Shown piece after piece: positions 1 through 64,000 of a stretch of DNA of 64,000 nt. The position numbers and the translations under genes are program-made. Numbering within the stretch: position 1 is the first letter of the stretch; each line of letters opens with the position of its first letter. This DNA is from Candidatus Accumulibacter cognatus. GTDB taxonomy: Bacteria > Pseudomonadota > Gammaproteobacteria > Burkholderiales > Rhodocyclaceae. The notes beneath the pieces are model-generated. The model did no database searches and was not told where the DNA came from. It saw only the letters and a program-made list of their open reading frames with translations. The DNA lies in NCBI GenBank assembly GCA_013414765.1, contig CP058708.1:1979553-2043552 (forward strand), given 5' to 3'.

Positions 1-1
1 T

Positions 2-490
2 CTCGGCGAGGGGCTCGCCTACGACCGCTGCCAGGTCGGTGTGATCACCAATGTCGAAGTCGCCAAACATTGTGGCCGCTACGACATCGAGACTCCCGAG
101 CAGGTATTCACCGTCCTGCGCACGCAGGTCGATCTGGTACTGCCGGCGGGCGCCGCGGTCCTCAACGCCAGGCAGCCGATGCTGGTCGACATGGCGCCGC
201 TCTGCGACGGTGACGTGATCTTCTTCGCCATCGACCCTGACCTGCCCAGCCTCGTCGAACACCGGGCACAAGGTAAGCGGGCGGTGTTCGTTCGTAACCG
301 CCAGGTCATCCTGGCCAATAATGGTGAGGATGAAACCGCAATCGTCAGCCTGCAGAACATTCCGCTGACCGAGGGCGGGCGTGTCGACTTCCAGATCGAG
401 AACGTTCTGGCCGCTAGCGGCGCCGCCTGGGCACTGGGCATCGGCTCGGAAATCATCCGTACCGGGCTGGAAACCTTCACCCTTGCCTGA
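2..490 (+). CDS. Cyanophycin synthetase paralogue, C-terminal part (5' end outside window)
   Basis: The reading frame is open from the first bases of the window and stops at 488-490. It encodes the central Mur-ligase-like domain of a cyanophycin synthetase. The segment starting LGEGLAYDRCQVGVITN aligns with LREGLGFDRCDVAVVTN of the complete CphA next door, and the two stay collinear to the TGLETF / RGLGSF position. There this protein stops, whereas the neighbour continues for about 175 residues including the YGHNPDAI segment. It therefore lacks the C-terminal Mur-ligase lobe. Proteobacteria with tandem cphA/cphA' genes and cyanobacterial CphA2 (which links beta-Asp-Arg dipeptides) both include shortened versions. 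Which of these applies cannot be told from the visible part. It lies 73 nt upstream of cphA on the same strand, probably in one operon. Confidence 0.85.
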   Translation, partial: LGEGLAYDRCQVGVITNVEVAKHCGRYDIETPEQVFTVLRTQVDLVLPAGAAVLNARQPMLVDMAPLCDGDVIFFAIDPDLPSLVEHRAQGKRAVFVRNRQVILANNGEDETAIVSLQNIPLTEGGRVDFQIENVLAASGAAWALGIGSEIIRTGLETFTLA

Positions 491-563
491 GATGGAAACC
501 ACCCGCAACCGACCGGGCATTGCCTGCCTGCCTGCAGACTGAACCAGAAAGAGGACACTGTTC

Positions 564-3200
564 ATGGAAGTATCGCGTATCCGCGCGCTGCGCGGTCCCA
601 ACCTCTGGAGCCGGCACACGGCGATTGAGGCGATTGTCTACTGCGATGAAGAGGAGCGCAGTATCGACCAGATGCCGGGTTTCGAGACCCGTCTGCGTGA
701 ACGTTTCCCCGAGCTGGCGATGCTCCGGCCGGCCGGCCATGATGAGGCGATATCGATGGCGCAGGCCCTGGAGTTCGCTGCGCTTGGCCTGCAGGCACAG
801 GCCGGTTGTCCGGTGACCTTCAGCCGCAGCACGCAGACCCTGGAAACGGGCATCTATCAGGTCGTCGTCGAATACAGCGAGGAAGCCGTCGGCCGACTGG
901 CCTTCGAACTCGCGCAGGATCTCTGCAAGGCAGCGGTTATGGCCACCCCTTTCGCACTCACCGAAGCGCTCGATCGCTTGCGCGAACTCGACGAGGACGT
1001 CCGCCTGGGTCCCAGTACCGGAGCGATCGTTTATGCCGCCATGGCACGCAATATCCCCTACCGTCGCCTGACCGAAGGCAGCATGGTGCAATTTGGCTGG
1101 GGTAGCCGGCAGCGACGCATTCAGGCGGCAGAAACCGACCGCACCAGCGCCGTTGCCGAATCGATCGCCCAGGACAAGGAACTCAGCAAGGAACTGCTGC
1201 ACGCGGCCGGTGTCCCGGTTCCCGTCGGCCGGCCGGTGTTGAGCGCCGAGGACGCCTGGGCGGCCGCCTGCGAGATTGGCGCTCCGGTCGTCGTCAAGCC
1301 GCAGGACGGCAACCAGGGCAAGGGCGTTGCGGTCAATCTCAACACCCGCGAACAGATTGAAGCCGCCTACGCGATTGCCTTTGAGGTCAGCGACGAAGTC
1401 CTCGTCGAGCGTTACCTGCCAGGCCACGACTACCGCTTGTTGGTCGTGGGCGACCGCTTGATCGCCGCGGCCCGACGCGATCCCCCGCTGGTCATCGGTG
1501 ACGGGCTACACAACATTCGCCAGTTGGTCGAACGGGTGAACAGTGACCCGCGCCGCGGCGAAGGGCACGCCACCTCACTGACCAAAATCCGCCTCGATGA
1601 GGTGGCGCTGGCCCGCCTGGCCGATGCAGGACTGACTCCAGAATCGGTTCCCTTCAGAGGCCAGCGCATCATCCTGCGCAACAACGCGAATCTCTCGACC
1701 GGTGGTACGGCAACCGACGTCACCGCCGATGTTCATCCCGAGTTTGCTGCGCAGGCGATTGCCGCCGCGCAGGCCATCGGTCTCGATATCGCCGGGGTCG
1801 ACGTCGTCTGTGACAGCGTCCTGCGCCCCCTCGAAGCCCAGGGCGGTGGCATCGTCGAAATCAACGCTGCGCCGGGATTGCGCATGCATCTGCAGCCTTC
1901 GTTCGGCAAGGGTCGGCCGGTCGGCGAAGCAATCATCGCCAACATGTTTGCCGCCGGCGAGGATGCGCGCATTCCTCTGGTTGCCGTTGCGGGAACAAAC
2001 GGCAAGACCACCACCGTCCGTTTGATTGCCCACATCCTGGGCCAGCAAGGTCTACGCGTCGGCATGACCACCACCGACGGCGTCTATGTTCAGGGCCGGC
2101 GTATCGATACTGGTGACTGCAGCGGCCCCAAGAGCGCCAGGAATGTCCTGCTCCACCCCGACGTCGACGCGGCCGTCCTCGAAACAGCACGCGGCGGGGT
2201 GCTGCGGGAGGGACTCGGTTTCGACCGTTGCGATGTCGCCGTGGTCACCAATATTGGTCTCGGTGACCACCTTGGGCTGTCGTATATCAGTACCGTTGAG
2301 GACCTTTCGGTCGTCAAGCGGGTGATCGTCCAGAATGTCAGACCGGGGACCGGCGTCGCGGTGCTCAATGCCGCCGATCCCATGGTCGCCCGGATGGCAG
2401 ACTCATGCCCGGGCAGCGTCACCTTTTTTGCCTGTGACCGAAATCATCCGCTGATGGCCATGCACCGCGCGCAACGCAAGCGCGTTGTCTATCGCGACGG
2501 CCATTCGATTGTCGCGTCCAGCGGCGGTAACGAACACCGCATCGCCCTGACCGAGATCCCGCTCACGCAAAACGGTGCCATCGGCTTCCAGGTCGAGAAC
2601 GCCATGGCAGCGACCGCCGCCGCCTGGGCTCTGGGGGTAGATTGGCCAACGATTCAGCGCGGCCTCGGCAGCTTCATCAACGACGCAAGAACCGCACCCG
2701 GGCGCTTCAATCTCTTCAGCTATCGCGGGGCAACGCTGATTGCCGACTATGGCCACAATCCGGACGCCATTCTGGCGCTGGTCAAGGCCATCGACAACCT
2801 GCCATCACAGCCGGGCAGCCAGCGTTCGGTGGTCATCAGCGGCGCTGGCGACCGGCGCGACGAAGACATTCGCCAGCAGACCGAGATCCTTGGGGATGCT
2901 TTCGATCGGGTCCTGCTTTATCAGGATCAGTGCCAACGTGGTCGGGCGGACGGAGAAGTGCTGGCACTCCTGCGGGAAGGTCTGAAAAATGCCCGGCGAA
3001 CTTCCGAGGTCAGGGAAATTCGCGGCGAGTTCCTGGCCATCGACAGTGCGCTTGCCGAAGTGCGGGCAGGTGATCTTTGCCTGATCCTGATCGATCAGAT
3101 CGAGGAGGCCCTTGAACACATCAGCAGGCGAATCGCCGAGGGCTACGCTTTCCGATGCGGCAGGCAGGTCGCCTCATCATCAGTCGGTGATCAACTGTAG
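564..3200 (+). CDS. cphA: Cyanophycin synthetase CphA
   Basis: The 878-residue length is normal for CphA, which polymerises aspartate and arginine into the nitrogen reserve cyanophycin using ATP. The N-terminal domain (about 1-160) is followed by an ATP-grasp domain with VVVKPQDGNQGKGV near residue 242. A Mur-ligase-like domain follows, with the P-loop AGTNGKTTT near residue 475 and a complete C-terminal lobe (YGHNPDAI, GAGDRRDEDI). The ATG follows a purine-rich AGAAAGAGG ribosome site at a suitable distance. The gene follows a shortened paralogue with 73 nt between them. Its end overlaps the convergent DUF342 gene by 10 nt, so transcripts from the two strands must meet here. The assignment is firm from family motifs and length. 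Confidence 0.95.
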   Translation: MEVSRIRALRGPNLWSRHTAIEAIVYCDEEERSIDQMPGFETRLRERFPELAMLRPAGHDEAISMAQALEFAALGLQAQAGCPVTFSRSTQTLETGIYQVVVEYSEEAVGRLAFELAQDLCKAAVMATPFALTEALDRLRELDEDVRLGPSTGAIVYAAMARNIPYRRLTEGSMVQFGWGSRQRRIQAAETDRTSAVAESIAQDKELSKELLHAAGVPVPVGRPVLSAEDAWAAACEIGAPVVVKPQDGNQGKGVAVNLNTREQIEAAYAIAFEVSDEVLVERYLPGHDYRLLVVGDRLIAAARRDPPLVIGDGLHNIRQLVERVNSDPRRGEGHATSLTKIRLDEVALARLADAGLTPESVPFRGQRIILRNNANLSTGGTATDVTADVHPEFAAQAIAAAQAIGLDIAGVDVVCDSVLRPLEAQGGGIVEINAAPGLRMHLQPSFGKGRPVGEAIIANMFAAGEDARIPLVAVAGTNGKTTTVRLIAHILGQQGLRVGMTTTDGVYVQGRRIDTGDCSGPKSARNVLLHPDVDAAVLETARGGVLREGLGFDRCDVAVVTNIGLGDHLGLSYISTVEDLSVVKRVIVQNVRPGTGVAVLNAADPMVARMADSCPGSVTFFACDRNHPLMAMHRAQRKRVVYRDGHSIVASSGGNEHRIALTEIPLTQNGAIGFQVENAMAATAAAWALGVDWPTIQRGLGSFINDARTAPGRFNLFSYRGATLIADYGHNPDAILALVKAIDNLPSQPGSQRSVVISGAGDRRDEDIRQQTEILGDAFDRVLLYQDQCQRGRADGEVLALLREGLKNARRTSEVREIRGEFLAIDSALAEVRAGDLCLILIDQIEEALEHISRRIAEGYAFRCGRQVASSSVGDQL

Positions 3201-5128
3201 ACCCAGGAAAAACTTCCGGTCGAGCCGCCGAAAAGCCGTTTGGTGGCCGCATCGGTTCTCCGTAGGCGCGCTTTCAAGTCCTTGTGTGGCAGATCGCTGA
3301 GCGGTGGATCAGCCAATCGAACCAACATGGCATTGATTCTCGTCTCCCCTTCAATACGATCGACGGTGCATGCCAGGCCGTGACAGGACTGCTCCCGGGC
3401 AGCGACGACCTCGTTGATTTGTGTCTCCAGTGCATGCCACTCCGCGTCCTGTTCCTTGAGCAGGTCGGACAGTTGCGAGAGCGTCCGCAGGGCCGGTGCG
3501 ACCCGTTCCGAGAGTCGGCGCCAACTCAGTTGCTGTTCCGCGTTCAGCGTCAGTTCATGGCGGCGCAGTTTGCCGCCGACCAACAGGTAGCGGGTCACAT
3601 CCTTCTCACCACGCAAGGCATCGATTTTGGCGCGGGAATCAGCCATCGCTTTCTCCAGCAGCGCACGCTTCTGCTGCAGGGTGGCGATCCGTGTCTCATA
3701 AGACGACAGATCGGGTAACAGCACCAACAATACGTTTTCGAGTTCCCGGTAAGAACGGGCAAGACCGAGGTGGAGGTTCCTGCCAGCCAGAGCACAGGCT
3801 TCCGAGACCTCGACAGTCAATTCGTCGGCAACAATATCGCAGTTTCTCGCCTGACCGACGACCACCTGATGACCCAGGATCACACAGTTGTCCACGTGCT
3901 GCACCCTGATGCAGCCATTCTGCGCAATCAGTGTCGATCCGGAGGCGCGTCCTTCGACGATGATGTCCCCATGATCATTGCTGGCGCTCCCACCGATCAG
4001 ATTCCGTTTCAGACAGACGCGACCGCCGCTGGAAATGATGTTCCCGAAAACATCGGCGTAAGCGGTGATGCTGCGGCACCGGACGACGCGTTTCTCCTGA
4101 ATCTCGCCATGTTGTTCATACTCCTCGCCGGTCAGCAAGAGGTCGCCGGTCGTGCGTAAACTCACGCCTTCATGGCTGATGATCTTGTCGGTCACAGAGA
4201 ACTGATTGCTGCTCAGATCGATATTGAGAAAGCCGCAGACCGACGCCAGCAGGTATTCGCTGTCCTTTTCCCGGACGACATGGGTGCCGGGACCGGCCAG
4301 CGTCTGCAGATCGAAATCCTTGGGCAGTGATGCCGGCAGCGCAATGCCAGTAATGTCGCGCCCATCCACCCCAGCCTGGCGCGGGATTTTCTTCACCAGA
4401 CGCAGGCCGGCAGCGACCTGTGGGTAACGCGTTTCGAACTGCCGCAGATCGACCCGATCACCAAACAGCCGCCGCGGTGCGTTATTGCGGTGCAGCCCAG
4501 GAGCCAACTCGACGATTTCGGCATCCTTGCCGGGGACGTATGGCCGGTTGAGAGCAACCACCCGCTGTTCGGGTTTGTCGAGTTCGATGCCTTCACGCAC
4601 GGCTGCGACGTCGATGCCGAAACGCACTCCCTTGGCCCACGCCGCGGCGATGAATTCATCGATGTCGAGGTAGATGCGTGTCTCGGACGACTGCTGCCCC
4701 TTGGCAGAATGCGCAGGGTGATTGCCCTGATCGATCAGGGCCAGATCACTCTCCGCGTCGCAATACAGCGGTTCGAACAGATAGGACGCTTCTCCAAGTG
4801 TTATCTTGCAGGGTTTGTAGAGCGCCTGGCGCTCTGCCCGGAAAGCCGTGATATCGGCAGCCAGGAAAATTCCCTCGTCGGCATCGTCGTGACGACCGAT
4901 CCAATCATCATAAAGCAGGGCCAGGAACTGTGGGTAATCCAGTCCCCGAAAGTACAGGCCTGAGGCGATCACGCGGTTGACGAAGTCGGCAAAAGCCGTC
5001 GCCGATTCGAGTCGCGCGCGCAGGACGTACAAGCCGTTATCATGCTGAACGACAAATCCCGAGAGTGCGATCTGTCCTTCCTCAAGGTCGGCCAAGTTGC
5101 CGATTGCACTTTGTGGTAATGGTGGCAT
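3191..5128 (-). CDS. DUF342/FapA-like protein
   Basis: The protein has the plan of DUF342 (FapA-like, flagellar assembly protein A) proteins. An N-terminal globular part is followed by a glycine-rich right-handed beta-helix-like region (ISSGGRVCLKRNLIGGS, DIIVEGRASGSTLIAQNGCI) and a long coiled coil (RIATLQQKRALLEKAMADSRAKIDALRGEKDV) near the C terminus. In Vibrio, FapA binds the polar-targeting protein HubP and controls localisation of the glucose transporter subunit EIIA(Glc); a role here is not known. The start at 5128 (MPPLPQS) gives 645 residues. The frame stays open to an ATG at 5425, but that extension has no family character and would overlap the opposite-strand riboswitch. No strong ribosome site fixes the start, so it could lie upstream, for example at 5248. 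The gene is divergent from the chemotaxis cluster. Confidence 0.75.
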   Translation of the reverse strand: MPPLPQSAIGNLADLEEGQIALSGFVVQHDNGLYVLRARLESATAFADFVNRVIASGLYFRGLDYPQFLALLYDDWIGRHDDADEGIFLAADITAFRAERQALYKPCKITLGEASYLFEPLYCDAESDLALIDQGNHPAHSAKGQQSSETRIYLDIDEFIAAAWAKGVRFGIDVAAVREGIELDKPEQRVVALNRPYVPGKDAEIVELAPGLHRNNAPRRLFGDRVDLRQFETRYPQVAAGLRLVKKIPRQAGVDGRDITGIALPASLPKDFDLQTLAGPGTHVVREKDSEYLLASVCGFLNIDLSSNQFSVTDKIISHEGVSLRTTGDLLLTGEEYEQHGEIQEKRVVRCRSITAYADVFGNIISSGGRVCLKRNLIGGSASNDHGDIIVEGRASGSTLIAQNGCIRVQHVDNCVILGHQVVVGQARNCDIVADELTVEVSEACALAGRNLHLGLARSYRELENVLLVLLPDLSSYETRIATLQQKRALLEKAMADSRAKIDALRGEKDVTRYLLVGGKLRRHELTLNAEQQLSWRRLSERVAPALRTLSQLSDLLKEQDAEWHALETQINEVVAAREQSCHGLACTVDRIEGETRINAMLVRLADPPLSDLPHKDLKARLRRTDAATKRLFGGSTGSFSWVYS

Positions 5129-5396
5129 GACGGCACTCGCATTCAGGTTGGTGATTGAGACCCTCAGTTCTTGCGCGAGAAGCGTAACAGAAACTGTCGG
5201 CTGCGGCACCTTGTGTGATGAGTTTGTTGCCTGACAGTTCCCTGACATTTGTTGCCCGTCAGCCTTTGGACGGCCAATGCGTTGGTCCGCGCCGCGCTTT
5301 GGTCTATCGATATATAATGACTGACGAGTACCAAGTAAGTGTGCCAAAATACATATGGTCAGCTTGTTGGTTCCTGTATGTTCACATGAGTTGAAT

Positions 5397-5470
5397 GGCA
5401 AACGGGACGAAAGTCCCGGACGCAAAGCTGCAGGCCCTAACCCGAAGTCCGGGAGGGTGGCTGGGTTGCC
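5397..5470 (+). promoter_or_regulatory. Cyclic-di-GMP-I (GEMM) riboswitch aptamer
   Basis: All the conserved GEMM-I blocks are present in order. An outer helix pairs GGCAA (5397-5401) with TTGCC (5466-5470). A perfect hairpin CGGGAC-GAAA-GTCCCG follows, then the invariant GACGCAAAGC, then GGCCCTAA, and a second helix ending GGTGGCTGGGTTGCC that matches the GGTAGCGGGGTTACC consensus. The aptamer ends 77 nt before the ATG of the methyl-accepting protein at 5548. The interval contains a small AGTG/CACT hairpin (5519-5533) just before the GGGAGGATC ribosome site, so control may act on translation. Whether binding turns the operon on or off cannot be read from the sequence. Confidence 0.92.
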
Positions 5471-5547
5471 CTATGTTGGAACGCCTGTTCCGGCATCTGC
5501 TCCGATCCGCCGTTGCCTAGTGGTTAAATCACTCACGGGAGGATCTC

Positions 5548-6729
5548 ATGCAAGACCGATCATCAAAGATGCTTCCTGTCGGCCCCGCTCCGCTGTTCAT
5601 TGCCGCCGTTGCCGGCGGTCTGCTGGTCTGGAAGAGTGAGATACCGCTGGCCGTCGCTCTTGTATGGACACTGGCTCTGCTGGTGCTTGCCGCGGGCGCC
5701 TCTTATTGGGAGCGTCGTGCGATCCGGATCGCTGTCGACCAGTCTGCCGCCAAATACGGTCGGACCGACGTGGCACAGCCGGCCATCGCCCCCTATACGA
5801 AGAGTCTGCATCAGGTGGCTGCCGCTTCACTGGTACGCTGGGCCGAGCATATTGCGATCGCACGCCGACAAACCGAGAACGCGGGCAACGCATTGACCAG
5901 TGACTTCGCGGCCATTCTGAACCAGTTGGGTGTCATGCTCGATACCCGCGACCGTGAAGCAGCGGCCGGCGTGGTCGCGGTGATCGAAGGGGCACGTAGC
6001 GAATTGGCCTCGATGCTTGACCGTCTCAAGGACGCTTTCGATGCCCAGAAACCGATGCTCCGTGAATTCGAGAACCTGGCTGAAGTGAGCGCCGATCTCA
6101 AGCGCATGGCCAGCGGGGTTGCCGAGATCGCCAAACAGACCAATCTGCTGGCGCTCAACGCGGCGATCGAAGCAGCACGGGCCGGTGAGACCGGGCGTGG
6201 TTTTGCCGTCGTTGCCGATGAGGTGCGCAAGCTCTCGGACCAGTCGGGATCGCTTGCCAAGCAGATCGGGGATAAGGTCGAGACGGTCAACGCGGCGACT
6301 GGGTCAGCGCTGCTTTCCGCCGGCCAAATGTCACGCCAGAACGAGTCACTGATGGCCAGTTCGGACGCGACCATGGGCGCCGTACTGGAACGATTCCGCA
6401 GCGTCGTGCAAGGACTCAGCGATTCGTCGCAGCACATGGCAGAAGGCAGTCAGAGCGTCCGCGAAAAGGTCGAAGCGGTACTCGTGCATCTGCAATTCCA
6501 GGATCGCATGAGCCAGATTCTGAGCGCGGTTTGCCAGGATATCGAGCGTCTTCTGGCGCGCACACGTGCAGAAGAGGCACGCATCGAATGCGGTGAGACA
6601 CCGGAACCTTTCGACGTGCAGAAATGGGTTGCTGAACTCGAACAAACCTATACCACGCTCGAACAGCACGACACTCGGCACCCGGCTGCACAGGGACAGG
6701 TGTCGGCGAGTGAAATCACCTTTTTCTAA
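5548..6729 (+). CDS. Methyl-accepting chemotaxis protein without periplasmic sensor domain
   Basis: This 393-residue receptor-like protein has two closely spaced N-terminal membrane helices (about residues 10-30 and 33-52) with no periplasmic domain between them. A cytoplasmic signalling domain follows, containing the diagnostic hairpin tip [19 protein letters not shown]. The GGGAGGATCTC ribosome site lies directly before the ATG. It is the first gene after the c-di-GMP riboswitch and precedes cheY by 21 nt, so it probably feeds the adjacent CheA. With no ligand-binding domain outside the membrane it may sense an internal or membrane state. Receptors of this type occur in twitching and surface-sensing clusters as well as in flagellar ones. 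Confidence 0.9.
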
Positions 6730-6750
6730 CCTGGACAATGGGAGATCGAC

Positions 6751-7119
6751 ATGGGCAAGACCATTCTGGTCGTCGATGATTCCGCTTCGATGCGGCAGGT
6801 CGTCAGCATGGCGCTCAAGGGCGGCGGTTTTGAGGTGATCGAGGCCTGTGATGGCAAGGACGCGCTGGCCAAACTGATGGGGCAGAAGGTGCATCTGGTG
6901 ATCAGCGATGTCAATATGCCCAACATGGATGGCATCACCTTCGTCCGGGAAATGAAGAAGAACGCCGCCTATCGCTTCGTTCCGGTGATCATGCTGACCA
7001 CCGAAGGCAATGAAGAGAAGAAGAAGGCCGGCCAGGAGGCCGGAGCCAAGGCCTGGGTGGTCAAGCCTTTCCAGCCCCAGCAGATGCTGGCGGCGGTTTC
7101 CAGACTGTTGATGATGTGA
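6751..7119 (+). CDS. cheY: CheY-like single-domain response regulator
   Basis: A 122-residue receiver domain with the expected acid pocket (VVDDSA near residues 6-11), the phospho-acceptor in ISDVNMPNMDG, the conserved Thr in MLTTEG and the Lys in VVKPF. It has no output domain, so it acts by binding a partner after phosphorylation by CheA. It sits between the receptor gene and the STAS gene. The stop codon is one base before the GTG of the next gene, which implies coupled translation. Overall similarity is to CheY proteins that follow a receptor in betaproteobacterial che operons. Confidence 0.93.
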   Translation: MGKTILVVDDSASMRQVVSMALKGGGFEVIEACDGKDALAKLMGQKVHLVISDVNMPNMDGITFVREMKKNAAYRFVPVIMLTTEGNEEKKKAGQEAGAKAWVVKPFQPQQMLAAVSRLLMM

Positions 7120-7120
7120 A

Positions 7121-7456
7121 GTGGCGATGAGCCTGGTTACCGAGCGCAGCGGGAAAACGGCGCGGCTGACTCTGGACGGAGAACTGACCATCTATGAAGT
7201 CGCCGGAATCAAGGCCGAACTGGCGGAGGTCATGCACGGTATCGACGAAATCGAGATCGATCTGGGCGGTATTGCCGAGATCGATACGGCCGGTCTGCAA
7301 CTGATGCTGATCGCCAAACGCAATCCGGGCAAGCACGTGCGCTTCGTCAATCATCCGCCGTGCGTTCTGCGCCTGATCGATCTGGCCAATCTCGGCGGCA
7401 TGCTGGGTGATCCCCTGTTCATTTCGGCGACGGAATCGGCCAGGAATATGCCATGA
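7121..7456 (+). CDS. STAS-domain protein (anti-sigma-factor-antagonist type)
   Basis: A 111-residue STAS domain. The segment EIEIDLGGIAEIDTAGLQLM carries the usual D-T/S-A-G-L turn, although the phosphorylatable residue is Thr rather than Ser. The start is either the GTG at 7121 or the ATG at 7127. Its stop overlaps the cheA start by four bases (ATGA), the classic arrangement for translational coupling. Small STAS proteins next to cheA are found in several betaproteobacterial chemotaxis-like clusters; their partner is not known from sequence. Confidence 0.85.
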   Translation: MAMSLVTERSGKTARLTLDGELTIYEVAGIKAELAEVMHGIDEIEIDLGGIAEIDTAGLQLMLIAKRNPGKHVRFVNHPPCVLRLIDLANLGGMLGDPLFISATESARNMP

Positions 7457-9618
7457 ACGACGCTGCCAAAGACCTCGCGCAGGCACTCGGAACCTTCATG
7501 GAAGAGGCCAGGGAACTCCTCGCCGAGATGGAGTCTATCCTGCTGCGTGCAGAGGACGGCAATAGCCTGGAAGATGACCTGAATGCCCTTTTTCGCTGCG
7601 CGCATACCATCAAGGGTTCAGGCGGCCTGTTCGGTCTCGACGAGGTGGTGCGTTTCGCGCACGTCGTCGAGAACGTCCTTGATCGCCTGCGCAACGGCAA
7701 ACTGCAATTCGACAGCGATCTGATCAGTCTGCTGCTCGCATGCCAGGATCACATCGCCAACCTGATTGCCGCAATCGCCGAGGACACCGAGGTTCCGGTC
7801 GCCCGTAGCGACCAATTGCTGTCGCGCCTGCAGACCGTTCTCGGAATTGCTAGTGGTGCTGTCGTGGCGACGCCCGCTGCCGAACCGAATTCCTCCGAAG
7901 CCGGGATCGGTGCCGGCGGCGGTGGCGCGATGGGCTCCGACCACTGGCATATCTCGCTGCGTCCGGGCAGGCAGGTGTTGCAGGACGGCATGGATCCGCT
8001 AGCATTCATCAATTACCTCTCCCAGTACGGCAAGTTGCTGCATGTTGAAACGATTGTCGACACCGTGCCGGAGTTTGCCGCTGCAGACCCCGAGATCTGC
8101 TATCTGGGCTTCGAAGTGGCCCTGGCCAGCCGTGCCAGCAAGGCAGAGATCGAAGGCGTCTTCGATTTCATCCGGGAGGGCTCGCAGATCACCATCGTGC
8201 CGCCTCAAAGCCAGATTTCTGCGTACCTCGCGCTGATCGAATCCCACTATCAGGATGCCGAGCGTATCGGTGAGATGCTCGTGGCCTGCGGTTCGGTGAC
8301 CGCCAACGAATTGGCAGAGGCGCTGGCGGTACAGAAGAACCAGGAGCCGCATGCCCGTATCGGCGAGATCCTGGTCGAACAGGGCGCGGTGCCGCCGCAG
8401 GTTGTCAAGGCGGCCGTGGATCAGCAGAAGCGAGTCGAGGAAAAGCGCAGCGGCGAAGCCCGGATCGTCAAGGTTCCTTCCGATCGGCTCGACGCACTGA
8501 TCGACAGGGTCGGCGAACTGGTCATCGCCGGGGTCGGGACACATTTGCAGATCAGTCGTATCCAGCGACCTGACATTCAGGAATCGGCGGAAGTGCTGCT
8601 GTCTCTCGTCCAGGACATTCGCGACATGACCCTGCGCTTGCGCATGGTCGCCATCGGCGAGGTATTCTCCCGCTTTCCGCGCGTCGTTCGCGACGTTTCC
8701 AGGGAACTGGGCAAGGATATCGAGTTGCGGGTCCGGGGCGCCGAATCCGAGCTCGACAAGTCGATGGTCGACAAGATCGGCGACCCCTTGATGCATCTGG
8801 TGCGCAACTCGATCGACCATGGCATAGAGCCGGCCGAAACGCGTATGGCGCGTGGCAAGCCCGCACGCGGCACGGTCGAACTGCGTGCCTATCACGAGTC
8901 CGGCAGCATCAATATCGAAGTCAGTGACGATGGCGGCGGCCTCGATCGTGATCGCATCCTGAGGAAGGCGATCGAGAATGGCATGGTCGCTCCGGATGCC
9001 CATCTTTCCGATCAGGAGGTCTATCGGCTGATTCTCGCACCCGGGTTTTCGACGGCAGCAAAAGTGACCAGCCTCTCCGGCCGCGGGGTGGGGATGGATG
9101 TCGTGCGCAGCAATATCGAAGCCTTGCGCGGCACGCTCGACATCGAGTCGGTGCCAGGCCAAGGCACGACCATGCGCCTTTGTCTGCCGTTGACGCTGGC
9201 GATCATCGACGGCTTTCACGTCGGCGTCGGCAGTTCGCACTTCATCATCCCGCTCGACATGGTCGTCGAGTGCATCGAACTACCGCCGGATGTCGGCGAT
9301 CGGGGATACCTAGAACTGCGTGAGCAGGTGCTGCCCTTCATTCGCCTGCGCGAACTCTTCGATGAACAGGGGCCACGGCACCCTCGACCGCGCGTCATCG
9401 TCGTCCGTTACGGCAGCCGGCAGGCGGGTCTGGTCGTCGATCGCATTCATGGCAAGTGCCAGACGGTGATCAAGCCGCTCGGCCCCTTGTTTGCCGAAGT
9501 GCCGGCAGTGTCGGGCTGCACGATTATCGGCAACGGCGAGGTCGGCATGATCCTCGATGTGCAGGCACTGGTACGGCTTTGCGCAGACGCGGGCCACGGC
9601 AAGCATGCGAAGAATTGA
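7453..9618 (+). CDS. cheA: Chemotaxis histidine kinase CheA with internal MshEN-like repeats
   Basis: The 721-residue protein is a CheA-type kinase. It has an N-terminal HPt domain with phospho-acceptor His51 in AHTIKGSGGLFG and a P2-like region at about 165-250 (HISLRPGRQVLQDGMDPLAF). The dimerisation helices (about 338-410) and catalytic domain follow, with N-box HLVRNSIDHG (448-457), G1 SDDGGG and G2 GRGVGMDVV. A CheW-like regulatory domain ends it. Between P2 and the dimerisation domain lie two tandem 24-residue motifs (271-294 and 302-325) that fit the MshEN pattern. The gene overlaps the STAS gene by 4 nt and is followed 90 nt later by a second receptor gene. It would phosphorylate CheY and CheB of this cluster. 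Confidence 0.95.
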   Translation: MNDAAKDLAQALGTFMEEARELLAEMESILLRAEDGNSLEDDLNALFRCAHTIKGSGGLFGLDEVVRFAHVVENVLDRLRNGKLQFDSDLISLLLACQDHIANLIAAIAEDTEVPVARSDQLLSRLQTVLGIASGAVVATPAAEPNSSEAGIGAGGGGAMGSDHWHISLRPGRQVLQDGMDPLAFINYLSQYGKLLHVETIVDTVPEFAAADPEICYLGFEVALASRASKAEIEGVFDFIREGSQITIVPPQSQISAYLALIESHYQDAERIGEMLVACGSVTANELAEALAVQKNQEPHARIGEILVEQGAVPPQVVKAAVDQQKRVEEKRSGEARIVKVPSDRLDALIDRVGELVIAGVGTHLQISRIQRPDIQESAEVLLSLVQDIRDMTLRLRMVAIGEVFSRFPRVVRDVSRELGKDIELRVRGAESELDKSMVDKIGDPLMHLVRNSIDHGIEPAETRMARGKPARGTVELRAYHESGSINIEVSDDGGGLDRDRILRKAIENGMVAPDAHLSDQEVYRLILAPGFSTAAKVTSLSGRGVGMDVVRSNIEALRGTLDIESVPGQGTTMRLCLPLTLAIIDGFHVGVGSSHFIIPLDMVVECIELPPDVGDRGYLELREQVLPFIRLRELFDEQGPRHPRPRVIVVRYGSRQAGLVVDRIHGKCQTVIKPLGPLFAEVPAVSGCTIIGNGEVGMILDVQALVRLCADAGHGKHAKN
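8263..8427 (+). other. Tandem MshEN-like motifs inside CheA
   Basis: CheA residues 271-294 (RIGEMLVACGSVTANELAEA then LAVQ) and 302-325 (RIGEILVEQGAVPPQVVKAA then VDQQ) follow the pattern R-[LI]-G-x2-L-x3-G-x9-[LAV]-x3-Q. That pattern defines the two motifs of MshEN domains, which bind c-di-GMP in type II/IV secretion ATPases such as MshE. Known MshEN domains use two such motifs joined by a short linker, and here the linker is 7 residues. The match is read directly; binding is an inference. Confidence 0.7.
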
Positions 9619-9708
9619 TCGACGGCACTAGCACGGCTCGTTGCCGGCGGCAGCAAACGCCTGCGGGCATCATTTCTTGTCCAATTATTCAGAATGTCGA
9701 GGTGAAAG

Positions 9709-11589
9709 ATGAACTGGTTACGGTCGATGAAGGTGAGCACGCGCAACCTGCTCTGGGGAGGTCTCACGGCGATTGGCCTGTTGCTTTTCTGCATGGTTTC
9801 GCTGATTTCGATCCACGACAACATGCTCGAGGACCGCAAGCAGCGGATCAAGAGCCTGGTCGAGGCAGGGGTCGGTGTCCTTGCTCATTATCATCAACTA
9901 TCGACCACTGGCAAAATCGCCGACAAGGAGGCCAAGACCGCCGCACTCGATGCCCTGCGCTACATGCGCTATGAAGGGGGCAACTACCTGTTCGGCTTCG
10001 ACCCTGAAGGAAACTATTACCTGAGCCCAGCCAGTCCCGACTTTGAGGGAACCAACAAGATCGACCTCAAGGATGCCAATGGGAAATTTCTGATCCGGGA
10101 ACTGATCAGCGTCGCCAAGGCTGGAGGCGGCTATGTCGCATACGACTTCCCCAAACCGGGCACGCAGACCGCTTCGCCGAAGATTGGTCATGCGGTGCTG
10201 TTTGCGCCATGGAATCTGGTGATCGGCACCGGCATCTACATCGATGATGTAGATGTCGTCTTCCGCCGTGTCCTGATTCAGTTGGTATCAATCTCCCTTG
10301 CCTTGCTGGCGCTATTGACGGCCATGGGTTGGGCGATTTCACGTTCGATTTCTGGCCCGCTCAATTCGGTTGTCGAAGTTTCCGGCCGCATGGCGGCAGG
10401 TGACTTCGACTTCAAGCTCGACACGACCGGGCGAGATGAAGCCGGGGCCGTGTTTCGTGCCGTGATGATGGTCAAGGAGGCGGTGCACGCGATGATCAGC
10501 GATGCCGGCGCGCTGTCGACCGCAGTGGCGAAAGGCCGGCTGGAAACACGTGTCGATGCGGCCAGGCACCAGGGCGAATATCGCAACATCATCGAAGGCC
10601 TTAACTGCACGATGGACGCAGTGGTGGAACCGATCAACGACGTCAAGCGGGTCATGGCGGCGGTTGAACGGGGCGATCTCGGCCAGAGCATCGACGCAGA
10701 ATATCAGGGTGACTTTGGCGCCCTGCAGGCGAGCGTAAATAATACGGTGGCCAAACTGTCGGCGACGATCGCGAAGGTAAACACCTCGGCTGGCGAGATC
10801 TCGAATGCCTCGACGCAGGTATCGGCCACTTCACAGCTTCTTTCGCAAGCGACCTCCGAGCAGGCGTCAAGCCTCGAACAGACGACCGCGGCGATGGAGC
10901 AGATGTCGGCGTCGATTGCGCAGAACACCGACAATGCCAAGACCACCGACTCAATCGCCCGCCAATCGGCGGCAGACGCGCTGGCTGGCGGCGAAGCCGT
11001 TCGTTCGACGGTCGCGGCGATGAAATCGATTGCCGGCAAGATCTCGATCATTGACGACATTGCCTACCGAACCGATCTGCTGGCGCTGAATGCGGCGATC
11101 GAAGCGGCACGGGCCGGCGAACACGGCAAGGGTTTTGCCGTCGTCGCAGCCGAGGTCAGGAAACTGGCCGAACGCAGCCAGATCGCTGCGCAGGAGATTG
11201 GCGAACTGGCCAGCAGCAGCGTCGAAACCGCCGAGCGTGCCGGCAGCCTGTTCGAAACCATGTTGCCATCGATTCGCAAGACGGCTGATCTGGTGGGCGA
11301 GATCACCGCCGCATCGGAAGAACAGACGACCGGCGCAGACCAGATCAGTCAGGCAATGGCGCAGTTGAACACCGTCACGCAGCAGAACGCCGCGACCGCC
11401 GAAGAACTCTCGGCCACGGCTGAAGAGATGAACGCCCAGGCCGAAAACCTCAACGAGTTGATGGCGCAGTTCAAGCTTGCCGGCAACAACCAGGTCATGC
11501 CGGCGCGCCCGGGCCGGATCGCCAGACCGGGCAAGGCAAAACGCGAGTCTGCGGCAAATCACTCGCTGAAAGACTACGAACGATTCTGA
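9709..11589 (+). CDS. Methyl-accepting chemotaxis protein with single Cache sensor
   Basis: A 626-residue receptor. The first membrane helix (about residues 14-35) is followed by a periplasmic sCache_2-type domain (about 36-185) with the typical [20 protein letters not shown] segment. A second helix (about 188-210), a HAMP region and a signalling domain follow, the latter with tip [20 protein letters not shown]. The tip has RTD where most receptors have QTN. The C-terminal tail is basic and has no CheR-docking pentapeptide. The ATG follows GAGGTGAAAG. Cache domains of this kind usually bind small organic acids; the ligand is not predictable here. The gene lies between cheA and cheW in the same direction. 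Confidence 0.93.
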
Positions 11590-11599
11590 AGGGCATGCC

Positions 11600-12145
11600 A
11601 TGAACCCAGAACCATTGGCAGCCGCCCGGCAGCACGTGGCCAGCAAGGCGGCTCCGGATGTCGGCGACACTTTGGCGCTGTATCTAGCGTTCCGCCTGGC
11701 CGATGACGTATATGCCATCGATATCCTGCGCATCCGGGAAATCATCGAGTACAGCGTGCCCACCGGCGTGCCGATGATGCCGCGCACGGTTCGTGGGGTC
11801 ATCAACCTGCGCGGCTCGGTGGTGCCGGTGATTGACCTTGCGGTTCGCTTCGGTCGCACGGCCACCGGCGTGGGAAAACGCACCTGCATCGTCATCGTCG
11901 AAACTGAACATGCGGGGTCGCTCTACACCCTGGGACTGATCGTCGATGGCGTCAATGCAGTCATGGAGATTTCAGCCGAGAGCATCGAACCTTCTCCCGC
12001 TTTCGGTACGCGTGTAAACGCCGACTTCATCGCCGGAATGGCACGCGTCAATGGCCGCTTCGTGATCATTCTCGACATCGCACGCGTACTGTCGATCGAC
12101 GAAATGGTGTCGATCACCCCGCCGACGATGATTGCAAACCTGTAA
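11600..12145 (+). CDS. cheW: Chemotaxis adaptor CheW
   Basis: A 181-residue CheW domain protein that would link the receptors to CheA. Diagnostic segments are the [21 protein letters not shown] start, the [19 protein letters not shown] core and [13 protein letters not shown]. An N-terminal stretch of about 25 residues precedes the domain. It starts 10 nt after the receptor gene and ends just before cheB, so it sits inside the operon. Confidence 0.93.
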
Positions 12146-12168
12146 CCCATCTGAAACGGGAGGCGGTG

Positions 12169-13242
12169 ATGGCACGAGAAATCAAGGTCATGGTCGTCGA
12201 TGACTCGGCCGTGGTACGCCGGGTCATGAGCACCATCCTGGAACGCGACCCCGGAATCCGTGTCATCGCAACGGCCCATGATCCGATCTTCGCGATCGAA
12301 AAAATGCGCCGTGACTGGCCTGACGTGCTGACGCTCGACATCGAAATGCCACGCATGGACGGCATTACCTTTCTTGGCCAACTGATGGCGGAACGACCCA
12401 CGCCAGTGGTGATCTGCTCATCGCTGACCACCGCCGGGGCGGAAACGACCCTGCAGGCCCTGGCAGCCGGGGCGGTTGCGATCATCAGCAAGCCCGGCCT
12501 CGGCGTCGGAAGTTTTCTTGAAGATTCGAGCGACAATCTGATCGCGGCCATCAAGGCCGCTGCACGTGCCAACATGAGAGCCGTGCAGCATGGCGTCCGC
12601 ACGTCAGTGCGCAGTCCGGCAACGCCGCGTCTAGCGATGGTACAGACGACCGAGCGCCTGGTAGCCATAGGCACGTCCACCGGCGGAACGGTTGCTCTGG
12701 AAGCCCTGCTGACAGAATTGCCGCGAGTCTCACCAGGAATCGTCATCGTCCAGCACATGCCGGAGATGTATACCGCTGCTTTTGCCGCGCGCCTGGATGG
12801 CCTCTGTGAAATCTCGGTGCAGGAAGCGAGGAACGGGCAACGTGTCCTGCCCGGTCTGGCACTGATTGCGCCCGGCGGAAAGCACATGCAACTGACGCGC
12901 AGCGGCGCGCAATACCTGGTCGAGGTAAAGGATGGACCACCGGTCAATCGCCATCGCCCGTCGGTCGATGTGCTGTTTCGATCGGTTGCCAAATATGCCG
13001 GCAAAAATGCCATGGGTGTAATCATGACCGGTATGGGCGATGACGGCGCACGTGGACTGAAGGAGATGCACGATGCCGGATCTTATACGCTGGCACAGGA
13101 CGAGGCGACTTGTATCGTTTACGGCATGCCAAGGGAAGCGGTCAAACGGGGCGCGGTCGATCGCAGCTTGCCGCTTGCTGCGCTGGCAACGGCGATCATG
13201 AGCGGGCCTCCCGCTGCGCGAGCCGGGATGGCTGGGTTGTAG
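12169..13242 (+). CDS. cheB: Protein-glutamate methylesterase CheB
   Basis: Removes methyl groups from receptors or deamidates them. The N-terminal receiver has acidic residues at 11-12 and phospho-acceptor Asp57 ([12 protein letters not shown]). The C-terminal esterase has the triad Ser170 (GTSTGG), His196 (VQHMP) and Asp292 (TGMGDDG). The spacings of 26 and 96 residues equal those of the classical enzyme. The ATG at 12169 is preferred over the GTG at 12166 because GGGAGG lies 5-8 nt before it. No cheR lies in the window. The gene closes the che operon, 55 nt before the pseudouridine synthase gene. Confidence 0.94.
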
Positions 13243-13297
13243 GAAGTGATCCACTTCTGACGTAAACTAAGCGGTCGAACCAACGGAAGGCCACGCC

Positions 13298-14581
13298 ATG
13301 CCCCCCTCCACTCTGAAGCTGCCTAACAAGAAGCCTGTCGCTGTCGTCGGCGACACCCGGGCAGCCACCCGCAAACCGATCCGTGGCGGCTCCCAGACAG
13401 CAAAGCACACCGCGCGGCGTACCAACAGCCAATCGACAGCACCGGTTGTCCCAGGCGGCAAGCCCGGCCAGCGAACCAGTCATCCAGCGCATTTCCACAG
13501 CGAATTCCCGGGGGCAGCGGACAGCCCGATCAAGCAGCTTGCAGCCGCCCTGCCAAAGAGACAGGAAAGCGCAGTGCCCGCCCCGGAACCTCGCAGCATA
13601 GCTACCGACCGCCAGGCACCTGGCCCGGCCCGGCCCGGCCAGCAGGCGAAGAAGACCTATCCTGAACGTGGCATTGCCCGCAGTACCGGCGCACGCGCCT
13701 TTCCCCCGGCGCCGCTGCGCGCCCGCCATGACGCCGTGCGACCGGCGCTCGGCGCGCCGGTCGTTGCCGAACAAGCACCGATAAAACGACCGGCAGAGGC
13801 GCCCACTGCCGCGCCGGCAGTGACCTCCAGCACGCCGCATGGCTTGGCAAAGGAGTCGCCACGGCTGGCAAAACGGGTCAGCGAAATCGCCGCGTGCTCC
13901 CGCCGCGAAGCCGATGAATGGATCGAGAACGGCTGGGTCAGCGTAGATGGCGAGGTCATCACCCGCCTCGGGGCACGCGTCAACCCCAAAGCAAGGATCA
14001 AGATCAAGGATGCCGCCGACAAACACATCAGCGAAAGCGTCACCATCCTGTTCAACAAGCCGAGCCACCCGGTGGCTGCCGGGGCCGCAGGCGAGCGCGA
14101 TGATGCCGTTGCCCTGATCCGTCTCGACAACCACTGGGCAGAAGGCGGCACCATGTTCCGCTTCCAGGCCAGGCATCTGCGCGGCCTGGCGCTGGCCGGC
14201 AAACTCGATGCCGACGAGGGCGGCCTGCTGGTGTTCACTCAGGAAGGTAGTGTCGCACGCCGCCTGACGGGGAGGGATGCAAGACTCGAGAAGGAATACC
14301 ATGTCCATGTCGAAGGCGAATTGTCGTCGGTCGGCCTGGAGCGGCTCAGGCATGGCCTGTCACTGGACAAGGTCAAACTGCTGCGCGCACAGGTCTCGTG
14401 GTTGCACGAGCAAAAACTGCGTTTCGTTCTGCACGAGAGCAGAAAGCGGCAGATTCAGAGCATGTGCGAACAGGTTGGCTTGCGCGTTACCGAGATCAAA
14501 CGCGTGCGCATCGGCGGCGTTTCGCTCGGCAAGCTCGCTGTCGGGCAATGGCGCTATCTGCGCGCCGATGAGCGCTTCTGA
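13298..14581 (+). CDS. RluF-like pseudouridine synthase with long N-terminal extension
   Basis: The last 240 residues are an S4 RNA-binding domain (KRVSEIAACSRREADEWIENGWV, read in two parts around residue 195) followed by an RsuA/RluB/E/F-type pseudouridine synthase domain. The catalytic Asp is at residue 304 in GKLDADEGGLL, and the motif SRKRQIQSMCEQVGL is the RluF-type RNA-contact segment. The first 185 residues are proline-, alanine- and arginine-rich with no domain, and look disordered and basic. Such tails occur in betaproteobacterial members. Substrate (23S rRNA or tRNA) cannot be set from sequence alone. The gene follows cheB and precedes the HDOD gene by 14 nt. Confidence 0.85.
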   Translation: MPPSTLKLPNKKPVAVVGDTRAATRKPIRGGSQTAKHTARRTNSQSTAPVVPGGKPGQRTSHPAHFHSEFPGAADSPIKQLAAALPKRQESAVPAPEPRSIATDRQAPGPARPGQQAKKTYPERGIARSTGARAFPPAPLRARHDAVRPALGAPVVAEQAPIKRPAEAPTAAPAVTSSTPHGLAKESPRLAKRVSEIAACSRREADEWIENGWVSVDGEVITRLGARVNPKARIKIKDAADKHISESVTILFNKPSHPVAAGAAGERDDAVALIRLDNHWAEGGTMFRFQARHLRGLALAGKLDADEGGLLVFTQEGSVARRLTGRDARLEKEYHVHVEGELSSVGLERLRHGLSLDKVKLLRAQVSWLHEQKLRFVLHESRKRQIQSMCEQVGLRVTEIKRVRIGGVSLGKLAVGQWRYLRADERF

Positions 14582-14595
14582 AATAGACCCAGCCG

Positions 14596-15447
14596 ATGCC
14601 CGATAATCCCTCGCCACAGGATCTCGAAGGCTGGCTGGCCTTCATCAGCAGAGCCGAATTGCCCATCCTGCGCCAGACGGTGCGCCACCTCGACGAAGCG
14701 CGACAGCAAGCCGACCAGATCAGCGGCCGCGACATCACTGAAATCGTGCTGCAGGATCCGCTGTTGGCCATCCGCGTGCTGGCCTATATTCAGGAGGTCA
14801 GCCACGGTCGCCTGCACAGCGACATCACGAACATTGCCAGTGCGGTAATGATGCTTGGCATCGATCCGTTCTTCCGGAAGTTTGAACAGCCGCTCACCCT
14901 CGAAACAATGCTGCGCGGTCAGCGGCAAGCCCTGCTGGGCGTCCTGCAGGTGATCCTGCGAATGCAGCGCGCAGCGCGCTATGCACATGACTGGGCTTTT
15001 GCGCGGCATGACATGAATGTTGAGGAAGTCGCTCTTGCCGCGCTGCTGCACGACCTTGCAGAGAGTCTGCTGTGGTGTTTTGCCCCGGACCGCGCGATCG
15101 AGATTCGCTCCCGGCTGCAGGCTGACTGCCGGCTGAACGACACCGATGTCCAGCGGGAAGTGCTCGGGATTGCGCTGGCCGATCTGCAATTGGCACTCTG
15201 TAGAGCCTGGCACCTGCCCGAACTGCTGACGACCTTGATGGATAGCGGCAATGCCGCTCTGTCCAGGGTTCAGAACGTGCAACTAGCGGTCAATCTTGCC
15301 CGCCACTCGACCGAGGGCTGGAATCATCCGGCGATCCCGGACGACCTCAACGCCGTCCAGAGTCTGTTGCACATCAGTCGCGAGAAGCTGCTCAACCGCC
15401 TGCAACTGCCGACGGAAGTCCTGCCCAGGTTTCTCGGCGAGGGCTAG
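14596..15447 (+). CDS. HDOD-domain signalling protein
   Basis: A 283-residue protein with an HDOD domain, a relative of the HD phosphohydrolase fold that usually lacks enzyme activity and acts in signalling. Visible markers are ELPILRQTVRHL, the DITEIVLQDPLLAIRVL helix pair, and ALLHDLAESLLWCFAP in place of the HD metal centre. It starts 14 nt after the pseudouridine synthase gene, so the two are probably co-transcribed. The partner is unknown. The 255 nt after it hold no recognisable gene. Confidence 0.85.
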   Translation: MPDNPSPQDLEGWLAFISRAELPILRQTVRHLDEARQQADQISGRDITEIVLQDPLLAIRVLAYIQEVSHGRLHSDITNIASAVMMLGIDPFFRKFEQPLTLETMLRGQRQALLGVLQVILRMQRAARYAHDWAFARHDMNVEEVALAALLHDLAESLLWCFAPDRAIEIRSRLQADCRLNDTDVQREVLGIALADLQLALCRAWHLPELLTTLMDSGNAALSRVQNVQLAVNLARHSTEGWNHPAIPDDLNAVQSLLHISREKLLNRLQLPTEVLPRFLGEG

Positions 15448-15702
15448 GTCATTTCGGAAAAAGGGGGCTCGGACAAACGCTTCATTTTTACTGGCTGTAA
15501 TGGTTGAGCGGGTCGGCGGGCGGGGCGGGCCTTCGGCGGCAGTCAGGGGACGAGATCAGCAGGTTACTGGTGGATCGGCCTCGGGAGCCTCGACGATTCG
15601 TCAGCGTGTTGCCCATAGCGCAGCACGACTGCGAGGTGATGGCCGGCAACTAGCGCTGCTGCGGTATAGTGCCCGCCTCATTCCGCTTGGCGATATGCCC
15701 CC

Positions 15703-17046
15703 ATGTTACGTGTGCAACTCTTTGCCGTTATCTTCATCGAAGGATTCTGCTCGCTTGGCGCCGAGGTCATCGCGCTGCGCCAGATCATTCCGCACATGGG
15801 CAGTTCGATCGTCGTCACCGCGCCGACCATCGCGTTCTTTCTGCTCGCGTTGGCGCTTGGCTATCATGCTGGCGCGAAAATCGCCGAGGACTATCTCGAA
15901 GTTGTCGCCAGGAACTTCCTGATCGCGGCGCTGCTGATCGGCATCGGTCTGGCGGGAGTCGGCGTTGATCTGATCTTCGCTTCGCTGCGGCCACCCGAAA
16001 TTGCCTATCTGGCGCTTGTCACCGGCGTACTCTGCCCGATCGCCTGGCTGCTCGGGCAGACCGTGCCGATCCTCAGCAACCTGCTGCAGCACCAACGCGT
16101 CGGCGAGGCCAGCGGCCAGGCGTTGTACTACTCGACGCTCGGATCTTTCCTGGGTTCGCTGTCGCTGTCGCTGCTGGTCATGCAATGGCTCGGCGTTTCC
16201 GCAGCCATCGCGCTCTGCGCGCTGTTGCTGGTCGTTGGCTACGCGCTGCTGCGTGGCCGCAGTTGGACGACGGCAGTGTCCGGCCTCGCCGTCGCTGCGC
16301 TGGTGCTGGCCGCCAACGCCTGGCTGCGCCCGCAGATCGAGACTGCCTACGCCAGCTATCTGGTGATGCCGGTCCAGTACGAGGGCGCGATCAACGGGCG
16401 CGCCCTGAAAAACAATAGCTCATTCGCCTCATTGATCGACGAGGCCGAACCGCCGCACTATGCCCGCTATATCCGGCATATCCGCAGCTTCCTGCTCGAC
16501 GATATGGGCTTCCGCGACCGCCGGATCCTGGTTCTCGGCGCCGGCGGTTTCACGCTCTCGCATCGTGAGACGAGCAACCACTACACCTATGTCGATATCG
16601 ATCCGGCGGTGCGCACCATTGCCGAGACCCATTTCCTCCGCGATACGGCAAACGGAGAGTTCATCGCCGATGACGCCCGCCGCTTCGTGGTCCGTACCGG
16701 GCAGCGCTTTGCGGCGGTGCTGCTCGATGTCTATGGCTCGCATACCTCGATCCCCGGCCACCTCGTCACCCGTGAATTCTGGCAGGCGACGCGCCGGGTG
16801 CTCGAAGCCGACGGCGTGTTGATTGCCAACCTGATTCTCGACAGCGCCCTCGCCACGCCCTATTCGCGCAACCTGCTGGCGACCATCGAGAGCATTTACG
16901 GCCGCTGCGCCGTCGAAGTGCTGCAGAAGCGACAGCAGCTTGCCAATGTAGTCGTCATCTGCCGCAACGGCGAACCGCCGGAGCCCGTCAGACTCTTCGT
17001 CGACGAACGCAACAGCGCCGATTTCGACTTCGCGCGTTCGCGCTGA
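15703..17046 (+). CDS. Membrane protein fused to a spermidine-synthase-like methyltransferase fold
   Basis: A 447-residue protein. The first 210 residues form about seven membrane helices (GFCSLGAEVIALRQIIPHMG, then FFLLALALGYHAG). The rest is a cytosolic spermidine-synthase-like Rossmann domain with the nucleotide-binding turn RRILVLGAGGFTLSHRE and the acidic YVDIDPAV strand end. Fused spermidine-synthase-like proteins of this type are common, but few have been shown to make polyamines, so the substrate is open. There is no speD nearby. A weak hairpin follows downstream. Confidence 0.8.
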   Translation: MLRVQLFAVIFIEGFCSLGAEVIALRQIIPHMGSSIVVTAPTIAFFLLALALGYHAGAKIAEDYLEVVARNFLIAALLIGIGLAGVGVDLIFASLRPPEIAYLALVTGVLCPIAWLLGQTVPILSNLLQHQRVGEASGQALYYSTLGSFLGSLSLSLLVMQWLGVSAAIALCALLLVVGYALLRGRSWTTAVSGLAVAALVLAANAWLRPQIETAYASYLVMPVQYEGAINGRALKNNSSFASLIDEAEPPHYARYIRHIRSFLLDDMGFRDRRILVLGAGGFTLSHRETSNHYTYVDIDPAVRTIAETHFLRDTANGEFIADDARRFVVRTGQRFAAVLLDVYGSHTSIPGHLVTREFWQATRRVLEADGVLIANLILDSALATPYSRNLLATIESIYGRCAVEVLQKRQQLANVVVICRNGEPPEPVRLFVDERNSADFDFARSR

Positions 17047-17189
17047 GCGGCCGTTGCGCGTCCATGACGAAGGCACCCTGCTTACGGACCAGCGAACGGT
17101 CCTGACTTTTTCAAGGTACCCCGATCATGAAAGTCATGACCCTTTCCCCTTTCACACGAGTGGGAGATGAATGCAGACACAATCCTTGC

Positions 17190-17221
17190 TGTGGCGAGCG
17201 TTGCCTCCGCCACAGATTTTA
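17190..17221 (+). terminator. Possible Rho-independent terminator after the spermidine-synthase-like gene
   Basis: TGTGGCG (17190-17196) pairs with CGCCACA (17208-17214) around an 11-nt loop, followed by GATTTTA. The stem is perfect but the T tract is short, so function is uncertain. It lies between the membrane protein gene and the SYLF gene. Confidence 0.4.
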
Positions 17222-17285
17222 GTGGAATGAATCCTGTCGAGGTGGCAGAATGGGATCCCCATCGTCGATTCTCAAAGGAAGCACC

Positions 17286-17840
17286 ATGTACGCCAATCCT
17301 GTACGTTCGATCTGCATGGTACTGGCCATGCTCCTGTCTGCGTTCATTGTAGCGCCCGCTGTCGCAGACAGCACCACCGAACTCGACCGAGCATCGCGAG
17401 CAGCGCTCAACAGGCTGCTGGCCAAAGTGCCTGCGGCCAGGACACTCAACGCCAAGGCCTCCGCCGTGCTAGTGTTTCCCAGCATCACTAAGGCTGGACT
17501 GGTCGTCGGCGGCCAGTACGGTGAGGGCGTTCTGTGGCGTGACGGCAAGGCCGTGGGGCGTTACAGTACCGCTGGCGCGTCGTACGGGCTGCAGGCGGGA
17601 GCACAAAAGTACGGCTACGCGATGTTCTTCATGAATGAAAAGGCGCTGCAAGCGCTTGATGCCAACGAAGGCTTCGAAGTCGGGATCGGTCCGAGCATCG
17701 TGATCATTGATGAGGGAATGGGCCAATCCCATACCACCACCACCATGCAGGACGACATCTACGCCTTCATTTTCGGTCAGAAGGGGCTGATGGCAGGGAT
17801 CGGCCTGCAGGGCAACAAGATCAGCAAACTCAATCCGTGA
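17286..17840 (+). CDS. SYLF-domain (Ysc84-like) lipid-binding protein, exported
   Basis: The ATG at 17286 follows AAAGGAAGC and opens a clear signal peptide (SICMVLAMLLSAFIVAPAVA, cut before DS). The mature part is a SYLF/Ysc84 domain with LVFPSITKAGLVVGGQYGEG, GASYGLQAGAQKYGYAMFFM and the final FIFGQKGLMAGIGLQGNKI. SYLF proteins bind phosphoinositides in eukaryotes; bacterial members are periplasmic or outer-membrane proteins of unclear role. The frame is open upstream to 17250, but that adds residues in front of the signal peptide. Confidence 0.85.
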   Translation: MYANPVRSICMVLAMLLSAFIVAPAVADSTTELDRASRAALNRLLAKVPAARTLNAKASAVLVFPSITKAGLVVGGQYGEGVLWRDGKAVGRYSTAGASYGLQAGAQKYGYAMFFMNEKALQALDANEGFEVGIGPSIVIIDEGMGQSHTTTTMQDDIYAFIFGQKGLMAGIGLQGNKISKLNP

Positions 17841-18215
17841 GCGCCTGCCGCCAGAGAGCGGCGATTATCGCGAGCTGCCGAGCTGCTGCTGAAACGACGG
17901 CCCGGAGAGGCATATTCCGGGTTTCCGCCACCGGCGATGAAGCTTTCCGGTTTAACGCTACGCCCTGGCTGGATCGAGGCACGGAGCAAGTTCGGCCTCA
18001 TCACACCAGTCCAGGCCCGAGCTTCGAAATTTTTTCCGCATGGCCTTGCAGGTCAGGGCGCGCTCATCTTCTACCCCATTTCTTTCGCACTAAGATTACG
18101 TTAAGGATGTCGCGATAGGATGGCGTCCGTGTTTGCAGTTCCGGTCAAAGCACCGGGCTCGCAGGCCGAAGTTGCTTTTTTCGCCAATCTCCATTCGCCA
18201 TGAAAGACCGATCAG
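17841..18215. other. 375-nt intergenic stretch
   Basis: No ORF with coding character, RNA gene or repeat was recognised here. The part from about 18080 is AT-richer (CGCACTAAGATTACGTTAAGG) and may carry the promoter of the PepSY gene, but no clear -35/-10 pair can be set. Confidence 0.4.
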
Positions 18216-18533
18216 ATGAACAAGCCTCGCGCATTTACCGCCGCCGCCCTGCTGGCCATCACCACCAGCTTTGCTAGCAGCACTTTCGCTGCTGACAGCA
18301 AGACCGCCGCCCCGGCACCAGCTGCCGCCACTGCCACAGCGCAGGAAATCAGCAAGGAACAGGCGGTCGAAATGGCCCTCAGGGCGCACCCTGGCACGGT
18401 CACCAAGGCCTATGAAGACACCAAGAAGGGCAAGAAGACTTGGGAAGTCAAGATCAATGGCAACGACGGCAAGAAGTGGGAAGTCCACTACGAAATCAAG
18501 ACCGGCGCTCTGGTTTCCGAAGAAGGCAAGTAA
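18216..18533 (+). CDS. Secreted PepSY-domain protein
   Basis: A 105-residue protein with a signal peptide (AALLAITTSFASSTFA, cut near AADS), an alanine/proline/threonine linker and one PepSY domain (EISKEQAVEMALRAHPGTV to WEVHYEIKTGALV). PepSY domains are thought to inhibit proteases or to accompany redox membrane proteins. It is 90 nt upstream of a cytochrome b561 gene in the same direction, a recurring pairing that suggests a joint role at the membrane. The exact function is unknown. Confidence 0.88.
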   Translation: MNKPRAFTAAALLAITTSFASSTFAADSKTAAPAPAAATATAQEISKEQAVEMALRAHPGTVTKAYEDTKKGKKTWEVKINGNDGKKWEVHYEIKTGALVSEEGK

Positions 18534-18622
18534 GCAGCAGCTCTTCGTCAGTGAGCTGATCCACACACGCGCTTTCTTGTTGTTGGCAGGGAAGCGCTGT
18601 CAAAAACCGTCCACTCAATATC

Positions 18623-19237
18623 ATGGGCACGTCAACCGATTCGACTGAAATCCCTGTCTGGGACCCGCTGCTTCGCCTGTTTCACTGGACACTGCTACTC
18701 AGTTTCTGCACGGCTTATCTTTCGGAGGGCGAGCTGTTCGAAGGTCTCCAGGACCGATTGGACGGCGAGTTGCTGCAGGTTGTGCATGTATGGGCGGGCT
18801 ATGGGCTTGCCGGGCTGTTGCTGTTTCGTCTGCTCTGGGGCTTCGTCGGCCCGCGCTATGCCCGCTTCAGCGACTTTGTTTATCGCCCCGGCGAAATCCT
18901 CGCTTATCTTTACGGGGTGCTGACGCTGCGCGCTCCCCGCCACCTCGGACACAACCCTGCCGGTGGGGCGATGATCGTCGCCATGCTGCTGGCCTTGACG
19001 GCGACCGTCGTCACCGGCCTGGCGCTGTACGGCGCCGACAAGGGGCTGGGACCACTGGCGGGATGGTTTACCGGGAGCAGTGACACCCTGATCGACGCCA
19101 TCAAGGAAGCCCATGAAGTGGCCACCAACGGCACGCTGCTGCTGATCGCAGGCCACCTGATCGGCGTCGTTTGGGAAAGTCTTTTGCACCGCGAAAATCT
19201 GGTACGCGCAATGATCACTGGCCGCAAGCGTATGTGA
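18623..19237 (+). CDS. Cytochrome b561-family diheme membrane protein
   Basis: A 204-residue protein with four membrane helices. Candidate haem ligands are His in LFHWTLLLSF, His in VVHVWAGYGLAG, and His in HEVATNGTLLLIAGHLIGV near the C terminus, as expected for the bacterial Ni/Fe-hydrogenase-type b cytochrome/b561 family. It would pass electrons across or within the cytoplasmic membrane. It follows the PepSY gene. The coding end is followed by a palindromic repeat that separates it from the convergent excalibur gene. Confidence 0.88.
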   Translation: MGTSTDSTEIPVWDPLLRLFHWTLLLSFCTAYLSEGELFEGLQDRLDGELLQVVHVWAGYGLAGLLLFRLLWGFVGPRYARFSDFVYRPGEILAYLYGVLTLRAPRHLGHNPAGGAMIVAMLLALTATVVTGLALYGADKGLGPLAGWFTGSSDTLIDAIKEAHEVATNGTLLLIAGHLIGVVWESLLHRENLVRAMITGRKRM

Positions 19238-19386
19238 GATGACAGCTTGCAGCGATGGCTTGATGCCTGCACAAGGCGATCTTCACGAATAGCGATAGCA
19301 CGTGCCATCGCGTCACGGTCAGCCCCAGCCCGATACGATCAGGGGGCACCGGCGGCGCGTCGGCACCCCGACCCCCGGGATTTGCT

Positions 19387-19421
19387 CGTAGGTTGGGCTG
19401 CGTTCCTCCGCCGAACCTACG
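19387..19421. repeat. REP-like palindrome between convergent genes
   Basis: CGTAGGTT (19387-19394) and AACCTACG (19414-19421) form a perfect 8-bp stem around GGGCTGCGTTCCTCCGCCG. This GTAGGTTGGGC palindrome is a known dispersed type in proteobacterial genomes (family recognised from memory). It lies between the ends of two convergent genes and could act as a bidirectional terminator. Confidence 0.6.
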
Positions 19422-19432
19422 GCTACTGATGC

Positions 19433-19753
19433 TCATCTACACCACTGCTTTTCACACGGAATACCATCGTAGTTTCCGTCCATCTTTGTGCCAGGGCAAT
19501 TCTTCAAGAAATAAGTCGCCTCCGCACATGAGGTCATCTGAGCACAATGGGTTCGTCCGTCGCATTTGAACTGGGATGAGGTGGTAGCGTCGGTGGTGGC
19601 GTCGTTGCTGCGCGAAACCCCTGACCTGCCTTGTGTACCACTGTCCGTTGTGCTCTGATCGGCTAACCTGTTGATCCGCGAGTTCTGGTACTTGACGTAC
19701 CCTTGCCAACCAATGACGGCGAAAATTACGAGAAGGATAAGCCGCTTCATCAT
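19433..19753 (-). CDS. Small membrane-anchored protein with excalibur calcium-binding domain
   Basis: A protein of 106 residues starting at the ATG of 19753 or 19750. One N-terminal membrane helix (LILLVIFAVIGWQGYVKY) is followed by a Ser/Thr-rich linker and a C-terminal excalibur domain. That domain has paired cysteines (CAQMTSCAEATYFLKNCP) and the calcium-loop DGNYDGIPCE. The longer frame to 19828 adds 25 residues with no ribosome site. The function of bacterial excalibur proteins is unknown; related domains occur with secreted nucleases. Confidence 0.8.
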   Translation of the reverse strand: MMKRLILLVIFAVIGWQGYVKYQNSRINRLADQSTTDSGTQGRSGVSRSNDATTDATTSSQFKCDGRTHCAQMTSCAEATYFLKNCPGTKMDGNYDGIPCEKQWCR

Positions 19754-19925
19754 ATACGCGTCCAGACCGCGCGTTCTCACCAGTTGATAGGCGAGGAGTG
19801 GGCGAACAACGCCGCAGATCGGCCGCACAGTATCACAGTATATATTTACGGCCTCTGAGTCGCGGCCTGTCCGGCGTTGCAGCGCGGCGCCGGTATTGAT
19901 ACGACCGCGACACCAAGTGTATTAG

Positions 19926-20513
19926 CTAGCCGACGAAGTTCTGCTCGGCGAAGCGCCAGTTGGCGAGGCTGCCGAGAAAGGTTTCGACGAACTTTGGGCG
20001 TAGGTTGCGATAGTCAATGTAGTAGGCATGCTCCCAGACGTCGACACACAGCAGGGCCTGGTCGCCGGTAGTCAGCGGCGTGCCGGCTGCGCCCATGTTG
20101 ACGATGTCCACCGAGCCATCGGCTTTCCTGACCAGCCAGGTCCAGCCCGATCCGAAGTTGCCGACGGCGGAAGCCTGGAAGGCCTTCGCGAAATCCGCGA
20201 AAGAACCCCATTTGGCGTCAATGGCTGCGGCCAGGGCGCCAGTCGGTGCGCCGCCGCCGTTGGGTGCCAGGCAATTCCAGAAAAATGTGTGGTTCCAGAC
20301 CTGCGCCGAGTTATTGTAAATCCCGCCTGCCGGTGCCTTCCTGACGATCGCCTCGAGGTCAAGGGCCTCGTATTCACTTCCCTTGATCAGGTTGTTGAGG
20401 TTGGTCACGTAGGCCTGGTGGTGCTTACCGTAGTGGTATTCCAAGGTTTCCTGCGACATGTGCGGAGCAAGAGCGTCGATGGCAAAGGGGAGGGGTGGCA
20501 ACTGATGTTCCAT
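19926..20513 (-). CDS. sodB: Iron superoxide dismutase
   Basis: A cytoplasmic enzyme of 195 residues, normal length, converting superoxide to peroxide and oxygen. The four metal ligands are visible: His in EYHYGKHHQAYV, His in VWNHTFFWN, and Asp and His in DVWEHAYYIDY. The pattern AQVWNHTFFWNCLAPNGGG and the Gln-free early segment fit the Fe form rather than Mn, though metal choice is not certain from sequence. The ribosome site CGGAGAACATCC precedes the ATG. It is upstream of, and in the same direction as nothing close; xseA lies 99 nt upstream on the same strand. Confidence 0.95.
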   Translation of the reverse strand: MEHQLPPLPFAIDALAPHMSQETLEYHYGKHHQAYVTNLNNLIKGSEYEALDLEAIVRKAPAGGIYNNSAQVWNHTFFWNCLAPNGGGAPTGALAAAIDAKWGSFADFAKAFQASAVGNFGSGWTWLVRKADGSVDIVNMGAAGTPLTTGDQALLCVDVWEHAYYIDYRNLRPKFVETFLGSLANWRFAEQNFVG

Positions 20514-20612
20514 GGATGTTCTCCGTAAGGCTTGTTATGGGGCGAAATAAGGACGACGTGCAAACTCGGGGGGGCCTTGCATGGCCATGACCGTCCGCTT
20601 GGTTGCTGGATT

Positions 20613-22022
20613 CTATTCGGGGCTTGCGGCGCTGGCAATGGCGGGCGCTGCGAAAGCGATGCCATCTTCTTCGGAAACGTTCAGTACCACCGCCTCGGCA
20701 CGTCCACGGTGGAAGAAGACAGCGATTTGCTGCCCAGGTTCCAGGGCCTTGCTCGCGCGAATGATCTGTCCCTGTGCATTGCTGACAACACAGTAGCCGC
20801 GGGCGAGTACCGCCGCCGGATGGAGGTGCGAGAGACCAGCCGACAGGAGCTCGAGGTCAGCGTGCCTGGCCTGCGCGGTCGTCTGCCAGGCGCTGCGCAG
20901 TCGTGCTACCAGCGCTTCGAGGTGGCCGGCCTGGCGCACTGGATCGGGGCGGATCAGCAGCAGGTGACGGGTGAGGCCGAGCAGTGTCGCCCGCGCCTGC
21001 GCGTTGGCTTGCAGCAGGCCAGCGCGCAGGCGGCGTTGCAGCTTGTACAGATTATCCTGGTGGCGGGCCAGGTACTGCGATGGGCTCTGCAGTCGGTGTG
21101 CGAGCCAGTCCAGATGTTGGCCTCGTTGGTTGAGGTGCTGATCGATCAGGCGGCGCAGGGTAAGTCGATAGGCGGCGAGGCGGGCGAGCAGCGCAACCTG
21201 TTCGGGTGCGGCCAACTCGGCTGCGGCGGTGGGGGTTGGCGCACGTTGATCGGCAGCGAAATCGGCGATGGTGAAGTCTGTTTCATGACCAATACCGCTA
21301 ATCACCGGCAATGGACAGGCGCGCATCGCCCGTGCGACGGCCTCGTCGTTAAAAGCCCAGAGGTCTTCGATACTGCCCCCCCCTCGACACACGATCAGCA
21401 CATCGCATTCCCGGTGCTCGCCAGCGCAGCATATGGCTGCGGCGATCTGGGCGGCCGCGCCGTCACCCTGTACCGGTGTAGGGTAGATGACGATGCCGAC
21501 CTGGCCGGCGCGGCGTCTGAGCGTGCTCAGGACATCGCGTAGCGCCGCCGCCTGCGGTGAGGTGACGATGCCGATGCAGCGTGGAAATGCCGGCAGGAGT
21601 CGCTTGGCAGAGCTGTCGAATAGGCCTTCGCGCGCAAGTTTGTCCTTAAGGCGAAGAAATTGTTCGTAGAGGTGGCCGACACCGGCGCGACGAGCCGCTT
21701 CGACGTTGAGCTGGAAATCGCCGCGTGCCTCGTAGAGCGTCACCAGCACGCGGGCTTCGATGTTCTGGCCGTTCTCCAGTCGCCAGCCGAGCAGTTGCGC
21801 ACGGCTGCGGAACATGACACAACGGACCTGCGCGGCGCTATCCTTGAGCGAGAAGTAGACATGTCCGGAAGATGCATGGCTGAGATTGGACACCTCTCCA
21901 GCCACCCAGCAGAGAGGAAAGACTGCTTCGAGTCGCTCGCGGGCAAGGCGATTGAGGACGGCCACCGGGAGCACCGGCATCGGCGCGACCAAGTCGTTGG
22001 TGCTGGCGGGAAGGTCTGACAT
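20613..22022 (-). CDS. xseA: Exodeoxyribonuclease VII large subunit
   Basis: A 469-residue protein with an N-terminal OB fold (VCWVAGEVSNLS-type segment, GHVYFSLKDSAAQVRCVMFR) and the catalytic core. The core carries the motif VTSPQAAALRDVLSTLRRRA, and DVLIVCRGGGSIEDLWAFND and ISGIGHETDFTIADFAAD. A coiled-coil C-terminal half follows. It pairs with the small subunit XseB, not present here, to digest single-stranded DNA. It is divergent from the exbB gene. Confidence 0.95.
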   Translation of the reverse strand: MSDLPASTNDLVAPMPVLPVAVLNRLARERLEAVFPLCWVAGEVSNLSHASSGHVYFSLKDSAAQVRCVMFRSRAQLLGWRLENGQNIEARVLVTLYEARGDFQLNVEAARRAGVGHLYEQFLRLKDKLAREGLFDSSAKRLLPAFPRCIGIVTSPQAAALRDVLSTLRRRAGQVGIVIYPTPVQGDGAAAQIAAAICCAGEHRECDVLIVCRGGGSIEDLWAFNDEAVARAMRACPLPVISGIGHETDFTIADFAADQRAPTPTAAAELAAPEQVALLARLAAYRLTLRRLIDQHLNQRGQHLDWLAHRLQSPSQYLARHQDNLYKLQRRLRAGLLQANAQARATLLGLTRHLLLIRPDPVRQAGHLEALVARLRSAWQTTAQARHADLELLSAGLSHLHPAAVLARGYCVVSNAQGQIIRASKALEPGQQIAVFFHRGRAEAVVLNVSEEDGIAFAAPAIASAASPE

Positions 22023-22322
22023 GCGGGAATTCTACAGGGCAGTCGGCGCCTTGCGCAGCCAGCGATGCAGGCATCGCGTCCCCTTGTTGGCCGATGCGCA
22101 GCGATCGGCACCGGTCTGCTCGCTGCACGCTTTCCCGGCAGGCAGAAAACACCTTCCATGATAAGCACTTGGTCGTTTCACCAACAGGCTAGTGGCATGC
22201 TTATCCACAGATTCTGTGGAGAGAGAACGATTGGCAATACAGGTGCTGAAAAACTTCGGGGCTTGCTGCAAACGCCGGTGCAGGCTAAAGTGCCCATTTG
22301 TGAAAATCTCCCGGAGGAAAAC

Positions 22323-22931
22323 GTGTTTTCCATCGTTCAGGCCGCTGGTTGGCCAATCTGGCCCTTGCTTCTGGCGTCGATCATCGCCGTCGCACTGATT
22401 CTCGAGCGTCTGGTGGCGCTGCGACGCAGTAAAGTCGTCCCGGCCGGCCTGCTGCAGAGGGTCGTCACCGAGTACCGGCAGAATGGGGTGACCGCTGCCA
22501 TGGTCGGTGATCTCGAAGCACACTCGCCGCTCGGTCGCGTCCTCGGCGCCGGTTTGCGCAATGTCGGCAGCTCGCGCGAGATCATGAAGGAAGCGATCGA
22601 GGAAGCTGGTGGCGTCGTGTCGCACAATCTCGAACGTTATCTGACGACGCTGGGCACCATTGCGTCGATCAGCCCCCTGATGGGCCTGTTCGGTACCGTG
22701 GTTGGCATGATCGAGATTTTCGGTTCGCAGGCTCCGAGTGGCAGCAACCCCATACAGCTCGCGCACGGCATCTCGGTGGCGCTGTACAATACCGGATTCG
22801 GGCTCCTGATCGCGATTCCGAGCATGATCTTCTGGCGGCATTTTCGGGCCTTGGTGGATAGTTTCGTGGTCGAGATGCAGCAACAGGCGGTACGTCTGGT
22901 CGAGGTTCTGCACGGCCAGCGCAACTCCTGA
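22323..22931 (+). CDS. exbB: ExbB/TolQ-type proton channel subunit
   Basis: A 202-residue protein starting at the GTG of 22323, which follows CCGGAGGAAAAC. The frame is open back to 22065, but those 86 residues have no family similarity. Three membrane helices are visible (WPIWPLLLASIIAVALI, GTIASISPLMGLFGTVVGMI, GISVALYNTGFGLLIAIPSM), as in MotA/TolQ/ExbB proteins. With the following ExbD gene it would use the proton gradient to energise outer-membrane transport. A TonB gene is not in the window. The position next to lpxK is common in betaproteobacteria. Confidence 0.92.
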   Translation: MFSIVQAAGWPIWPLLLASIIAVALILERLVALRRSKVVPAGLLQRVVTEYRQNGVTAAMVGDLEAHSPLGRVLGAGLRNVGSSREIMKEAIEEAGGVVSHNLERYLTTLGTIASISPLMGLFGTVVGMIEIFGSQAPSGSNPIQLAHGISVALYNTGFGLLIAIPSMIFWRHFRALVDSFVVEMQQQAVRLVEVLHGQRNS

Positions 22932-22943
22932 GAGGGACGGGTC

Positions 22944-23360
22944 ATGAACTTTCGCCGCGGTCGCGCCAGTGACGTTCCCGAAATCAACCTGATCCCGCTG
23001 ATCGACGTGCTGTTGGTGATCATCATCTTTCTGATGCTGACGACCACCTACGCCAAGTTTTCCGGCCTGGAGATCAACCTGCCGACTGCCGACGCCAGCA
23101 AACAGGCCGAGACGCCCAACGAAATCAGCGTTGGGCTGACGGCGGCGGGCCAGGTGTTGGTGAACAAGGTGCCGCTGACCACAACCAGCGTACAGGCGAT
23201 CAGCGAAGCCCTGCGGCGGGCCGCTGGCGATACCAAGGAACCGGTTATCGTGATCAATGCCGATGCCAAGGCGAACTATCAAAGCGTCGTCGATATCATG
23301 CAGGCGGCGCAAACGGCCGGCTATCCGCGGATTTCCTTCGCGACCCAATCACCGCCCTGA
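22944..23360 (+). CDS. exbD: ExbD/TolR-type biopolymer transport protein
   Basis: A 138-residue protein with the conserved entry EINLIPLIDVLLVIIIFLML containing the essential Asp of the membrane helix, and a periplasmic domain ending VVIVINADAKANYQSVVDIM. It follows exbB by 12 nt. Its TGA overlaps the lpxK ATG by one base, so translation is probably coupled. Confidence 0.93.
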   Translation: MNFRRGRASDVPEINLIPLIDVLLVIIIFLMLTTTYAKFSGLEINLPTADASKQAETPNEISVGLTAAGQVLVNKVPLTTTSVQAISEALRRAAGDTKEPVIVINADAKANYQSVVDIMQAAQTAGYPRISFATQSPP

Positions 23361-24412
23361 TGGCTCGTGCCGGTATGGCGCAGCGCCTGACCGGCCGCTG
23401 GTACCAGCGCCGTCTGGCGCTGGCTCTCTGGCCCTTGCTGCCGTTTTCCTGGCTGTTCGGCGGACTGGTCGTACTGCGCCGCTGGCTGTACCGCGCCGCG
23501 CTGCTGCGCTCACAGCGCTTGCCGGTGCCGGTGGTGGTGGTCGGCAACCTGACTGTCGGCGGTAGCGGCAAGACCCCCTTGGTATTGTGGTTGGTGAACC
23601 GCTTGCGCGAGCAGGGCTGGCGACCGGGGATCATCAGTCGTGGCTACGGCGGCAGTGACGGGCAGGTGCGTCCGGTGGACGCTTCCTCGACGTCTTCACT
23701 GGTCGGTGATGAACCTTTGTTGCTGGCCAGACGCAGCGGCGTTCCGGTCTTCGTCGGCCGTGACCGGCCTGCCGTCGGGCAGGCCTTGCTGGCAGCGCAC
23801 CCAGAATGTGACGTGATCGTTTCCGACGATGGCCTGCAGCACTACCGCCTGCAACGCTCGATCGAACTGGTGGTCTTTGACGGACGCGGCGCAGGCAACG
23901 GCCGACTGCTGCCGGCCGGCCCCCTGCGGGAATCCTTGCGGCGTCTGGCGGGGGTGAGTGCCGTGGTGTGGAATGGAGGCCCACCGGAGACACGGGTGGT
24001 GGAAGCAGCCCGGCGCTCACCGCAATTCGACATGCGCCTGGTCGGCCGGCATTTCGTTGCCGTGAGCGGAGAACAGCGCCGCTGTGCTGGGGCCGATCTG
24101 CAGGATCGCAAGCTTTACGCGGTTGCCGGGATTGGCGATCCGCTCCGCTTCTTCCGGCAGCTGCAAGCTCTCGGGCTCGAGTTCACAGCGCATCCCTTTC
24201 CCGATCACCATGCCTACCAGGCCAGCGATCTGGCCTTTGCCAGGGACGGGGTACTGCTGATGACCGAGAAAGATGCGGTAAAATGCGCGTCGCTGGACAT
24301 CGGCGAAGCCTGGATGCTACCGGTCGAGGCGGTCATCGGTTGTTCACCACCCGGCCAAGCCACCCTGTTCGAGACCATTCTGGAGAAACTGCATGGACGC
24401 ACGCCTGCTTGA
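23360..24412 (+). CDS. lpxK: Tetraacyldisaccharide 4'-kinase LpxK
   Basis: A 350-residue enzyme that phosphorylates the lipid A precursor at the inner membrane. It has an N-terminal membrane-associated helix ([19 protein letters not shown]), the P-loop [16 protein letters not shown], the conserved ISRGYGG, and [19 protein letters not shown]. The 3' end overlaps the Trm112-like gene by 20 nt. It forms a set with kdsB for LPS synthesis. Confidence 0.95.
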
Positions 24413-24569
24413 TATTCTCGTCTGCCCGATCTGCAAGGCCAATCTCGAATACCGCAGGACGCAATCTGAACTACTGTGCAAGCCGTGCAGGCTGGCTTTT
24501 CCGATCCGCGACGGGATCCCGATCATGCTCGAAGAAGAGGCACGCCAGTTCTCGAGCGACGAACTCTGA
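24393..24569 (+). CDS. Trm112-family small zinc-ribbon protein (YcaR-like)
   Basis: A gene of 58 codons. The protein has the family motif [16 protein letters not shown], a second CKPC pair giving four zinc ligands, and the [18 protein letters not shown] ending. It starts inside the end of lpxK and precedes kdsB by 61 nt, the standard position of YcaR-like proteins in proteobacteria. Eukaryotic Trm112 activates methyltransferases; the bacterial role is unclear. Confidence 0.9.
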
Positions 24570-24630
24570 CCGCGGGGCAAATGAAGCTTTGGGGATTGAA
24601 AGTGCTGTCCGCTGGACGGAGGAGGGGATG

Positions 24631-25395
24631 ATGCACTTCAAGGTCGTCATTCCCGCGCGCTATGCCTCGACCCGTTTGCCGGCCAAGCCTCTGCTCGACC
24701 TCGGGGGCAAGCCGATGGTCGTGCGGGTGGCCGAGCGTGCGCTGCTTTCGGGGGCAGAGGAGGTGGTCGTGGCGACCGACCACGTGGAGGTGCTGGCGGC
24801 TGTCGAGCGGCACGGCCTGCGCGCCTTGCTGACGCGAGCGGAGCACGCGAGCGGCACCGAGCGTCTGGCCGAGGTGGTCGAGCTGTCGGGCTGGCTGGAC
24901 GATACGATCGTGGTCAACGTACAGGGCGATGAGCCATTGATCAATCCGGTCTGGATCGTCCACGCGGCCGCTCGGCTGGAGGGGAGTGGTGCGAAGATCG
25001 CTACCCTGGCTCATCCACTGTCGGAGGCGGCCGATTTTTTCAACCCGAACATTGTCAAGGTGGTCCTGGCGGCCAGTGGCGACGCCCTCTATTTTTCGCG
25101 AGCGCCGATTCCCTACGCGCGCGATCACTTCGCTCGCGAGGCCGGCGGTGAGACCTTGCCGGTCGGGCTGCTTGCCTATCGGCACATTGGCCTGTACGCC
25201 TATCGCGCGCATTTCCTGCGTACCTACTCTGGCCTGGCCCCGTCGCCACTGGAAAACCTGGAAGCGCTCGAGCAGTTGCGTGCCTTGTGGCATGGTCTTC
25301 GCATCAGTGTGGCAATTGTCGATGATCTGCCGAGTGCTGGCGTGGATACCCCGGAAGATGCACAGCGCGTGCAGAAATGGTTCAAAAACGTTTGA
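24631..25395 (+). CDS. kdsB: 3-deoxy-manno-octulosonate cytidylyltransferase
   Basis: The start at 24631 gives 254 residues, the usual length, with AGGAGG 5 nt upstream; the ATG at 24628 is too close to it. The enzyme activates Kdo with CTP for LPS inner-core synthesis. Motifs are [33 protein letters not shown] and NVQGDEPLI, with the Arg/Asp pattern of the nucleotidyltransferase fold. The long frame reaching back to 23968 is only an open frame antiphase to lpxK. Confidence 0.95.
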
Positions 25396-25523
25396 CCGTA
25401 CGCGCATTTGAGGGTAAGTTTCGGCCTGTTGATCACGACAGCGTTCTGCCACAGTTCGGTAGCTGGAGTGCAAGTATATGAAGTTTTGGATAAACCGCTT
25501 GATTTGATGATCTCAGAGGGTGA

Positions 25524-26180
<657 letters not shown>

Positions 26181-26317
26181 CCGTAATCGATGAGACTGCG
26201 GCGCAGTAGTAACATCTTCAAGGTTTGAACGTTGTTCGTTTCGTGTAGCACTGAGGTAAATCCGGCTCCCAGGGATTTTCCGGGGAGTCTGGGTCACTTT
26301 AAAGAGGGAGGTTGCTT

Positions 26318-28735
26318 ATGTCGTCAGGTTTGATGTTCGCGCTGGTGTGCGCAGTCATTGCAGTGCTTTATGGCGCGGGGATGACGAAATGGATTCTTTC
26401 GTTGCCAGCTGGCAACCCACGCATGCAGGAGATCGCTAAGGCCGTACAGGAGGGCGCTTCTGCCTATCTGGCCAAGCAGTACACGACGATCGGTCTGGTC
26501 GGTGCCGTGCTCTTCGTGCTGATCTGGTTTGCGCTCGGCAAACTGATGGCCGTCGGCTTTCTGATCGGAGCAGTGCTTTCGGGTGCGACCGGCTTCATCG
26601 GGATGAACGTTTCGGTACGCGCCAATGTGCGTACAGCCGAAGCCGCGCGCAGTGGAATTTCCGCGGCGCTCAGCGTCGCTTTCAAGGGGGGCGCGATCAC
26701 CGGCATGCTGGTCGTCGGTCTCGGCCTCCTCGGCGTGGCCGGCTACTACGCCTTTCTCAAGGGTAGTGGCGCCGACTTCCAGCACTCGGTGGAACCGCTG
26801 GTCGGTCTGGCCTTCGGCGGATCGTTGATCTCGATCTTCGCTCGGCTGGGCGGTGGCATCTTCACCAAGGGGGCGGACGTTGGCGCCGACCTGGTCGGAA
26901 AGGTCGAAGCTGGTATCCCAGAGGATGATCCACGCAACCCAGCCGTCATCGCCGACAACGTTGGCGACAACGTCGGCGATTGCGCCGGGATGGCTGCCGA
27001 CCTTTTCGAGACCTACGCGGTGACCGTGGTGGCGACGATGGTGCTCAGCGCGATGATGCTCAAGGGAGTTGCCGGTGCCACCGACAATCTGATCGTATAC
27101 CCGCTGGTACTCGGTGGCGTGTCGATCATCGCTTCGATCATCGGTTGTTTCTTCGTGAAGGCCAGCGATGGCGGCAAGATCATGAACGCCCTCTACCGTG
27201 GTCTGGCCGTGGCCGGCATACTGGCCTTGATTGCCTTTTATCCGATCACTACCATGCTGCTCGGTAATGGCATCACCCTTGCCGACGGCAAGCTGATCAG
27301 TTCGATGAATATCTTCTGGGCAGCGGCAATCGGTCTGGTGCTGACCGGATTGCTGGTCTGGATCACCGAGTACTACACCGGTACCGATTTCTCGCCGGTC
27401 AAGCGCGTCGCCGAAGCTTCGACCACCGGCCATGGCACCAACATCATCGCCGGCCTTGCGGTTTCGATGAAAGCCTGTGCCTTGCCCGTGATCTGCGTCT
27501 GTGCGGCGATCTATATCACCTATGCGCTGGCCGGCCTGTATGGCATCGCCATTGCAGCCACTTCGATGCTGTCAATGACCGGCATCATCGTCGCGCTGGA
27601 TGCCTATGGTCCGATCACCGACAACGCCGGCGGTATCGCCGAAATGTCCGGTCTGCCGAAATCGGTGCGTGACGTGACCGATCCGCTGGACGCGGTCGGC
27701 AATACCACCAAGGCCGTCACCAAAGGCTATGCCATCGGTTCAGCGGGTCTGGCTGCGCTGGTGCTCTTCGCCGACTATACGCATGCCCTGGAAATCAACT
27801 GGGGCGGGCTGCGCTTCGATCTGTCTGATCACGAGGTGATCATCGGCCTCTTTCTCGGCGGTCTGATTCCTTACCTCTTTGCCGCCATGGCGATGGAGGC
27901 GGTGGGCCGTGCCGCCGGTGCGGTGGTCATCGAAGTGCGCAGGCAGTTCAAGGAAATCAAGGGCATCATGGAAGGCAAGGCGAAGCCCGATTACTCGCGC
28001 GCCGTCGGCATGCTGACCGTCGCTGCGATCCGGGAAATGATCGTTCCGTCGCTGCTGCCAGTGCTGGTGCCAGTGCTCGTTGGTCTGCTGCTTGGCCCGA
28101 AAGCGCTGGGTGGGCTGTTGATGGGTACCATCATCACCGGCCTGTTCGTGGCCATCTCGATGACCACCGGTGGTGGTGCCTGGGATAACGCCAAGAAGTA
28201 CATCGAGGATGGCCATTTTGGGGGCAAGGGCTCCGATGCTCACAAGTCGGCGGTGACCGGCGACACCGTCGGCGATCCCTACAAGGATACGGCGGGTCCT
28301 GCGGTCAACCCGCTGATCAAGATCATCAACATCGTCGCCCTGATGATCGTCCCCTTGATGGTGCCGCCGCCTGCCACGGTGGCGGCCAAGCCTGCGGCTG
28401 CGGCAGCGGTAGCGGTAGCGGTACCGGCGGCGGCCAAGCTGTACTTTGCGATAGGTGCGGCGGAAATCCCGGCCGATGCCGGCAAGACCCTCGAAGTCGT
28501 CGTTGCCTATGCCAAGGACCATCCGGCCGCGAAGCTCGCCATCTCCGGATTTCACGACACCAGTGGCAGTCAGGCGGCCAACGAAGAGGTCGCCAAGAAA
28601 CGCGCGATCGCCGTACGTGATGCCCTGAAGAACGTCGGTATCGCCGAGGAGCGCATCGAACTCAGGAAGCCCATGGTGACGACCGGTACCGGAGATCCTG
28701 CCGAGGCGCGTCGTGTCGAGGTCAGCGTACAGTAA
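26318..28735 (+). CDS. hppA: H+-translocating membrane pyrophosphatase with C-terminal OmpA-like domain
   Basis: The start at 26318 follows GAGGGAGG and gives 805 residues, about 110 more than usual. Residues 1-690 are a 16-helix pyrophosphatase that pumps protons on PPi hydrolysis, with the substrate-binding block [20 protein letters not shown] and [18 protein letters not shown] near 185-235. Lys465 in [17 protein letters not shown] marks the K+-independent, proton-pumping type. An alanine/proline-rich linker ([20 protein letters not shown]) leads to residues 707-805, an OmpA-like domain. Its peptidoglycan-contact Asp (GFHDTSGSQ) and Arg (KKRAIAV) are both present. The C terminus of these pumps faces the periplasm, so the added domain could reach the cell wall. 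A strong terminator follows. Confidence 0.93.
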
Positions 28736-28785
28736 TAATCGCCCTCCTTCATACTGCGCGGGCAAGCTCTCTGCCCTGATCAACG

Positions 28786-28810
28786 AAAAAGGCCGCTTTG
28801 CGGCCTTTTT
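28786..28810. terminator. Bidirectional Rho-independent terminator
   Basis: AAAAAGGCCGC (28786-28796) pairs with GCGGCCTTTTT (28800-28810) around TTT. The stem is GC-rich and bears A5 on one side and T5 on the other, so it can end transcription from hppA (+) and from the convergent PEBP gene (-). Confidence 0.9.
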
Positions 28811-28844
28811 CGTGTCCAATTGCAAGAAGACCTGCGGCTCTCTC

Positions 28845-29477
28845 TCAGCTAAGATTCAGTAATGGATTGAGGGTATAGGTACCGGTCAGACTCGCCTCGG
28901 CAAGAATGTGTCCCTGCATTGCCGCGCGCAGTTGCTGGCCGGTCAGCTTGCCATCGATGTCCAGCCTGGCGACATCCAGTGCGAAAACCGTAAATACGTA
29001 ACGGTGGACAATCTCGTCGTTCCAGGGCGGGCAGGGTCCATCGTAGCCGTAGTAGTCGCCACGCATGTCATTGTCGCCTGCGAACCATTGGGTATAGTCA
29101 TTGATTCCCTGGCGGGCATCATGCGGGGCGTGCGGACCGGGTTTGCCGCGCGGCGTGACATCATTGGAAAATTCGCCTGCCTTGATCTCGCCGAGTGTGG
29201 CCGGCAAATCAAGCAGCACCCAGTGAAAGAAGTCGACCCGCGCCAGCGATGCCGGAACCGTGCGATCTTCCTGGTTGACATCATCGCCCTGGCTCGGTAC
29301 GTCCGGGTCGTGACAGATAAGGGCGAACGAGCGTGTTCCCTCCGGCGCACTACGCCATGCCAAATGCGGGTTGCGATTGCTGCCCAGGCAAACGTGGTGT
29401 TCGGGGTCGGGAATACAGAATGCAAACTCACCCGGGATCGGTTGCCCGTCACTGAAGCTGCTGCTGATCAATATCAT
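28845..29477 (-). CDS. YbhB/YbcL-type phosphatidylethanolamine-binding-like protein
   Basis: A 210-residue PEBP-fold protein. Markers are PHLAWRSAPEGTRSFALICHDPD with the anion-pocket Asp, FFHWVLLDLPATLGEIKAGE, and DYYGYDGPCPPWNDEIVHRY. Bacterial members bind anions or small ligands, and their function is unknown. The ribosome site CAGGAGGAGATT precedes the ATG. It lies 21 nt downstream of murJ on the same strand and may be co-transcribed. Confidence 0.88.
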   Translation of the reverse strand: MILISSSFSDGQPIPGEFAFCIPDPEHHVCLGSNRNPHLAWRSAPEGTRSFALICHDPDVPSQGDDVNQEDRTVPASLARVDFFHWVLLDLPATLGEIKAGEFSNDVTPRGKPGPHAPHDARQGINDYTQWFAGDNDMRGDYYGYDGPCPPWNDEIVHRYVFTVFALDVARLDIDGKLTGQQLRAAMQGHILAEASLTGTYTLNPLLNLS

Positions 29478-29498
29478 CGTAAATCTCCTCCTGATTGA

Positions 29499-31037
29499 TT
29501 ACTCGGCCGCGCTGCGTTTGAAGTCGCGCAGGCGGAAACCTGCGGCCCATAGTGTAGCGAAATAGACGCTTGCACCGAAGCCAACCGAGACGGAAAGACG
29601 CAGCAATCGTTCTCCCAGGCTCCAGTTGAGCCAATCAGCCGTTGGGCCGATCACAAACCACAGCGTAGCGCCCATGCTCAGCATGGCAAGAGCGAGTCTG
29701 CCGTAGAACAGCAGCCAGCCAGGTTGCGGGGTATAAATGCCGCGCTGGCGAAGGCCACGGTAGAGCAGCGAGGCGTTGAGACTGGCAGCAAGCCCGATCG
29801 CGAGGGCCAGGCCGGCATGTTGTAGCCAGCCGATCAAGAGCAGGTTCAGCACTTGCGTAACGAACAGGGTCAGCAGTGCGATCCTGACCGGGGTGCGGAT
29901 ATTCTGCCGAGCATAAAAGCCTGGCGCCAGCACTTTGACCAGAATCAGGCCGAGAAGCCCGACACTGTAGGCAACCAATGCATCGCGCGTCCTGAACACG
30001 TCATTGGCGGTGAAAGCTCCATGATGGAACAGCGTGGTAATCAGCGGCACAGCGAGAATGCCGAGTGCCAGAGCAGCCGGCGCCGCCAGCAGAAAGGTTA
30101 GCCGCAAACCCCAGTCGAGCAATCGGGAATACTCATCGTGTTGCTCAGCGGCATGGCATTTGGCCAGTGAGGGAAGCAGGATGGTGCCGAGTGCGGCGCC
30201 GAGCATGCCTGCAGGAAACTCCATCAGGCGGTCTGCGTAGTAGAGCCAGGAAACGCTGCCGGTACTCAGGAATGAAGCAAAAACGGTGTTCAGCAACAGG
30301 CTGACCTGCGCCACGGAAACGCCAAGTACGGCCGGCGCCATCAGGCGGAAAATGCGCCTGACCCCCTCGTCGTGCAGATTGATCGAGAATCGCGGCAGCA
30401 TGCCAAGACGCCGCAGGCTGGGAATCTGGAAAACGAGTTGCAGGGCGCCACCAAGAAAGACAGCCCAGCCCAGGGCCATGACCGGTGGATCAAAGTAGGG
30501 GGTGGCAAGGAGCGCCATCAGTATGAACGAAACGTTGAGCAGCACCGGCGTGAATGCGGGGACGGCGAAGCGGCTCCAGGTATTGAGAATGCCACCGGTC
30601 AGCGCGACCAGCGACATGAAAAGGATGTAGGGGAAAGTGATGCGCGTCAGTTTGACGGTCAGGGAAAACTTCTCGGGGTCATCGGTAAAACCTGGGGCTG
30701 AAAGGTACACAAGTACCGGTGCGCCCGCCATGCCGAGCAGGGTCACCGCCAGCACGACGAGAAACAGCAGACTCGCGACACGGTCTACCAGCTGCCGGGT
30801 CTCCCCGGCTGAACGCTGGTTCCGGTATTGCCCTAGGACCGGAACGAAGGCCTGCGAAAAAGCGCCCTCGGCAAACAGGCGGCGTAGCAGGTTGGGGAGT
30901 TTGAAGGCGACAAAGAATGCGTCGGTCAGCGCTCCGGCGCCGAAAGCGCGGGCGATCACGAAATCGCGGACAAAGCCGAGTATACGCGACAGCAAGGTCA
31001 TGCTGCTGACGGTGGCGAGGGTCTTCAGGAGGTTCAT
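29499..31037 (-). CDS. murJ: Lipid II flippase MurJ
   Basis: A 512-residue MviN/MurJ protein with about 14 membrane helices that moves lipid II across the inner membrane for peptidoglycan synthesis. It opens with SSMTLLSRILGFVRDFVIAR and carries GALTDAFFVAFKLPNLLRRL, FAEGAFSQAFVPVL and SWLYYADRLMEFPAGMLGAA. No strong ribosome site precedes the ATG. Length and motif order are normal. Confidence 0.95.
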   Translation of the reverse strand: MNLLKTLATVSSMTLLSRILGFVRDFVIARAFGAGALTDAFFVAFKLPNLLRRLFAEGAFSQAFVPVLGQYRNQRSAGETRQLVDRVASLLFLVVLAVTLLGMAGAPVLVYLSAPGFTDDPEKFSLTVKLTRITFPYILFMSLVALTGGILNTWSRFAVPAFTPVLLNVSFILMALLATPYFDPPVMALGWAVFLGGALQLVFQIPSLRRLGMLPRFSINLHDEGVRRIFRLMAPAVLGVSVAQVSLLLNTVFASFLSTGSVSWLYYADRLMEFPAGMLGAALGTILLPSLAKCHAAEQHDEYSRLLDWGLRLTFLLAAPAALALGILAVPLITTLFHHGAFTANDVFRTRDALVAYSVGLLGLILVKVLAPGFYARQNIRTPVRIALLTLFVTQVLNLLLIGWLQHAGLALAIGLAASLNASLLYRGLRQRGIYTPQPGWLLFYGRLALAMLSMGATLWFVIGPTADWLNWSLGERLLRLSVSVGFGASVYFATLWAAGFRLRDFKRSAAE

Positions 31038-31146
31038 TGTCTATCCGGGGGCGCCACTCGGACGCAAACCCGTCATCTTAGCGCCTGGGCCTTGGCACGC
31101 AAAACGCGGGACACGTATTCCGGGCAGCCAGCGGGCATTTGCCTGC

Positions 31147-32331
31147 CTACTGGCTGGTCGCCGTTTGCTGGACTGACGGATGGTAGCCGCTCAGTTCCAT
31201 AAAACCGACGCCACGATGCGAGCCACTCAACTTGACCGCACCTTCCCAATAGACGTTCAGCGTCGTTGTCCGGGCGTCGAACTCACTGGCGCGGATCACC
31301 GGGTCGACTTTCAGCTTGAGGCCCGTGGCGGGTACTACGATCGTCCAATGGACCGGGTAGAGTACCCCCCCTGAAGAAGGACTTTTCCAGGTGCCGCGGG
31401 AGGTCGCCTGGAAGTCGGATGCGCCGAGTGCACTGACCTCGCCGTCCTTGCTATAGGTTCCCATGCGCAGTACTGGCTCGCCCTGGCGATCGAAAAGTTC
31501 GAAGATCATCAAGTCCGCGCCATCTGTCAGTTGCAGCGCAAACCAGTTCCAGCGCAGCTTTGCCGCTTCGAAGTCACCCCACTGATGATCGAACCAGACT
31601 TCGCCATGCACCTTCCTGGCAGTGCCGCCAATGGTCAGAATTCCCTGGGCAGCCATGCGTGGACGCGAAGTGTAATAACTCATGCCGGCGACACCGAAAT
31701 CCAGCAGGCCGGCGATCGGCGTACCCGGTGCCTGGTGCAGGAGCGGTTGGCGGCTGTCATTGAGCTGCAGATCGAGCGCAAAATCCTTGCCGGCCATCTT
31801 CGCCGCATGTTGCGCGCCATCGCCCTGCAATTGCCAGCTACCGAACTTGAAAGAAAATCCGTCACGGCGTCCGTCCGATGGGTTGCCTGCGGTGCGTGCC
31901 TGCTCGGTATAAAGCTTCTCGGTCTGATGGTCGAGTAGTGAACCGTGGAATACGGTATGGGTGAGAGTCCCTTTACGCAGGAAGGAAGCGATATGAAACG
32001 AATAACGTTCGCCTGAGTCGGTTTGCAGGTGGCCACTGTAGTACCACCATTCAGTGAGCATTTCATGTGCAGCATCATCGGCGGGTAGCTTCACCGGTGG
32101 CATCGTGTTGGACACCATTGTCGCCGACTGCTCGGTTGCCCCACCTGCACTTGCAGCCAGAGGTATCCTATTGGAGCTGGTGAAGAAAACCCAGCCGACC
32201 GCCACCATCATGATCAGCCAGCCGGCAATGACCAGCCAGCGATAGCGTCTGAACCAGCGCGACGAACCGGGGCGGGCCTTGCCACGGCCTTGCTGCCGAA
32301 TTCCATACGAGCGACTTGTGCCAGTGTTCAT
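31147..32331 (-). CDS. Membrane-anchored CrtC/AttH lipocalin-like protein
   Basis: A 394-residue protein with one N-terminal membrane anchor (WLVIAGWLIMMVAVGWVFF, about residues 33-51) and a two-barrel lipocalin-like domain of the carotenoid 1,2-hydratase/AttH type. Typical segments are HEMLTEWWYYSGHLQTDSGE, GEVWFDHQWGDFEAAKLRWN and WFALQLTDGADLMIFELFD. Members of this family are usually exported, and only some act on carotenoids. There are no carotenoid genes nearby, so a hydratase role is not claimed. The ribosome site GAGAGGAA precedes the ATG. It is 119 nt downstream of the acyl carrier protein gene. Confidence 0.8.
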   Translation of the reverse strand: MNTGTSRSYGIRQQGRGKARPGSSRWFRRYRWLVIAGWLIMMVAVGWVFFTSSNRIPLAASAGGATEQSATMVSNTMPPVKLPADDAAHEMLTEWWYYSGHLQTDSGERYSFHIASFLRKGTLTHTVFHGSLLDHQTEKLYTEQARTAGNPSDGRRDGFSFKFGSWQLQGDGAQHAAKMAGKDFALDLQLNDSRQPLLHQAPGTPIAGLLDFGVAGMSYYTSRPRMAAQGILTIGGTARKVHGEVWFDHQWGDFEAAKLRWNWFALQLTDGADLMIFELFDRQGEPVLRMGTYSKDGEVSALGASDFQATSRGTWKSPSSGGVLYPVHWTIVVPATGLKLKVDPVIRASEFDARTTTLNVYWEGAVKLSGSHRGVGFMELSGYHPSVQQTATSQ

Positions 32332-32450
32332 TCGAACAGTTCCTCTCGTGTCTTCAGTATTCGACCGGTATGCGTAGTGTCTGCGATCCCGATCTTTCCG
32401 CCAAGACTATCCGGCGAGAGGAGGACGGTGGCAAGGGCCTGGATGAATGC

Positions 32451-32702
32451 TCAGTCAGCCAGTTTGCCCGCAACGAAGTCGATCAGCGTCGCCAACGAAG
32501 CGAACACCGATCCGTCGATCTCGTCATCTTCGACCGTAAACCCGAAATGTTCTTCGAGCGTGGTAATCAGGGAGACTACCGCCATCGAATCCAGTTCGGG
32601 AATTGCGCCGAGCAAGGGGGTGTCGAGCGCGAATTCACTCGCCCGGCCCTTGAGGCTCAAGACCTCGTCAAGAACGGCGACCACTTCGTTTCTGATATCC
32701 AT
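32451..32702 (-). CDS. Acyl carrier protein
   Basis: An 83-residue carrier with the phosphopantetheine site IPELDSMAVVSLITTLEEHF, where Ser of DSM carries the cofactor. It is not the housekeeping AcpP, which has DSLD and sits by fabF. The Met after Ser resembles carriers tied to exopolysaccharide or exosortase loci. No partner synthase is next to it. The ribosome site CAGGAGCTTAC precedes the ATG. Confidence 0.88.
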   Translation of the reverse strand: MDIRNEVVAVLDEVLSLKGRASEFALDTPLLGAIPELDSMAVVSLITTLEEHFGFTVEDDEIDGSVFASLATLIDFVAGKLAD

Positions 32703-32881
32703 GTAAGCTCCTGTAAGGGGATTTCCCCGCTTGCCGCCCGCTGGACAAGCGAGGTTGGTGATTTAGCGGCGATTATACCGGTCGAAATAGGGCACTTTGT
32801 GCAATAGGTCACTTTGCTACCCTTGCTAGGCCGATTCAGCCCTGCACGGCAACGCTTCAGAGGTTCATAATAGAGCGCTCG

Positions 32882-33208
32882 ATGAACGCCTCTCCAACCC
32901 ACTTGATTCCCGATCGGGCGCAGACGCTCGTGGTGCTTCGGCTCCTGCGGCAGCGTCGGTCCATGCTGATGCTGAGGGGTGACGACGATGGCTATGGCAG
33001 CCGTTGGTTGCTCGATGGTCAGCAGATTCAGCCGGTGATCGCCAAGTACCTGATGGATGCTGGCTTTATCGCCGATACCGGGGCGACCGAATTGGGTGCC
33101 CGAAAGCTCGCCTTGACCGAATCCGGCACCCGGCTTCTGGAGAATGGCCAGCTCTGGTGGGAGAGCCTCGGCTTACTTCAACGCTTGAAAATCATGATCC
33201 TCGGTTGA
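32882..33208 (+). CDS. Hypothetical protein, possibly small winged-helix-like
   Basis: A 108-residue protein not recognised as a named family. The middle (GYGSRWLLDGQQIQPVIAKY, then LMDAGFIADTGATELGARKL) and the end LTESGTRLLENGQLWWESLG suggest a small helix-turn-helix or winged-helix fold, by shape only. The ATG lies 10 nt after CATAAT, with no ribosome site. It is divergent from the acyl carrier gene. Confidence 0.55.
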   Translation: MNASPTHLIPDRAQTLVVLRLLRQRRSMLMLRGDDDGYGSRWLLDGQQIQPVIAKYLMDAGFIADTGATELGARKLALTESGTRLLENGQLWWESLGLLQRLKIMILG

Positions 33209-33401
33209 TGGAAACAGAAGCCTTCCAGCAACGGGAGGCACGCACCAGGGAACCCTGTTAGACCCGGTTCTGATCACTGGTCTAGTCTTCGCCGGCACGA
33301 ACCCGGAAAAAGTCCATCAATTGACCGCAGTTGATGGGGGAACATATACTCCCTGCGCTGCCATTGCGTTTTTCATCCCATCCTTGCTAGGGACAGTGCT
33401 C

Positions 33402-34274
33402 ATGGGTCTGCGACTGAAATTCAACCTGGTGCTTCTGCTGGTCTTTGGCGCCGGCATGGGCATGTCGGCGTACGTTTCGCACCGCCTGCTCGACGAGAAC
33501 GCCAAGCAGGAGACGCTGCGCAATGCCGGCCTGATGATGGAGTCCGCGCTTTCGGTGCGCGGCTACACGGTCAGGCAGGTGAAGCCGCTTCTCGACTCCC
33601 AGTTGGAACAGACATTCCTGCCGCAGACGGTGCCTGCCTATGCCGCAACAGAGGTGTTCAGCAACCTGGCCGTGAAGTATCCGGACTTCACCTACAAGGA
33701 GGCGACGCTCAATCCTACCAATCCACGCGATCGTGCGGTGGAATGGGAGAGTGACCTGGTGCAGAAATTTCGCGCTGACGGCAGTGCCAGAGAACTTGCA
33801 GGCGAGCGAGAAACACCGACCGGCCGCATGCTCTACCTGGCACGGCCGATCACCATCACCGACCCTGCGTGTCTGATCTGCCACAGTGTTCCCGACGCGG
33901 CACCGGAATCGATGATCCGAATCTACGGCCCAAACAACGGCTTCGGCTGGAAACACCTGGAGACGGTCGGCGCCCAGGTGGTTTCAGTGCCGATGTCCGT
34001 GCCGCTGGCCAATGCGCAGCGCACCTTCAACAGCTTCATGCTCTCGCTCGGAGGCATCTTCCTGGCCACTTTCGTGGTCCTCAACATCATGTTGTCCATG
34101 CTCATCATCAGGCCCATTTCGAGCATGTCGGACGCCGCCGACAGGATCTCCACCGGCGACTTTTCCGTGCCGGAATTCCCGTCGCACACCGGGGACGAGA
34201 TCGACGTGCTGGCGAACTCCTTCAACCGCATGCGCCGCAGCCTGCAAAAGGCCATCAAGCTGATCGAGAGTTGA
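33402..34274 (+). CDS. Tll0287-like haem sensor protein with HAMP domain
   Basis: A 290-residue protein. The membrane helix (about 8-25) is followed by a periplasmic Tll0287-like (DUF3365) domain, a second helix (about 206-230) and a HAMP region (RPISSMSDAADRISTGDFSV). The haem motif CLICH (Cys157, Cys160, His161) suggests covalent c-type haem in the periplasm. It has no kinase or methyl-accepting domain, so it must pass its signal to another protein. The next gene, 18 nt on, encodes a Ser/Thr kinase, a plausible partner. The ATG at 33402 is preferred because the helix starts there; the frame is open to 33321. Confidence 0.85.
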   Translation: MGLRLKFNLVLLLVFGAGMGMSAYVSHRLLDENAKQETLRNAGLMMESALSVRGYTVRQVKPLLDSQLEQTFLPQTVPAYAATEVFSNLAVKYPDFTYKEATLNPTNPRDRAVEWESDLVQKFRADGSARELAGERETPTGRMLYLARPITITDPACLICHSVPDAAPESMIRIYGPNNGFGWKHLETVGAQVVSVPMSVPLANAQRTFNSFMLSLGGIFLATFVVLNIMLSMLIIRPISSMSDAADRISTGDFSVPEFPSHTGDEIDVLANSFNRMRRSLQKAIKLIES

Positions 34275-34292
34275 GAGGGGAGCGAGCACGCC

Positions 34293-35687
34293 ATGGCCAT
34301 CCCTGATTTCATTGGCAAGTACGAGATCCGCCGCGAACTCGGCAAGGGTGCAATGGGCGCAGTTTACGAAGGTTTCGACCCGGTCATCAAACGTTCAGTG
34401 GCGATCAAGACGATTCTCGCAGGGTACCTGGCCAACGTTGAATCTGAGGCCGCAGTGGCACGCTTCAAGCAGGAGGCGCAGGCCGGAGGGAGACTGCAGC
34501 ATCCGGGAATTGTCGGGGTATACGAATATGGAGAAGACGAAACAGGGGCCTATATCGTCATGGAGTACGTGCAGGGAAAGTTGTTGCGCCAGTGCATGCG
34601 CGAACGCGGCCGCTTTGAACCGATCGACGTATTCGAGGTGATGAAGCAACTGCTCGCAGCACTCGACTATTCGCATCAGCACGATGTCGTGCATCGTGAC
34701 ATCAAGCCGACCAACGTCATGGTACTGGGCGGGATGAAGATCAAGATCATGGACTTCGGGGTCGCCAAGATCGAGAACTCATCGCTCACGCAGGTGGGCA
34801 CCGTGATTGGAACGCCGACGCACATCTCTCCCGAGCAATTGTTGGGCTTGCCGGCCGACCACCGTGCCGATCTGTGGTCGGCCGGGGTCATTCTCTACGA
34901 AATGCTGACCGGGCATGGGCCATTTCTCGCCGAGACCCCGGTCGCGGTCATGCACAAGGTCATGAACGTCGAGCCTACACCACCGTCGACAATCGTGCCT
35001 GCGCTGCCAGCGGTTTTCGACGCCCTGCTGACGCGCGCGCTGGCGAAGAAGCCTGACGGACGTTTTCAGAGCGCCCGCGAATTCAGCAATGCGTTATTGG
35101 CGGCCTTCATCCAGAGCAAGCCCATTGCCAGGACCCGTGGCAGCAGCAACGACAGCCTGCCGCCACCCGAACCGGTCGCCGGTGGCGCCAGGAGTGGCAG
35201 CGCCGGCACGAGATCTGCGGGCGCGTCAACACCGCTGCCGCTGCCCCAGGAGACGCTGGACGAAATCGAGTCCTCGCTGATCAGGTCGATCGGCCCGGTC
35301 GCCAAACACCTGGTGCGCAAGGGGGTGATCCAGGCCAGGAGCATCGAGGAATTCTGTTCCACCCTCGCCGAAAACATTCCCGAAGGCGCCGAACGTACCG
35401 ACTTCCTGAAGCGTATCGAGCAATTGAAAAAGGCCACTCCCGCATCGATGCCGTCAAGGTCCACCAATCCGCCCGAACCGACATCGGTAACACCGGTGGT
35501 GGTTTTCGACCCTGCGACGCTTGCAGCGGCCGAGAAACGCCTCGCGCAGTACGTAGGACCGCTCGCTCGAGTGCTCATCAAGCGGGCAGCCAACGATTCT
35601 GGCAACGTCCAGGAACTCTACCGAAAGCTCTCCGAGCATATCGACTCCAAACCCGAGCGCGCTGCCTTTCTCAAGGGTTTCGTTTGA
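34293..35687 (+). CDS. Ser/Thr protein kinase with duplicated C-terminal domain
   Basis: A 464-residue Hanks-type kinase. The glycine loop is GKGAMGAVYEGF, Lys39 is in VAIKTI, the catalytic Asp136 is in HRDIKPTN and the DFG Asp154 is in IMDFGVAKI. There is no membrane helix. After a Ser/Pro/Ala-rich linker (280-320), a domain of about 50 residues occurs twice: 324-373 (IRSIGPVAKHLVRKGVI) and 412-461 (LAQYVGPLARVLIKRAA). Both copies end with an ERTDFLK / ERAAFLK motif. It follows the Tll0287-like gene by 18 nt and is probably co-transcribed with it. Confidence 0.93.
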   Translation: MAIPDFIGKYEIRRELGKGAMGAVYEGFDPVIKRSVAIKTILAGYLANVESEAAVARFKQEAQAGGRLQHPGIVGVYEYGEDETGAYIVMEYVQGKLLRQCMRERGRFEPIDVFEVMKQLLAALDYSHQHDVVHRDIKPTNVMVLGGMKIKIMDFGVAKIENSSLTQVGTVIGTPTHISPEQLLGLPADHRADLWSAGVILYEMLTGHGPFLAETPVAVMHKVMNVEPTPPSTIVPALPAVFDALLTRALAKKPDGRFQSAREFSNALLAAFIQSKPIARTRGSSNDSLPPPEPVAGGARSGSAGTRSAGASTPLPLPQETLDEIESSLIRSIGPVAKHLVRKGVIQARSIEEFCSTLAENIPEGAERTDFLKRIEQLKKATPASMPSRSTNPPEPTSVTPVVVFDPATLAAAEKRLAQYVGPLARVLIKRAANDSGNVQELYRKLSEHIDSKPERAAFLKGFV

Positions 35688-35756
35688 CCAGTCAGCTGTA
35701 CGGACCCGACGGGCGGGACTGGTGCTAAACTGACGCATCGCAAAATGGAGTCTGCC

Positions 35757-36116
35757 ATGATTGTCATCGAACAACAGCCGAAGCGGGTCGAAGTCACGGT
35801 GTATGCGGAATTCACGCTTGCCGACTACAAGGAGTTCGAGAATGCCGTCAATTTCGCGATCCAGTTCGAGGGGCCGGTCGACCTGTGGTTCGATCTGCGC
35901 GAAATGGCCGACTTCACGCTCGACGTGGCCTGGGAAGATATCGTCTTTGCGCGTGCGCACGCCAACGACTTCAGCCGTATTGCCGTCCTGACGCATAGCC
36001 AGTGGGTAGCGTGGAGTGCCTGGTTGTCGCAGATTTTCGTTCATGCCGAGATGCGCGTTTTCGATGAGGAAGTCGAGGCACGTGCATGGCTGGCTGAAGA
36101 AGAGGGACTGGCGTGA
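35757..36116 (+). CDS. SpoIIAA-like (STAS-related) small protein
   Basis: A 119-residue SpoIIAA-like (PF11964-type) domain protein with segments VYAEFTLADYKEFENAVNFA and LWFDLREMADFTLDVAWED. The start at 35757 has GGAG 7 nt upstream; the ATG at 35745 does not. Family members bind lipids in some structures, and the biological role is not known. Its stop overlaps the GTG of the sulfurtransferase gene by four bases, so the two are translationally coupled. Confidence 0.8.
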   Translation: MIVIEQQPKRVEVTVYAEFTLADYKEFENAVNFAIQFEGPVDLWFDLREMADFTLDVAWEDIVFARAHANDFSRIAVLTHSQWVAWSAWLSQIFVHAEMRVFDEEVEARAWLAEEEGLA

Positions 36117-36967
36117 GCTATACAACGCTGGTCAGCAGCTCCGTCCTTGCCGATCATCTCCGTGACCCCGGCTGGCGTGTCTTCGATTGCCGTCATCAAC
36201 TGAGCGAACCGGCTGCAGGCCGTCGCGCCTACGCGCACGCTCACCTGCCGGGCGCCTTCTTCCTGCATCTCGACCAGGATCTGTCGGGACCTATGAATGG
36301 TCGCAACGGTCGTCACCCCTTGCCTGATCCACGCCTGCTGGCCGACAAGCTGGGAGCCGCGGGCGTCGCCATGGACACGCAGGTGGTCGCCTATGACGAC
36401 GCCGGTGGCGCCTTTGCCAGCCGGCTGTGGTGGTTGCTGCGCTGGCTTGGCCATGATCGCGTTGCGGTTCTCGACGGTGGCATTGATCGCTGGCGGGCAG
36501 AGGGGCGGCCGCTGGTCACCGATATTCCGAATTCACCGCCGGTAGTGCTGGAAGTCGATCTGCGTGACGTGCTGACCAGCAGCGACGCGGTGCTCGACAG
36601 TCTTGGGCAGGGCGGCTTCTGCCTGATCGATGCACGTTCCCCTGACCGCTTTCGTGGCGAGAACGAAACCCTCGATCCGGTCGGCGGGCATATTCCCGGC
36701 GCGCGCAACCGCTTCTTCCGCGACAATCTCGACGCAGACGGCTGCTTTCGCCCGGCCGGTGAATTGCGCCGCGAGTTTCTGGCCCTGCTGGCCGGTTGTT
36801 CGCCAGCGCAGGCGGTGATGTCTTGCGGTTCCGGCGTCACCGCCTGTCACAACCTGCTGGCGATGGAAGTCGCCGGATTGCCGGGCGCGCGGCTCTATGC
36901 CGGCTCGTGGAGCGAGTGGTGCAGTGACCCGGCGCGGCCAGTGGCCTGTCAGGCTCCCGCAGTCTGA
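36113..36967 (+). CDS. sseA: 3-mercaptopyruvate sulfurtransferase (rhodanese family)
   Basis: A 284-residue tandem rhodanese protein. The C-terminal domain has the active-site loop around Cys238, CGSGVTACH. CGSGVTA is the loop of SseA-type enzymes that move sulfur from 3-mercaptopyruvate; thiosulfate-specific rhodaneses have CRxGxx[RT] instead. Conserved segments are DAGGAFASRLWWLLRWLGH and GGHIPGARNRFF. The GTG start overlaps the previous stop. It is convergent with the tetR gene. Confidence 0.88.
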   Translation: MSYTTLVSSSVLADHLRDPGWRVFDCRHQLSEPAAGRRAYAHAHLPGAFFLHLDQDLSGPMNGRNGRHPLPDPRLLADKLGAAGVAMDTQVVAYDDAGGAFASRLWWLLRWLGHDRVAVLDGGIDRWRAEGRPLVTDIPNSPPVVLEVDLRDVLTSSDAVLDSLGQGGFCLIDARSPDRFRGENETLDPVGGHIPGARNRFFRDNLDADGCFRPAGELRREFLALLAGCSPAQAVMSCGSGVTACHNLLAMEVAGLPGARLYAGSWSEWCSDPARPVACQAPAV

Positions 36968-36970
36968 CGG

Positions 36971-37011
36971 TCATGACTTTTCCAGAAATCTCGAAGTCAT
37001 GGAAGTCATGA
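36971..37011. repeat. Inverted repeat between convergent sseA and tetR
   Basis: TCATGACTT (36971-36979) and AAGTCATGA (37003-37011) form a perfect 9-bp stem with a 23-nt loop that holds a further GAAGTCATGG. It lacks a T tract. A related GATCATGAAAGTCATGACC block lies at 17123-17141, so this may be a dispersed short repeat. Confidence 0.45.
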
Positions 37012-37022
37012 ATACACGGTTT

Positions 37023-37607
37023 TCACATTAACAACAGATCGGCAGCGGCAGCAGCGATCTGGTCGAGCGACAGCGCACCGTCCGCCCGGTACCACTGGCT
37101 GCTCCAGTTGAGCATGCCGAAGAGCAACAGGCGTAGCGGCGCTGCCGAACTGCGCAGTTTGCCGATGGCTGCAAGTTCGTCAAGCGTTGCCTGCCACGTT
37201 TCCTGGTAGCGGTCAGTGACCGTGGCGATTTCGGCCCTCGCCGCGGCGTCGAGTGCGCGCGATTCGTAGAGCAGCATCGGCACTTGGCAATCGCCTTCGA
37301 GAAGATTCCCGAGATGGACGCGGATCATTACCCGCAGGCGCTGCGCGGGGTCGACAATGTCCTCGCTGGCTGCCTGCAGGCGCCGGTAGCCCGTCTCCAG
37401 GCCCGCGATCATCGCCGCCTTGAGCAGTTCCTGCTTGCTGCGGAAATGGTAGAAGGGGCTGCCTGAGCGCATGCCGACAGCCTCGGCAATGTCACGCGTG
37501 GTGGTCGCGTCAAAACCTTTCTCGACGAACAGGCGGGCCGCCGCTTGCAACAGTTCTTCGCGGCGGTTCGCTTCCAGCGTGCCTTGCCGTTTGCGGCCGG
37601 CCGGCAT
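37023..37607 (-). CDS. TetR-family transcriptional regulator
   Basis: A 194-residue repressor. The helix-turn-helix is RREELLQAAARLFVEKGFDA then TTTRDIAEAVGMRSGSPFYH at the N terminus, with a ligand-binding C-terminal helical domain. The start at 37607 is preferred, because the open frame to 37790 reads into fadH without family similarity. It lies 5 nt downstream of fadH in the same operon. It is likely to control fadH, with an acyl-CoA or an unsaturated acid as effector, and may bind the palindrome upstream of fadH. The effector is inferred. Confidence 0.88.
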   Translation of the reverse strand: MPAGRKRQGTLEANRREELLQAAARLFVEKGFDATTTRDIAEAVGMRSGSPFYHFRSKQELLKAAMIAGLETGYRRLQAASEDIVDPAQRLRVMIRVHLGNLLEGDCQVPMLLYESRALDAAARAEIATVTDRYQETWQATLDELAAIGKLRSSAAPLRLLLFGMLNWSSQWYRADGALSLDQIAAAAADLLLM

Positions 37608-37612
37608 GGCGA

Positions 37613-39968
<2,356 letters not shown>

Positions 39969-40652
39969 ATGCGTATTCTCATCGTCGACGACGAATCTGC
40001 GATTTCCGATACCCTGGCCTATGCTCTGCAAGCCGACGGGTTCGCCAGCGATTGCTGCACCCTCGGCGCCGAAGCGCTGGCCCGGCTGGATGCCGGCGAT
40101 CACGACCTGGTCGTCCTCGATGTCGGGCTGCCGGACATGAGCGGCTTTGACGTATGTCGTGTCCTGCGGCGGCGCTCGGACGTGCCGGTGATTTTTCTCA
40201 CCGCCCGCTCCGACGAGGTGGACCGCATCGTCGGTCTGGAACTCGGCGCCGACGATTATGTGGCCAAACCCTTCAGCCCCCGCGAAGTGGTTTCCCGTGT
40301 CCGCGCCATTTTGCGTCGCACCCGGCCAGAGTGGCCCGCAGGTTCCCCAGCGATCACCGCGCCGGTACGGTTTACGGTCGATGGCGATGGCATGCGCATC
40401 GCCTACCACGGTATCTGGCTCGATCTGACACGCTACGAGTATCTTCTGCTGGCCTTGTTGCTGACACGGCCGGGGCGCATTCTGAGTCGCGGCCAGATCA
40501 TGGAAAACGTCTGGCAGGATTGCGGTGAAAGCCTGGAGCGCACAGTCGATACCCACATCAAGACCCTGCGCAACAAGTTGCGGGCGGTGCGGGTCGACGA
40601 GGAGCCGATCCGGACCCACCGCGGTCTGGGCTACAGCATCGCCGTTCGCTAG
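39969..40652 (+). CDS. creB: CreB-like OmpR-family response regulator
   Basis: A 227-residue regulator starting at the ATG of 39969. The N-terminal receiver has Asp51 (VVLDVGLPDMSGFDVC) and the switch residues FLTARSDEV and DYVAKPFSPREV. The C-terminal winged helix is ILSRGQIMENVWQDCGESLE with THRGLGYSI. The receiver matches CreB of E. coli more closely than other OmpR-type regulators (LDVGLPD, EVDR, LEIGADDYVAKPFSPREV), from memory. With creC 11 nt later it forms a two-component pair tied to carbon-source signals and envelope stress. Confidence 0.9.
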   Translation: MRILIVDDESAISDTLAYALQADGFASDCCTLGAEALARLDAGDHDLVVLDVGLPDMSGFDVCRVLRRRSDVPVIFLTARSDEVDRIVGLELGADDYVAKPFSPREVVSRVRAILRRTRPEWPAGSPAITAPVRFTVDGDGMRIAYHGIWLDLTRYEYLLLALLLTRPGRILSRGQIMENVWQDCGESLERTVDTHIKTLRNKLRAVRVDEEPIRTHRGLGYSIAVR

Positions 40653-40663
40653 GCCGGTCGCCG

Positions 40664-42091
40664 ATGAACATTTCCGTTCGCTTGTTCATCGGCTATTTCC
40701 TGGTCGTCGGTCTGGCGGCGTGGTTCGTGCTCAACATTTTCATGCGCGAGGCCGAACCGGGAATCCGACAGGCCACCGAGGAAACCCTGGTCGATACGGC
40801 GCATGTCCTCGCCGAACTGGCCGCGCCGGATCTCGCCAGCGGCAGGATGGCCGATGGCGAGTTCGCCAGTGCCCTGGCGGCGGCACGCCAACGTTCGCCG
40901 CAAGCAAGCATCTGGGGCGTACGGAAGGACAGCATCGACTTTCGCGTATACATCACCGACGACCTGGGGCGGGTGGTCTTTGACTCCGAAGGTCTGGCCC
41001 TGGGCGCAGATTATTCGCAATGGCGCGACGTGGCGCGCGTGCTGAAGGGCGAATATGGCGCCCGCAGCACGCGCGCACAAGCCGACGACGCCAGCTCGTC
41101 GGTGATGTACGTGGCCGCACCGATCCGTCACCAGGGGCGGCTGCTCGGCGTGCTCTCGGTGGCCAAGCCGCTATCCAGCGTCCTGCCCTACGTCGGCCAC
41201 GCCGAGCAGCGCGTGAAACGAGCCGGCTATATCCTGCTGGCCGCTTCGGCACTGATCGGGGTGGTATTCTCGGCCTGGCTGAGCTGGTCGATCAACCGCT
41301 TACGGATTTACGCCCGCGACGTCTCCGAAGGCCGCCAGGCCGACCCGCCGACCTCTGGCGGCCGTCAGTTCTCCGAACTGGCACGCGCGCTGGCGCTGAT
41401 GCGCGAACGCCTTGAAGGCAAGCAATACGTCGAACGTTACGTTCAGAACTTGGCGCATGAAATGAAGAGCCCGCTTTCGGCGATCATCGGCGCCGCCGAA
41501 ATCCTCGAAGGCCGCCCTGCCGACGACGATCGGCGGCGTTTTGCGCTCAGTGTCGGCGAGCAGGCGCGCCGACTGCAGGGGATCATCGAACGAATGCTGA
41601 TGCTGGCGCGGGTCGAGCAACTGCAGGCGCCGGAAGACGCAGTCCCGGTTGACCTCAACGAGCTGCTGCAGCGTTGCGTCGACGAGCGGAGTCTGCCGCT
41701 GCAGGCCCGACGGCTGAGCTGCTCGTTCGCCATCGGCGAGTCGCTCGGCGTGCGTGGCGACCCTTTCCTGTTGCAGCAGGCACTACTCAACCTGCTCGAC
41801 AACGCGATCGCCTTTTCGCTGACCGGAGGAAACATCGAAATCGCCCTGCAGCGTCGCGATCAACACGCCGAGGTAACGGTTCGCGATCATGGCAGTGGCG
41901 CTCCGGACTACGCCCTGCCGCAGGTCTTCGACCGTTTCTACTCGCTGGCGAGCCCCTCCAGCGGCCAGAAGAGTTCGGGCCTGGGGCTCGCGCTGGTACG
42001 CGAAGTCGCGCGCCTGCACGGCGGTGAAGCCGATTTCGGCAACCATCCCGAGGGCGGTGCCGTGGCCCGCCTGCTGCTGCCGTCGGCCTGA
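40664..42091 (+). CDS. creC: CreC-like sensor histidine kinase
   Basis: A 475-residue sensor kinase with two membrane helices (about 6-26 and 186-208). A periplasmic domain lies between them, with the CreC-typical GARSTRAQADDASSSVMYVA and RLLGVLSVAKPLSSVL. A HAMP region, phospho-acceptor NLAHEMKSPLSAIIGAAEIL and an ATPase domain ending GQKSSGLGLALVREVARLHG follow. The order and sequence signatures agree with E. coli CreC. The following gene, a CreD remnant, is broken. Confidence 0.92.
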   Translation: MNISVRLFIGYFLVVGLAAWFVLNIFMREAEPGIRQATEETLVDTAHVLAELAAPDLASGRMADGEFASALAAARQRSPQASIWGVRKDSIDFRVYITDDLGRVVFDSEGLALGADYSQWRDVARVLKGEYGARSTRAQADDASSSVMYVAAPIRHQGRLLGVLSVAKPLSSVLPYVGHAEQRVKRAGYILLAASALIGVVFSAWLSWSINRLRIYARDVSEGRQADPPTSGGRQFSELARALALMRERLEGKQYVERYVQNLAHEMKSPLSAIIGAAEILEGRPADDDRRRFALSVGEQARRLQGIIERMLMLARVEQLQAPEDAVPVDLNELLQRCVDERSLPLQARRLSCSFAIGESLGVRGDPFLLQQALLNLLDNAIAFSLTGGNIEIALQRRDQHAEVTVRDHGSGAPDYALPQVFDRFYSLASPSSGQKSSGLGLALVREVARLHGGEADFGNHPEGGAVARLLLPSA

Positions 42092-42111
42092 CTTCACCCT
42101 CGATTCACAGG

Positions 42112-42354
42112 GCCGCATCGGCCTGTATTGCCCTGATCGGGACCTATCTGGCCGGCACGCTCGCTGATCGCCGCCAGGGCTATACCTTCGCGGCGGCGCT
42201 GGCCGGTCTCTATGGCATCCTGCTCTCCTAGGACAACTCGCTGCTGATGGGCAGCGTGCTGCACTTTCTGGCACCTGGCGCGATCATGCTGGCAACGCGG
42301 CGCATCGACTGGTACCGGATCGGCCCGGCGCTCGCTGCCCGGCCGAGCGAATGA
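42112..42354 (+). pseudogene. creD: creD remnant (inner membrane protein, C-terminal fragment)
   Basis: Directly after creC, one frame reads AASACIALIGTYLAGTLADR and LYGILL, a TAG at 42229-42231, then NSLLMGSVLHFLAPGAIMLA, TRRIDWYRIGPALA and a TGA at 42352. This matches the last membrane helices and the NIDWY-type end of E. coli CreD. The roughly 350-residue N-terminal part is missing, because creC ends only about 20 nt upstream. An in-frame stop adds to the loss, so the gene cannot work. The family assignment is from memory of CreD. Confidence 0.75.
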
Positions 42355-42889
42355 GCCCTCGTCATGCTCCGGTCCCTGTTTCGATGCTGTCGTACTGCCC
42401 TGGCCTGGGCGACGCTGCTTGCCTTGCTGAGCATTGCCTGGAACCTCAAGCATCCGCCGCTATATAAGTTGCGCGCCGGTGAAGCGACGCTTCTGCTGGC
42501 TGACGCGGCGAAACCTGCGGGTGGACAATGTCGCCACTCTCGCCGCCGGGATCGCCAGGCTTCGAAGGGCCTGCGGTTGACGAGCTAGCCGGTGAGGACG
42601 TTTTATGAAAAACCTGGCCCCGAGCTGCCGCTGGTCTCGGCTGCGTACGAGGCGTTGTGCAACGCGCACCCGTGATGGATCGTCTGCGAGGGGACTACGG
42701 CGACCGCCACGGGCGGGCAGGCGCAAGCGACGATCTTCCCCTGCGGCCTCCTTGCCTCCGGCAACTGCAAACTACTGCTGCGCAGCATACAGGACGAGCA
42801 CGAGGTGCAGTGTATTGTGACTTCAGAAACTTGAGCGGCTGGAACTTGCGGAGGCCACGCCATTCATCCAACACCCGGAGTTCAGCGTC
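42355..42889 (+). other. Stretch without intact gene after the creD remnant
   Basis: No supported gene. A short frame at 42364-42588 starts with a hydrophobic segment (TALAWATLLALLSIAWNLKH) like a membrane anchor, then loses coding character. A later frame reads ELPLVSAAYEALCNA followed by a stop. Both could be decayed gene pieces, but no family was recognised. Confidence 0.35.
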
Positions 42890-42930
42890 GCGCGACGAGC
42901 TGTATGTGCTGCTCGTCGCGCATATTTCTT
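42890..42930 (+). terminator. Strong hairpin, probable Rho-independent terminator
   Basis: GCGCGACGAGC (42890-42900) and GCTCGTCGCGC (42911-42921) form a perfect 11-bp stem with a 10-nt loop, followed by ATATTTCTTCC. The T tract is interrupted but the stem is very stable. It would end transcription from the cre region before the cytochrome gene. Confidence 0.65.
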
Positions 42931-43161
42931 CCACTGCTGAGTGAATCGTGGCGGCCGTGGCCGCTGCTGCTGCACGGCAGTAGCAGGGCTGTAACAATGC
43001 CTTCCGGTGACCCCGGGAAGACAGCAGTGGCCGGCACAAGCCGCGCTTCTCAGAGCATTACCCCAGGCATGGCGTGAGCGGCGGCGGGTCGGCACCGAGC
43101 GACAAACGAGCCAGCGCGGGCACGCAGTGCTACCATTGCCAATCCCTTCACTGTTCCACCA

Positions 43162-45495
43162 ATGATGACCCGAAAAACCAGGCGACAGGTCACTGCACCG
43201 GTGTCGGCAGCCACCGTCGTGAAGGCTTCCGAGGCTGCCTCACCGGGTGCTCAGGCGTCGCAGAAGCACAGAACCCTGCTGGCCGTAGGCTCGCTGCTGC
43301 TCCTGGCCCTCGTGATCGGCAGCGTGCTTTACTCGATGCGCGGCCGGTTTGCGGACTCGCCGGCCGACACTACAGCAATGGGTATCCCTGAAGAAGGCAG
43401 GCAATCGAGCTACGTCGGAGCCGCTGTCTGCAGAACCTGCCACGAAGCCGAATACCGGGCGTGGTCCGGATCGAATCACGATCGAGCGATGCAGGCAACG
43501 AGTCCGGACACGGTCCTTGGCGATTTCGCTGACGCGAGGTTCCGTCAGCATGGCGTCGAATCCCGCTTTTACCGGCGTGGCGACCGCTTCTTCGTGCGTA
43601 CGGACGGTCCAGACGGCAAGCTTGCCGACTACGAGATCAGCTACACCTTCGGTGTCTACCCCCTGCAGCAGTATCTGATCGCGTTTCCCGGCGGCCGCTA
43701 CCAGGCACTGTCGATCGCCTGGGATTCGCGCCCGAAAGCACAGGGCGGACAACGCTGGTTCCACCTGCAACCCGATCGCCGGGTTGACCATAAGGATCCG
43801 CTGCACTGGAGCGGAAACTACCAGAATTGGGCCCTGCAGTGCGCCGAATGCCACTCGACCGGCCTGCGTAAGGGCTACGATAAAACCAGCAACACATATC
43901 ACACTACCTACAGCGAAATCAGCGTTGCCTGCGAGGCCTGTCATGGTCAGGGTTCGAGGCACGTGGAGTGGGCTAACAGGGTACGACCACCCTATCCGGC
44001 GCAGGGCGACATCGGGCTCTCGCGGCTCGGCAGCAATTGGAACGAGGCATGGAAGTTTCCGGCTGATGGCGCCCGCGTTGCCATGCGCGGAAACCCTGCC
44101 GACCCTGCCGGAATGAACGTCTGCGCCCCGTGCCACGCACGTCGTTCGACCTTGAGCGAGGAGCGAAAGCCGGGAGCGGTGCTTGAAGACAGCCACCGGC
44201 TGGCAATGCTCACCGCCCCCAATTACCATGCCGATGGCCAGCAGCGTGAGGAAGTCTATGTATGGGCTTCCTTCCTGCAGAGCAAAATGTGGCAGAGCGG
44301 TGTCACCTGCATGGACTGCCACGATCCGCACTCGCTGCAGACCCGTGCTGCGGGCAATGCCCTCTGCAATCGCTGCCACAATGACACGGTGTATGACGTA
44401 CCGGGACACCACCGGCACCTGAGCGGCAGCAAGGGTGCGCAATGCATCAACTGCCACATGCCAACGCAGAACTACATGGTGATCCACGCCCGGCAGGACC
44501 ACAGCCTGCGCGTTCCTCGCCCCGACCTCTCGCTCTCGCTGGGGACGCCGAATGCCTGCAACCAGTGCCACCGCGACCGCAAGCCGGAGTGGGCAGCTAG
44601 TGCCATGGATCGATGGTACGGCACGAGCTGGCGTGATCGCTCGAGCTACGGACCGACCCTGCATGCAGGAGCAACGCGCGGCGTACTGGCGCTGCCCGAC
44701 CTTCTCGACCTCGCGCGCAACACCGTGGCACCGGGCATCATCCGGGCAACTGCAGCAACCCTTGCCCAGTCGCACGCCACTCCGGCAACGCTGCAGACGG
44801 CGCGCCAGCTGCTCACGGACCCGGATCCTCTTGTTCGTATCGCTGCGCTCGGTCTGCTCGCTCCGGCACCGCCCCAGATCCGCATCCAGACCGCAGCGCC
44901 GCTGCTCTCGGACCCGTTACGCGGCGTCCGCATAGAGGCGGCCCGCATCCTCGCAGACATCCCCGCCGACCGCCTCGGCGCCGAGCGACAGGCAGCACAG
45001 GCCGCGGCGATGCAGGAATACCAGGTCGCACTCGACCTGGAGGCCGACTGGCCGTCAGGTCGGCTCAACCTCGGCATCCTGCGTTTGCGGCAGGGGCGCA
45101 GCGATGAGGCGGTGGCAGCCTTCGAACAGGCGATCGTGCTCGATCCACTGTTCGGACCGGCCTACGTCAACCTTGCCGACGTCCTGCGCCAGCTTGGCCG
45201 CGACGCCGAGGGGGAAGGCGTGCTACGGCGTGGACTCGCCCACATGCCGCGCAATGCTGACCTGCACCATGCGCTTGGATTGATGTTCGTACGCCAGGGC
45301 GACCAGCGGGCAGCGCTCAGGGAACTCTCCGAGGCCGCACGCCTTGCCCCGGACAATCCCCGCTTTCTTTACGTCGAAGCGATTGCCTTGCACAGTGCCG
45401 GTAGGCGGGGCGAAGCCCTGGCGCTGCTGCATCGCGCCAACCAACGACACCCCGGCAACATCGAAATTCTTGCCGCCCTGACTGCTCTCCAGTAA
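43162..45495 (+). CDS. Octahaem cytochrome c with HEAT-like and TPR regions
   Basis: A 777-residue protein with an N-terminal membrane anchor or signal (about 37-58). It has eight CxxCH motifs: CRTCH (90-94), CAECH, CEACH, CAPCH, CMDCH, CNRCH, CINCH and CNQCH. It then has HEAT-like repeats (TPATLQTARQLLTDPDPLVR) and TPRs (GRLNLGILRLRQGRSDEAVA, FEQAIVLDPLFGPAYVNLAD). Multihaem cytochromes of the NrfA/c554 super-group carry electrons or reduce nitrogen or sulfur compounds. No family-defining catalytic motif was seen, so the substrate is open. The TPR tail suggests a docking role. The start is ATG 43162 or 43165, without a clear ribosome site. Confidence 0.88.
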   Translation: MMTRKTRRQVTAPVSAATVVKASEAASPGAQASQKHRTLLAVGSLLLLALVIGSVLYSMRGRFADSPADTTAMGIPEEGRQSSYVGAAVCRTCHEAEYRAWSGSNHDRAMQATSPDTVLGDFADARFRQHGVESRFYRRGDRFFVRTDGPDGKLADYEISYTFGVYPLQQYLIAFPGGRYQALSIAWDSRPKAQGGQRWFHLQPDRRVDHKDPLHWSGNYQNWALQCAECHSTGLRKGYDKTSNTYHTTYSEISVACEACHGQGSRHVEWANRVRPPYPAQGDIGLSRLGSNWNEAWKFPADGARVAMRGNPADPAGMNVCAPCHARRSTLSEERKPGAVLEDSHRLAMLTAPNYHADGQQREEVYVWASFLQSKMWQSGVTCMDCHDPHSLQTRAAGNALCNRCHNDTVYDVPGHHRHLSGSKGAQCINCHMPTQNYMVIHARQDHSLRVPRPDLSLSLGTPNACNQCHRDRKPEWAASAMDRWYGTSWRDRSSYGPTLHAGATRGVLALPDLLDLARNTVAPGIIRATAATLAQSHATPATLQTARQLLTDPDPLVRIAALGLLAPAPPQIRIQTAAPLLSDPLRGVRIEAARILADIPADRLGAERQAAQAAAMQEYQVALDLEADWPSGRLNLGILRLRQGRSDEAVAAFEQAIVLDPLFGPAYVNLADVLRQLGRDAEGEGVLRRGLAHMPRNADLHHALGLMFVRQGDQRAALRELSEAARLAPDNPRFLYVEAIALHSAGRRGEALALLHRANQRHPGNIEILAALTALQ

Positions 45496-45869
45496 TTCGC
45501 TATTAAGAAGTGTGGTGCAGTTGATGCGTATTTCGCGGAACGTGACCGGTCGTTTCGCGTCATGGTGATCGGTGGAGAGATGCTGCATGGATAAGGTTGA
45601 ATGTTACCTCAATCGGTCACGCTGTTGATGAAATGGCGGTCTCGCTTTCGCGAAATGGCGGTCACGGGAGCGAGAAATGGATGAGGGCCAGCCCTGTTAC
45701 AGTGTAACGAAGGGTGCGTTGAGGGGGCGGTCAAGGGCGGGCGCAGCCCGGCGAAGCGAACCCTTGAGGGCCCCCTCAACGCGGATACACTCCAGGGCTT
45801 GGGGCTGGTTGCGGATTTTCGCAGCCTGCCCCCGAGCCCGTCCGGCGGCGAGGACTTCCCCGCCCTGGG
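45496..45869. repeat. Intergenic stretch with tandem GAAATGGCGGTC repeats
   Basis: 374 nt without a gene. GAAATGGCGGTC occurs at 45630-45641 and 45652-45663, with a 22-nt spacing, and a partial copy GAAATGG follows near 45674. Multiple direct repeats of this size are seen at ends of some insertion sequences, such as the IS21 family, so this may be a leftover element end. The next 180 nt are G/C-rich with GAGGGGGC and GGCCCCCTC arms. Confidence 0.45.
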
Positions 45870-46065
45870 GGGTTCGAGCATGTTCATACGCCCAAACATG
45901 GATCCTGGCTCAAGCTCATCGAGTGTGCATTCTCCAAAATGGCGCGCACTTTCTTCCGCCACATCCGTGTCGCATCCGTCGATGAACTCAAGTCCGGTAT
46001 CCTCAAAGGCATAGATGAAATGAATCAGGCGCCCGTGGTCTTTCGGTGGAAGAAGTCCGATATGG
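45870..46065 (+). pseudogene. IS630-family transposase, C-terminal remnant
   Basis: One frame encodes FEHVHTPKHGSWLKLIECAF, SKMARTFFRHIRVASVDELK and GILKGIDEMNQAPVVFRWKK. This is the conserved C terminus of IS630-family transposases: the DDE motif's last Glu (LIE), the SKMARTFLRHIR block and VVHRWKKF. The N-terminal two thirds are absent and the frame runs on into unrelated repeats instead of stopping. It lies immediately outside the palindromic repeats that end at the hybrid kinase gene. Confidence 0.82.
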
Positions 46066-46198
46066 GAGCCGCATGGTTTGTATTGATATTCGAGGAACGA
46101 TCTACTGGCCGTCCGAAACGCATCAAGAGTCATCGGGTATTCCGTGGAATCCAGAACATTACAAGGTTCATAAAAGTGCTTGACCGGAAATACAGTTT

Positions 46199-46313
46199 CT
46201 CCCCCCTTGCGGGGGAGGATGAGAGAGGGGGCAAAATCGCACCACAACGCCTTGAATTCAGGGTAGGTGACTATCATCCCCCACACCGGCACTCCCCCCA
46301 CAAAGGGGGAGTG
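46199..46313. repeat. Pair of C/G-rich palindromes next to the hybrid kinase
   Basis: One hairpin has TCTCCCCCC and GGGGGAG arms around TTGC at 46197-46216, followed by GAGAGAGGGGGC. A second has CACTCCCCC (46290-46298) and GGGGGAGTG (46305-46313) around CACAAA. They lie in the 281 nt between the IS630 remnant and the 3' end of the kinase gene and could end transcription from the kinase. This type is a dispersed palindrome in several gammaproteobacterial and Accumulibacter-type genomes (from memory). Confidence 0.6.
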
Positions 46314-46346
46314 GGACTGATTCCAGAGGCGTTTTTAGATAATCTT

Positions 46347-53486
<7,140 letters not shown>

Positions 53487-53650
53487 ATGGGCGCTCGGTC
53501 TATCGAGGTTGACAGACCAGAATCAGGCAAAGATGTGAGTAATATCTTCCATAAAGACAAATAATCGGCTTTCCGGCATCAAACCATGTAGGTCATTGTA
53601 CACAATACACATATTGGTCTTGCTCTTGATCTTGGCGGTACGCTGTCGAT

Positions 53651-54811
53651 TCAGTCGGTGGTCTTGACCAGAACCGTGGCCAGATTGGCCTTCAGCGCTT
53701 CGTCGCTGTCCCTGTAACGGTCGGCGATGGCGCGGAACTCGTCGCCGCAAGCCAGAAAGGAGTCCACCACATCCGGGTCGAAACGCCGGCCGCGCTCCGC
53801 CAGGATGATGGCCCGGGCCTGGGCATGAGGCATGGGCGGCTTGTAGACGCGCCGGGTGATCAGCGCGTCGAAGACATCGGCCAGCGCCATCAGACGAGCC
53901 GAGAAGGGAATCGCGTCCCCGGCCAGTCCTTCGGGATAGCCGCCACCATCCCATCGCTCGTGGTGGTAATGTGCGATTTCCTTTGCCAGCACCAGAAATT
54001 CGACCGGATGTTCGGCATCGCGCTCCGCCTGCTCGATGGCCTCGCTGCCGAGCTTGGTGTGGGTCTTCATGATGACCCACTCCTCCGGGCTGAGCTTGCC
54101 GGGCTTGAGCAGGATGTGGTCGGGAATGCCGACCTTGCCGATGTCGTGCAGCGGTGCCGACTTGGCCAGGAGTTGAATGTTGTGGTCGGTCAGGAAGGCA
54201 GCAAAGCGCGGATGGCCTCGCAAGCCCATGGCCAGAATCCGCACGTACTCCTGGGTGCGACGCAGATGGTTGCCGGTCTCCGGATCGCGCGTTTCCGCCA
54301 ACCGCGCCAAGGCGTGAATGCTGATGTCCTGGATCAGCTGGTTCTCGGCCATGCGCCGGGCTATCTCGGTTTCGAGAAAGGTATTCTGATCGCGCAGCCA
54401 GTCGCGCGCCCGTTTCAGTTCCAGTTGGGTATGGACCCGGGCCAGTACGATGGCAGGTCGCAGGGGTTTGGTGATGTAATCGAGAGCCCCGAGTTCCAAA
54501 CCGTATTGTTCGTTGATGGCCGTATCCAGCGCCGTCACGAAAATGACCGGAATATCGCGCGTTCGCGGGTCTTCGCGCAGGTGGGCGAAAACGACGTAGC
54601 CGTCCATGTCCGGCATCATGACATCGAGCAGAATCAGGTCCGGTTTCGGATCCGAGGCTGCGATCCGTAGGGCGCTTTGCCCCGAGTTCGCCGCCCGGAC
54701 CCGATAGGTTGATTGCAGGAGTTCACCCAAAATCGTGAGATTTTCCGGTGTGTCGTCAACAATCAGAAGGGTCGCTTTCTCTCCATCCAGCGACAAGGTT
54801 TTCGAGTTCAC
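53651..54811 (-). CDS. HD-GYP response regulator (RpfG-like c-di-GMP phosphodiesterase)
   Basis: A 386-residue protein. The N-terminal receiver has acceptor Asp in LILLDVMMPDMDGYV and Lys in YITKPL. The C-terminal HD-GYP domain has the metal-binding HDIGKVGIPDHILLKPGKLS and the HHERWDGGGYPEGLAGD signature. It would hydrolyse c-di-GMP when phosphorylated. It lies 164 nt upstream of the giant kinase gene on the same strand and is a likely partner of its HPt domain. The start codon is GTG. Confidence 0.93.
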   Translation of the reverse strand: MNSKTLSLDGEKATLLIVDDTPENLTILGELLQSTYRVRAANSGQSALRIAASDPKPDLILLDVMMPDMDGYVVFAHLREDPRTRDIPVIFVTALDTAINEQYGLELGALDYITKPLRPAIVLARVHTQLELKRARDWLRDQNTFLETEIARRMAENQLIQDISIHALARLAETRDPETGNHLRRTQEYVRILAMGLRGHPRFAAFLTDHNIQLLAKSAPLHDIGKVGIPDHILLKPGKLSPEEWVIMKTHTKLGSEAIEQAERDAEHPVEFLVLAKEIAHYHHERWDGGGYPEGLAGDAIPFSARLMALADVFDALITRRVYKPPMPHAQARAIILAERGRRFDPDVVDSFLACGDEFRAIADRYRDSDEALKANLATVLVKTTD

Positions 54812-55378
54812 GATCCGCTACCCAAGGTTGTAGGAATTTATTCATTATCACGCAGAAATCCTTGCACCCGGAAACAAATCGATGCGGTTGCCACGGAGAT
54901 TGATTACTCAAATGTCCTGAGTTGTCGCCCAAGGTGATGGGGGGTGCCTCAAAATAAAACTTGCAATCGGCTTTGTCCACGAAGACCTCTTCCAGATAAA
55001 CAAAGACCACGGCTCACGGAATTTCTCAGTGTTGCGCAAGTTCGCCCTGCCGGCCTTGCGCAACAACCAACGTCACCCCGACCGTCACCCGGAGGGTTGA
55101 ACATTTGTTGAGCGGCTGTGAGGCCGGGCTAGTTTTTATGATATATATGTAAGTAATCACCATGCCTGACTGCCTCCCCGTCACGCCAACGCCGACATTT
55201 GCGGCGGACGGTGAAGAGCCCCGTGATGGTGCCGTCGCCCGCTCTCCGTAGGCGATGTTAAACGAGCCATCGCGCCGAATACCTGCAGCAAGAATCCACG
55301 ATGTGCCCGCGCGTCACAGGCCACGCCGCGCGTAGCGGCGCTGGCCAGACGATCCCTGCTGACCCGTTGCGCAGGGCA
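54812..55378. other. 567-nt intergenic stretch
   Basis: No supported gene. An AT-rich tract, TTTTTATGATATATATG, lies at about 55132-55148. This is a local drop in GC that could hold a promoter or mark a junction, but no paired elements could be fixed. The 3' end (55260-55378) borders the protease gene stop. Confidence 0.35.
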
Positions 55379-56605
55379 TCAGATGACGATGCCCAGGGCC
55401 GCGAGGGCTGCTAGGTCGTACACGGCGCCAAGCGCTCCGGTCAGATCAAGTTCGACGTAGCCACTACCCGCGCTGGCGCTCGTGCCGGCGACCTCGCCGG
55501 TGCGGTTCAATGCATCGCCAGTCGCCTGGAGCAAGTGCAACGCCTCATTACTACTGAGTTCGTGGCCATAGCTTGCGTAGAATTCGCTCTTCACTTCGGC
55601 AATGGCCCCGGCGACGAGTGGCGCGCTGAAGCTGGTGCCGGAGACGACGCTCCCCATATAGGCAATGTCCATACCATCGGCCACGAGATCGGTCAGATCG
55701 GCGTCGCGATTGGAGAAGCTGGCAAAGGTGCCCTCGCCATCCGAAGCCGATACGCAAATCACGTTGCTATCGGAAGCCAGCGCGCTGACTCCGCTGCGAG
55801 CTCCCGAATTTCCTGCGGCGACGACGACCGCGACGTCGAGGTTGCTGAGCGTTTCGAACTCGTCGGACAGGCTGGTGACCGTTTCCCGGCTGACGACCGA
55901 ACTTGCCCCGAAGCTCAGGTTGACCGCCGCGATGTTCAACTGCTGCGCATACTTGGCGACCCAATCGAGTGCTGCGTCCGCAGCTGCCAGGCTGATCGTG
56001 CCCGAGCCGTCGGCAGCTACCTTGAGCATCACGATGTTGGCTTCGCTGTCGGCGGCAAGAACCTGGGAAGCAACGATCGAACCGTGGGTTTCCGTCGTCG
56101 CCGCGCTGCTGTCGTGCGCGTAGAAATCGTACTGGTAAATCAGATTGTCGATCGCCGAGCTGACACCCGTATCGAGAATCACCACGGTCTGCTTGTCCGC
56201 TGAGACCCTCACTCCATCGGGCAGACTTGGCAGCGCCGCTGACGCGGACGACCCACTGCGGGAGAGATCCGGACGTGAGGCAAGCGTGTACCCGGCCAGG
56301 ATCGTGCCTGCCCGCTGGATGGATATATCATGTGAGCTGTCGAATGCCGGATCGGCCGGATTGTACAGGGAGTACCCGAATGAGCCGGCAACGAATCGGC
56401 AATCCTGTGCTCCGAATGACGGCGACCACCCATTATCACCACTGTTTTCTGCGCCAATCACTACGGCCACGCTGCTTTTGGCGGCGATGGCCTCTGTGGT
56501 GCCGGCTTCGATGGCCAACCCGGATGTCGCCGGATCCGCCATGCCGCGCAGAAGACCTTGTGCCTGTTGAGCGCGTGCTGTGCTAATGCCTGACTGAGGG
56601 CTCAT
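55379..56605 (-). CDS. Subtilisin-like (S8) serine protease
   Basis: A 408-residue protein starting at the ATG of 56605, where GGAG lies 7-9 nt upstream. The S8 triad is Asp in TVVILDTGVSS, His in TETHGSIVASQV and Ser in VVSGTSFSAPLVAGAIAE. AVNLSFGASS and AVVVAAGNSGARSG fit the oxyanion-hole region. No signal peptide is visible at this start, so export, if any, would not use Sec; a type I or other route is possible. The frame reaches 56872 through a palindromic repeat with no family similarity. It is convergent with nothing; the Ca-binding protein gene lies 357 nt upstream on the same strand. Confidence 0.85.
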   Translation of the reverse strand: MSPQSGISTARAQQAQGLLRGMADPATSGLAIEAGTTEAIAAKSSVAVVIGAENSGDNGWSPSFGAQDCRFVAGSFGYSLYNPADPAFDSSHDISIQRAGTILAGYTLASRPDLSRSGSSASAALPSLPDGVRVSADKQTVVILDTGVSSAIDNLIYQYDFYAHDSSAATTETHGSIVASQVLAADSEANIVMLKVAADGSGTISLAAADAALDWVAKYAQQLNIAAVNLSFGASSVVSRETVTSLSDEFETLSNLDVAVVVAAGNSGARSGVSALASDSNVICVSASDGEGTFASFSNRDADLTDLVADGMDIAYMGSVVSGTSFSAPLVAGAIAEVKSEFYASYGHELSSNEALHLLQATGDALNRTGEVAGTSASAGSGYVELDLTGALGAVYDLAALAALGIVI

Positions 56606-56962
56606 CTTCAAACTCCAGAAGTAAACGGTATTCTTGCCCGAAGAGGCGGGCATCTGCTCCCGATTAGCAAGACGGGTTCCCACGCGCGCAGCTTGCGCAT
56701 CGGCGCGGGGGAACCGTTTGCTCTCCTCGCCCGCTTGTGGGAGGGGGAGGGCAGGCGAGAGGAGGAAACGATTCGGGAGCGAGGATCGTCGGCGGCATAG
56801 CTGGCGTTCGCGAGAACGTCGAAATGCAACGTCGGGCAAACGCACCCGTGCCGCTCTGCGGACATGTCGCAAAGGACGGCGCTGATGCCGAACCGGCTCG
56901 CGTCATCCACTTGCTGCGTGCGCTTGTGCCCGCGCATGATGCGTCCTTCCCTCGCCGCCACC
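56606..56962. repeat. Intergenic stretch with a GAGGAG/CTCCTC palindrome
   Basis: 357 nt without a gene. GCTCTCCTCGCC (56720-56731) opposes GGCGAGAGGAGG (56754-56765), with a CGCTTGTGGGAGGGGGAGGG loop. This is the same class of C/G-rich dispersed palindrome as at 46199 and 46973. Read on the minus strand it yields SPALPLPQAGE-type peptide, which explains the false extension of the protease frame. Confidence 0.6.
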
Positions 56963-57688
56963 TCAACCCACGATCGAATCGGCCGCGCTGAGGTATTCCT
57001 GAACGCCGACCAGGTTCAGGCGATCGGCCGCGGTGTCGACATACACCCCGCTGCTCTCGCCGCGCGCAATCCCTGTCCAGATGCCATCGCCGTTGTCGTC
57101 GCGCAAGATTTCGAAGTGGTAATCGCCATCGCTGTCCTGGACAGTTTTCACGACGTAGGTCTCACCGTCCAGTGTCAGGTGCTGATATACCTCCTCGGTG
57201 CTGTCGATGGTCTCGCTACTCCACTGTCCGTGGTGCAGTCTTTGATCGGTCAGCACGCTGCCGTCATCGGCGAAGGTGAACTGGTGCTGCGGCAGACGTG
57301 GTGTGGCGGTCGTCGCCACGTGCAGGTCGAAATCCTCGACATACTTTCCATCGCCGTCGCTATCCGAGTAGATGCGCACATCCGAAGAGCGGGTGGCGGT
57401 TCTCGTCTGCTCGACGGAAAGTACTGCCTGTACTCCCAGGTCATTGATTCCGACGATGGTCTCGAAGATCGAGCCGGTAAGGTCAAGCACTTGCGTCGTC
57501 GAGTCGGTGACGCGGCTCATTCCCTCGACGGTTTGCAAGTCGTTGCTGAACGTGAAGGTATACAGCAGATCGTCGTCACAGAACGGCGGGTGCTCCCGGT
57601 TGCCCGGCGACGGTCTGTCGGTCTCGGCCGGCGTGATGCCGCTGGCGCTGGGGTCTCTCGGGGCTGAGAAGGGCTGAGGTCTTGGCAT
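56963..57688 (-). CDS. Hypothetical acidic protein with Ca-binding-type motifs
   Basis: A 241-residue protein not assigned to a family. Three Asp-rich loops, YSDSDGDGKYVED, QDSDGDYHFEI and RDDNGDGIWTGI, resemble calcium-binding dockerin or EF-hand loops (DxDxDG). There is no signal peptide or membrane helix. The start at 57688 follows CAGGAGTCACC. The N-terminal 35 residues are proline-rich. It faces the DUF6502 gene across 236 nt that hold two GGGAAANTTTCCC-type palindromes, so both directions may share a regulator. Confidence 0.6.
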   Translation of the reverse strand: MPRPQPFSAPRDPSASGITPAETDRPSPGNREHPPFCDDDLLYTFTFSNDLQTVEGMSRVTDSTTQVLDLTGSIFETIVGINDLGVQAVLSVEQTRTATRSSDVRIYSDSDGDGKYVEDFDLHVATTATPRLPQHQFTFADDGSVLTDQRLHHGQWSSETIDSTEEVYQHLTLDGETYVVKTVQDSDGDYHFEILRDDNGDGIWTGIARGESSGVYVDTAADRLNLVGVQEYLSAADSIVG

Positions 57689-57837
57689 GGTGACTCCTGA
57701 GTTGGTTAGGGAGACAGCGTAAAGCCGGAAAGGTCCGGCGGGACAGGCCGCCGACGGTCTCTCGGCGGCAACGAAAGTGACGGGTGGGAGCCACAACAAG
57801 TACCGCACTCCGTGGAGTACATCGTCCAAATTCATGC

Positions 57838-57885
57838 GGGAAAAATTCCCACCCAATGCCGGCACTTTACGTGGGAAATTTTCCC
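57838..57885. promoter_or_regulatory. Pair of GGGAAA-TTTCCC palindromes in a divergent promoter region
   Basis: GGGAAAAATTCCC (57838-57850) and GGGAAATTTTCCC (57873-57885) are near-identical 13-bp palindromes whose starts are 35 bp apart, in a local AT-rich patch of a GC-rich genome. They lie between the divergent starts at 57688 and 57925. The second is 40 nt before the DUF6502 start. They look like twin operator sites for a dimeric regulator. Confidence 0.65.
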
Positions 57886-57924
57886 ATGTCAAGTCAACCT
57901 GCTTTGTGTCATACTTTGGGCTCC

Positions 57925-58803
57925 ATGGAAGAGCATCCCGAAGAGCAGGTCCCTCCCACCGAGGGACTCGACGTCAGCCCGGCGCTGGTGCAGGCGCTGC
58001 GGCGGCTCCTGCGCCCGATCGTGCGCTTGCTGCTCGCCAGGCACATCACCTATCCCTACCTGATCCAGCTCTTGAAATCGTTGTTCATCGAGGTGGCCGT
58101 GCAAGACTTCCCGCTTTCCGGAAAGCGCCAGACCGACAGCCGGATCAGCCTGCTCACCGGCGTGCACCGCAAGGATGTCCGACGATTGCTCGGTGAGTCG
58201 CGCGCAGTGGCGACCTCGCCACCGGCCAATGTGTCGCTGGGTATACGCCTGGTCACGCGCTGGAGCCGGGATCCGGCGTACCTCGACGAAGCCGGATTGC
58301 CTCGCCTGCTGCCGCGACTGCCCCAGCCCGATGGCTCGCCCTCGTTCGAGCGGCTGGTCGGTGAGGAATCGAAGGACATCCGGGCGCGTGCAGTACTCGA
58401 CGAATGGCTGCGCCTGGGCCTGGTTTCGATCGACGCCGCCGATTGCGTCTGCCTGCGCACGCCTGCCTTCGTTCCCGAGCATGGCTTTGAAGAGAAACTC
58501 TACTTCCTGGGACGCAACGCGCATGACCATCTGGCGGCGGCGACGCATAACGTCCTGGACGGAAAGCCGCCCTTCCTCGAGCGCAGCGTATTTGCCGGCG
58601 GTCTGAGCCCCGCTGCCGTCGATGAGCTGGCGGCGACTGCCGAGCGTTTGGGCATGGATACCCTGCAGGCGCTGGGACAGCGTGCCCGCGAGCTGCGGCA
58701 GGCAGCAGCGGTGGAGGGAGAACGGCGCAGAATGACCTTTGGCGTCTACTTCTTCAGCGAGGCGCAGGCCTGCGAGATCGCCGCAGTCGAGGAGGAGCGC
58801 TGA
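57925..58803 (+). CDS. DUF6502-family protein
   Basis: A 292-residue protein with the DUF6502 pattern: PIVRLLLARHITYPYLIQLL, SLFIEVAVQDFPLSGKRQTD, SRISLLTGVHRKDVRRLLGE and a helical C terminus ending FGVYFFSEAQACEIAAVEEE. The SRISLLTGVHRKDV region reads as a helix-turn-helix, so it may bind DNA. The ATG at 57925 is used; the frame is open to 57784, but the palindromes lie there. It ends 1 nt before the DUF5666 gene, so the two are surely one operon. Confidence 0.8.
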   Translation: MEEHPEEQVPPTEGLDVSPALVQALRRLLRPIVRLLLARHITYPYLIQLLKSLFIEVAVQDFPLSGKRQTDSRISLLTGVHRKDVRRLLGESRAVATSPPANVSLGIRLVTRWSRDPAYLDEAGLPRLLPRLPQPDGSPSFERLVGEESKDIRARAVLDEWLRLGLVSIDAADCVCLRTPAFVPEHGFEEKLYFLGRNAHDHLAAATHNVLDGKPPFLERSVFAGGLSPAAVDELAATAERLGMDTLQALGQRARELRQAAAVEGERRRMTFGVYFFSEAQACEIAAVEEER

Positions 58804-58804
58804 C

Positions 58805-60292
58805 ATGCACCGGTCCGGACGGCTTGCCGGCACCGTGTTTTCCGCCTTGCTGGCAGCGGTCATGGCCGTGCCCGCGCAGGCGAATCCCTGTGCCGACCAG
58901 CGTTGGTTGCCCGCTCCAATCGTCGAACTCGCTGTCTCCGGCGTACTGCCGGCACCTGTCGCTGCGTCGGCACCGCGCGTCAGCGGCGATGACGACGAGG
59001 TCGGCCTCGGTGGCACCGGCTTGCGCAGCGAGAACGGTGCGCAGCGGACGACGGTGCTGGCACGCCCGTCGAATGACGACGGCGAGGAAGGCATTGGCGG
59101 CACCGGCGTCAGTACGGGACACGGCGACAGCATCGGCCTCGTTGGCGTCGTCGCCGGCTTTGCGAGCATCTGTGTCAATGGCTGGGAGGTCCACTACGAG
59201 GCCAGTACGCCGACACGCGTCGATGGTACGCCGTCTTCCACCAGCGTCCTGGCTCTCGGTCAGAGCATTTCGTTACGGGCGGTGTTGCGCGCCGGGGGCT
59301 ACCATGCCACCGAGATTTCGGTTCTCCACGCCGTGCAGGGCCCGGTGCAGCAGCTCGATCCGGCTGCCGGCACGCTCGTCGTTCTTGGCCAGAACGTGCG
59401 TCTGGCAGGCGACGCGCAAGCAGGAATCGCGCTCGGCGATCACCTGTCGGTCAGCGGGAACCGCTTGTCGGACGGATCGATCGTCGCCTTGCGTATTGCG
59501 CGCCCGCCAGGCGATGCCCCCGCCAGCCTGATCGGCCCCGTCGCCAGCCTCGACGGGCAGAGTCTGCGCATCGGCCAGCTCACCGTCCACCTTCCACCGG
59601 GGAGTGGTTTGTCGAACCGTGTGCGCGTCGGCGAAGAAGTGTTGGTACAAGGAGTCTTGCGCACCGATACCCTGCTCGAGGCACAGAAAGTGCACCCGAA
59701 TCCGCGCACCTCGTTTGCAGCGGACGTCGATCGACTGCAGATTCAAGGCCTGCTTCGACATCATCATGGCACGCAAATCGACATAGACGGTACGCGCATC
59801 GCGCTTCCCGCTGCCGATGGCGGCGAACTCCCGGTTGCCGGCAGCCGCGTCCAGGTCTCGGCGCGCTTCGGCAGCGACGACCGCCTGTTGGCAGAATCCT
59901 GGCGGGTCGAACGTCCGGTTGCCACCGACGACCCGGCTGCGCGGCGCAACCTGCGCGGCAATGCTTGGACGTCCGGACGAAGCCGCGGCGAAACGGTTCA
60001 GGAAGGCGGTGCCGATGTCCTGTCCACGCAGCAGCTGGAAGGGATCAGGCCCGCGGCGAGCGGCGGAGCGCGAAGTGCAAGCGAAGTCCCCCAGCTCCCA
60101 ACGAACCCGGCCGAGCGCCTCGAAGCACAGCGGCCTCCACCAGGGCCGCCTGATTTGCTCCGCCCGGAGGGGGCTCGCCCCGACGTCCAGCGGCCCACGC
60201 TTCCGCGCCCGGAGATCGTCCGGCCCGAGAACATCCGCCCTGAGTCCCGCCCGGATGTGTGGCGTCCCGATTTGCCGCGGCCACGGCGCTGA
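58805..60292 (+). CDS. Exported DUF5666-domain protein with proline-rich tail
   Basis: A 495-residue protein with a signal peptide (AGTVFSALLAAVMAVPAQA, cut before NPC). Several DUF5666-type beta units follow (VVAGFASICVNGWEVHYE, GPVASLDGQSLRIGQLTVHL, DRLQIQGLLRHHHGTQIDID). The last 90 residues are a proline/arginine-rich tail with repeated RPE and RPD motifs. DUF5666 is an exported domain of unknown role. It follows the DUF6502 gene by 1 nt and is followed 66 nt later by a beta-barrel gene. Confidence 0.85.
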   Translation: MHRSGRLAGTVFSALLAAVMAVPAQANPCADQRWLPAPIVELAVSGVLPAPVAASAPRVSGDDDEVGLGGTGLRSENGAQRTTVLARPSNDDGEEGIGGTGVSTGHGDSIGLVGVVAGFASICVNGWEVHYEASTPTRVDGTPSSTSVLALGQSISLRAVLRAGGYHATEISVLHAVQGPVQQLDPAAGTLVVLGQNVRLAGDAQAGIALGDHLSVSGNRLSDGSIVALRIARPPGDAPASLIGPVASLDGQSLRIGQLTVHLPPGSGLSNRVRVGEEVLVQGVLRTDTLLEAQKVHPNPRTSFAADVDRLQIQGLLRHHHGTQIDIDGTRIALPAADGGELPVAGSRVQVSARFGSDDRLLAESWRVERPVATDDPAARRNLRGNAWTSGRSRGETVQEGGADVLSTQQLEGIRPAASGGARSASEVPQLPTNPAERLEAQRPPPGPPDLLRPEGARPDVQRPTLPRPEIVRPENIRPESRPDVWRPDLPRPRR

Positions 60293-60358
60293 GAGCATGC
60301 AAACGAGTCATGTCGCGCACGTGCAAGCGATCGAAGACATCTGAGGAATCGACGAAAC

Positions 60359-61276
60359 ATGGGCGAGAGAGCAGCGTCGCGGTTTGAGCAGGAGACGGCT
60401 CTTCTGGCCAATCCGGCATGCCGTGGGATGGCCGCCGGGAACGGACCGGTGCGACCCCACGCAGACCACCCGCGCGGCGCAGCGATCAGGGTGCTGCGTC
60501 ACTGCCGCACCACGTACCATGGTGCTTGCGCTCTCGCACTGCTGTTCGCTACAGCGTCCTTGCCCGCTGCGGACGGCTTGCAGCTTTCCACCGGATTCGA
60601 CTACAACCGGGGCAAGTACGGTGGTGACAGCCCAATCGAAGTCGCCGCTACCGTCATACAGGGCCGTTTCGAACGAGGGCCGTATGTCTGGCAAGTGACG
60701 CTACCGTATCTCGTCCTGCACGGGCCGGGGACCCTCGTCGGAGGCGGTGACTCGCTGGAAATCGTTCCGGCGGCAGGCACGCAACGCCATCGCGAGGCTG
60801 GTTTCGGTGACGTCGTCGTCAGCATGAACTATGCTGCCTTCTACGATGCGCAGAGCGGGTTCGCACTCGACGTCGGCGGAAGGATCAAACTGCCGACTGC
60901 AGACAGCGCCCGTGGTCTGGGAACCGGGAAGAGCGATTTGGCGTTGCGCCTCCAGGCAATCCGCACCTGGGACCGGACTAGCTGGATGCTCGGAGTGGGC
61001 TACCAATGGACCGGCCGACCCAGTGGCACGGATTATCGCAACGTCGGACAGGCTTCGCTCGCTGCCGATCACCGCCTGAACGAGGACACCTCGCTGGGCG
61101 CCATCGTGGATTTCCGGCAGTCGGTGCAGCCTTCCCAGCCCGGCCAACGCGAGCTGACGCTCTACCTTGCGCATCGGCTCACCCGCCAATGGAAGGTCCA
61201 GACCTACGTTTACGGCGGCGCCAGTCAGTCCAGTCCTGACATCGGATTTGGCTCGATGCTGTCGGTTCAGTTCTGA
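60359..61276 (+). CDS. Outer-membrane beta-barrel protein
   Basis: The C-terminal 225 residues alternate as beta strands: FDYNRGKYGGDSPIEVAATV, GPYVWQVTLPYLVLHGPGTL, FALDVGGRIKLPTADSARGL, ending with Phe (GSMLSVQF) as barrel proteins do. A hydrophobic export signal, GACALALLFATASLPAADG, lies at about residues 55-73. That makes the ATG at 60359 long; a GTG at 60491 may be the true start, giving a 261-residue precursor. The family is probably the transporter-like group related to MetA-pathway proteins. It is the third gene of the DUF6502-DUF5666 operon. Confidence 0.75.
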   Translation: MGERAASRFEQETALLANPACRGMAAGNGPVRPHADHPRGAAIRVLRHCRTTYHGACALALLFATASLPAADGLQLSTGFDYNRGKYGGDSPIEVAATVIQGRFERGPYVWQVTLPYLVLHGPGTLVGGGDSLEIVPAAGTQRHREAGFGDVVVSMNYAAFYDAQSGFALDVGGRIKLPTADSARGLGTGKSDLALRLQAIRTWDRTSWMLGVGYQWTGRPSGTDYRNVGQASLAADHRLNEDTSLGAIVDFRQSVQPSQPGQRELTLYLAHRLTRQWKVQTYVYGGASQSSPDIGFGSMLSVQF

Positions 61277-61681
61277 GCCTGCCGATTGCGGCACACCGCC
61301 GGTTGGCGGCAACAGATCGGCGCGACTTCATGAAGGAAGCGGCGACATGCCCAAAGAGACCCTGCCATCGCAATTTGCCCATGGCATTGCCCTGGAGCTG
61401 GGTTGACGCATCTGCGGCGCGCTGATCCGCGCGTGATCCTGACCACCCGGAGTTCATCGTGAACTCGAAGTCGTACTCGTCCAGGCGCATCAAGTGCGGG
61501 CGGGATGGGTCGGACTCACGGACGTCGTAGATCACTGCCTTGCCGAGTTGGAGCGCATGCCCATCCAGCACACGGGACGGCTGCAACCAGCCGGCCATAT
61601 CGCGCATGACCGTGTTCAGGCCAGGCTCGTTTCGTCCGGAGCGCGTCGCGAACGAGGTGACGTGGTTCAGACAACCTGATC
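61277..61681. other. 405-nt stretch between barrel gene and transposase, possible gene remnant
   Basis: No intact gene. On the minus strand 61433-61609 reads as QPSRVLDGHALQLGKAVIYD, then VRESDPSRPHLMRLDEYDFE. This looks like a real protein piece, but it runs into unrelated sequence and was not recognised. It is probably a fragment left next to the insertion sequence. Confidence 0.35.
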
Positions 61682-63898
61682 TCACGGATTTTGCGACGTA
61701 CCGAGTTGCAGAATCAGGCGGAGGTTGGAGCGTGGGAAGAGCGTCTTGGTAGAGTTCAACTCGTCACAGAGTTTGCGGACGGCGCGGTCCGACACGCCAT
61801 TGGCCATGTGGTGGAGGCGTACGGTCAGGGTGCCGGCGTTAGGATCGGGCAGCAAGTCCGCTTCGGTCGTGTAGATCGCGCGCAGCAAGCTGCGTGCCTC
61901 GTCCGGGCGCGAGAGAAGCGGTGCCAGGACGTTGGCCATGGCCGTTTCCGCGCGATAGGCAATCATCTTGAGCGTGTCGAGTAGCTGCTTGCTGTGGGTG
62001 CTCAGCCGGCGGAACTGCTGTTCTTCCGGCAAATCCTTGAGGGCGAGATGGGAGGGGGTTTCTTTACGTTGTTCCTTCAGGGCCTTGAGTTCGTCCTGCA
62101 GATGTTCGATCTCGTCGTGGGCAGCGGCTTTTTTCGCGACAAAGGCCTCGACTTTCGCTGGTTCAATCGTCTCGTTGAGGTTAAGCGCGCCGAATTGGGC
62201 GAGCCTGCGGCTGAGCTTGCTGGTCAGCGCGCGAACCTGGCCGTCGAGGGTTCGGCGAGCTGGGTTGACAACGCGTGCGGTATCAGGAATTTCTTCCATC
62301 TGATAATCCACCAGGCGGTCCAGGGCAAAGTGTTCACGCGCATACTTGAAGAAGTTTTCCTGAGACCACCTGGCGAACAGGGTGGCCGCCAGGCGCCCTA
62401 TGCCAGATTGGTAATCCGTGCTGATCAGGGCGACCTGGCGACCGGTGTCACAGACCTTGCGTATCTCGCGTACCCACACCACGCCGCCGAGCAGCGTTCC
62501 CCGTTCGGCGAGTCGCATGCGTACCTGCTGGCCACGGCGAAGTTCGATCGTGGCGTCGACGAATTCCTCGGGCGACCAATCGTCGCCGGCGTACTTGCGA
62601 TAGGAGAGGCAGGCAACGCGACGCGCCTTCAGACGCTTGAACAACTCTGGGCTATAGCCTTCGCGATCGAAGACCAGGGTGAAGCGATGGCGCAGCGGGT
62701 CGGCCGCGAGCGCTTCGGCGCTCGGCTGGCCCGGGATGTCCCGTTCCAGCCGAGGCAGGATCTCGCCTTCAAGAACCTTGATCAGGCCCGGGTCGACGGA
62801 TTGCGTGACCCGGAAGAAGGGCTGCCCGTCGATCGCGTTGACCCAGTAATCGGCGGTCGCACGCTGGCACAGCCGCTGCCGCGCGATGTAGTGGCGCGGC
62901 AATTGGGTCTGCTCGCCGTAATACACCCGCACATGCGCGTCGACGTAGAGGATGCCCGCTTGTTCCGGCGCCGCCGCCATCCAGCGCCGACACAGGTCGG
63001 CACTCCATTTCTCGGCATGATCGCCCTGGCTCAGGAGCCCTATCTTCTCGCGCAGGGTGCGCACTTCGGGAATCCGATCGAGACCCAGTAACTTGCCCCA
63101 CTCGCCTGGCGCACACGAGCGCAGAGACTCGACCGATTCCAGTCGCGCCAGGGCCATGAAGGCAATCAACATCAACAGACTGTCGATCCCGTAGTAACCC
63201 GCTGGCAGCGGAAGACCCTCCGACCCGTCGAGCAATCCGACCGCCAATAAGGCAGGCAGCGCGAACAGCACCCCGCCACGCGGTACATCAACGGCCGCCT
63301 GGAACTGCGGAGCAACGGCATTCAGCCCGCCCACGCTGGCCGCCACCCGGGCAACCACGTTGCTCGCCCCAACCCCCATCGGGGCCGCGCTGTCGAGTGC
63401 GCTCCGCTCGCTCTTGGTGCTCGAGACGACCGCGCAGACCCCTTTCCCCACCGGAACATGCAGCCGTCCGGCACGCACCGCCTTCGACAGGGTGTCGCTC
63501 TTGATCCCCAGTTCTGTCGCAACGCTCGGGACCGTCTGTCCGCCGTCGAACAGGGCCTGCGCCTGCTGCAACACCTCTGCCGTCAGCACCGCCGGACCCC
63601 GGCGCCGCGGCGGAACGTAGAACCCTTTCGGCCCCTCTTGCCGATAGCGCTTCAACGCTCGCTTGACACTCAACGCCGGCACCCCGAAGGCGCGCGACAC
63701 GTCCACCACCCGAAGATGACCCTGCGCGATAAACTGCGCCGTAATCATCCGGAAGGTCGCCAAATCCTCTTCCCCATGACTAAACACCGGCAGGACGCCG
63801 TGGAAATACACGACTCGCCCGTCCTGCTTCCCGACAGACAGCAGGTCCTTGATCGGCGTCACGGCATCCGGAAAGATCGGCAACAGCAGTTGGGGCAT
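61682..63898 (-). CDS. Large putative transposase (insertion sequence)
   Basis: A 738-residue protein starting at the ATG of 63898, where GGGAG lies 7 nt upstream. The N-terminal helix-turn-helix parts (VVDVSRAFGVPALSVKRALK, TVPSVATELGIKSDTLSKAV) resemble IS-type DNA-binding domains. The middle carries the acidic residues YVDAHVRVYYGE, TLVFDREGYSPELF and WSQENFFKYAREHFALDRLV, a DDE-type arrangement. The C-terminal part includes a coiled coil (AHDEIEHLQDELKALKEQRK). The closest family seen from memory is the large IS1634/ISNCY-type transposase group. No defect was seen, so it may be active. Confidence 0.8.
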   Translation of the reverse strand: MPQLLLPIFPDAVTPIKDLLSVGKQDGRVVYFHGVLPVFSHGEEDLATFRMITAQFIAQGHLRVVDVSRAFGVPALSVKRALKRYRQEGPKGFYVPPRRRGPAVLTAEVLQQAQALFDGGQTVPSVATELGIKSDTLSKAVRAGRLHVPVGKGVCAVVSSTKSERSALDSAAPMGVGASNVVARVAASVGGLNAVAPQFQAAVDVPRGGVLFALPALLAVGLLDGSEGLPLPAGYYGIDSLLMLIAFMALARLESVESLRSCAPGEWGKLLGLDRIPEVRTLREKIGLLSQGDHAEKWSADLCRRWMAAAPEQAGILYVDAHVRVYYGEQTQLPRHYIARQRLCQRATADYWVNAIDGQPFFRVTQSVDPGLIKVLEGEILPRLERDIPGQPSAEALAADPLRHRFTLVFDREGYSPELFKRLKARRVACLSYRKYAGDDWSPEEFVDATIELRRGQQVRMRLAERGTLLGGVVWVREIRKVCDTGRQVALISTDYQSGIGRLAATLFARWSQENFFKYAREHFALDRLVDYQMEEIPDTARVVNPARRTLDGQVRALTSKLSRRLAQFGALNLNETIEPAKVEAFVAKKAAAHDEIEHLQDELKALKEQRKETPSHLALKDLPEEQQFRRLSTHSKQLLDTLKMIAYRAETAMANVLAPLLSRPDEARSLLRAIYTTEADLLPDPNAGTLTVRLHHMANGVSDRAVRKLCDELNSTKTLFPRSNLRLILQLGTSQNP

Positions 63899-64000
63899 CC
63901 GATTCTCCCGCAAGATCGGCGTGGCGCCGGCCAAAAAACCGGACTATCGCCAATTTTCGGTATCTTCGCAATATCTGCCACGCCCCTCGCCATAAACCCG
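63899..64000. mobile_element. Outer end of the insertion sequence (possible inverted repeat)
   Basis: Read inward, the right edge contains TTGCGAAGATACCGA (about 63956-63970, complement). The left edge, inside the last codons of the transposase, reads TTGCGACGTACCGA (61690-61703). They match in opposed orientation with one gap, so they could be imperfect terminal inverted repeats. The exact ends and target duplication were not found. Confidence 0.35.

Follow-up and report, generated by a model that had tools for sequence, protein, structure and literature searches.

The 64 kb stretch of DNA analyzed here (the window) carries, on its forward strand, a c-di-GMP-I (GEMM-I) riboswitch aptamer followed by a chemosensory gene cluster. 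Pfam scans of the cluster proteins bore out the gene order mcp-cheY-STAS-cheA-mcp-cheW-cheB proposed in the initial annotation. The gene nearest the aptamer encodes a chemoreceptor with an MCPsignal domain (5548..6729; PF00015, 8e-29) and is followed by cheY, encoding a receiver protein (6751..7119; PF00072, 4.4e-28), and by a gene for a STAS-domain protein (7121..7456; PF13466, 5e-15), the 3' end of which overlaps the start of cheA (7453..9618). Downstream of cheA are a gene for another chemoreceptor, for which the domain scan revealed sCache_2 and HAMP (9709..11589), cheW (11600..12145; PF01584, 6.3e-36) and cheB (12166..13242; PF01339, 2.8e-65, and PF00072). Neither CheR nor CheD was found among the cluster proteins scanned. 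CheA (721 aa) was delineated from Pfam, NF053729 and a full-length model as P1(Hpt)/P2-like/MshEN_N/P3/P4/P5; its Pfam domains are Hpt (residues 11-104), H-kinase_dim (337-391), HATPase_c (445-581) and CheW (588-708), and the domains by which a CheA histidine kinase is recognized (Hpt, P3, HATPase_c and CheW) were thus all present. In the window genome, GGDEF was matched 38 times and flagellin twice. As judged from sequence, the locus most likely represents an extra chemosensory cluster of an Accumulibacter-type betaproteobacterium, with a CheA that carries a c-di-GMP-receptor-like module.

The aptamer (5387..5473) matched RF01051 with 66.8 bits (E 6.7e-11), well over the gathering score of 35 bits, and was the sole Rfam match above gathering score within the 64 kb; the aptamer placed at 5397-5470 in the initial annotation falls inside this match. 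It ends 74 nt ahead of the start codon of the first mcp, on the same strand, and retains GG at aligned columns 11-12, where position 20 of the GEMM-I aptamer probably falls. The spacer between aptamer and gene (5474..5547), a putative expression platform, was inspected for terminators and hairpins. No intrinsic-terminator-like site was found in it, and a hairpin that spans the Shine-Dalgarno stretch was not conserved in the relative L040; this hairpin was therefore dropped as a candidate for the platform that sets the sign of regulation.

The module in CheA, of the MshEN_N type, is encoded at 8263..8427 (residues 271-325). Located after the P2-like domain and before P3, it consists of motif I (271-294), a 7-aa linker and motif II (302-325). 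These residues matched the NCBIfam model NF053729 ("c-di-GMP_motif, MshE-related") with 40.7 bits (E 1.5e-10), just above the cut-off of 38 bits and over exactly the range in which tandem MshEN-type motifs had been noted initially; the same model matched 23 of 25 subfamily CheAs at E<=0.01. PF05157, the family first named for a search of this segment, matched neither the window CheA (at E<=1) nor any of the 25 subfamily members, perhaps because CheA has the N-terminal half-domain only, and NF053729, a search of PDB sequences and fold comparison were therefore used instead. Against PDB sequences, the 93-aa segment alone matched Thermus thermophilus PilF (6f8l) at E 4.2e-12, and a profile built from 81 segment sequences matched 6f8l (1.1e-20), PilB (about 1e-8) and MshE (5htl, 4.6e-6). 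The riboswitch and CheA module signals are both far above chance.

Structure prediction, which had been suggested as a check on the module, gave an AlphaFold2 model of the segment (mean pLDDT 77.5) with an MshEN_N-like fold. The top 8 Foldseek matches were all c-di-GMP-bound MshE/PilF domains (probability 1.00; rmsd 0.8-1.3 Å over 56-60 columns), with E-values that are weak (0.14-0.55, none at 0.001) for a domain of just about 55 residues. In the model of full-length CheA, in which the domain arrangement is uncertain (pTM 0.50), the final helix of the module (315-336) nearly reaches the first P3 helix (343-370).

The tandem 24-residue MshEN motif has been given as RLGxx(L/V/I)(L/V/I)xxG(L/V/I)(L/V/I)xxxxLxxxLxxQ (PMC5013675). 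Among the 14 residues named in that source, ten are identical in the window CheA and four show L-to-I/V replacements, the leucines on the Gua2 side being I/V/V; the window motifs deviate from the strict printed motif, yet score above the NF053729 cut-off. By its sequence, this CheA carries a real MshEN_N-type module in which most c-di-GMP contact residues are retained. Across 118 module-bearing CheAs, glycines and glutamines were kept almost throughout (G11 in 118, G18 and Q61 in 117, Q32 and G40 in 116, with one of the Gln/Gly misses being a cut segment), and R9 of motif I was R in 104. Motif II is, going by the residue counts, often eroded in this family: R38 was R in 13/118 and K in 5/118, G47 was G in 46/118, and L54 was V in 111/118 and L in none.

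Such erosion could indicate that the module is an MshEN relic that fills a structural role between P2 and P3, as spacer or as protein-contact element, and has lost tight binding of c-di-GMP. Most relatives lack the Arg and the second Gly of motif II, R9 is missing from 14 of the 118, the inter-motif linker ranges from 6 to 21 aa in the 81-sequence set (5 aa in VcMshE; PMC5013675), XpsE provides a precedent for the loss of binding through such motif changes (PMC5013675), and the window exceeds the NF053729 cut-off only narrowly. However, both Gln residues, which hold ribose and phosphate, and the two Gly residues that read the guanine edge through their backbone are retained in 116-118 of the 118 sequences, and the linker is free to vary. 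Moreover, the 70 nearest full-length sequences all share R271, G273, L276, G280, L291, Q294, G304 and Q325, and the window copy, among the more complete in the family, retains both R38 and G47. We consider a relic fairly unlikely.

The module is not confined to the window. A CheA subfamily of beta- and gammaproteobacteria was found to share it, likewise placed after P2 and before P3, including in Azonexus, Dechloromonas, Thauera, Rhodoferax, Methylobacter, Pseudomonas straminea and others, so that the homologue survey proposed initially was positive for the module in many related CheAs; for an upstream RF01051 match, it was positive, among the loci with testable upstream DNA, beyond the window in Candidatus Accumulibacter contiguus only. 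The view that a CheA with a built-in MshEN module had not been described has to be given up, since "chemotaxis protein kinase CheA" is among the MshEN fusions listed in 2016 by Wang et al. (PMC5013675, section 12) and the module recurs in a subfamily. The MshEN-bearing subfamily goes unmentioned in the main text of a CheA domain survey (PMC10782961). In a class survey, nine loci either had no module or fell short of the threshold: L164, a full-span match, and eight others (L169-L175 and L167, the latter below 25 bits). The module could not be traced to a single origin; a quick tree, which carries long-branch warnings, needs 6 label changes, 4 of them forced by starred branches.

In contrast to the module, the pairing of aptamer and che cluster was limited, among the loci examined, to the window genome and the close relative Ca. 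Accumulibacter contiguus. Among 80 named loci of the CheA subfamily, with 2.2 kb or more of DNA ahead of cheA in 71 of them, one strong match was found beyond the window (L040), and the riboswitch was not found at this position in the other relatives with testable upstream DNA. We took three weak RF01051 matches (16.4, 13.4 and 12.3 bits; E 0.2-3) to be chance. L041, whose CheA is 81% identical to that of the window, has a contig that starts within cheA; its genome contains no RF01051 match, and the best match there to the first MCP of the window shows just 33% identity over 146 residues, so that this locus counts neither for nor against the pairing. In the genomes of L041-L046, six RF01051 matches were found in 4 of 6, on contigs that differ in length from those with cheA. 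The pairing of a riboswitch with a cluster encoding a module-bearing CheA may be novel.

The restricted occurrence of this pairing is compatible with an aptamer that has no functional tie to the che cluster, having been stranded there by rearrangement with little effect. Between the window and L040/L145, the similarity breaks off right at the aptamer, the sequences upstream of 5393 do not align and neither do the stretches 3' of the aptamer (31 vs 110 nt), in addition to which the search for a terminator or a conserved Shine-Dalgarno hairpin was negative. On the other hand, the aptamer lies on the same strand as the first mcp and close ahead of it, and aptamer and cluster are still joined in the relative despite its different left flank. 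The aptamer is also better conserved (77/78 bases identical over 5393-5470, 98.7%, one mismatch) than the cluster DNA (about 91% identity), in which the L040 cheY protein is 100% identical to that of the window. We regard a stranded aptamer as unlikely.

The reading that we prefer, and hold to be probable with some reservation, is that of a CheA with a c-di-GMP-binding module that alters kinase output, with the riboswitch as a second input of the same messenger. Isolated MshEN_N has been reported to bind c-di-GMP with a KD of 0.35 uM (PMC5013675). c-di-GMP would most likely bind to the helical MshEN_N module, and binding could change how P1/P2 are placed or move with respect to the P3-P4 core, because the last helix of the module almost meets the first P3 helix in the model; an altered kinase output would follow. 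The GEMM-I riboswitch in the leader would provide a slower input on cluster expression, with the leader presumably driving the whole cluster. As regards the two-level control by c-di-GMP put forward in the initial annotation, the co-occurrence of the two elements stands, but for two close genomes only, and we infer binding, its affinity, the sign of both effects and control of the whole cluster by the leader. That the receptor or the RNA senses a cyclic dinucleotide other than c-di-GMP, for instance 3',3'-cGAMP, is highly improbable: cGAMP is a ligand of a G20A GEMM-I aptamer (PMC6274999) and a weak one of MshEN (PMC5013675), but the window aptamer retains its GG and the MshEN affinity is low (KD 3.3e-4 M; PMC5013675).

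CheA has been described as a kinase without its own sensor domain (PMC10782961). A more tentative proposal, to which we give somewhat less than even credence, is that this kinase is gated directly by c-di-GMP through the P3-proximal MshEN_N and that the riboswitch sets the array dose, in a two-speed loop with the same ligand, and that the related proteins form an uncharacterized c-di-GMP-responsive CheA subfamily in beta- and gammaproteobacteria. If so, a built-in receptor beside the dimerization domain would couple the messenger of the sessile/motile transition to chemosensory signaling with no adaptor, and the riboswitch case would be a natural example of how one ligand may act on both the amount and the activity of a signaling protein. 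The presence of the module in Azonexus, Dechloromonas, Thauera and others makes this proposal testable in culturable strains.

By comparison with the MshEN domains of the MshE/PilB/PilF ATPases (Vibrio cholerae MshE, 5htl; T. thermophilus PilF, 6f8l and 8pfa), the window CheA shares the two 24-residue motifs, the same predicted fold and the R/G/G/Q positions. It differs in having the N-terminal half-domain only, a linker of 7 instead of 5 aa and L-to-I/V replacements at four contact positions, and in that its module lies within a histidine kinase instead of forming the N-terminal part of an ATPase. The MshEN-CheA fusions of Wang et al. show the same association, reported as a domain combination in a section that draws no link to a riboswitch (PMC5013675), whereas the window cluster has one upstream. 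As with GEMM-I riboswitches in general, the full-length aptamer scores above threshold, here ahead of a chemosensory cluster; by contrast, its expression platform is unrecognizable, and the cluster behind it codes for a c-di-GMP-receptor-like module of its own. Stage 1/2 F7 chemosensory clusters, as far as their gene content is given in PMC7184735, likewise have an anti-sigma-factor-antagonist (STAS) gene beside cheY and cheA and an extra mcp, from which the window cluster differs in gene order and in the lack of CheR and CheD among the proteins scanned.

The c-di-GMP-I (GEMM-I) riboswitch aptamer that the initial annotation had placed before a chemotaxis cluster was confirmed at 5387-5473 on the forward strand, where RF01051 scores 66.8 bits against a gathering threshold of 35. 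The genome holding this locus is 5.17 Mb in a single contig. From the aptamer end, 74 nt lead to the start of an mcp gene (5548), which is followed on the same strand by cheY, a STAS gene, cheA, a second mcp, cheW and cheB; the 3' end of the STAS gene and the start of cheA overlap at 7453-7456. All six CheR matches in the genome lie outside the window, and the genome has two flagellin matches. Downstream of the che cluster, a pseudouridine synthase is followed by an HDOD-domain protein (14596-15444). Elsewhere in the window, 46350-54811 on the reverse strand encodes a hybrid sensor kinase of 2379 aa, rich in PAS and GAF domains, which adjoins a receiver-HD_5 protein.

The CheA encoded here is 721 aa long and contains the Pfam domains Hpt (residues 11-104), H-kinase_dim (337-391), HATPase_c (445-581) and CheW (588-708). 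In the full-length model (mean pLDDT 85.3, pTM 0.50), the P2 position is occupied by an alpha/beta domain (165-249), followed by helices at 266-278, 284-295, 303-309 and 315-336, with the P3 helix beginning at 343. NF053729, a model of the MshE-related c-di-GMP domain, matches residues 271-325 with 40.7 bits (cut-off 38); PF05157, the Pfam model proposed for this segment in the initial annotation, has no match to this CheA at E<=1. A profile of the 93-aa segment, built from 81 sequences and run against PDB sequences with E up to 10, retrieved 17 entries: 14 chains of PilF, PilB or MshE at the top (E 1.1e-20 to 0.01), then three unrelated proteins (0.36-0.83). Searched on its own, the window segment matched PilF 6f8l with an E-value of 4.2e-12 and two sequences of PilB with E under 1e-4, the weaker of its 26 matches being PilF and MshE mixed with unrelated proteins. 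The eight closest PDB neighbors of the segment model (mean pLDDT 77.5) were all c-di-GMP complexes of MshE or PilF, with a probability of 1.00 and an rmsd of 0.8-1.3 A over 56-60 columns; Foldseek E-values were weak (0.14-0.55), none reaching 0.001. The observation of an aptamer and of an MshEN-type motif pair within CheA is right and well supported.

Among 14 contact residues taken from Wang et al. (PMC5013675) and placed on the window CheA by eye, ten are identical (R9, G11, G18, L25, L29, Q32, R38, G40, G47 and Q61), and L10, L39, L54 and L58 are replaced by I, I, V and V, respectively. Across the window sequence and 80 named loci (the best 80 of at least 495 relatives), motif I is invariant at R1, G3, L6, G10, E16, L21 and Q24 and motif II at G3, A19 and Q24 (81/81 each); position 1 of motif II is most often P (45 sequences), 10 sequences having R and 3 having K there, and its position 10 is G in 34. 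A 70-sequence full-length alignment has R271, G273, L276, G280, E286, L291, Q294, G304, A320 and Q325 invariant. Conservation is less strict among 118 module-bearing CheAs (the window, 76 of the 80 named loci and 41 unnamed, some rows being identical copies), with R9 kept in 104, G11 in 118, G18 in 117, G40 in 116, Q32 in 116 and Q61 in 117, single gaps tracing to L166, whose segment is cut, and to L168, which is short and hard to align. By comparison, position 38 has R in 13 and K in 5 of them, G47 is retained in 46, and L54 is V in 111 and L in none. These counts indicate that the predicted polar and backbone contacts are retained almost throughout the family, and that the arginine with putative stacking on the second guanine has disappeared from most family members but survives in the clade of the window. 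R or K is kept in motif II of the window CheA and of most of its nearest relatives (L040, L041 and L043-L046), but not in L042.

The module recurs in many related bacteria. Among 61 genomes of relatives, the window's own included, 23 contain a full-length CheA match (query residues from <=15 to >=707), and NF053729 matches 23 of 25 aligned subfamily members at E<=0.01; in two loci (L031 and L032) the motifs are absent by eye. A contig scan confirmed at least 495 CheA relatives, and the module is present in all of the best 80, a proportion that is not an unbiased frequency since the query contained the module. When 276 genomes were drawn evenly from the class, at least 20, the window's genome included, had a match spanning P2, module and P3 among those listed, and 18 of the 19 others carry the module by profile, the exception being L164. 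Shorter matches in two more genomes (L165 and L166) also match the module profile; L167 does so weakly (E 3.5e-8, 23.3 bits, below the 25-bit tree threshold) and L169-L175 not at all. Many class genomes (e.g., G112, G127 and G302) match the P2 or P3 flanks only and leave the module stretch uncovered, the pattern that an insertion into the ordinary CheA plan would give. A distant CheA, L168 in G280, has between P2 and P3 a more compact MshEN-like pair, its linker being very short, which suggests further variants of the fusion.

The closest named match to the CheA, among the matches listed, is that of Candidatus Accumulibacter contiguus SBR_L (L040), at 97% across the query. A quick tree was built from 134 CheAs, L041 not among them, and carries long-branch warnings. 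In it, the window CheA and that of L040 cluster with L042-L046 (support 98-100), whose hosts are a Sterolibacterium, a Thauera, a member of the Rhodocyclales, a Sulfuritalea and a betaproteobacterium MAG. The other Accumulibacter CheAs of the tree fall in a separate clade that includes L146, a second copy from the window's genome. By this placement, the window copy is a second, divergent MshEN-CheA, and lateral gain is the simplest reading. The tree does not fix the number of module gains. A further CheA paralogue of this genome (L144, G000:C1:4930000-4940000) matches in two pieces (45% and 56%), one with a TAG within it, and appears to be in decay. As its P2-to-P3 stretch and that of the intact L146 have identical scores, the duplication may be recent.

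The pairing with a riboswitch is far narrower. Under stricter filters, RF01051 is present in 37 of the 61 genomes; when positions were compared, only the window's genome and G019 (aptamer 97403-97489, cheA 93182-95344, both on the minus strand) had it close upstream of a CheA of the family, although contig breaks in draft genomes could conceal other pairings. From these genomes, 21 aptamers were used to make a covariance model; run on the window and the 80 named loci, 71 of which have at least 2.2 kb upstream of cheA, it gave matches above chance in the window and L040 only. L040 and contig 58 of G019 are apparently the same record, and the pairing thus concerns two genomes in total, not three. 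Window and L040 are collinear over 5502-14666 (91%), and the collinear stretch with G019 takes in the HDOD-domain gene. Chance retention of the aptamer in two such close relatives is possible. The aptamer itself is 98.7% identical over 78 bases (5393-5470), while 5471-5501 and the region upstream of 5393 do not align, which we read as a sign of selection on an aptamer that remains with its cluster. A FapA-like gene is the divergent neighbor of the cluster in the window; in G019 that place is taken by an FHA-EAL protein (L145:13593-14855), a candidate c-di-GMP phosphodiesterase. The pairing amounts to a small variant that may be recent, and the MshEN-CheA subfamily outranks it in importance. 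The window's genome has three more RF01051 sites, located near type IV pilin genes (including PilW), an RTX/serralysin-like protein and a deaminase gene. Among further riboswitches of this type in the genus, L140 has type IV pilin genes in its vicinity, and others precede very long open frames, 1135-1311 codons in length (L141, L187, L189-L191 and L193), that of L141 being RTX/serralysin-like by Pfam.

Isolated MshEN_N has been reported to bind c-di-GMP with a KD of 0.35 uM (PMC5013675). The CheA module could likewise bind c-di-GMP and might gate the kinase through the short step from its last helix to P3. With 38 GGDEF matches, the capacity of the genome for c-di-GMP synthesis appears ample by domain count. 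According to the title of PMC9262584, aptamers of high homology can serve as either ON or OFF switches, and this riboswitch could work in either direction.

A CheA domain survey (PMC10782961) mentions neither MshEN, T2SSE, di-GMP nor PilZ in its abstract and main text, which fits the lack of PF05157 matches among these CheAs. Among the titles and abstract openings listed, mostly from outside the subscription journals, neither a study of a c-di-GMP-binding CheA besides Wang et al. nor one of the riboswitch pairing was found. The fusion had been taken for an undescribed arrangement, a claim that does not hold, as Wang et al. (PMC5013675) already name CheA among MshEN fusions. For Leptospira, PMC12943098 reports one MshEN protein, a GspE. 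Compared with the MshE of Wang et al., in which the two motifs are joined by a linker of 5 aa, that of the window CheA has 7.
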